A stretch of 29,130 nucleotides of DNA. It comes from a virus. Every line of letters begins with the position of its first letter. The stretch's first letter is position 1. The stretch lies in IMG/VR virus record IMGVR_UViG_3300046011_002949, positions 1 through 29,130 of that record. One strand, 5' to 3'. The notes beneath the pieces were generated by a model that was not told the DNA's origin, searched no databases, and saw only the letters and a program-made list of their open reading frames with translations. A program made the translations under genes and the position numbers. Shown piece by piece: positions 1 through 29,130 of the stretch.

Positions 1-1
1 A

Positions 2-82
2 ATAACATTTTTAACCTTTGAACAACAAAAAAGCAGAATCGAGGTTAAACAATTAAAGCGATCACATGAAAAACTATTATAA
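2..82 (+). CDS. C-terminal end of an upstream phage gene (partial)
   Basis: This is the only frame open from the left edge of the window; the other two + frames hit stops within the first 21 bases. It encodes 26 residues, rich in Lys and Arg, ending in EKLL and a TAA. It overlaps the next start codon by 17 bases, in keeping with the tight packing of the block. Too little remains to say what the protein is, and a short open frame could occur by chance. Confidence 0.4.
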   Translation: MTFLTFEQQKSRIEVKQLKRSHEKLL

Positions 83-524
83 CCTATCTACATTATTGCA
101 TGACTCTATACTTGCAGACCCTTTAGTTAACCGAGTAACGAAGGGAAGTTTGGATAAAATCACAAATGCGAAACAAGATATGTACCCATTATGCCATATT
201 ATATTTAACGATGTAGCATTTAGAGGTAATACAACGGTGTACAATGTGTCATTGGTTATGATGAGTATAGTAGATATTAGCAAAGACGATGTAACGGATA
301 TTTACAAGGGTAACGATAATGAGGATGACGTGTTAAATACTACTTTAAGCATACTAAATAGAATATTTGAGAGGGTAAGAAGAGGTGACATTAACGATGC
401 TGGGTATGAAGTGTTAGACGACACTGCAAGTTGTGAACCTTTTGTTGATAGATTTACCGATGCTGTTGCTGGTTGGACAATGACCTTTGATATATTGGCA
501 CCAAATGAAATGACAATATGTTAG
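66..524 (+). CDS. Hypothetical phage protein, possible tail terminator/completion
   Basis: The 152-residue protein is acidic to neutral and has no signal peptide or membrane segment. It overlaps the next gene by 7 bases. Its size and its place just before a gp10-like basic protein and the tail genes fit a tail-terminator or tail-completion role, which in siphoviruses caps the tube at the head end. That role is inferred from position; I see no diagnostic motif. The mixed alpha/beta look and the Asp/Asn-rich middle (residues 72-90) do not decide it. It could equally be a neck or connector protein. Confidence 0.6.
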   Translation: MKNYYNLSTLLHDSILADPLVNRVTKGSLDKITNAKQDMYPLCHIIFNDVAFRGNTTVYNVSLVMMSIVDISKDDVTDIYKGNDNEDDVLNTTLSILNRIFERVRRGDINDAGYEVLDDTASCEPFVDRFTDAVAGWTMTFDILAPNEMTIC

Positions 525-1075
525 CAGATTTAAGGGAGTCGGGGCTACAAGGCGCATTGGATAAGTTCAAGGCTTCGGTAATTAAACAAGCGCGTACTAA
601 CTTAACGAAAGGACGTGCGCCTTTTGGTTCACACAACAATACACGAAAGTTATACAACTCTTTAAAAGGTGAAGCGAAGGTTTATGCTAAAGGTTACTTC
701 CTTAACTTTCAGATGGAAGAATACGGTAACTATCAAGACAAAGGGGTAAGGGGTAAACGTTCAAGTGCGAAGGCTCCTGACTCACCGTATAAGTTTGGAA
801 GTGGCAAAGGCAAGAAAGGGGGGTTAACAGATGGTATAAACAGATGGGTAAAAGCACGTAAATTTCAGTTCAAAGATAAGAAAGGGAAGTTCATGAGTTA
901 CGATGCTACAGCATGGATAATAACACGTTCAATCTATGCGAAGGGTTTACGTCCTACTTTGTTTTTTACTAAGCCATTTGAAGCAGCTTACAAACGTTTA
1001 CCTCAAGAATTAGTCAATGATTTAAAAATAGATTTAGAAAAGATATTTAACTATTCAATTAAACAACCGAAATGA
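518..1075 (+). CDS. Basic phage structural protein, HK97 gp10-like/neck candidate
   Basis: The protein has 185 residues and is strongly basic. Its centre carries the landmarks YGNYQDKGVRGK, SPYKFGSGKGKKGG and AWIITRSIYAKGL, and then FFTKPFEAAYK. I associate this pattern with a conserved virion protein of Bacteroidota phages. Gp10-like tail-completion proteins of other siphoviruses also have a short helical N-terminus, a central loop-rich basic part and helical ends, so a neck or head-tail joining role is likely but inferred. It overlaps the genes on either side by 7 and 4 bases, so it is probably translated together with them. Confidence 0.65.
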   Translation: MLADLRESGLQGALDKFKASVIKQARTNLTKGRAPFGSHNNTRKLYNSLKGEAKVYAKGYFLNFQMEEYGNYQDKGVRGKRSSAKAPDSPYKFGSGKGKKGGLTDGINRWVKARKFQFKDKKGKFMSYDATAWIITRSIYAKGLRPTLFFTKPFEAAYKRLPQELVNDLKIDLEKIFNYSIKQPK

Positions 1076-2094
1076 TTAGAGCAAGGTCACCTTATATTAT
1101 TAGTATCAATGAAGCAAGTCAAGTTAGTACAAAGATTGAATTGTTTATCAGTGCAACAACTTTCTCCGGTACACCACAATATACACTTGGTAAAGCAATT
1201 CCTGCATCAAATGCTCCAACAACTTATTATGACATTGCACCATATATAAGGGAATACTTTGACCACACTGTTTATACTAATATCACTACCTTATCAAATA
1301 CGTACACGAGTATTCAGAATTTAAACGTAAGAGTAAAAAGGTACAAGACAGTTGGAGTTACAGAAACATTAATAGATACAACCGATTATATTGCTACAGA
1401 TGGATACTCGGAGTTTTCGGATAGTGTAAATTATAACGGTGGCAATTACTTATTAGACCAAAAAAACTATTACTATCATAGTGGCGCAAACCCAGGTTTT
1501 ATAATGGCTTATTTAGAATCTACTCATAAGGTAAAATGGACAGATTCAACTGGTTCTACTTATACAAGTTCATCAACTGGTAATAAATTTCATTGGATAC
1601 CAAAGGCTTATGACTTATCATTTGTAACTGATTATTGGATTGTTAAGATAACAACCGCAGCAAATGTTGTTTTAGCTACATGGACATTTTACCCTGTTGA
1701 AGAGTGTTTGTATACACCTGTAAAAATTGACTTCATAAATAAACACGGAGCGTTTCAACGTGAGTTTTTCTTCAAAGCGTCAAATGATAATATCGAAGTA
1801 ACGAATAAAGATTACAATTTAATGCAACCGTACAATTATAGCTTAACAGGGGGTCAAAGAACAACGTATAACCAAAACGGAAAGCAAAGTATAAAGGTCA
1901 ATAGTGGTTGGGTTGAAGAGGATTTTAAAGATAACTTAAAACAATTGATGTTAAGTGAAAAAGTTCTGGTAGATGAAAAGCCTGCTATCCTAAAAACAAA
2001 GTCAATTGAACTAAACAAGTCGCTAAACACAAAACAGATTAATTACAGTTTAGAATTTGAATTTGCGTATGACTTAATTAATAGCATTGTATAA
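1072..2094 (+). CDS. Phage tail structural protein, unnamed family
   Basis: The protein has 340 residues and opens with a conserved-looking MIRARSPYIISI segment followed by a Ser/Thr/Tyr-rich, mainly beta sequence. There is no signal peptide and no visible enzyme motif. I have seen this opening in structural proteins of Flavobacteriia phages. It lies directly before the large tail/baseplate gene, with start and stop sharing one base (TAATG), so translation of the two is probably coupled. A distal-tail or baseplate role, comparable to Dit proteins, is a reasonable inference from its size and neighbours but is not shown by the sequence. Confidence 0.65.
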   Translation: MIRARSPYIISINEASQVSTKIELFISATTFSGTPQYTLGKAIPASNAPTTYYDIAPYIREYFDHTVYTNITTLSNTYTSIQNLNVRVKRYKTVGVTETLIDTTDYIATDGYSEFSDSVNYNGGNYLLDQKNYYYHSGANPGFIMAYLESTHKVKWTDSTGSTYTSSSTGNKFHWIPKAYDLSFVTDYWIVKITTAANVVLATWTFYPVEECLYTPVKIDFINKHGAFQREFFFKASNDNIEVTNKDYNLMQPYNYSLTGGQRTTYNQNGKQSIKVNSGWVEEDFKDNLKQLMLSEKVLVDEKPAILKTKSIELNKSLNTKQINYSLEFEFAYDLINSIV

Positions 2095-4322
2095 TGAGAC
2101 AGGTAGACGTATATATAGAAGTTATTGCTAATTCAGGCAACTATGAAAAGTTAGAGTTGTTTAACGATGAAGAGATTCAGATTAATAGTTCGATTCAAAA
2201 CGTTCAAGACCTTGCAAAGGTTTACACTGATTTCACGCAGTCGTTTACTATTCCTGCATCGCCACGTAACAACAGACTATTTGAACATTTTTATCAGTCG
2301 GATGTAAATGCAAATGATAACCCTAACATTAAGCGCAACGGATTTATAGAGATAGGAACGATACCATTTAGGAGTGGGAAGATATCAATTGAAAGTTCCA
2401 ACGTTGTTAAGGGCAGAGTTGAAAGCTATTCTATTACGTTTTACGGTGATTTAACGAGCCTTAAAGATGCATTCGGGGATGACACTCTAAAAGATTTAGA
2501 TTTAAGTGTGTATAGTGAACAATATAACGGAAACGCAGTAAGGACAGCAATTACGACAAACAATGCTTTATCTAACATTCGTTACCCTTTAATTTCATCA
2601 AGTAGGCTATGGAGTTATAATATTGGTGCAAATACGGATATAAATAATAGTAGTTACCCTATTGTTTATACTGAATTATTTCCTGCATTACGTGTTAAAA
2701 AGATATTTGAAGCTATAGAAACAAAATATAACGTAACATTTAATTCTAATTTCTTCAATCAAAAGCTATTTACTGAGTTGTTTCTATGGTTAAAAAATGC
2801 AAAAACAATGCAAGCCTTGACCGAAACATTGCAATTTACTCTTGATGACTTGCAAATAAATGATGACAGTAGAGTAAATGTGACTACTGACACGGCTGAT
2901 TTAAGTAATACTGAAGGTGTTTTTGTGTACGCACAAGGAAGTGCAAATGTACCAACAGCAAAATTATATTTAGACGTTTACGTAAACAATAGTTTAATAA
3001 ATACATTTGAGCTAAAAAGCACAGGTGTATACAGGGATAACCAAATTATACCACGGACGACATATAATGGGACAAATATAATGAGTTTCAAAATTAGAGC
3101 TTCGGTTCCGTGTACTGCAACAGTTGTAGGTATAAGGATAGAGTATAAAAACATAGGGGCTGGCGTTTTTAACACGCTAAAAGCACTGCAATTTAGATGT
3201 TTAAACAAAACATTTGTAGAAGCAACTATTGACCCAACGGTTTACGCTCCTAACATTAAAGTTAGTGACTTTGTTAGTGGAATCTTTAAAATGTTTAATC
3301 TTACTTGCTATGCCACATCAGTAGACAACTTTCAAGTAGAGCCTTTAGATGATTGGTATACAAAGGGAGCGGTTGTAGATATTACAGAATATGTTGACAC
3401 GGATGAAATTACAATAGAGCGCCACAAACTTTACAAAGAAATATCTTTTGATTATGAAAAGTCAGAAAGCTTTTTAAATAAAGAATATTTTGATTCACAA
3501 ACAAACGCACCTAAAGAGTTTGGAAGCTATAAAGAAACAAATTCAAATTATGATGGTGGTGAATATAAAATAGAATTACCATTTGAAAACATACGATTCT
3601 CGAAAGAATTAACAAGTAATGTAAATGAGCCACCAACAGCGTTTATTCTAAATGAAAAAACTTCAAATGAAGCGTACGACAACAAACCTATATTATTATA
3701 TTACAATGAAAATTCTGTTGCAACATCTTTTTATTTTGACACAGGGGTTTCGACTGCAATAGTAAGTACATATAAACCTTTGACTAATCAACTAACGTAT
3801 AACAACGTATTGTACTCAAATCATTTTGCAGTTGAAGGTAGCCCATTTGACGCGACTTACATTACAAATACTTTGTACTCACAATACTACGATAGCTATT
3901 TAAAGAACCTATACAACCAAAAGAACAGACTTACAAACGTTAAAGCGTTATTCCCTATTTCATTACTTACAAGTTTAAAGCTAAATGACAGGTTAATTAT
4001 ACGTGACAAACGATACATAATTAATGAGATGAAAGTAAACCTTACAACTGGTGAAGTTGATTTGTCTTTAATCAATGATTTTAGAGCGGTCGCTAACGTT
4101 AACGTGCCTATTCAAACAGCCACAACGACAACAGTTGAAGTGCCAGTATTCATTGAAAATGGTCAAACATCAACAGAAATATGCGTGGGTGCTACTTGCA
4201 CAACTTACACATCGGAGCAATTAATATCAGTTACTTTACCAACTAACACGTCTGGTGTACCTGTTACAACATCGTTAACACGTGACGGAATACCATACAC
4301 AACAATTTACCAAGATGCTTAA
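2094..4322 (+). CDS. Large tail/baseplate hub-like protein
   Basis: At 742 residues this is the longest protein in the window. The N-terminus (about residues 1-125) has a recognisable block for Bacteroidota phage tail proteins: TDFTQSFTIPASPRNNRLFE, a glycine-flanked IPFRSGKI, and SITFYGDLTSLKDAFGDDTL. The middle is Asn/Tyr/Thr-rich beta sequence. The last 75 residues are Thr/Val-rich and include a CVGATC pair of cysteines, looking like a small surface domain. Its position between the tail protein before it and the tape-measure gene after it suggests a baseplate hub or tail-associated protein that contacts the cell surface; this is inferred from position and size. It overlaps the next gene by 8 bases. 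Confidence 0.7.
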   Translation: MRQVDVYIEVIANSGNYEKLELFNDEEIQINSSIQNVQDLAKVYTDFTQSFTIPASPRNNRLFEHFYQSDVNANDNPNIKRNGFIEIGTIPFRSGKISIESSNVVKGRVESYSITFYGDLTSLKDAFGDDTLKDLDLSVYSEQYNGNAVRTAITTNNALSNIRYPLISSSRLWSYNIGANTDINNSSYPIVYTELFPALRVKKIFEAIETKYNVTFNSNFFNQKLFTELFLWLKNAKTMQALTETLQFTLDDLQINDDSRVNVTTDTADLSNTEGVFVYAQGSANVPTAKLYLDVYVNNSLINTFELKSTGVYRDNQIIPRTTYNGTNIMSFKIRASVPCTATVVGIRIEYKNIGAGVFNTLKALQFRCLNKTFVEATIDPTVYAPNIKVSDFVSGIFKMFNLTCYATSVDNFQVEPLDDWYTKGAVVDITEYVDTDEITIERHKLYKEISFDYEKSESFLNKEYFDSQTNAPKEFGSYKETNSNYDGGEYKIELPFENIRFSKELTSNVNEPPTAFILNEKTSNEAYDNKPILLYYNENSVATSFYFDTGVSTAIVSTYKPLTNQLTYNNVLYSNHFAVEGSPFDATYITNTLYSQYYDSYLKNLYNQKNRLTNVKALFPISLLTSLKLNDRLIIRDKRYIINEMKVNLTTGEVDLSLINDFRAVANVNVPIQTATTTTVEVPVFIENGQTSTEICVGATCTTYTSEQLISVTLPTNTSGVPVTTSLTRDGIPYTTIYQDA

Positions 4323-4491
4323 CACAATTATACAACTATTGAAGTCTAATGATTTCTACGGTCAAAGCGAAATTATCGACATCGCAAAAGGTAAATATAA
4401 ACTTACAACTTCTATTCGCGAAAGCTACAAACAAGCTAAAAGAGAGTTATACTTAAAACAAGCTACAAATGGCAGAAAAGAAAATAATTGA
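4315..4491 (+). CDS. Small basic hypothetical protein before the tape measure
   Basis: Starting at the ATG at 4315 gives a basic, helical protein of 58 residues. A non-ATG start at 4282 would add 11 residues but overlap the previous gene by 41 bases, so 4315 is preferred (8-base overlap). The 3' end overlaps the tape-measure start by 23 bases. In many siphoviruses this slot holds a tail-assembly chaperone, but this protein is short and I see no slippery-site frameshift joining it to another frame. Its function is unknown. Confidence 0.55.
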   Translation: MLNTIIQLLKSNDFYGQSEIIDIAKGKYKLTTSIRESYKQAKRELYLKQATNGRKENN

Positions 4492-6178
4492 ATTAGAGGT
4501 AAAGAATAATTTAGGGTCGCTTAAATCACAATTACGAGAAGCACAGGCTGAAGTAGCTAAGTTGTCGGAGCAGTTCGGTGTGACATCTAAAGAAGCGGCT
4601 AATGCAGCGAAAAGAGCAGCGGAACTAAAAGACCAAATAGAAGATGCAAAAGCCTTAACAGACGCGTTTAACCCTGACGCTAAATTCAAAGCGTTATCTT
4701 CTTCATTAGGTGGTGTTGCGAGTGGGTTCGCTGCATACCAAGGGGCTTTAGGTCTTGTTGGTGTTGAAAGTAAGAAAGTAGAAGAACAACTTTTGAAAGT
4801 TCAGAGCGCTATGGCTTTAGCTGAAGGGTTGCAGGCTTTAGGAGGTGCAAAGGATTCGTTTATTCAATTAGCTTCGGTTGTTAAAAACCAAGTTGTAGCA
4901 GCATTCGCAACGTTAAAAGGTGCTATTATTGCTACGGGTATAGGGGCTTTAGTGGTTGCTATCGGGTTTCTATTACCTAAAATAATGGAATGGATTGATG
5001 GCACTAAAGAATTAGAAAGAAAACAAAACGACTTAAATAGACAAATAGATAAAGCTAATAATCTATATAAAAAAAATACGGAGGAAATAGACAGAAACAT
5101 AAATGCTGAATTAAGATTAGCTAAAGCACGTGGCGCAAGTGAACAAGATTTATTAAATATCGAGAAAAAAGGTCAAAAGCAACGTGTTGACGTACAAAAA
5201 AGGACAGTTGAAGAATTAGATAAGCTTATTAAACAAAAAAGAAATCTATATATTGAAGCGTTTGTAGATGAAGACTTTGAAAGAGCAAAGGCATTACAAA
5301 AAGAACAAAAAGACTTACAAATACAAAGGAGTCAAATATTAAAAGATAAAAAATTACAAAATGAAGAGTTGCTTTTAAGACAACAAGAATTAACTCTAAC
5401 ACAAGAACGTGAACGTAAAACTAATAATCAAAAAGTTCAAGCAGAAGTTAAAGAGCAAGTAAAAAAAGAGGAAGAAACTTATGAAGAAAGCTTAAACAGA
5501 CGTTTAAAAATGCAGGAGGACATTGACTCTATGCGTTTAAAACCTAAAAAACTAAAAGATGACCCTAACTCGATAACTGCCAAGGCGATTTCTGATGCTG
5601 ATGAGTTAATGAAAATACAAGTTGAAACAAGTAATAAAAAACAAAAGATTGACGAGGAAAATGCAGAACGTGAAAAGCAATTAGCTGAAGAAGTTAAGAA
5701 TAAGAAAATACAAATGGGTCAACAAGCATTTGGGGTGTTAGCAGACTTATCAACTTTATTTGCAAACGGTAACGAAGCAGAACAACGCAAAGCATTTCAA
5801 ATAAATAAGGCAGCGAGTTTAGGGCTTGCAATTATGAACACTGCAAACGCTGTTACGGGTGCATTAACAGCAGGTGGTAACCCTTTAAAACTTGCAACTG
5901 GAGCGCAATTCTTAGAAGCAGGAATAGCAGCGGCAACAGGCGGTATTAACATCGCAAAAATTGCTAACACACAATTTCAGAGTAGTGGAGGTGGTGGAGC
6001 TAATAATACAGTAACACCAACGGCACCACGTACACCGAGCTTTGACATTATACAAGCACAACCACAAATGCAATTAGGAGCGTTGCAACAACAACCTATT
6101 AAAGCGTATGTAGTAAGTGGTGAGGTGTCGACAGCGCAAGCCTTAGACCGTAATAGAGTAAGAAATGCAACATTTTAA
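4469..6178 (+). CDS. Tape-measure-like tail protein
   Basis: The 569 residues are built like a short tape measure. There is an N-terminal coiled coil (about 15-65), then a conserved-looking NPDAKFKALSSSLGGVASGF block (68-87), a strongly hydrophobic segment at about 151-170, and a long charged helical region (180-410) rich in Lys, Glu and Gln. A small-residue-rich helical part follows (about 425-505), then a Gly-rich break and a Pro/Gln-rich tail. Tape-measure proteins set tail length and pass through the tube during DNA ejection. At the usual value of about 1.5 angstrom per residue it would fit a tail near 85 nm. The alternative is an internal or ejection protein of a short-tailed phage, less likely given the tube-like genes downstream. 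Confidence 0.75.
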   Translation: MAEKKIIELEVKNNLGSLKSQLREAQAEVAKLSEQFGVTSKEAANAAKRAAELKDQIEDAKALTDAFNPDAKFKALSSSLGGVASGFAAYQGALGLVGVESKKVEEQLLKVQSAMALAEGLQALGGAKDSFIQLASVVKNQVVAAFATLKGAIIATGIGALVVAIGFLLPKIMEWIDGTKELERKQNDLNRQIDKANNLYKKNTEEIDRNINAELRLAKARGASEQDLLNIEKKGQKQRVDVQKRTVEELDKLIKQKRNLYIEAFVDEDFERAKALQKEQKDLQIQRSQILKDKKLQNEELLLRQQELTLTQERERKTNNQKVQAEVKEQVKKEEETYEESLNRRLKMQEDIDSMRLKPKKLKDDPNSITAKAISDADELMKIQVETSNKKQKIDEENAEREKQLAEEVKNKKIQMGQQAFGVLADLSTLFANGNEAEQRKAFQINKAASLGLAIMNTANAVTGALTAGGNPLKLATGAQFLEAGIAAATGGINIAKIANTQFQSSGGGGANNTVTPTAPRTPSFDIIQAQPQMQLGALQQQPIKAYVVSGEVSTAQALDRNRVRNATF

Positions 6179-6199
6179 TCAATTCTAAGTTATAAAGAT

Positions 6200-6766
6200 A
6201 TGCAGAACATAGAGCTAACAATTAAAGACGATGACCAAGGGTGTTTCGCAATTTCATTAGTAGACCGCCCTGCCATTGAAGAGACGTTTATTTTTTTAAG
6301 CACATTGGATGTTGAGTTACAAGTTACCAACGATGAAAAACGTGAGGTTGTGGGGCTTGCTTTGGTGCCTAACAAACAGATTCTAAGACGTATCAAAGAC
6401 AAAGAGTTTACGATTTCGTTTAGTGAGGAAACAATCGCAAAGGTGCAAGAACTCTATTTAAAAAAGAATTACAACAACAACGTAACAGTTGACCATGACC
6501 ATAATGTTGAGGGCGTTAGCTTAATCGAAAGTTGGATAGTTGAAGATGAGAAACACGACAAATCTAACCTTTATAAATTAGATGCTGTTAAAGGTTCATG
6601 GGTTGTTAAGATGAAAGTTTACAACGAGGAAGTTTGGCAACAAATCAAAGATGGTAAATTCAAAGGGTTTAGTATCGAGGGAAAATTTGATGGCTTAGAC
6701 CAACTTGAAGCAGAAAGCCATGAAGATATAATAAACGAAATTAAGGAACTTTTAAAATCAATATAA
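6200..6766 (+). CDS. XkdF-type phage serine protease (prohead protease)
   Basis: The 188-residue protein resembles the putative phage serine protease family named after Bacillus XkdF (peptidase S78-like). Visible landmarks are VDRPAIEE near residue 21, a His-rich VDHDHN at 97-102 followed by SLIESWIVED (107-116), and GFSIEGKF at 157-164. The likely catalytic residues are one of His99/His101, Ser158 and an acidic residue such as Glu110. Such enzymes mature the scaffold and capsid inside the prohead. Here it follows the tape measure and sits 3 kb from the scaffold and capsid genes, an unusual separation. The fold is read from motifs; the catalytic assignment is inferred. Confidence 0.8.
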   Translation: MQNIELTIKDDDQGCFAISLVDRPAIEETFIFLSTLDVELQVTNDEKREVVGLALVPNKQILRRIKDKEFTISFSEETIAKVQELYLKKNYNNNVTVDHDHNVEGVSLIESWIVEDEKHDKSNLYKLDAVKGSWVVKMKVYNEEVWQQIKDGKFKGFSIEGKFDGLDQLEAESHEDIINEIKELLKSI

Positions 6767-6767
6767 A

Positions 6768-7484
6768 ATGGGAGTAACAATAATTGACAACACGCAAACG
6801 ATTAACAACGCTACATGGAAGGTGCAACCAGACGTACTTGCATCCGAAAGTGGAATAGTAAAAGAAAACGGAACTATCCATTACATTGATGGAAAGTTAA
6901 AATACCATGTTGACGGTTCTATTAAAGAATTAGGGGTTGGTGTTGATTACGGTATTACCGTGTTAGATAGAATAACAGAGGTGCCAGGTTCACCAACGAT
7001 TGGAGACCGTTATTTATTTGCAAGTGGAACGTATGCAGGTGTAATTGAATGGGATGGTACATTTTGGTCTTATGTATTGCAGAACTCAGCTGCAACGGTT
7101 GGAACATTGGTAACTGGAGTTAAAAACAACACTACCTACAGATGGAATGGTACAAGTTGGGCAACGTACACACAACAAAAAGTAATTGATTTAACATTAG
7201 CACGTAAAACTGATTCTTACACTTTAGTAGCTGCTGATAACGGACAAGTTGTTGAAATGAACAAAGCAACTGCTAACACTTTGACAGTTCCTTCAGGAGT
7301 TTTTACAATAGGTCAACAAGTTTTGGTTACACAATATGGAGCAGGTCAAACTACAATTGCTGGTTCTGGTGTAACGTTAAGAAGTGACGGTGGTAAATTA
7401 AAAATCAATAGTCAATATTCAAGCGCTACAATTCTGTTTATTTCAGCTACGGAAGCGTATGTGTTTGGTAATTTAGCTTTATAA
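6768..7484 (+). CDS. Tail-fibre or virion decoration-like protein
   Basis: The 238-residue protein is Gly/Thr/Val-rich and mostly beta. Around residues 70-140 it has two short motifs of the kind seen in phage fibre repeats: PTIGDRYLFASGTYAG followed by EWDGTFW, then YRWNGTSWATYT. The last 90 residues (from about ARKTDSYTLVAAD) form a compact beta domain with ADNGQVVEMNKA, common at the ends of phage tail and fibre proteins. It starts 2 bases after the protease gene and shares its last base with the next ATG. I infer a fibre or adsorption role; the receptor cannot be guessed. Confidence 0.65.
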   Translation: MGVTIIDNTQTINNATWKVQPDVLASESGIVKENGTIHYIDGKLKYHVDGSIKELGVGVDYGITVLDRITEVPGSPTIGDRYLFASGTYAGVIEWDGTFWSYVLQNSAATVGTLVTGVKNNTTYRWNGTSWATYTQQKVIDLTLARKTDSYTLVAADNGQVVEMNKATANTLTVPSGVFTIGQQVLVTQYGAGQTTIAGSGVTLRSDGGKLKINSQYSSATILFISATEAYVFGNLAL

Positions 7485-7729
7485 TGACCGAGTTTAACGG
7501 CAATTTAACACCTTCATTCATAAGATTTAAAGAAGTCACTACCGCTTTGGATAGTGACTCTTTATTTATACAGCCATTCAATAGTGGCATACCTAAAAAA
7601 ATACTCATTACAAATTTAAGCGATGAGGATAACGGTGTTTTATTTGGTGGCACTAGTGCAGATGAGGATGTTTACAGTTTAACAGGTGGCGTTGGTGCGA
7701 GTATTAATTCAGATATATACAATTTATGA
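7484..7729 (+). CDS. Small fibre-region hypothetical protein
   Basis: This 81-residue, acidic protein has no membrane segment. It sits between two fibre-like genes, sharing one base with the upstream gene and 4 bases with the downstream one. The C-terminus (GGTSADEDVYSLTGGVGASI) is Gly/Ser/Asp-rich. It may be a fibre-assembly or attachment partner, but that rests only on the neighbourhood. Confidence 0.55.
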   Translation: MTEFNGNLTPSFIRFKEVTTALDSDSLFIQPFNSGIPKKILITNLSDEDNGVLFGGTSADEDVYSLTGGVGASINSDIYNL

Positions 7730-8754
7730 GCGATATAACAAAGAGAATTATAATTAAAAAAGGGTCAGGCATTGCAACTATTCCTGTAACATCAGACCAT
7801 AGGGATGGTACGTGGTTAAGCACTGATTTGTACATTGGTGAGTTCTATATGAACACTGCTAACGGTAAGATATACACACGTACAGCAAGTGGCATTGAAG
7901 AAATAATTTACGATGTAGCAGACTTTGAAGTGTTAGCAAATAAAGCTACAAATTTCACTACTATAAATAACACTAAATATCCAACGACTCAGGCGGTTGA
8001 AAACCAAATTGACGCTAAACTTGTAAGCACTGGCTATTGGAATGTTGCAAGTTCAGAAATTGCAAGGGGATATAGGGCGCAACACAATTCAACAACGGTG
8101 TTGTCTGAAAATATCGCGGTTGGCACTTTACAAGGTACAGCAACAGCAGTGGCAGTGTCAACAACTTCCATGCAAACGAAAAAGACACGTTTAAAAATTG
8201 GTGTTTCAACTCCCGCAGCTAACGGTATTTGCGGTTACAGGTCAACAAGTGCGTTTAATATTATAGACATGGGTTGGAGGTTTTGCGTTGGATTTGGTGT
8301 TTCAGATACAGCCTTAAATACAGGGGCGCGCCAATTCTATGGGATGACATCGGCAACAACTTTATTAGGGATTTCGTCTACTGTTCACGTTGAAAGTTTG
8401 ACTAACATAGTTGGTATTGGATCGGATGCTTTGGATACTAATTTGCAAATATTTCATAACGATGCAACAGGAACAGCTACCAAAATAGATTTAGGTTCTA
8501 ATTTTCATGCAAACAGAACAGGGAGTGCAGCAACTGATTTTTTTGTTTTTGAATTGTACAACCCATTTAATTCAATGACTGTTTATTACAAAGTTACTTC
8601 GTTGGAAAACAACGTAACAGTTGAGGGGTCAATAACTACGAATTTACCAAGTGATACTACACCGATAACTATGCAAGCGGTTAGAACTTCGGGAGCGACA
8701 TCAAACGCGTGTAGTTTTGATATTTCACAATTAACATTAAATTGTTTGTCATGA
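7726..8754 (+). CDS. Tail-fibre/receptor-binding-like protein
   Basis: The 342-residue protein has an N-terminal module with IGEFYMNTANGKIYTR (about 39-54), which looks like the lead-in of phage fibres. It continues with a short helical linker containing TTINNTKYPTTQAVENQI, a phrase typical of fibre stalks. The remaining 240 residues are a Ser/Thr/Ala-rich beta domain that could be a jelly-roll or lectin-like head. Start and stop overlap the neighbours by 4 bases. A receptor-binding or adhesion role is inferred from architecture; no enzymatic motif is visible. Confidence 0.65.
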   Translation: MSDITKRIIIKKGSGIATIPVTSDHRDGTWLSTDLYIGEFYMNTANGKIYTRTASGIEEIIYDVADFEVLANKATNFTTINNTKYPTTQAVENQIDAKLVSTGYWNVASSEIARGYRAQHNSTTVLSENIAVGTLQGTATAVAVSTTSMQTKKTRLKIGVSTPAANGICGYRSTSAFNIIDMGWRFCVGFGVSDTALNTGARQFYGMTSATTLLGISSTVHVESLTNIVGIGSDALDTNLQIFHNDATGTATKIDLGSNFHANRTGSAATDFFVFELYNPFNSMTVYYKVTSLENNVTVEGSITTNLPSDTTPITMQAVRTSGATSNACSFDISQLTLNCLS

Positions 8755-8900
8755 TAGAAGTAATACAAGAAGTAAGGGGAGCTTACACTTATGTAGAAAG
8801 TAGCTACTCAAATATAATCAAAGTAGGAAATGAAGTTTTAAATGCTGATGTAACAACCGAAATAACAGCACAAGAAACTATCATAAACGATTACATCTAA
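8751..8900 (+). CDS. Small hypothetical protein (49 aa) after the fibre gene
   Basis: The ATG overlaps the stop of the fibre-like gene (ATGA), and the frame stays open for 49 codons to TAA at 8898-8900. The product is acidic and beta-like, beginning MIEVIQEVRG, with no Cys or membrane segment. The overlap and the clean frame make it a likely real gene. Its function is unknown, perhaps a fibre accessory. Confidence 0.5.
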   Translation: MIEVIQEVRGAYTYVESSYSNIIKVGNEVLNADVTTEITAQETIINDYI

Positions 8901-8936
8901 TTTACAACAACACTCCTAAATCAAGGTTATATAATT

Positions 8937-9551
8937 ATGAATGAAATCAAGTACATTTTAGAGCAAATCAGAAAGACGAAAACAATAGTGCTAATTATAA
9001 TTCTGCTTGCTTTCATTCTTTTTTATTACAAATCATTAGTTACTCAAGTAGTGACAAAGAAAATTGAAAGTGTTGACGAGGTGAAAAAAGACATTAATAA
9101 CAATGTTTTAATTCAACAAATGTTAAATGAATTGATGATAAAATATAATGCTGATAGGGCTTATATATTTCAATTTCACAACACAATTAAGTATTACGAT
9201 GGAACGCACCGTAATCATCAATCAATGACATTTGAAGTTTGCAACAATGGGATTAGTTCGGAAGCTCATAATTTACAGAATATTCCCGTTAGCTTGTACC
9301 CGATGTTCTTACAACAGATAATGTTAGAGAAAATGAACTATTGCCAAATAAACAACATCAAAGAGCAAACGACAAAAGCATCGTTATTTAGGCAGGGAAT
9401 TCAATCGATATGTATAGCACCATATTTTAAGAAAGGAAGTTTTGTGGCTTATATTGGTATTGATTATGTAAAAGAAAATAAATGTACAGAGATTGATTTT
9501 AAGGAGTTTAAAGAGTTTACAAATGAAATCGGTAATATATTAATGTTATGA
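8937..9551 (+). CDS. Membrane-anchored GAF-like domain protein
   Basis: The 204-residue protein has a single N-terminal membrane helix (about 16-31, rich in Ile/Leu/Phe) after a short Lys/Arg-containing head, suggesting that the bulk lies on one side of the inner membrane. A short helical linker leads to a GAF-like domain whose most telling motif is DRAYIFQFHN (73-82). Later parts such as QSICIAPYFKKG and VAYIGIDYV fit the closing strands of that fold. GAF domains bind small molecules and sense ligands. Finding one anchored to the membrane inside a virion block is odd; it might be a host-state sensor, a superinfection factor or a lysis-timing factor. A 36-base gap precedes it and ATGA coupling follows. 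Confidence 0.65.
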   Translation: MNEIKYILEQIRKTKTIVLIIILLAFILFYYKSLVTQVVTKKIESVDEVKKDINNNVLIQQMLNELMIKYNADRAYIFQFHNTIKYYDGTHRNHQSMTFEVCNNGISSEAHNLQNIPVSLYPMFLQQIMLEKMNYCQINNIKEQTTKASLFRQGIQSICIAPYFKKGSFVAYIGIDYVKENKCTEIDFKEFKEFTNEIGNILML

Positions 9552-9709
9552 GAAAAGGAGGAAAAAAAGGTTGCCAATGTAAAGATGGCACGTATAGTAA
9601 AGAGTGTTGCGATGGTAACTCTCAAGGGGTTGGAAGTACTAACCAACAAACAATTAGTAATGTAAACCATACTATCGAAGTAAGGCAAATTACAACAGAA
9701 AGAGGTTAA
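9548..9709 (+). CDS. Small Cys-rich protein (53 aa)
   Basis: The ATG overlaps the stop of the GAF-like gene by 4 bases, and the frame runs 53 codons to TAA at 9707-9709. Residues 1-22 are Gly/Lys-rich and hold four cysteines in the pattern CQCKDGTYSKECC. That looks like a small metal-binding or disulfide knot and resembles short proteins I associate with Flavobacteriia phages. The C-terminal half is Asn/Thr-rich with no cysteine. It is too short for many gene finders. The coupling suggests it works with the upstream membrane protein or ends the fibre cluster; its role is unknown. Confidence 0.6.
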   Translation: MRKGGKKGCQCKDGTYSKECCDGNSQGVGSTNQQTISNVNHTIEVRQITTERG

Positions 9710-9732
9710 TAAAGTTATTAAAGAAAAAAGCT

Positions 9733-10290
9733 ATGAATAAAGAAATAAAAGATGCGTTGAAAACTATCAAGACTTTCTTAGGAATGGAGGTGAAGTTAGA
9801 GCAAATGAAGTTAGTAGATGGTAACACGGTAATCGAAGCTGATTCATTCGAGCCGGGTGCAAGTGTTATGATTGTAGTTCCTGAAGGTGAACCTGTACCC
9901 TTGGAAGTTGGTAAGTACGAACTTGAAGATGGTCGTTTACTTATTGTTGAAGAAAAAGGAATGATTGCTTCAATTGAAGAAATGCCAAAAGAAACTGAGG
10001 AAGAAGAGATGCCTGTTGAAGCAGATGTGACTCCAGAAGTTGAAGTAAAACAACCTAAAAAAGTTGTGTCAATCACAGAACAACACTTCGCAGAAATGGA
10101 ATCAAAGATTGCTGAGCTTGAAACTAAGTTAGCTGCAATGACTCCAGAAGTAATCGAGTTGACTGAAGAGCCAAAACCTATTCAGTACAACCCTGAAAAC
10201 GCAAAACCAATTGAGCATATGGATTTAGCGATAAACACAGGTAAATCAACAAGGGACAAAATTTTAGAAGACGTATACAATAACAAATAA
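9733..10290 (+). CDS. Scaffold-like/capsid assembly protein
   Basis: The 185-residue, very acidic protein lies directly before the major capsid gene (11-base gap). Residues 1-80 look like a small beta domain that includes a Gly/Pro-rich PEGEPVPLEVGKYELEDG segment. Residues 83-105 are a Glu-rich disordered stretch. Residues 115-135 form a coiled coil (HFAEMESKIAELETKLAAM), and the C-terminus is short and helical. Scaffolding proteins have this kind of composition and map position, and are removed or cut by the prohead protease during maturation. The assignment comes from composition and context. Confidence 0.65.
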   Translation: MNKEIKDALKTIKTFLGMEVKLEQMKLVDGNTVIEADSFEPGASVMIVVPEGEPVPLEVGKYELEDGRLLIVEEKGMIASIEEMPKETEEEEMPVEADVTPEVEVKQPKKVVSITEQHFAEMESKIAELETKLAAMTPEVIELTEEPKPIQYNPENAKPIEHMDLAINTGKSTRDKILEDVYNNK

Positions 10291-10301
10291 ACAAATAAAA
10301 A

Positions 10302-11261
10302 ATGGCTACAACAATTAACATTTCAACTTCATATGCTGGGCAAGATTCTAAGCTATGGGTAAAAGCTGCTTTATTAAGCGGTAACACTTTGGCAAATGGA
10401 GGTATGACTATCATACCAAACATTGCTTACAAAACTACAATGTTCAAAATCGGAACGGATGACATTTTAAAGAACGCTACGTGTGATTTTGATGCTACAT
10501 CTACTGTAACACTTTCTGAAAGAAGTTTGACTTTAGAGCAATTTCAAGTAAATTTACAATTGTGTAAAAAAGACTTTTTGGCTACATTTCAAGCTGAAGA
10601 AATGGGCTTCAGTGCAAACAAAGTTTTGGCAAAATCATTTGTTGACTACTTGTTAGCTTACATTACTGATAAAGTTGCTTCATCTGTTGAGGTGTCTATT
10701 TGGAGAGGTACAAATGCAACTGCAGGGCAAATTGATGGTATTTCTACTTTGTTAGCTGCTGACGCTGCTTTACCAACTGCGAACGAGGTTGCAGGTTCTT
10801 CTGCTATTTCTGCTTCTGCTACGGTAATCGCTGAATTAGGTAAAATTGTAGATGCTATTCCTAATGCATTGTACGGTTCACCAGATTTAAAAATCTACGT
10901 TCCACAAGGTGTTATGAAGGCTTACATTAGAGCTTTGGGTGGTTTCTCAGTTGCTGCTACTTCAAATGCGGGTACAGATGCTAAGGGAACACAATGGTAT
11001 AACGGTGGTGCTTTAACTTTCGATGGTATTCCAATTTTCGTTGCTAACGGATTAGCTGCAAATACTGCTATCGCTGCTGAAACTTCAAACTTGTTCTTCG
11101 GTTGTGGTTTATTAAACGATACAAATGAAATCGCGCTTTTGGACATGAGTCCATTAGACGGTTCGCAAAATGTAAGATTTGTATTACGTGCGGGTATGGC
11201 TGTAAATTACCATTCAGTGTCTGACATCGTAACTTATAACATTCCTAACTCAGCTAACTAA
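10302..11261 (+). CDS. Major capsid protein
   Basis: The 319-residue protein starts MATTINISTSYAGQDSKLW, a pattern I associate with Bacteroidota phage major capsid proteins, and lies right after the scaffold-like gene. It is Ala/Ser/Gly/Thr-rich with no membrane segment. The middle includes VSIWRGTNATAGQIDGI (about 130-146) and the C-terminal half has LKIYVPQGVMKAYIRALGG and GIPIFVANGL, which fit the P- and A-domain strands and helices of an HK97-like shell protein. Codon use is dominated by GCT, ACT, TCT and GGT, as expected for a highly expressed gene. A strong terminator follows. Confidence 0.85.
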   Translation: MATTINISTSYAGQDSKLWVKAALLSGNTLANGGMTIIPNIAYKTTMFKIGTDDILKNATCDFDATSTVTLSERSLTLEQFQVNLQLCKKDFLATFQAEEMGFSANKVLAKSFVDYLLAYITDKVASSVEVSIWRGTNATAGQIDGISTLLAADAALPTANEVAGSSAISASATVIAELGKIVDAIPNALYGSPDLKIYVPQGVMKAYIRALGGFSVAATSNAGTDAKGTQWYNGGALTFDGIPIFVANGLAANTAIAAETSNLFFGCGLLNDTNEIALLDMSPLDGSQNVRFVLRAGMAVNYHSVSDIVTYNIPNSAN

Positions 11262-11287
11262 TTAACTAATCAATTAACCAATTAAGG

Positions 11288-11314
11288 GGAGGGTATATTC
11301 CCTCCTTTTTTTTT
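11288..11314 (+). terminator. Intrinsic terminator after the capsid gene
   Basis: A perfect 6-bp stem, GGAGGG and CCCTCC, has a 6-base loop and is followed directly by nine T residues. It starts 26 bases after the capsid stop codon, and the next ATG is at 11328. Either a promoter lies in the remaining 13 bases, which I do not see, or the terminator is leaky and sets capsid mRNA above downstream mRNA. Confidence 0.8.
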
Positions 11315-11327
11315 AAACTTTATTTTT

Positions 11328-11870
11328 ATGGCTTGTAATTTAAGTATAGGACGCGCGGAAGCGTGCAAAGAAGCAATCGGAGGACTCAAAGCGGTGTACT
11401 TCATTAATTTTCAGATAGTTCCGTCTGATGTGACTTTCTCGAATGACTTAATCACAGCAGTAACAAACGTTGACAACTTGTACAAATATGAGTTAAAGTC
11501 AAACGAAAATGTATTTGATCAAGAAATAGTTTCAAGCCGTGAAGCAGGGACAACGTTCTTTCGTCAAACGTTAACAATTAAACTGAAAAAACAAGATGCT
11601 ACGACGCACAAAGAAATTAAACTTTTGGCCTATAGTCGACCTCACGTCCTTGTGGAAAACAACAACGGTCAATTCTTTTTGATGGGCTTGTTTAGAGGTG
11701 CTGATTTAACAGCAGGAAGTATAAATAATGGTGGGGGGCTTGCAGATTTTTCGGGTTACAGTTTGACTTTTACGGCGGAAGAGGCTCTACCGGCACCATT
11801 CACAGACATCACAAGTTCTGCTACGATTGTTTCTGACTGTTTCACTGGAGCAACAATTGTAACTGCTTAA
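11328..11870 (+). CDS. Tail-tube-like protein, copy 1
   Basis: The 180-residue protein opens MACNLSIGRAEACKEAIGG, with Cys3 and Cys13 near the N-terminus. Its core (about 51-155) holds YELKSNENVFDQEIVSSRE, FFRQTLTIKLKKQD, LVENNNGQFF and DFSGYSLTF. I associate this family with tube or major tail proteins of Bacteroidota siphoviruses; the position after the capsid and the abundant-gene codon use agree. The next gene is a clear paralogue. An alternative is a head decoration protein. It is flanked by terminators upstream (11288) and after copy 2 (12470). Confidence 0.65.
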   Translation: MACNLSIGRAEACKEAIGGLKAVYFINFQIVPSDVTFSNDLITAVTNVDNLYKYELKSNENVFDQEIVSSREAGTTFFRQTLTIKLKKQDATTHKEIKLLAYSRPHVLVENNNGQFFLMGLFRGADLTAGSINNGGGLADFSGYSLTFTAEEALPAPFTDITSSATIVSDCFTGATIVTA

Positions 11871-11872
11871 CC

Positions 11873-12463
11873 ATGGCTTGTTTAATAACAGCAGGTCGTA
11901 TTGAGCCTTGTAAGGACAGCCTTGCAGGGCTTAAAAACGTGTACTTTATTAATGAAGATATAACAGCAAATTTTATTTATAAAGAAACAAGCCCCGGAGT
12001 TTATGCAGTAGATGACTACTTTGGTGAGTCAATCGACTACGTAAATTTTGTGCAGTATCTTTATAAATTTGAGTTGAAATCTAACGAGAATGTTTACGAC
12101 CAAGAGATAGTAAGTTCACGTGAAAACGGAACGACATTCTTTAGACAAACATTGACTATAAAACTAAAAAAACAGGACATTGCAACACACAACGCTGTAA
12201 AAACTTTAGCGTATGCAAAGCCGAGAATTTTAGTTGAAAACAACGAGGGGCAATTTTTCTTAGTTGGACTTTTAAGAGGTTGTGATTTAACAGCAGGAAG
12301 CATCAATAATGGAGCCGCGCTTGGTGATTTTAGCGGTTATTCCTTGACCTTCCAAGCCGAGGAGCTTCTACCGTCACAATTTGTGGTAAATGGTACAAGT
12401 TCATTTTATTATGACATTATTCCTGCAGGCGGCACAACCGTCACGCAAATAATAACAAGTTAA
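11873..12463 (+). CDS. Tail-tube-like protein, copy 2 (paralogue)
   Basis: The 196-residue protein shares with copy 1 the N-terminal MAC...CK pattern and almost the whole core, including ELKSNENV, DQEIVSSRE, GTTFFRQTLTIKLKKQD, LTAGSINNG and FSGYSLTF. It differs in an inserted acidic loop near residues 36-60 and in the last 35 residues. It starts 2 bases after the stop of copy 1, so the pair is a tandem duplication that has diverged at the surface loops and C-terminus while keeping the tube-like core. Possible roles are a second tube subunit, a tube-end protein or a decoration variant. Confidence 0.65.
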   Translation: MACLITAGRIEPCKDSLAGLKNVYFINEDITANFIYKETSPGVYAVDDYFGESIDYVNFVQYLYKFELKSNENVYDQEIVSSRENGTTFFRQTLTIKLKKQDIATHNAVKTLAYAKPRILVENNEGQFFLVGLLRGCDLTAGSINNGAALGDFSGYSLTFQAEELLPSQFVVNGTSSFYYDIIPAGGTTVTQIITS

Positions 12464-12469
12464 TACACG

Positions 12470-12499
12470 GAGGGGCTTAAAACACCCCTCTTTTTTTTT
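12470..12499 (+). terminator. Intrinsic terminator after the tube pair
   Basis: A perfect 6-bp stem, GAGGGG and CCCCTC, with a 9-base loop is followed by nine T residues. It begins 6 bases after the stop of the second tube-like gene. Together with the terminator at 11288 it encloses the tube gene pair as a separate transcriptional segment. Confidence 0.8.
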
Positions 12500-12534
12500 G
12501 CAACAAAAACACTCTTTTTTAGTTATACTATTAC

Positions 12535-12852
12535 ATGATAGTATTAACGACATCCACAAGCCCTCAAATAGTTTACTTTGTGCCACGTGAAGGCACAGGG
12601 AACTCAGATAAGATATTTCTTACCGACGAACAAACAAACGTCACCACAACGATTAATATCACTACCTATGCAACTGGTGATTATTACCATACTGCGACCG
12701 CTACCTTTGGGCTAAAAGAAGGCAGAACTTATGTTTGTAAGATAGGCAAAACAAACGACATTAGATTTTACGGACGTGTATTCTGCACGAACAACCCAAG
12801 CTCGAACTTCACACAAACGGTAACAACCAACGAATTTATAATCTATGAATAA
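12535..12852 (+). CDS. Hypothetical virion-region protein (105 aa)
   Basis: The 105-residue, Thr-rich protein is mostly beta, with no membrane segment and two cysteines in its second half. It overlaps the portal start by 8 bases. The look is of a small immunoglobulin- or beta-sandwich-like accessory, such as a head or tail decoration, but there is no motif to name it. The ATG follows the terminator by 35 bases. That gap contains no Bacteroidota promoter match I can defend, so expression may depend on read-through or a phage-specific promoter. Confidence 0.6.
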   Translation: MIVLTTSTSPQIVYFVPREGTGNSDKIFLTDEQTNVTTTINITTYATGDYYHTATATFGLKEGRTYVCKIGKTNDIRFYGRVFCTNNPSSNFTQTVTTNEFIIYE

Positions 12853-14578
12853 TAACATTATACAATTATCATCCTATACAGCCCCTGTAATTGTAGAAAA
12901 TAATCGCAACGAATGGGTAGAATATGGTGAAGATAATAACTACTATCAATTCTTAATCGACAGATATAGTAATTCAGCAACGAACAACGCTGTAATTAAT
13001 AACATTTGTAGACTAATTTACGGTCAAGGCTTAACAGCTACGGATAGCGCGATGAAACCAAACGAATGGGCGCAACTGTTATCTATATTAAAGGAAGACG
13101 ATTTAAGACGTATTATCTTTGATTTGTACGCACTTGGGCAGTGTGCCTTACAGATTCACTACGATAAGGGACATAAAGCGATTACAAGGGCTTTTCATAC
13201 CCCTATTCAATTATTAAGACCTGAAAAATGCAATAAGGATGGGGATATTGTAGGATATTTCTATTCTGACAATTGGAGCGACCCAAAGAAGTATGTACCT
13301 AAGAGATTCGATGCGTTTGGAACGTCTAAAAAAGAAGTAGAGATTTTATATTTAGCCCCTTATAGTGCGGGTATGAAATACTTTTCAAATGTAGATTATC
13401 AAGGTGGTATTGATTACGCATTGTTAGAAGAAAAAATGGCTGAATACCTTATAAATGAGGTTAGTAACTCTTTTTCACCAACAAGTATAATAAACTTTAA
13501 CAACGGCACCCCAACTGACGAGATGAAGGATGAAATTTCAGCTCAAGTAATTAGTAAGCTTACAGGTTCAAAAGGTAAGAAAGTAGTAATATCCTTTAAT
13601 GAAAATGAAGCTACCAAAACAACAATTGATTCAATACCTTTAAATGATGCTCCAGACCATTACCAATATTTGAGTGAAGAATCTACGTTCAAAATATTAC
13701 GCTCTCATAACGTTACTACTCCTTTATTATTTGGGGTATCGGTTGCCACAGGATTTAGTTCAAATGCAGACGAAATGAAAACAGGAGCGTTGTTATTTGA
13801 AAACATGGTTATCAAACCAAAACAACAAATGATCGTTGAAATGCTTAAAAAAGTGTTATCATTCAATGGTGTTTCTCTTAACCTAAAGTTTAAAACATTG
13901 AATCCTTTACAAGGCGATGAACCACAGCCCGTACAAGATGTTAAAATGAGCGCACAAGACGAATTAGATGTTGCGAAGTATGGTGAAGACATTGATTTAG
14001 ATGAATGGGTGTTAGTTGATAGTAGAGAGGTTGATTATGATTTAGAGGATGAGTTGGATGCAGAGCTTGAAAAACTAAACGAACCTACAAATCTTTCTAA
14101 GTTTTTAAACCTTGTGAAAACAGGTACGGCAAGACCAAACGCAAGCAGTATTCAAGATGGTAAACTGTTTAAACATCGTTACAGATACGTTGGTGAAATA
14201 ACTGAAAAGTCACGTTTGTTTTGTAAGAAAATGATTCAAGCTAATAAGGTTTATAGAAAAGAAGATATTATTAGAATGAGTAATGAGATTGTAAACGAAA
14301 CACGTACACGTTCAGATGGTACAGTTGGTGGTTTAGGGCCGCGTGGAGCGACTACATACGATATATGGTTATATAAGGGCGGAGGAGCATGTCACCATAA
14401 ATGGGTGCGTGAAACTTATTTGAGAAAATCGGATGTTAATTCACCAATTGCACAAAAATACATGAAGGAGTTTAGACCTTCGGTTGCTCGCAAACTTGGT
14501 GAGATTGTACCAGTGAATGATAAAAAAGTTTATACAAGACCTATTGATATGCCTAACAAGGGATTTTTACCTAAATAA
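12845..14578 (+). CDS. Portal protein with an extra C-terminal domain
   Basis: The 577-residue protein has a portal-like N-terminal two thirds. An early NNAVINNICRLIYGQGL segment, a middle with YLAPYSAGMKYFSNVDYQGG and a helical region ending in FENMVIKPKQQMIVEML (about 320-336) match the clip, wing and stem order of portals. A charged acidic linker (about 385-415) leads to a C-terminal domain with KHRYRYVGEITEKSRLFCKKM, a Gly-rich GGLGPRG and YDIWLYKGGGACHHKW, with Cys and His residues grouped. That part could be a MuF-like head-morphogenesis or metal-binding module. The portal is the DNA entry ring of the head. Unusually it lies after the capsid gene. Confidence 0.75.
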   Translation: MNNNIIQLSSYTAPVIVENNRNEWVEYGEDNNYYQFLIDRYSNSATNNAVINNICRLIYGQGLTATDSAMKPNEWAQLLSILKEDDLRRIIFDLYALGQCALQIHYDKGHKAITRAFHTPIQLLRPEKCNKDGDIVGYFYSDNWSDPKKYVPKRFDAFGTSKKEVEILYLAPYSAGMKYFSNVDYQGGIDYALLEEKMAEYLINEVSNSFSPTSIINFNNGTPTDEMKDEISAQVISKLTGSKGKKVVISFNENEATKTTIDSIPLNDAPDHYQYLSEESTFKILRSHNVTTPLLFGVSVATGFSSNADEMKTGALLFENMVIKPKQQMIVEMLKKVLSFNGVSLNLKFKTLNPLQGDEPQPVQDVKMSAQDELDVAKYGEDIDLDEWVLVDSREVDYDLEDELDAELEKLNEPTNLSKFLNLVKTGTARPNASSIQDGKLFKHRYRYVGEITEKSRLFCKKMIQANKVYRKEDIIRMSNEIVNETRTRSDGTVGGLGPRGATTYDIWLYKGGGACHHKWVRETYLRKSDVNSPIAQKYMKEFRPSVARKLGEIVPVNDKKVYTRPIDMPNKGFLPK

Positions 14579-14587
14579 TTTTAAGAC

Positions 14588-15088
14588 ATGGCAGAAGCAC
14601 TATTAATATCGAAAAAAGACCTACAAGAATACACTTCTTTAAACGCAAATACAGACGTTGACAAAGTGATTCAATTTGTTCTTGTTGCTCAAAACATTTG
14701 GATACAACAATACACGGGTAGTAAGCTATTGGATAAGATAAAAACGGATATTACCAACAACACACTTGCAGGTAACTATATAACGCTTGTAAGGTCGTAT
14801 TTAAAGCCTATGTTAATCCATTTTACAATGGTGGAATATTTACCTTTTTGTGCTTACACAATTTCAAACAAAGGGATTTATAAGCACCAATCTGAGAATA
14901 GTGAAATAGTATCAAAAGAGGAAGTTGATTATTTAATTGAGAAAGAAAAACGTATTGCTGAAAGCTATTCACAAAGGTTTTTAGACTATATTTGCAAAAA
15001 CAATAGCTTGTTTCCTGAGTACACAACAAATGAAAATGGTGATGTTTACCCACAACATAATAACTATTTAACTAATTGGTATTTATGA
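14588..15088 (+). CDS. Head-tail connector-like protein
   Basis: The 166-residue, mostly helical protein begins MAEALLISKKDLQEYTSLNA, and the helical stretches TDVDKVIQFVLVAQNIWIQQ and YLKPMLIHFTMVEY follow. This helical opening with an aromatic middle resembles adaptor (gp6-like) connectors and, as I remember it, the DUF6712 group of Bacteroidota phages. The position 9 bases after the portal gene supports a role as the ring between portal and tail. The family name is from memory and the role inferred. Confidence 0.6.
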   Translation: MAEALLISKKDLQEYTSLNANTDVDKVIQFVLVAQNIWIQQYTGSKLLDKIKTDITNNTLAGNYITLVRSYLKPMLIHFTMVEYLPFCAYTISNKGIYKHQSENSEIVSKEEVDYLIEKEKRIAESYSQRFLDYICKNNSLFPEYTTNENGDVYPQHNNYLTNWYL

Positions 15089-15180
15089 AGAAAAAAAAAG
15101 AGTACAAACCAAAGGAGGAGAATATAATTAAACTTAAAATCTACTTAAATGATATTAACAAATTACGGGATAGTAAGTAG
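15085..15180 (+). CDS. Very small basic protein (31 aa)
   Basis: An ATG overlapping the connector stop (ATGA) opens a frame of 31 codons to TAG at 15178-15180. The product starts with a run of lysines and contains 11 lysines in all. Because it overlaps the next start by 32 bases, it may be only a translational bridge between two genes. No function can be given and it may be spurious. Confidence 0.35.
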   Translation: MKKKKEYKPKEENIIKLKIYLNDINKLRDSK

Positions 15181-15961
15181 CAGTGGTGGGGTTTCGTTTG
15201 ACGCGGATGCTCAAGCATTCATCACAGCGGCTGCAATTACTGACAACACACAAAAAACAGCGATTAACACGCTTGTAACTGATTTAAAAACTTACAACAT
15301 TTGGACTAAAATGAAAGCTATGTATCCATTTGTAGGTGGTACTGCTTCAGCTCACAAATGGAATTTAAAAGACCCGAGAGACTTAGATGCTGCTTATAGA
15401 TTGGTTTTTAATGGTGGGTGGACACATAGTTCAAATGGAGCTTTGCCAAATGGTACAACATCATATGCTGATACTAAGTTAATACCACAAAGCAATTTAA
15501 CACAAAATAACTGTCATTTAAGTTTTTACTCAAGGAGTAATACCGCAGGAGCTAATAGGGCTTCAATGGGTTCGACTAATCCTGGTTTTACAACATCACA
15601 TCAGATGTTTTTACGATTTACAGATGAAAATTTTTATGGGATAATTGATTCGAATACTGCATTTGCACAGTATTCGAATACTAATACTACTGGATATTAT
15701 GTTGTAAGTAGAACGTCAAATAATTCTATTAAAGCATATAAAAATTCCTCACTCATTGCTACTAATACAACTACAATTATTGCAATTGCTAACTCCTATT
15801 CCATATTTATAGGCGCAAGAAGTGATTCATTTTCGCCACAAAATTTTGACGATAAGGAAACAGCATTTGCATCAATTGGAGACGGTTTAACAGACACAGA
15901 AGCATCTAATTTTTACACAGCAGTTCAAGCATATCAAACAACTTTATCTCGTAACGTATAA
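15149..15961 (+). CDS. LamG/concanavalin-like receptor-binding candidate
   Basis: The 270-residue protein has a short N-terminal helical region (about 17-60) with TDNTQKTAINTLVTDLKTYN. It then has a conserved-looking MYPFVGGTASAHKWNLKDP (59-77) and GGWTHSSNGALPNGTTSYAD (89-108), and a Ser/Thr/Asn-rich beta half. This layout is familiar from Flavobacteriia phage tail proteins whose C-terminal part is a LamG or concanavalin-like sandwich, suggesting binding of a surface sugar. Helical residues near the C-terminus (TDTEASNFYTAVQAYQTTL) may serve trimer or virion attachment. Role inferred. Confidence 0.65.
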   Translation: MILTNYGIVSSSGGVSFDADAQAFITAAAITDNTQKTAINTLVTDLKTYNIWTKMKAMYPFVGGTASAHKWNLKDPRDLDAAYRLVFNGGWTHSSNGALPNGTTSYADTKLIPQSNLTQNNCHLSFYSRSNTAGANRASMGSTNPGFTTSHQMFLRFTDENFYGIIDSNTAFAQYSNTNTTGYYVVSRTSNNSIKAYKNSSLIATNTTTIIAIANSYSIFIGARSDSFSPQNFDDKETAFASIGDGLTDTEASNFYTAVQAYQTTLSRNV

Positions 15962-16170
15962 TGAAAGTAAGACAATTAACAACAGAACAAAAAAACACTT
16001 TAGTAGGTCAGAGTTACGATGGTGTTCAATTCTTTAACCCTACATTAGATGCCAACGGTGTGTGGTTTATTTCAAACGAGGAATATTTTAATTGCACAAC
16101 AGATATACTATTTGGTTGGAATTTACCCGAAATAGACTACAATCCCGTAATAACAGAATTTCCTATATGA
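15961..16170 (+). CDS. Small tail-fibre-associated protein (69 aa)
   Basis: The ATG shares a base with the previous stop. The 69-residue product has the segment FFNPTLDANGVWFISNEEYF, a wording common in small proteins beside Bacteroidota fibre genes, and ends in a Pro-rich TEFPI. No membrane segment is present. A fibre chaperone or attachment role is inferred from its neighbours. Confidence 0.6.
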   Translation: MKVRQLTTEQKNTLVGQSYDGVQFFNPTLDANGVWFISNEEYFNCTTDILFGWNLPEIDYNPVITEFPI

Positions 16171-16289
16171 AACGTAAGTTTTACGAAGGGCAAATAATCA
16201 ACAATAAAGTCGTTAAAACGGTATGGAGCGACTCAAGTAATTACATGATAAGATATACAGATGGCAGTTTTGAAGTTATTAAGAAATAG
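16167..16289 (+). CDS. Small SH3-like hypothetical protein (40 aa)
   Basis: The ATG overlaps the previous stop (ATGA) and the frame runs 40 codons to TAG. The sequence alternates hydrophobic and charged residues (for example QIINNKVVKTVW, YMIRYTDGSFEVI), like a single five-strand SH3 or KOW barrel. The same frame is open back to 16092, but that longer version would be buried in the upstream gene, so 16167 is chosen. Function unknown. Confidence 0.5.
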   Translation: MKRKFYEGQIINNKVVKTVWSDSSNYMIRYTDGSFEVIKK

Positions 16290-16467
16290 ATGGAATGCAC
16301 CAACACCAAACTTTTGGAAAAAGGTTCAAAGTGTAGGTATAGCAATCGGAGGAATAGGAGCGGTTTTAATCGCTCCACCGTTTGGCTTGGCAATTGCACC
16401 TTATATGGTTGCGGTTGGTTCAGTAGCAGGAGTATTGTCACAACTTACAGTAGATGAGCAACGTTAG
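16261..16467 (+). CDS. Holin-like small membrane protein
   Basis: The 68-residue protein has a basic N-terminus with RNRWNAPTPNFWKKV and then two closely spaced hydrophobic segments (about 25-40 and 43-60) rich in Gly, Ala, Ile and Val. Small proteins with this lead-in and two membrane segments are common just before lysin genes in Bacteroidota phages. I infer that it forms the inner-membrane lesion that releases the lysin. It overlaps the upstream gene by 29 bases and the lysin gene by 14 bases. Confidence 0.6.
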   Translation: MAVLKLLRNRWNAPTPNFWKKVQSVGIAIGGIGAVLIAPPFGLAIAPYMVAVGSVAGVLSQLTVDEQR

Positions 16468-17041
16468 AAATTACACAACAGACCAACTACTTGATAGAGT
16501 AGAAGAGTTGAAATCATTTAAAACTATTCCATTAGGATATTGGATTCTTGGTGTTAGAAGCAATGAGGATGCGCCTAATAAATACGATGACAAATTCTAC
16601 CTATTTAATGGTGAACAATTTGTGAAAGTTGTTACAGGCACAACTAACCCTGGAACACCTATCTTAGAAGGTGGTTATCTTAAGTACAACAAAGTAGGTG
16701 CCGCAGTTGTTAAATCCAACGAATGGTATTATGATGTTTGGGCTTATGGTTTGCACCAAGGTAAAATGCCTGCATTACGTCAAGTTGGTAACTTCATTGT
16801 ATACCGTGATGGAGACCGTGATGGTAAATCTGAAGAAATCGGAATACCTATAAAGGGAAGCGGTTACGGTATTAATTTTCATTCAATATCTAACGATTTA
16901 TCTGTTAAAAAGATTGGTGAAAACATTGGGGGCTATTCAGCAGGGTGCCAAGTGTGTAATAATGTAGAACAATACAGCATGATCATTAACATGATTAAAA
17001 ATCAAAATAGGATAACATACTGTTTATTAGAAGAATTTTAG
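16454..17041 (+). CDS. L,D-transpeptidase-fold lysin candidate
   Basis: The 195-residue protein has no signal peptide. Its telling motifs are YGINFHS (138-144) and GGYSAGCQV (159-167). The His143 and Cys165 pairing, with a Ser two before the Cys, matches the His...SxGC active-site pattern of YkuD/L,D-transpeptidase-like enzymes, which some phages use as peptidoglycan hydrolases. The N-terminal half is beta-rich with a short repeat of Tyr/Trp residues. With the holin-like gene just upstream and a strong terminator downstream it is the best candidate for the main endolysin. Hydrolase activity as opposed to transpeptidase is inferred. Confidence 0.6.
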   Translation: MSNVRNYTTDQLLDRVEELKSFKTIPLGYWILGVRSNEDAPNKYDDKFYLFNGEQFVKVVTGTTNPGTPILEGGYLKYNKVGAAVVKSNEWYYDVWAYGLHQGKMPALRQVGNFIVYRDGDRDGKSEEIGIPIKGSGYGINFHSISNDLSVKKIGENIGGYSAGCQVCNNVEQYSMIINMIKNQNRITYCLLEEF

Positions 17042-17062
17042 TATATTTACAATGTGTTTTGG

Positions 17063-17092
17063 AGCGGTTTAGAAATAAATCGCTTTTTTTTT
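17063..17092 (+). terminator. Intrinsic terminator ending the virion/lysis block
   Basis: A 9-bp stem, AGCGGTTTA and TAAATCGCT with one G-T pair, and a 4-base GAAA loop is followed by a run of T residues up to 17092. It starts 21 bases after the lysin stop and just before a promoter, so it separates two transcription units. Confidence 0.8.
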
Positions 17093-17101
17093 GCTTTAAA
17101 G

Positions 17102-17132
17102 TTTGCGTATTAATAATAAATGTTTAAATTTG
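17102..17132 (+). promoter_or_regulatory. Bacteroidota-type promoter
   Basis: TTTG at 17102-17105, a 19-base spacer and TAAATTTG at 17125-17132 match the known Bacteroidota sigma-ABfr pattern (TTTG, about 19 bases, TAnnTTTG) exactly. It lies between a terminator and the ATG at 17164, leaving a leader of roughly 25 bases. This is the clearest promoter in the window and reads as host-sigma driven. Confidence 0.75.
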
Positions 17133-17163
17133 TAATATAATTAATAATTCAAAACTATAAAGT

Positions 17164-17478
17164 ATGAGTAATTTAACTAATGTTGTTGTAAAAGATTCAA
17201 TTGAAAAAAAAATTGAAGCAATGAAACCGTTTGCGGTAATGGTTTATCATGAGTGGTTAAAATCAGATAAGGACACTTGTTTTAAAAAGTATGAAGTAAT
17301 TGACATACAATTTAATGCTTTTGTAACTTATAAAATGAGCAGTGAATGTATTAGATTTTATAAAAAAAATAAACATTTATTTATTAAAAAAATAGATAAT
17401 AATAATGGTAGTATTTATGAGTTTAATAATTTCAGTGATTTAGAGCAATTTAAAATTTTAAAAAATAAAAACACATGA
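17164..17478 (+). CDS. Hypothetical protein (104 aa) under its own promoter
   Basis: The 104-residue, Lys-rich protein has no signal or membrane segment. Third positions are almost all A or T, and the gene looks more AT-rich than the virion genes before it, so it may have been acquired separately. It is first in the transcription unit that carries the small genes up to the terminator at 19713. I do not recognise it. Small lead genes like this often act early on the host (for example as anti-defence proteins), but nothing in the sequence shows that. Confidence 0.6.
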   Translation: MSNLTNVVVKDSIEKKIEAMKPFAVMVYHEWLKSDKDTCFKKYEVIDIQFNAFVTYKMSSECIRFYKKNKHLFIKKIDNNNGSIYEFNNFSDLEQFKILKNKNT

Positions 17479-17648
17479 AAACAGCAGAATTAATTGAAAG
17501 CCAAATTACCGAAATACGCGAGACGTTAGGTTATGATAACAGGTTCGAACAAGTGCCTTATTCAAAGGAGTTAGTAACCGAGACTCAAAAAGTTGTCGGG
17601 GAAAATTATTTATTCATTTTAAAAATTATGGGTCATGAAGCACGCTAG
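17475..17648 (+). CDS. Small hypothetical protein (57 aa)
   Basis: The ATG overlaps the previous stop (ATGA) and the frame runs 57 codons to TAG at 17646-17648. The product is helical and acidic at the start (KTAELIESQITEIRET). It has no cysteine and no membrane segment. The overlap at both ends argues for a true gene; function unknown. Confidence 0.5.
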   Translation: MKTAELIESQITEIRETLGYDNRFEQVPYSKELVTETQKVVGENYLFILKIMGHEAR

Positions 17649-17787
17649 AAAATTATTATACGCATTGATTTGCATTATCATTGTAGGATTTGTTAATCGC
17701 TATTGGAATACATCCACCGCAATATGGATTGGATTTGGTTTATTAGGTTGTTATTTAATAGGTAGAAGTTATGAAGAAGTTAATTAA
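17635..17787 (+). CDS. Small membrane protein with two hydrophobic segments (50 aa)
   Basis: The ATG at 17635 gives 50 residues: a Lys/Arg-containing head, a first hydrophobic segment (about 7-20) and a second one (about 30-43) separated by an NRYWNTST loop. It overlaps the previous gene by 14 and the next by 17 bases. It might be a second holin, an antiholin or an early membrane factor; there is no motif to choose. Confidence 0.5.
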   Translation: MKHARKLLYALICIIIVGFVNRYWNTSTAIWIGFGLLGCYLIGRSYEEVN

Positions 17788-18100
17788 AAAAATATTCAAG
17801 GTAGACACGTTAATTATGCCCTCAGACGTTGAGTTTGTAAGTCTTGACAGCGACAGTGTATACGCATCATTTGAAGACCTTAGAGAGCGTCTTTACATAC
17901 AAGAAGGATTAGTTTATGATGAGATAGGCGACCGCATCTGTACAACAATGGAGTTAGAGCAGTTCGACAACTTTAAAGAAATTAACCAATGTACAACGTG
18001 TGGCGGTTCGGGTGAGTACATGGTTACTGATTACGACCAAGACGCACCATTTCAAAACATTTTAATAAATTGCTATTGTGAGAAGCCCTTCGAACTATGA
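17771..18100 (+). CDS. Zinc-motif hypothetical protein (109 aa)
   Basis: The 109-residue protein is acidic in the middle. Its end holds CTTCGGSGEY (74-83), a CxxCGGSG knuckle like that of DnaJ and many small zinc proteins, and a second pair CYC (101-103). Together these four Cys could bind one zinc ion. The N-terminus is basic and helical. Its role is unknown; a small zinc-binding adaptor or regulator is plausible. It overlaps the next gene by 23 bases. Confidence 0.55.
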   Translation: MKKLIKKIFKVDTLIMPSDVEFVSLDSDSVYASFEDLRERLYIQEGLVYDEIGDRICTTMELEQFDNFKEINQCTTCGGSGEYMVTDYDQDAPFQNILINCYCEKPFEL

Positions 18101-18368
18101 ATATATTTACGAGCGTGTACGTAACATGCTCGAAGCTGGCTGGATACAGTTGGACATCGCTAAACATTTAAACGTACCCATTGCTACCGTTGGACACGCA
18201 ATCGCAACATGGGAAGGAAAAAAGTATATAACAAGCCTATATTTTGGGCATAAAAACCAAGCATACTATGAAGAAGATTATGAATATCAAACCCCTACTT
18301 ATGACGAGTTGTCTCCTGATGAGCAGTATCTGTGGCGCTCAATTGACTTTACAGCAAATCAAGGATAA
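18078..18368 (+). CDS. Helix-turn-helix DNA-binding protein (GTG start)
   Basis: The 96-residue protein has a predicted helix-turn-helix around 12-45: EYIYERVRNMLEAGWIQLDI, then AKHLNVPIATVGHAIATW, the classic small-residue turn with a recognition helix. The C-terminal half is Tyr/Asp/Glu-rich. The GTG at 18078 is the first good start; the next in-frame ATG (18126) would remove the first helix. A transcription regulator is likely; a small-terminase-like DNA binder is an alternative. Its last 101 bases overlap the lysin gene that follows in another frame. Confidence 0.6.
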   Translation: MRSPSNYEYIYERVRNMLEAGWIQLDIAKHLNVPIATVGHAIATWEGKKYITSLYFGHKNQAYYEEDYEYQTPTYDELSPDEQYLWRSIDFTANQG

Positions 18369-18633
18369 AGGAATAAAACATCCTGAAATTGTTTACGCAC
18401 AATATCGCCTTGAAACAGGAAATGGAGTTAGCAGAGCATTTACCGAATATAACAATGCGTTTGGATTCATTTATAAGGGTCGTTTAATGCGTTTTAAGAG
18501 CGTTGACGCTTGTGTAGAGTATTACAAGACCTGGCAAGCCAAAAGATACGTTAAAGGCGATTATTACGTGTTCTTACAAAAGATAGGATACGCGGAAGAA
18601 GAAGGATATATTCAAATGTTAAAAAAGTTTTAA
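18268..18633 (+). CDS. Secreted glucosaminidase-like lysin
   Basis: Starting at the ATG at 18268, the protein has 121 residues. It begins with a signal peptide (basic KKIMNIK, hydrophobic LLMTSCLLMSSI and a CGAQ end), so it should reach the periplasm. The rest matches the short glucosaminidase family: RLETGNGVSRAF (46-57, with the probable catalytic Glu49), YNNAFGF, FKSVDACVEYYKTWQAKRY and YYVFLQKIGYAEEEGYIQML. These enzymes cut the glycan of peptidoglycan. A start at 18280 would shorten the signal by 4 residues. It is the second lysin of the window. Its signal peptide is encoded inside the preceding gene. Confidence 0.65.
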   Translation: MKKIMNIKPLLMTSCLLMSSICGAQLTLQQIKDKGIKHPEIVYAQYRLETGNGVSRAFTEYNNAFGFIYKGRLMRFKSVDACVEYYKTWQAKRYVKGDYYVFLQKIGYAEEEGYIQMLKKF

Positions 18634-18634
18634 A

Positions 18635-19441
18635 ATGAAAGCAGAAATTTTTAATGACCATTTTCAGAATTTTAAAAGGTATCAAATACCAAAAGCACAA
18701 TTAATCATCGCTGATATACCGTATAATTTAGGTGTGAATGCTTATGCTTCAAATCCAAGTTGGTATGAAGGAGGAGATAATGCAAATGGTGAAAGTGATA
18801 AAGCCGGAAAATCTTTTTTTGATACGGATGAAAATTTTAAACCTGCGGAGTTTATGCACTTTTGCAGTCAATTATTAAAAAAAGAACCAAAGGAAAAGGG
18901 ACAAGCACCATGTATGATTGTATTTTGCGCGTTTGACCAACAAATGTATTTAATTGAATTAGCTAAAAGATACGGTTTAAATAACTATATAAATTTAGTG
19001 TTTAGAAAGAACTTCTCAGCACAAGTTTTAAAAGCAAATATGAAAGTTGTTGGTAATTGCGAATATGGTCTATTATTTTATAGAGAAAAGTTGCCAAAAT
19101 TCAACAACAAAGGTAAAATGATTATGAATTGTATTGATTGGGAAAGAGATACAACAACTCCTAAAATACATCCTACTCAAAAACCAGTTAAGTTATTAGA
19201 AAAATTAATTGAAATTTTTACAGATGAAAATGACGTGGTAATAGACCCTTGTTGTGGAAGTGGAAGCACTTTATTAGCAAGTGTAAACAAAGGGCGCAAA
19301 GCTTATGGTTTTGAGATTAAAAAGAACTTTTATAACGATGCAAAGAACTTATTAGAAAATCATAAAACTACAAAACAAGAGATTGAAGAGTATGGCTTTG
19401 CTAAGACTGAATTAGAAAAAATTAACCCAACACTATTTTAA
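18635..19441 (+). CDS. DNA adenine/cytosine-N4 methyltransferase (orphan)
   Basis: The 268-residue protein shows the beta-class arrangement of DNA amino-methyltransferases. The catalytic motif IV appears as DIPYNLG at 27-33 (a DPPY variant with Ile), the TRD region lies between, then HPTQKPV at 179-185 and motif I DPCCGSGST at 204-212 near the C-terminus. It transfers methyl groups from S-adenosylmethionine to A-N6 or C-N4. No restriction enzyme gene is adjacent, so it probably protects phage DNA or alters gene expression. It starts one base after the lysin stop. Confidence 0.8.
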   Translation: MKAEIFNDHFQNFKRYQIPKAQLIIADIPYNLGVNAYASNPSWYEGGDNANGESDKAGKSFFDTDENFKPAEFMHFCSQLLKKEPKEKGQAPCMIVFCAFDQQMYLIELAKRYGLNNYINLVFRKNFSAQVLKANMKVVGNCEYGLLFYREKLPKFNNKGKMIMNCIDWERDTTTPKIHPTQKPVKLLEKLIEIFTDENDVVIDPCCGSGSTLLASVNKGRKAYGFEIKKNFYNDAKNLLENHKTTKQEIEEYGFAKTELEKINPTLF

Positions 19442-19442
19442 A

Positions 19443-19706
19443 ATGAAAAAGATAATTATAGCAGCATCTTTGCTAATGGTCGGATGCGCAAAGGAAGATG
19501 TAAAACAAGAACCTATTAAAGATTGTAATTGTGATAGGATAGTTAGAGTATTGCCAGGATTTGATATAATAGGCCAAAACGGACAGATACACCATTCAGG
19601 CGGTGCAATAACCATAAACGATTGTTCAGGTGAACAAAGGAAGTTTGGAAATGGAAACGGAACTTATGAATTTAGTCAGAAAGTAGGTGAATGCTACAAT
19701 TGGTAA
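19443..19706 (+). CDS. Small lipoprotein, spanin-like candidate
   Basis: The 87-residue protein begins MKKIIIAASLLMVGCAKE, a lipoprotein signal with the acylated Cys at position 15. The mature part is short, contains two Cys close together (NCDR area and later), and is Gly/Asn-rich. Small lipoproteins near phage lysins often act as outer-membrane spanin subunits, which fits the lysin two genes earlier. Alternatives are a surface exclusion lipoprotein. It starts one base after the methyltransferase stop and is followed by a terminator. Confidence 0.55.
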   Translation: MKKIIIAASLLMVGCAKEDVKQEPIKDCNCDRIVRVLPGFDIIGQNGQIHHSGGAITINDCSGEQRKFGNGNGTYEFSQKVGECYNW

Positions 19707-19712
19707 CCAACT

Positions 19713-19739
19713 AAACCGACCTAACAAGTCGGTTTTTTT
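19713..19739 (+). terminator. Intrinsic terminator after the lipoprotein gene
   Basis: An 8-bp stem, AAACCGAC and GTCGGTTT, with a 7-base loop is followed by four more T residues. It ends the unit that begins at the 17102 promoter and marks the left side of the gene-free region. Confidence 0.8.
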
Positions 19740-20300
19740 GTGATTCGTAAAAAAGTAAAAATTACATAAATAATTATTTCGGCTTTTATCCTTTCATTAT
19801 CAGTATTTTGAAACAAAAAATAAAATATCCAAGTTACATCGCCCTTAGTAGTAGTAGTAAAACATTTATTTTTTTTTCTGAAAAAAAGTTGACAAAGTGA
19901 CTTTTTGATTATAACACTCTAAACAACAATATTTTAACACTGAAAAAAACCGTCACTTTTTACTTTTTAAATATTTCTAATTTTACGACATCTCTACAAG
20001 TCTACACATCTCTACATACAACTCTACACTATAAACACCAATAAACACAAGGGTTAATAGAATTTTGTAGAGATGTTGAGGTAAAACAACAATCTTTTAT
20101 ATATAAAAAGGAATTGGAAAAATAAAAAAATATTAAAAAACACCTCCACATCTCTACAAAAACAATAAAACACAACAAACATAAGGCTTAAAGACTGTAG
20201 AGATAGCGTAGAGATAGTGTAGAGATGTGTAGAGATGTATAAAACATTATTTAGAATCGTTATAAATTAATATAAATAGAATATAATTAAAATTAATGTT
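19740..20300. other. Gene-free AT-rich region, candidate origin
   Basis: About 560 bases carry no convincing gene on either strand. The left part (19740-19980) is very AT-rich, with a TAG/AGT triplet run near 19857 and an 8-bp inverted repeat (AAAGTGAC at 19894, GTCACTTT at 19952). The right part (19988-20238) carries the short repeats listed separately, around an A/T-only-like core at about 20090-20140. The whole stretch lies directly before the HNH and SF3 helicase genes, where a phage origin is often found. Confidence 0.6.
19988..20238. repeat. Iteron-like cluster, unit TGTAGAGATGT
   Basis: The 11-base unit TGTAGAGATGT, allowing one or two changes, occurs in both orientations. Reverse copies (ACATCTCTACA) are at 19988, 20006 and 20148, with partial copies CTACA/CTCTACA at about 20000 and 20022. 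Forward copies are at 20066, 20196, 20207, 20218 and 20228. The last four are spaced 11, 11 and 10 bases, one turn of the helix, so a protein could line them on one DNA face. The left copies point one way and the right copies the other, with an AT-rich core between. This is how iterons at replication origins and some operator arrays are built. Confidence 0.7.
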
Positions 20301-20308
20301 TATATTTG
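20301..20308 (+). promoter_or_regulatory. Promoter -7 element before the HNH leader
   Basis: TATATTTG followed by CATA fits the Bacteroidota TAnnTTTG -7 element. The position 19 bases upstream holds no TTG, so the -33 side is weak or replaced by an activator, possibly one bound at the nearby repeats. A transcript would start near 20313, exactly at the first base of the structured leader. Confidence 0.5.
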
Positions 20309-20312
20309 CATA

Positions 20313-20410
20313 CCGAAGCGTGGAAACTTCATAAGACATTATTAAAAAAGCTATCTGATAAAGGTTTCCACGCACCTTTTGAAGATGGCTTTTTGCATTT
20401 AAAAAAAATT
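20313..20410 (+). ncRNA. Structured leader RNA with pseudoknot potential
   Basis: Two 12-bp helices can form. Helix 1 joins 20318-20329 with 20362-20373 (GCGTGGAAAC and GTTTCCACGC plus a G-U and an A-U pair). Helix 2 joins 20345-20356 with 20383-20394 (AAAAAGCTATCT and AGATGGCTTTTT, one G-U pair). The strands are interleaved 1-2-1-2, so the two helices form an H-type pseudoknot if both are present. Loops are about 15, 5 and 9 bases. The stretch is followed by an A-rich run and the ATG at 20411. It may be a riboswitch-like, ribozyme-like or protein-binding leader. The pairing is read by hand; no covariation is available. Confidence 0.5.
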
Positions 20411-20767
20411 ATGATAGGAAAAGAAGTATGGAAACCAATTAAAGATTATGAAGGTCTTTATGAGATAAGTTCTTACGGTAGAATTAAAGGATTTTATAAA
20501 AACGGTAAATTACAAGAAAGGATAATTAACCATCATATGAGCGGTGTCTTAAGAAGAAACTATCCTCAGATAAGTTTGTATAAAAAAGGAATAAAAAAAA
20601 CTTTAAGAGTTCATTCGTTAATGGCTTTATGTTTTTTAGATTATGTTAAAACAGATAGAAAAACTGTTATAGATCATATTGACAATAACCCTTTAAATAA
20701 TAACATTGATAACTTACAAATAGTATCAATGGCTTATAATAATATAAAAGAAAGAAAGAAATCATGA
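20411..20767 (+). CDS. NUMOD4/HNH endonuclease
   Basis: From the ATG at 20411 the protein has 118 residues. The N-terminus EVWKPIKDYEGLYEISSYGR (5-24) is a clear NUMOD4 motif. The HNH core follows, with RVHSLMALCFL (66-76), DHIDNNPLNNNI (88-99) and DNLQIVS (100-106). Such free-standing homing-type nucleases nick or cut DNA at specific sites and spread between phages. A TTG at 20306 would add 35 residues, but it lies inside the -7 element and the structured leader, so 20411 is chosen. The stop overlaps the SF3 helicase start (ATGA). Group I intron features were not found. Confidence 0.75.
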   Translation: MIGKEVWKPIKDYEGLYEISSYGRIKGFYKNGKLQERIINHHMSGVLRRNYPQISLYKKGIKKTLRVHSLMALCFLDYVKTDRKTVIDHIDNNPLNNNIDNLQIVSMAYNNIKERKKS

Positions 20768-22248
20768 ATAATATAAACCCAGAGGATAAATTTTGGTCAG
20801 TAAACCAAGACGGAAAAGTGTCTCTAAACAACTATAAATTTAAAAGGTTTTTAGAGATGAGAAATTTTTTTAAGAATAGACCTAATTCAAATAGTACGTT
20901 TAATCTTATAAAAGAAAATGGAATATTTTTAGAAATTATAGACGAAGTAGAAATTAAAGATTTTGTACTAAACTACATCTTAAAAGAACGATTGAGCGAG
21001 GACGTGTTTAATCTTATGACTGCAAATATAAAGTTCTTTAAAAGGGATTATTTGAGCATGATTGACAGTAAAGAAATAAAAGTTCTTAAAGACACAAAAG
21101 ATACTGCATATATTTTTTATGAAAACGGTGTGTTAGAAGTCAATAAAGATAAATCAGAGCTAAAGAAATATACAGATTTTAATCTAAATATTTGGGAGGA
21201 TCAAGTGATTAAGAGAAAGTATGTAGAATCAGACCATCACGATTCAGAGTTTAGAAAATTTATTTGGAAAATATCTGGAGGTATTGATATAAACGAAAAC
21301 TCATCGATAGAAGACAAAAACAAATACGATACTGCGGTTGCTAGATATAATTCTTTTCAAAGTGCGTTTGGGTATTTAATACATTCCTATAAAACATCTG
21401 GTAATAATAAAGCTGTGATTTTAAACGATGAGCTTATAAGTGACTCCCCTAACGGTCGGTCTGGAAAAGGAATTTGCTGCAATGCTTTAAAGCACATGAA
21501 GAAATTACAAACGATAGACGGTAAACAGTTTAAGTTTGGTGGCGACTTCCCTTATCAATCAGTAAAAACAGATTGTCAGATATTGGTTTTTGACGATGTT
21601 AAAAAGAATTTTCAGTTTGAAAACTTGTTTAGTGTTATTACAGAGGGCATTGATATAACTTACAAAGGAAAAGATACAATTAAGCTACCTATTGAAGACT
21701 CGCCTAAAATAGTTATATCTACAAACTACGTATTAAAAGGAAATGGAGATTCACACGATGCAAGAAAGTTTGAGTTAGAACTTTCCCCTTTTTTTAACGC
21801 TGACAATACACCTTATGAGTTTTTTGGTCATTATTTATTTACTGATTGGGATGAATTAGAGTGGGCGCGTTTCGATTGTTACATGATTGAATGTTTAAAG
21901 AAATATCTTAATAATGGATTGGTATCTTACAAGTCAATTTCTTTACCAATTAAAAAGTTGGAAGCTAATTTAGGCAAAGAGCTTTACGAATTTTGTTTAG
22001 ATTTGCCAAAAAATGAATGGTTATCTGGTCAAGAAACTTATGACAAATATAAGTTTAGTATTTCAAAATCATTTATGGCAAAATCAAAAAAAGAGGTAAC
22101 ACAATCTATAAAAAAGTTTTGTGATTTCTTTTGTTACGATTACGAATCAAGAACTCCTGGAGGAGCTTTAAAATTTATGATAACAGAAAGGTCTATTACA
22201 CATAAAGAAGTAACAGAAAGCGACCTTGATATTTGGGACACGATATGA
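20764..22248 (+). CDS. SF3 helicase, D5/DUF5906-like replication protein
   Basis: The 494-residue protein has Walker A SPNGRSGKGI (228-237), Walker B ILVFDDV (273-279) and a sensor-type VISTNYV (317-323), the order of superfamily 3 helicases. The N-terminal 150 residues include FWSVNQDGKVSLNNYKFKRF, a lead-in I associate with the DUF5906/D5-type primase-helicases of Bacteroidota phages; no catalytic primase motif is visible there. It should unwind DNA at the origin, and the candidate origin lies just upstream. It is followed by a small gene with ATGA overlap. Confidence 0.8.
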   Translation: MNNINPEDKFWSVNQDGKVSLNNYKFKRFLEMRNFFKNRPNSNSTFNLIKENGIFLEIIDEVEIKDFVLNYILKERLSEDVFNLMTANIKFFKRDYLSMIDSKEIKVLKDTKDTAYIFYENGVLEVNKDKSELKKYTDFNLNIWEDQVIKRKYVESDHHDSEFRKFIWKISGGIDINENSSIEDKNKYDTAVARYNSFQSAFGYLIHSYKTSGNNKAVILNDELISDSPNGRSGKGICCNALKHMKKLQTIDGKQFKFGGDFPYQSVKTDCQILVFDDVKKNFQFENLFSVITEGIDITYKGKDTIKLPIEDSPKIVISTNYVLKGNGDSHDARKFELELSPFFNADNTPYEFFGHYLFTDWDELEWARFDCYMIECLKKYLNNGLVSYKSISLPIKKLEANLGKELYEFCLDLPKNEWLSGQETYDKYKFSISKSFMAKSKKEVTQSIKKFCDFFCYDYESRTPGGALKFMITERSITHKEVTESDLDIWDTI

Positions 22249-22451
22249 CAATAGATAGTTTATTAGCATTTAGGGAACTTGATTTTATAATTGACTCTTA
22301 TAAAGATTCAATAGATTTTATAAAAGAAAACCACCCAAGTAGATTAGATTTAATTATTTCATTAGAACAATCTATTAAAAACCTTAGATATATTAAAGAC
22401 GATATATTTTTAATTGAATCAAATAAAGAGTACGAAACATGGATAAAATGA
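22245..22451 (+). CDS. Small hypothetical helical protein (68 aa)
   Basis: The ATG at 22245 overlaps the previous stop by 4 bases; an in-frame TTG 12 bases earlier is less likely. The 68 residues are acidic and helical, with heptad-like Ile/Leu spacing in SLEQSIKNLRYIKDDIFLI, so a coiled coil is possible. Lying between the two helicase genes, it may be a replication accessory. Function unknown. Confidence 0.5.
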   Translation: MTIDSLLAFRELDFIIDSYKDSIDFIKENHPSRLDLIISLEQSIKNLRYIKDDIFLIESNKEYETWIK

Positions 22452-22606
22452 TAACTAACTTATTAATAAAAGGTGAACTTGATAAGTTAAAAAGTTCTAT
22501 GAATGTTATTATTAAAAACACACCTGAAAAATTAGATATGATTGAAAAGTACGAGGGTATGATAAAAAAATTAGAGTTGGTTAAATTATACTTAAAGAAA
22601 ATATGA
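22448..22606 (+). CDS. Small hypothetical coiled-coil protein (52 aa)
   Basis: The frame runs from the ATG at 22448, which overlaps the previous stop, to TGA at 22604-22606, which overlaps the SF2 helicase start. The product is Lys-rich and helical (for example EKYEGMIKKLELVKLYLKK), with no Cys. It resembles its upstream neighbour in composition and may have arisen with it; function unknown. Confidence 0.5.
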   Translation: MITNLLIKGELDKLKSSMNVIIKNTPEKLDMIEKYEGMIKKLELVKLYLKKI

Positions 22607-23808
22607 AAGCATTAAGAGATTACCAAACTGAGATATCGCACAAAGCGAATATTATACTCAAAGAAAAGCGAATAGTTTACCTAATGATGGAGCCACGCTG
22701 CGGTAAAACTTTGACCGCTTTAGAAACAGCTAAACTATACGGAGCTAACAACGTCCTGTTCTTAACTAAAAAGAAAGCTATAAGCTCGATTGAAAGCGAT
22801 TACAGTAACTTTAATTACACGTTTAATCTAACGGTTACAAATGACGAGCAGTTAGCTAATATCGAAGGAAACTTTGATTTAATAATCCACGACGAACACC
22901 ACAGATTTGGAGCATTCCCGAAGCCAAGTAAACGAGTGAAAGAATTTAAACTAAAATATTCACGTGTACCAATGATTTTTTTAAGTGGTACGCCAGCGTC
23001 CGAAAGTTATTCTCAAATGTACCATCAGTTTTGGGTGAGTTCTTATTCTCCATTTAAAGACATTAATTTTTACAAGTGGTCAAAAACATTTGTAAATGTG
23101 AAGCAGAAAAACATGGGTTATGCAATGATTAACGATTATTCAGATGCAAAAATTGCATTGATTGACGAAGTAATACAACCGTATATTATTAAGTTTACTC
23201 AAGAACAAAGCGGATTTGAATCAAAAGTAAAAGAACACGTTATCTATTACCCTACATTATGCAGAAACTTAATAGAACGTTTAGAGAAATACTTAATTAT
23301 TGAGGGCAAAGAAAACGTAATATTAGCAGATTCGGGAGCAAAATTAATGCAGAAAGTTCACCAATTAGAGAATGGAACAATTAAATTTGAGTCAGGAAAA
23401 TCAATGATTCTTGACACTCGCAAAGCTGAATTTATTAGAGATTATTTTGAAGGTAAAAAGTTAGCTATATTTTACTATTACGTTGAAGAGCTTGAATTGT
23501 TAAAGTTAGTTTTCCCTAACTCTACAAGCGATTTAAACGAGTTTAACACATCGGGTAAACATTACATTGGACAACAGTACAGTTCTGCATTAGGAGTCAA
23601 TTTAAGTAATGCTCATTGCTTAGTATTTTATTCATTTGGGTTTAGTGGCAGTATGTTCATTCAATCAATTGACAGGCTAACGACTAAAGAGCGAAAAGAA
23701 AACGATGTATTTTTTATATTTGGTAAGGATTCGTTGACCGAAAAGATTTACAAAACAGTATCACAGAAAAAAAACTTTACACTTAAACAATATGTTAAAA
23801 ATAACTAA
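22603..23808 (+). CDS. SF2 DNA helicase
   Basis: The 401-residue protein carries the full SF2 set. Early YQTEI (7-11) serves as a Q-like motif, motif I is MEPRCGKTLTA (29-39), motif II DEHH (97-100) and motif III LSGTPAS (127-133). A degenerate motif VI QSIDRLTT (354-361) closes the second RecA-like domain. Its size matches small phage helicases of the UvsW/DEAD-like kind used in replication fork processing and recombination. The C-terminus overlaps the next methyltransferase by 17 bases. Confidence 0.8.
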   Translation: MKALRDYQTEISHKANIILKEKRIVYLMMEPRCGKTLTALETAKLYGANNVLFLTKKKAISSIESDYSNFNYTFNLTVTNDEQLANIEGNFDLIIHDEHHRFGAFPKPSKRVKEFKLKYSRVPMIFLSGTPASESYSQMYHQFWVSSYSPFKDINFYKWSKTFVNVKQKNMGYAMINDYSDAKIALIDEVIQPYIIKFTQEQSGFESKVKEHVIYYPTLCRNLIERLEKYLIIEGKENVILADSGAKLMQKVHQLENGTIKFESGKSMILDTRKAEFIRDYFEGKKLAIFYYYVEELELLKLVFPNSTSDLNEFNTSGKHYIGQQYSSALGVNLSNAHCLVFYSFGFSGSMFIQSIDRLTTKERKENDVFFIFGKDSLTEKIYKTVSQKKNFTLKQYVKNN

Positions 23809-24403
23809 CGAAGACAACATGGAGCTTATGGCAAGGTATCCTGATAATCACTTTGAACTTGCAATAGTTGACCCTCCTTATGGGATAAATGCAGGTAAAA
23901 TGACAATGGGAAGTGGTAAACATAAGTTTAAACAGGGGAAAGATTGGGATAATAAAATACCATCTTCAGAATATTTTAATGAATTATTTAGAGTAAGTAA
24001 AAATCAAATTATTTGGGGTGGTAACTACTTTCCACTACCATTAAATAATAATTGGATAATATGGGATAAATTAAATCCAAACTTATCTTTTTCAGAAGCT
24101 GAATTAGCTTGGTGTTCAATAAACAAAAATGTTAGAGTATTTAAAAGATACTTAGCAAAGGAGGATGAGGATGGTAAAAAACAACATCCAACACAAAAGC
24201 CTATATTATTATATAAATATTGTCTTGAAAAATACGCAAAACAAGGAGATAAAATACTCGATACGCATTTAGGCAGTGGAAGTATTGCCATCGCTGCTCA
24301 TGATTACGGATTTGATTTGACAGCTTGTGAATTAGATAAAGAGTATTTCGATAAAGCAATGCAACGTATTAACAACCATACAGCACAACAAAAACTTTTC
24401 TAA
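23792..24403 (+). CDS. DNA N6/N4 methyltransferase, second copy
   Basis: The 203-residue protein has motif IV DPPYGIN (27-33), HPTQKPI (132-138) and motif I DTHLGSGSIAIA (157-168), the order of beta-class DNA methyltransferases. It is shorter than the first enzyme and differs in the target-recognition region, so its target site is probably different. No restriction nuclease partner is adjacent. A self-protection role is inferred, supported by its place inside the replication operon. Confidence 0.8.
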   Translation: MLKITNEDNMELMARYPDNHFELAIVDPPYGINAGKMTMGSGKHKFKQGKDWDNKIPSSEYFNELFRVSKNQIIWGGNYFPLPLNNNWIIWDKLNPNLSFSEAELAWCSINKNVRVFKRYLAKEDEDGKKQHPTQKPILLYKYCLEKYAKQGDKILDTHLGSGSIAIAAHDYGFDLTACELDKEYFDKAMQRINNHTAQQKLF

Positions 24404-24669
24404 TGAGCGAACAAGAACTACAAAGTAAGTGTATAAAGTATGCTAAAGCAAAAGGGTGGTTTGTTTTAAAAGTTATACGTTGTAACGTTAGTGGATACCC
24501 TGACTGCACCCTATTTAAAGAAGGTAAAACGATATTTGTTGAGTTTAAAGCTGAAAAAGGAGTTCAATCTGAATTGCAGAAATACGTTGAAAAGCAATTG
24601 ATTGACCAAGGCTTCAAATATTATTTAATAAAAAGTTTAGAAAAATTTAAAGAAATTGTTGCGGATTAA
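24403..24669 (+). CDS. VRR-NUC domain nuclease
   Basis: The 88-residue protein matches the VRR-NUC family throughout: GYPDCTLFKEGKTIFVEFKA (31-50), with the PD...EFK catalytic signature (Asp34, Glu47, Lys49), and a C-terminal strand. VRR-NUC phage enzymes cut branched or structured DNA. Its start shares one base with the methyltransferase stop. A nuclease acting with the downstream ERF protein in recombination is the natural reading. Confidence 0.8.
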   Translation: MSEQELQSKCIKYAKAKGWFVLKVIRCNVSGYPDCTLFKEGKTIFVEFKAEKGVQSELQKYVEKQLIDQGFKYYLIKSLEKFKEIVAD

Positions 24670-24688
24670 TAATTAATGATTATATTTG
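24659..24688 (+). promoter_or_regulatory. Bacteroidota-type promoter for the recombination genes
   Basis: TTG at 24659-24661, exactly 19 bases, then TATATTTG at 24681-24688 matches the host promoter pattern. The -33 part lies within the last codons of the VRR-NUC gene. The next ATG is at 24714. It should give a second start for ERF and the genes after it. Confidence 0.7.
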
Positions 24689-24713
24689 TAACATAACTAA
24701 AACAAAACACACA

Positions 24714-24926
24714 ATGAAAACAAACCTAAGAAAATTAGCATTGATACTTCGGAAGGCCGATGCTAGCAAGTTCTTGTATGTTAGTTCAACAAGACATGAC
24801 ATTGTACTTGGAGCGATGAAACAAGATATATTGATTGACGACTTAAACATAAATTGGGATTCGATTGAATACGATTTAGAAATGACAATCTTTAAGAAAA
24901 ACAATGTTAAACTAATTGTATCATGA
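24714..24926 (+). CDS. Hypothetical protein (70 aa), lead gene of the ERF unit
   Basis: The 70-residue protein begins MKTNLRKLALILRKADASKF and has an acidic end. No motif is recognised. It is first after the promoter at 24659 and overlaps ERF by 4 bases, so it probably has an early role or serves translation of ERF. Function unknown. Confidence 0.55.
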   Translation: MKTNLRKLALILRKADASKFLYVSSTRHDIVLGAMKQDILIDDLNINWDSIEYDLEMTIFKKNNVKLIVS

Positions 24927-25426
24927 AAAATTTATACAAAGCATTGGCAAACTTCCAACAGGAGGTTCCAACAATACACAAGGGTACTGCAGGTTATGGG
25001 TACTCGTATGCAGACCTTACAGCGATTTACAAAGTAATCAATCCATTAATGAAAAAGCATGGGTTAGGTTTTACGCAACCAATCGTAAACAATCAAATGA
25101 AAACAATAGTATTCCACATTGTAACCGGTGAGTCTATTGAAAGCATTGCAGACATTCCGATGAACGTACAACTCAAAGGAATGAATGATTACCAAGTTAT
25201 GGGTTCTGCATTTACTTACTTTAGACGTTACACCTTGAGTTCTATGTTAGGACTTGTTACAGATAAAGACATCGACGCGAGTGGAGAGCAAACAGGCAAA
25301 CGTAAAGAAACAATAACCGACGAGCGTTTGGCTGCTGCACTTACTAAAATTAAAGATGGGTCGTACACAATGGAAAAGCTAAAAGAGAAGTTTGAATTAA
25401 CCGCTAAACAATTAGAGCTATGTTAG
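24923..25426 (+). CDS. erf: ERF-family single-strand annealing protein
   Basis: The 167-residue protein has the ERF core: GYGYSYADLTAIYKVINPLM (24-43) and VMGSAFTYFRRYTLSSMLGL (92-111), where the YFRRY block is typical. ERF proteins anneal complementary single strands during phage recombination and circularisation. Neighbours support this: Gp157-like gene next, DUF3127 probable ssDNA-binding protein, and VRR-NUC upstream. The C-terminus is variable, as is usual in the family. Confidence 0.85.
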   Translation: MKNLYKALANFQQEVPTIHKGTAGYGYSYADLTAIYKVINPLMKKHGLGFTQPIVNNQMKTIVFHIVTGESIESIADIPMNVQLKGMNDYQVMGSAFTYFRRYTLSSMLGLVTDKDIDASGEQTGKRKETITDERLAAALTKIKDGSYTMEKLKEKFELTAKQLELC

Positions 25427-25914
25427 AAAAATCACTTTACAAGATTAATGCTGAATACATGGAGTTATTTGGCAGGATAGAAATGGCAGAAGGTGTATTA
25501 ACGCCTGAGTTAGAAGAAGAGCTAATCATTAAAAAATCGGAGTTAGAAGTTAAATCTATTGCTTATGTTGAAGTTATTAAGCAAAGAGAAAGCTTAAACG
25601 ACAGGATAGATGATGAAATAAAACGATTACAATCAATTAAAAAGCACAATGACACATTGGTATCGAAACTTAAATCAAATCTATTACAAGCCGTAAATAT
25701 ATTTGGTAATTATGAGGCAGGATTCTTAAAATTTAGCACACGTAAATCTAAGCAAGTAGTTATTGATTACGATGTGAATGACTTGCCAAAGCAATATAAA
25801 ACGGTTAAAGTAACTGAAACAGCAGATAAGGTGGCAATAAAAAAAGCGATCGAAAGCGGACAAGAAGTTTATGGTTGCAGATTAGTAGAAAACATTAACT
25901 TAGCAATAAAATGA
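25420..25914 (+). CDS. Siphovirus Gp157-like protein
   Basis: The 164-residue protein starts with MLEKSLYKINAEYMELFGRI, has a charged coiled-coil middle (about 50-95) and ends with a small beta part, FGNYEAGFLKFSTRKSKQVV and then VYGCRLVENINLAI. This is the architecture of the Siphovirus Gp157 family, often found beside ERF and ssDNA-binding proteins. Its exact role is not established; a recombination accessory or host-resistance role has been suggested for the family. It overlaps ERF by 7 bases. Confidence 0.75.
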   Translation: MLEKSLYKINAEYMELFGRIEMAEGVLTPELEEELIIKKSELEVKSIAYVEVIKQRESLNDRIDDEIKRLQSIKKHNDTLVSKLKSNLLQAVNIFGNYEAGFLKFSTRKSKQVVIDYDVNDLPKQYKTVKVTETADKVAIKKAIESGQEVYGCRLVENINLAIK

Positions 25915-25994
25915 ACGATTTGTATTATGAATCCACACATGAGATTCAGCAATTAGAAGGAGAAGAATTAGAATATTATTTAAAAACAATATGA
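25911..25994 (+). CDS. Very small acidic protein (27 aa)
   Basis: The frame opens with an ATG overlapping the Gp157 stop and ends in TGA, which overlaps the next ATG; both overlaps are the ATGA kind. The product is acidic (HEIQQLEGEELEYYLK). It is either a tiny peptide or a translational bridge. The exact stop-start overlaps at both ends give it more weight than its length alone. Confidence 0.4.
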   Translation: MNDLYYESTHEIQQLEGEELEYYLKTI

Positions 25995-26143
25995 AAAGAA
26001 GTATAGTTGACTTTAGCGACATACCTATCGACGAGATAAGGATGCGGTTAAAGTACCAAAAGAAAAAGTACAGCGTAACAGAATGTGTCAAGGAAGCATT
26101 TAAAATAGCAAACAATAAAATAAAAGAAGATGAGCAAAAATGA
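25991..26143 (+). CDS. Small ribbon-helix-helix-like protein (50 aa)
   Basis: The 50-residue, basic protein reads MKRSIVDFSDIPIDEIRMRL, then a Lys-rich turn, then TECVKEAFKIANNKI. The short strand followed by two helices looks like a ribbon-helix-helix DNA-binding subunit, possibly a repressor. That is inferred from pattern only. It overlaps the DUF3127 gene by 14 bases. Confidence 0.45.
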   Translation: MKRSIVDFSDIPIDEIRMRLKYQKKKYSVTECVKEAFKIANNKIKEDEQK

Positions 26144-26426
26144 AATGAAGTTCGTTGGTAAGATCACCAACATTTTAGAAGTGATTGAAGTAGGCGCAAA
26201 CAAAAAAGTAGAGTTTGTAGTAACAGAAACCGAAGGGCAGTACCCTCAAGCGGTAAAGTTTGGAATCTTTGGAACGGATAAGGTAGATAAGTTCATTCAA
26301 TACAACAAAGTAGACCAAACAGTTGAGGTGTTATTTAACTTTAAGACCAACGAATGGCAAGGGAAATATTTCACCTCTATTGATGCGTGGAGAGTTGACA
26401 AAGTTGAATCAACAGAACCATTCTAG
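26130..26426 (+). CDS. DUF3127 probable single-stranded DNA-binding protein
   Basis: The 98-residue protein begins MSKNEMKFVGKITNILEVIE and contains YPQAVKFGIFGTDKVDKFIQ (38-57) and VEVLFNFKTNEW plus YFTSIDAWRVDKVE. These match DUF3127, a small OB-fold family thought to bind ssDNA in Bacteroidota and their phages. Its place after ERF and Gp157 fits a role in coating single strands for annealing. Confidence 0.8.
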   Translation: MSKNEMKFVGKITNILEVIEVGANKKVEFVVTETEGQYPQAVKFGIFGTDKVDKFIQYNKVDQTVEVLFNFKTNEWQGKYFTSIDAWRVDKVESTEPF

Positions 26427-26428
26427 TT

Positions 26429-26623
26429 ATGTTTAAAGTAGGAGATAAAGTATACCACATAAAATATGGATGGGGTATTATTGAGGAAAAACAAGATGAT
26501 GATATATTGTCAACATTTGACGAGTATACAGTATGGAATAATTCAAACAATAATTTACTATCATTCACAGAATATACCTTCCAAGGGTTTAGTCAAGAAA
26601 GACCAAATGAAACAAAAGATTAA
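26429..26623 (+). CDS. Small SH3/KOW-like hypothetical protein (64 aa)
   Basis: The 64-residue protein starts MFKVGDKVYHIKYGWGIIEE, a GDxV...GxGxI barrel opening found in KOW-like and CarD-like domains. A second half follows with Asn/Ser-rich loops. Such barrels bind nucleic acid or RNA polymerase. The protein starts 2 bases after the DUF3127 stop. Role inferred only from the opening. Confidence 0.55.
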   Translation: MFKVGDKVYHIKYGWGIIEEKQDDDILSTFDEYTVWNNSNNNLLSFTEYTFQGFSQERPNETKD

Positions 26624-26624
26624 C

Positions 26625-26933
26625 ATGAAGAAAGACGTTAAAAGCCTTGCTGATTTAAGCGAGGCTAAACGCCTAAGGGCGATAGAATATTACCAACACA
26701 TAGCACGTGCAATGATGTTATGCCAATCTGCGCTACATTCACTGGATGATGTGTCAGATAATATGTTTCACAAGCACGAAATTAAACGTACGATTAACCA
26801 GTTTATCAATGGCGTTGAAAGATTCGCGACTACATTTGTAGAGAACAACAACGAGACAATGGCTCAGACTTATTCAAATATTATCAAGCAAATAGATGAG
26901 TTCAAAGAAAACATTAAAGTACAAATACAATGA
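26625..26933 (+). CDS. Hypothetical helical protein (102 aa)
   Basis: Starting at the ATG at 26625 (one base after the previous stop), the protein has 102 residues and is all-helical. AEYYQH-type helices lead to AMMLCQSALHSLDDVSDNMF and a Lys-rich end. The frame is open back to 26466, but that version lies inside the previous gene, and an ATG at 26607 would overlap it by 17 bases. Function unknown. Confidence 0.55.
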   Translation: MKKDVKSLADLSEAKRLRAIEYYQHIARAMMLCQSALHSLDDVSDNMFHKHEIKRTINQFINGVERFATTFVENNNETMAQTYSNIIKQIDEFKENIKVQIQ

Positions 26934-27085
26934 TTTCAAGAAACAACAAGAACAGGCAACGCTGGATGATAGCAATGCAGTTTGATGTCGACCGTTGGAA
27001 GTTTAGAGAGAACAGAAAAGGAGTAATTAACCTAGGCAGAATGATAAGAAAAGCCTTTTATAACAAGTACGATGACAACAATTAA
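26930..27085 (+). CDS. Small basic hypothetical protein (51 aa)
   Basis: The ATG overlaps the previous stop. The product is very Arg/Asn/Lys-rich (NNKNRQRWMIAMQFDVDRWK) and ends DDNN. It may bind nucleic acid. The frame is clean to TAA at 27083-27085, and it overlaps the next small gene by 14 bases. Function unknown. Confidence 0.45.
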   Translation: MISRNNKNRQRWMIAMQFDVDRWKFRENRKGVINLGRMIRKAFYNKYDDNN

Positions 27086-27251
27086 AGAACAAATTGAAGA
27101 ACTAAAATCATTCTTAACAGGTGATTTGTTTGCCGATGGTGATATTTTACAAAAGATTTATGAGTTGAAAAAAGAGCTAAATCCCGAAATAGAAACCAAT
27201 CCCGAAGCGGATGAAGATGAGGATACAAATTGCTTATACTGTGGGAGTTAA
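27072..27251 (+). CDS. Small acidic protein ending in a CxxC (59 aa)
   Basis: The 59-residue protein begins with a helical MTTIKEQIEELKSF, has an acidic run (EADEDED) and ends NCLYCGS, with cysteines at 54 and 57. One CxxC cannot bind zinc alone, so it may act as a dimer, or the stop may mask a longer product made by frameshift into the next frame, which carries two more CxxC pairs. It overlaps the next gene by 41 bases. Confidence 0.5.
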   Translation: MTTIKEQIEELKSFLTGDLFADGDILQKIYELKKELNPEIETNPEADEDEDTNCLYCGS

Positions 27252-27468
27252 AAACTGTTTTAGATGCAAGCGAAATTTACCCTTGTTTTTGTTTTTAAAA
27301 GACGATTCCAAATACCAAGTCAAAGCCGAAAAAGGCAAAACAAAAGTATGCAGGGTGTGCAATATAAAGCGAAGTTTAAAAACAAATAGTATCTTTGCTA
27401 GGGTAGATGGGAAGTTTATAACAATAGAAAAAAGTAAGATTCAAATAATAAAACACTTTTTAAAATGA
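27211..27468 (+). CDS. Zinc-ribbon hypothetical protein (85 aa)
   Basis: The 85-residue, basic protein has CFRC (16-19) and CRVC (47-50) separated by 27 residues, a zinc ribbon of the kind found near HNH and DNA-handling phage proteins. The ATG at 27211 is taken, but a GTG at 27241 would cut the overlap with the previous gene to 11 bases and remove only residues before the first Cys. Nucleic-acid binding is likely; exact role unknown. Confidence 0.6.
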   Translation: MKMRIQIAYTVGVKNCFRCKRNLPLFLFLKDDSKYQVKAEKGKTKVCRVCNIKRSLKTNSIFARVDGKFITIEKSKIQIIKHFLK

Positions 27469-27827
27469 AGATAAAAGTTAGTACAAGAGTTGTTTTTATA
27501 TTCAAGAACTATGTTGTTAAAGTACCCATCAGTTTACGTGGGTACTTGCAGTGTTTACAGGAACGCGACATTTGGAATAAGTATAAGCACTTAAACTTAT
27601 TAGGTGAGCTTTACAGTTACAAACGTGGAATAATCAGAATGAAACGATACGACCCTATTAAGGCAGTTGACCACTACGACATAGCAATTGTTAAAGAAGC
27701 TATTAAAGAGCTTGATATTGATATGTGCGACCTTTATAACAAAGCAAACTGGGGAGAATTAAACGGTAAAAGATACCTAATTGATTACGGTATAAATGAA
27801 GAAATAAGTAAAATGTATAATTTATGA
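27465..27827 (+). CDS. Degenerate protein-kinase-like small protein
   Basis: The 120-residue protein shows, in kinase order, a strand with VVKVP (17-21, a Lys19 as in beta3), a helix with QERDIW (32-37, Glu33 as in helix C), a hinge-like GIIRMKRYDP (55-64), a helix ending LDIDMCDLYNK (83-93) and then NWGELNGKRYLIDYG (95-109, Asn95 and DYG like the DFG). The usual HRD is not visible and the C-lobe is tiny, so this would be a minimal or inactive kinase-like fold, closer to APH-type enzymes. I infer this; it may be coincidence. Overlaps by 4 bases on both sides. Confidence 0.55.
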   Translation: MKIKVSTRVVFIFKNYVVKVPISLRGYLQCLQERDIWNKYKHLNLLGELYSYKRGIIRMKRYDPIKAVDHYDIAIVKEAIKELDIDMCDLYNKANWGELNGKRYLIDYGINEEISKMYNL

Positions 27828-28030
27828 ACAAATACCAGATAAAAATTAAGGATGAACAACACACAATATTAAGTCCAAAAAATATTGAAGAGCTTGTTTA
27901 TATAATAGGCGAAATATCAAAAACTACTGAGTTTTTAATGTTTAAATGTATTCAAGAAGACCATCCACAAGGATATTCAAAAGAATATACAATATTTATA
28001 AAACCAAATGAAATATATTACATATCATGA
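27824..28030 (+). CDS. Hypothetical protein (68 aa)
   Basis: The 68-residue protein is acidic to neutral with a beta-like start (MNKYQIKIKDEQHTI) and a helical middle. It has one Cys and no membrane segment. Both ends overlap the neighbours by 4 bases. I do not recognise it; small nucleotide- or protein-binding accessory is one option. Confidence 0.5.
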   Translation: MNKYQIKIKDEQHTILSPKNIEELVYIIGEISKTTEFLMFKCIQEDHPQGYSKEYTIFIKPNEIYYIS

Positions 28031-28560
28031 AATTAAGATGTATAGAAAAATACTTTGCTAATTTTACCTATGGTAAAGTCTACGAAGTGGTCGGACAAAC
28101 AAAGAGCTATATTTGGGTAATAAACGACAAAGGACAAGAACATCAATTTGACACTATCGAAAACTACTTTGAAGTAGTAGAAGAAGAAATCAAAGTAAAA
28201 AAAGGTGATAAAGTAAAGTGTTTATACGATAGGTTCCCTGAACATACAATAAATAAAATCTATGAGGTGTTAAGTGTTGATAAAGATGGTGAGTTTAAAA
28301 TAACAAGTGATTCAGGCAGAGAGTGCGGAGTTTATTTCTCTGCTTATCATTTTGAAGTAGTGACCGATAACGCACCAAGTTATTACAATAATGAGAAAGG
28401 TAGTTTGTACAAGTTTGCAGAAGACCATGGACTAAATGCGTATGAATTTGACTTGGTTAAACGTCTGGTAAGATGCAGAAAAAAAGGCAACTTTGTACAG
28501 GATTTAGAAAAGACAAAATTTTTAATTGATTTATATTTACAAGAATGGAAAGAGAAATAA
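28027..28560 (+). CDS. DUF3310 protein with two SH3-like repeats
   Basis: The 177-residue protein has two copies of a 50-residue beta module, each Lys-rich with a VYEVV/IYEVL phrase and an ending YFEVVEE/HFEVVTD (about 1-52 and 58-113). The C-terminal third (NEKGSLYKFAEDHGLNAYEF and LVRCRKKGNFVQDLEKTKFL) fits DUF3310, a phage family linked to nucleotide metabolism. The arrangement with MazG-like next door supports a role in the nucleotide pool or DNA modification. The tandem modules may have arisen by internal duplication. Confidence 0.65.
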   Translation: MKLRCIEKYFANFTYGKVYEVVGQTKSYIWVINDKGQEHQFDTIENYFEVVEEEIKVKKGDKVKCLYDRFPEHTINKIYEVLSVDKDGEFKITSDSGRECGVYFSAYHFEVVTDNAPSYYNNEKGSLYKFAEDHGLNAYEFDLVKRLVRCRKKGNFVQDLEKTKFLIDLYLQEWKEK

Positions 28561-28829
28561 TAAATTGGGCAAAGGCTCGTAAGTTAGACAACCCCGACAA
28601 TAAGTTTCAACAGTTAGCTAAGGTGTATGAGGAAATTGGGGAGCTATCCTCTGCAATACTAAAGCGAGATATTTCAGAAACGATTGATGCGCTTGGAGAC
28701 ACTTACATTACACTTGTTATTTTAGCAAATCAAATGGGTTACTCACTTGAAGATTGTGCAAAGCGTGCCTTCAAAGTTATTGAATACCGAAAAGGTAAAA
28801 CCGAAGGCGGAACGTTTATAAAAGAATAA
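28545..28829 (+). CDS. MazG-like NTP pyrophosphohydrolase
   Basis: The 94-residue protein has the MazG metal-binding pattern: VYEEIGELSSAI (27-38, Glu29/Glu30/Glu33) and SETIDALGDTYITL (44-57, Glu45/Asp48/Asp52). Enzymes of this family hydrolyse nucleoside triphosphates to monophosphates and may limit alarmone or modified nucleotide levels in the infected cell. Overlaps the DUF3310 gene by 16 bases, so the two are translated together. Ends with a terminator after a short gap. Confidence 0.75.
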   Translation: MEREIINWAKARKLDNPDNKFQQLAKVYEEIGELSSAILKRDISETIDALGDTYITLVILANQMGYSLEDCAKRAFKVIEYRKGKTEGGTFIKE

Positions 28830-28833
28830 TTTG

Positions 28834-28841
28834 TATATTTG
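28834..28841 (+). promoter_or_regulatory. Promoter -7 element before the sigma gene
   Basis: TATATTTG followed by CATA, the same 12 bases as at 20301-20312, matches the Bacteroidota TAnnTTTG -7 element. No TTG lies 19 bases upstream, so it is weak on the -33 side, like the one at 20301. The terminator downstream at 28862 lies only about 16 bases after the expected start, so most transcripts may be attenuated before the sigma gene. Confidence 0.5.
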
Positions 28842-28861
28842 CATAGCATATAATTAGTTTT

Positions 28862-28894
28862 AAACCCTTGCATCAATTGTTGTAAGGGTTTTTT
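28862..28894 (+). terminator. Intrinsic terminator before the sigma gene
   Basis: An 11-bp stem, AAACCCTTGCA and TGTAAGGGTTT with one G-T pair, has an 8-base loop and is followed by three more T residues. It ends the replication operon and stands between the -7 element at 28834 and the sigma-factor ATG at 28911. Confidence 0.75.
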
Positions 28895-28910
28895 CGTTAT
28901 CTTTAACCCC

Positions 28911-29130
28911 ATGAATTTAAAAGAGATTGCGCAGTATCACGACGAATGGGTAAGAATTGTTAAACGCTTTGGAGCCAAGACCGATGCTGAAGACATTGTA
29001 CAAGATATGTATCTAAGGTTTCACAAGTACGGCAAAGGTCAAGTAGTAACCAAGTCATTCATTTGGATCATGCTGCGTAACTCTTTTTACGATTCATGCA
29101 AGCGTAATGTTTCAACAGTAGACATCGACC
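28911..29130 (+). CDS. Sigma-70-family factor (N-terminal part, cut by the window)
   Basis: The 73 residues before the window edge include FGAKTDAEDIVQDMYLRFHK (20-39), the region 2.1 signature of sigma-70/ECF factors, and KSFIWIMLRNSFYDSCKR (48-65), which fits regions 2.3 to 2.4 that bind the -10 DNA. The ATG at 28911 follows a terminator. A phage-coded sigma factor would redirect host polymerase to late promoters, which would explain why host-type promoters are absent from the virion block. The C-terminal region 4 is outside the window. Confidence 0.75.
   Translation, partial: MNLKEIAQYHDEWVRIVKRFGAKTDAEDIVQDMYLRFHKYGKGQVVTKSFIWIMLRNSFYDSCKRNVSTVDID

What the first reader, a model, noticed from the sequence alone, without database searches (positions are those of the whole stretch)
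20313..20410. Pseudoknot-capable leader RNA starting at the transcription start
Two 12-bp helices interleave: 20318-20329 with 20362-20373 and 20345-20356 with 20383-20394. Each contains only one G-U pair. The expected start of the transcript from TATATTTG (20301) falls 5 bases before the first helix strand, so the transcript would open with this fold and end in an A-run before the HNH start codon. Helix 2 ends in a T-run, so it could also work as a terminator. It may be a riboswitch, ribozyme, protein-binding leader or packaging/replication RNA of a new kind.
Basis: seen in the sequence. Interest (0 to 1): 0.65.

Follow-up and report, generated by a model that had tools for sequence, protein, structure and literature searches.

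The report
Phage leader RNA with pseudoknotted terminator
Many phages of Flavobacterium-like bacteria start their DNA-replication operons with a previously undescribed RNA in which the loop of a terminator-like hairpin pairs back to the start of the transcript, which looks like a switch deciding whether the genes behind it are transcribed.

Summary
Both 12-bp helices exist at the stated places; none of 2,000 shuffles reached this. A covariance model built without the pseudoknot helix found dozens of relatives in Bacteroidota-type phage contigs and in two cultured phages, Flavobacterium phage 11b and Croceibacter phage P2559S. In 47 non-redundant members the pseudoknot helix is kept (median 8 bp) while its sequence changes: 0 of 20,000 partner-swap permutations reach the observed pairing. 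In a 12-sequence alignment, 6 of its 8 pairs show changes on both sides. Usually the 5' strand lies in a small hairpin loop, so it is a loop-loop ("kissing") pseudoknot. The second hairpin ends in a T-tract, and the first gene starts a median 17 nt later. That gene varies (HNH, helicase, primase, DnaD-like), and one copy precedes a tRNA. Some phages carry two to four copies, each pairing only with itself. The 35-codon ORF and a link to the HNH gene are rejected. Rfam has no match. Best reading: a promoter-proximal conditional terminator (attenuator) controlling phage operons. The structure and its placement are shown; the switching, its direction and its signal are inferred.

The parts
20301..20308 (+). 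-7 promoter box TATATTTG (Bacteroidota type); transcript expected to start a few bases downstream
   Evidence: same box at the same place in most relatives; start site inferred
20315..20330 (+). 5' hairpin A: stem 20315-20318 / 20327-20330, 8-nt loop
   Evidence: MFE fold; hairpin A stem score across members 10.5 vs 8.8 shuffled, 0/200 shuffles; missing in a few members
20318..20329 (+). helix 1 (pseudoknot / kissing helix), 5' strand
   Evidence: conserved by covariation
20331..20344 (+). A-rich linker (ATAAGACATTATTA; family consensus about AAAGAAATTATT)
   Evidence: alignments; used as a sequence-only probe
20345..20356 (+). helix 2 / hairpin B 5' strand
20360..20379 (+). inner stem of hairpin B (20360-20365 / 20374-20379) closing the loop that carries the helix 1 3' strand
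   Evidence: 2 of 5 modelled pairs change on both sides
20362..20373 (+). helix 1 (pseudoknot / kissing helix), 3' strand, in the loop of hairpin B
20383..20394 (+). helix 2 / hairpin B 3' strand ending in the T-tract (20390-20394): terminator-like
   Evidence: T-run of at least 4 after hairpin B in 44 of 47 members, not matched by A-runs before it (63 vs 16 of 76)
20411..20767 (+). first gene behind the leader here: NUMOD4/HNH_3 endonuclease (replaced by other genes in relatives)
20764..22248 (+). conserved replication gene, DUF5906-type, with Walker-A-like DSPNGRSGKG; directly behind the leader in several relatives
   Evidence: helicase role inferred
19988..20238 (.). repeated ACATCTCTACA / TGTAGAGATGT sites (both strands) upstream of the promoter; possible origin or activator sites
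   Evidence: similar repeats upstream in L001 and L004

Best explanation
It is the 5' leader RNA of a phage early/replication operon: a promoter-proximal conditional terminator. RNA polymerase starts just after TATATTTG and makes hairpin A, an A-rich linker, then hairpin B, which is an intrinsic terminator with its T-tract 4-48 nt (median 17) before the first gene. The loop of hairpin B pairs with the loop, or 5' end, of the leader. This pairing can form before the 3' arm of the terminator is transcribed, so it can set whether the terminator closes in time. The balance between the pseudoknot and the terminator would decide read-through into the operon. Shown: the structure, its conservation, the T-tract, the position and orientation, pairing in cis only, and independence from the identity of the downstream gene. 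Inferred: that hairpin B terminates, that the pseudoknot changes termination (I lean about 60:40 towards promoting read-through), and that a phage or host factor, possibly reading the conserved linker, sets the balance.
For: Interleaved helices beyond chance. Covariation: 6 of 8 helix-1 pairs change on both sides, 92.6% of cells paired, 0/500 shuffles for the whole structure; 47 non-redundant members score 20.2 against 11.9 for swapped partners, 0/20,000 permutations. Retrieval that did not use helix 1: CM R1, and a sequence-only pattern in which 45 of 58 hits with hairpin B also have helix 1 against 5% swapped. T-tract: 44/47 members against 10/47 control; not explained by pairing, 63 vs 16 of 76. 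First start codon a median 17 nt after hairpin B, 46/47 within 40 nt against 22% at random positions, which leaves no room for another promoter. One copy is followed directly by a tRNA, so the role is not purely translational. Several copies per phage at different operons, each pairing in cis (20.0 vs 11.3, P = 6e-13). Another promoter-proximal terminator precedes a sigma-factor-like gene in the same window.
Against: No transcript or termination data. Classical attenuators use mutually exclusive stems, whereas here helix 1 occupies only the loop of the terminator and both helices can coexist. No ligand, protein or antisense RNA has been identified. Some T-tracts are only 4 T long, so termination may be weak or merely a pause.
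Confidence: 0.48

Rival explanations
1. A put-like processive antiterminator: the folded leader binds RNA polymerase as it emerges and makes it resistant to later pauses and terminators, hairpin B being part of the binding fold or a pause site.
For: Same place (immediately behind early promoters), similar size (70-110 nt), two stem-loops, several copies per phage, first genes variable, one copy before a tRNA. HK022 putRNA is a ~70-nt two-stem-loop RNA of this kind with a minor-groove triplex (PMC9378689); the A-rich linker could play a comparable role.
Against: putRNA has no loop-loop helix and no T-tract reported in the passages read; the strong T-tract here suggests a terminator. No sequence or Rfam link to put was found.
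Confidence: 0.2
2. A 5' mRNA stabiliser or translation aid: the compact pseudoknot protects the 5' end of phage mRNA from decay or keeps the start-codon region open.
For: It starts at the transcript's 5' end and ends a median 17 nt before the start codon.
Against: Does not explain the asymmetric T-tract; one copy precedes a tRNA rather than a reading frame.
Confidence: 0.17
3. A stand-alone small RNA of about 95 nt ended by its own terminator; the downstream genes are expressed by leak-through.
For: Own promoter and terminator, strong fold.
Against: Fixed short spacing to a start codon in 46/47 members; loop sequences differ between members, so no common target is evident, and they pair only in cis.
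Confidence: 0.1
4. A riboswitch, ribozyme, or packaging/replication RNA.
For: Pseudoknots occur in all of these; repeats resembling iterons lie upstream of the promoter.
Against: No conserved core beyond an A-rich linker, no Rfam match, several copies per phage at different operons.
Confidence: 0.05

Closest known systems
HK022 put RNAs (putL, putR), lambdoid phage antiterminator RNAs
   Same: cis RNA downstream of early phage promoters, ~70 nt against 70-110 nt, two stem-loops, more than one copy per phage, no protein known (PMC9378689)
   Different: no reported loop-loop helix; here a T-tract terminator hairpin ends right before the first gene; different hosts; no sequence relation found
pT181-type antisense attenuators of plasmid rep genes
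   Same: leader with a 5' hairpin and an intrinsic terminator before a replication gene, kissing loops involved (PMC4878617; the rep-gene context is own knowledge)
   Different: in pT181 the kissing partner is a separate antisense RNA and an anti-terminator competes for the terminator stem; here the pairing is inside one RNA and uses the terminator loop; no antisense promoter was noticed
lambda nut / boxB-N antitermination leaders (own knowledge)
   Same: RNA signal at the start of phage operons controlling read-through
   Different: nut sites are small hairpins bound by N and Nus factors with conserved sequence; no N-like partner identified here
H-type pseudoknot transcriptional riboswitches such as preQ1-I and fluoride (own knowledge)
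   Same: pseudoknot close to a terminator in a short leader
   Different: those have a strongly conserved ligand-binding core; the helices here vary freely in sequence

Membership tests
Any Rfam 15 family | score above the gathering threshold | tested here: not met
   window and 19 related loci: no match at the element; permissive scans of the window element and the phage 11b copy gave only sub-threshold hits
HK022 put RNA | cis position just behind an early phage promoter | tested here: met
   promoter box about 5 to 35 nt upstream of the fold in members; that the promoter is early is inferred
HK022 put RNA | two stem-loops of the put fold with related sequence | tested here: inconclusive
   two stem-loops present, but they kiss and show no evident sequence relation; put sequences were not aligned here
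HK022 put RNA | suppresses distant terminators and binds the RNA polymerase beta' zinc-binding domain | not testable with these tools
   needs transcription assays
Intrinsic-terminator attenuator | stable hairpin followed by a T-tract between promoter and first gene | tested here: met
   hairpin B median -18.8 kcal/mol; T-run of at least 4 in 63 of 76; start codon median 17 nt downstream
Intrinsic-terminator attenuator | alternative structure that prevents the terminator stem | tested here: inconclusive
   helix 1 competes only for the terminator loop, not for the stem
pT181-type antisense attenuator | antisense RNA encoded opposite the leader | tested here: inconclusive
   no minus-strand TANNTTTG box close downstream in the window; relatives not checked systematically
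Protein-coding 5' extension of the HNH gene | frame from TTG 20306 conserved | tested here: not met
   in-frame stops in L009, L014, L025, L002, L013, L047

The most novel reading that the evidence does not exclude
A new class of phage leader RNA in which an intrinsic terminator is gated through its own loop: pairing between the terminator loop and the transcript's 5' end controls termination or modifies RNA polymerase, used repeatedly across operons of Bacteroidota phages.
Probability: 0.4. Interest if true: 0.85.

Novelty: new variant of a known kind. Interest (0 to 1): 0.72.

Why it matters
How phages of Bacteroidota time their genes is poorly known; I found no described cis RNA for this in the searches made. 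This family gives a concrete, testable element present in cultured phages. If the loop-gated terminator works as proposed, it would be a simple way to control transcription with RNA, with freely exchangeable pairing sequences, useful for gene-control tools in Bacteroidota. It also lets phage operon starts be annotated from sequence alone.

Tried and rejected
Reading the first 35 codons as protein: rejected, stops in relatives. RNA tied to the HNH homing gene: rejected; the same leader stands before different HNH genes or no HNH (L009 vs L026, L013 vs L012, L025, L040), and relatives of this HNH occur without it (L002, L003, L005). Known Rfam RNA: none. Trans pairing between copies of one phage: not supported. 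Correlation of linker length with hairpin length: none. Bacterial genomes: in 299 Flavobacteriaceae genomes only one hit, on a small phage-like contig, though only 12 candidates per genome were scored; the three host-genome hits inspected were ordinary terminators. Nonlabens phage P12024S: no significant match. Literature searches found no description of such an RNA; one search failed on syntax.

Full report
OBSERVATION. In 2,000 dinucleotide shuffles of the region, two interleaved helices of at least 10 bp appeared once and of at least 12 bp never; no other place in the 29-kb window reaches 12. The nested fold alone is 3 standard deviations below shuffles. The fold adds two features: a 4-bp hairpin around the first helix strand (20315-20318/20327-20330) and an inner stem in the second hairpin (20360-20365/20374-20379). 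The usual form is therefore two hairpins whose loops pair.

WHERE IT IS. The window is a virus record of 29,130 bases with portal, methyltransferases, Erf, Gam, SSB and helicase genes. The portal is 35% identical to that of Nonlabens phages P12024S/L, so the host is probably in Flavobacteriia (inference). The leader sits after a ~600-nt intergenic stretch with repeated ACATCTCTACA sites and before an HNH gene (NUMOD4 + HNH_3). A gene of the DUF5906/phrog_28855 type with a Walker-A-like motif follows; I take it as the replicative helicase/primase, an inference.

FIRST RELATIVES. The HNH protein found five close loci (a sixth is distant). L001 carries the same leader with two compensating changes in helix 1 (GCGTGG/CCACGC to GCGTGAG/CTCACGC), and L004 carries a leader of the same plan with quite different helices. 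L002, L003 and L005 have the HNH gene without the leader in front, although each carries a copy elsewhere in the locus. Searching with the downstream replication gene (53 loci) and the next helicase (80 loci) gave the material for comparison. A script found the promoter-pseudoknot-T-run plan in 18 distinct sequences.

UNBIASED TESTS. Covariance model R1 was built with hairpin B only, leaving out helix 1 and hairpin A. Its further hits nearly all contained a loop-to-5' complementarity of 6-11 bp; four weak hits (L029:1389, L051, L077, L103:4865) are false. After reduction to below 80% identity, 47 members with a parsed hairpin B have a helix-1 score of 20.2 on average (median 8 bp, 42 of 47 with at least 7 bp), against 11.9 when loops are exchanged between members; 0 of 20,000 permutations reach the observed mean. 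Some of these 47 were first found by the pseudoknot itself, so the independent support is the CM-only hits and the pattern test below. On a 12-sequence alignment, 6 of 8 helix-1 pairs and 7 of 12 hairpin-B pairs have changes on both sides; the whole-structure covariation score is 0.403 against 0.153 in shuffles (0/500), and sliding the partners drops pairing from 91% to 62% or less. Of these, 58 had a T-run hairpin, and 45 of the 58 also had helix 1, against 5% with exchanged loops; 43 of the 45 had a start codon within 40 nt. Most of the remaining 63 places look like chance matches inside genes. The hairpin A stem is weaker but above shuffles (10.5 vs 8.8, 0/200) and is missing in a few members, which are plain H-type pseudoknots.

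POSITION AND NEIGHBOURS. The first start codon lies a median 17 nt behind hairpin B (range 4-48, 46 of 47 within 40 nt, 22% expected at random positions). The T-tract is asymmetric: T-runs of at least 4 after the stem in 63 of 76, A-runs before it in 16 of 76 (hairpin detection asked for a T-rich tail, so the absolute number leans upward, but only one of 48 CM members failed the detection). Downstream genes differ: HNH, GIY-YIG, DUF5906, DnaD-like, VirE-type primase, ResIII helicase, short lipoproteins (several of these labels are my reading of the sequences). The same leader stands before different HNH genes in close relatives (L009 vs L026, L013 vs L012). One copy (L126:8216-8306) is followed directly by a tRNA (Rfam match 8303-8406). 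Several phages carry two to four copies at different operons. In 15 such loci each copy pairs with itself (mean 20.0) and not with its sister copies (11.3, P = 6e-13).

DISTRIBUTION. Copies occur in cultured Flavobacterium phage 11b (NC_006356, 33621-33732, in the gap before gp62) and Croceibacter phage P2559S (NC_018276, 33901-34002), where they are not annotated. P12024S shows none. Of 299 Flavobacteriaceae genomes, one small contig had a copy (L196), so the element looks phage-specific, with the caveat that that search scored few candidates per genome.

CODING READING REJECTED. The frame from TTG 20306 contains stops in L009, L014, L025, L002, L013 and L047.

MECHANISM. Three facts must be explained together: helix 1 is conserved in pairing but not in sequence, hairpin B ends in a T-tract, and a gene starts at once behind it with no room for another promoter. 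A conditional terminator explains all three. During transcription the loop strand of hairpin B appears before its 3' arm, so helix 1 can form first and influence whether the terminator closes. The direction is not known; since the genes behind must be expressed, I lean towards read-through in the pseudoknot state, at about 60:40. The conserved A-rich linker is a candidate protein site or groove-binding strand. The closest functional relative is HK022 putRNA (PMC9378689); pT181 attenuation (PMC4878617) shares kissing loops and a terminator but uses an antisense RNA.

SHOWN AND INFERRED. Shown: structure, covariation, position, multiplicity, pairing in cis, independence from the downstream gene, absence from Rfam. 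Inferred: the transcription start, termination at hairpin B, regulation, direction and signal.

Noticed in passing
window 28834-29130: A second promoter-proximal terminator: TATATTTG at 28834, hairpin 28862-28891 with T-run, then ATG 28911 of a truncated protein matching Sigma-70 region 2 (PF04542, E 1e-6). No kissing partner seen. P12024S also encodes a Sigma-70 region 2 protein.
   Followed up: partly
window 19988-20238: At least six ACATCTCTACA / TGTAGAGATGT sites on both strands in the intergenic region before the leader; other relatives have different repeats (ACTTTTTAC type) at the same place. Possible replication origin or activator sites.
   Followed up: partly
L126 8303-8406: A tRNA that ARAGORN misses but Rfam finds, directly behind a copy of the leader.
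   Followed up: yes
L126 8128-8207: TATATTTG followed by a simple strong terminator hairpin and T-run just upstream of the full leader copy: a short promoter-terminator unit.
   Followed up: no
hairpin B of many members, e.g. window 20357-20359 / 20380-20382: Recurrent internal loop GAU/UGA (possible tandem G-A pairs) between the outer and inner stems of hairpin B.
   Followed up: no
L016 2487-2810, L017 2454-2990, L022 1844-2128: An ORF can be read starting inside the leader (MNNKVGCVRINRGFLFKQIIMKK...), although an in-frame ATG behind hairpin B followed by a signal-peptide-like sequence is the likelier start.
   Followed up: no
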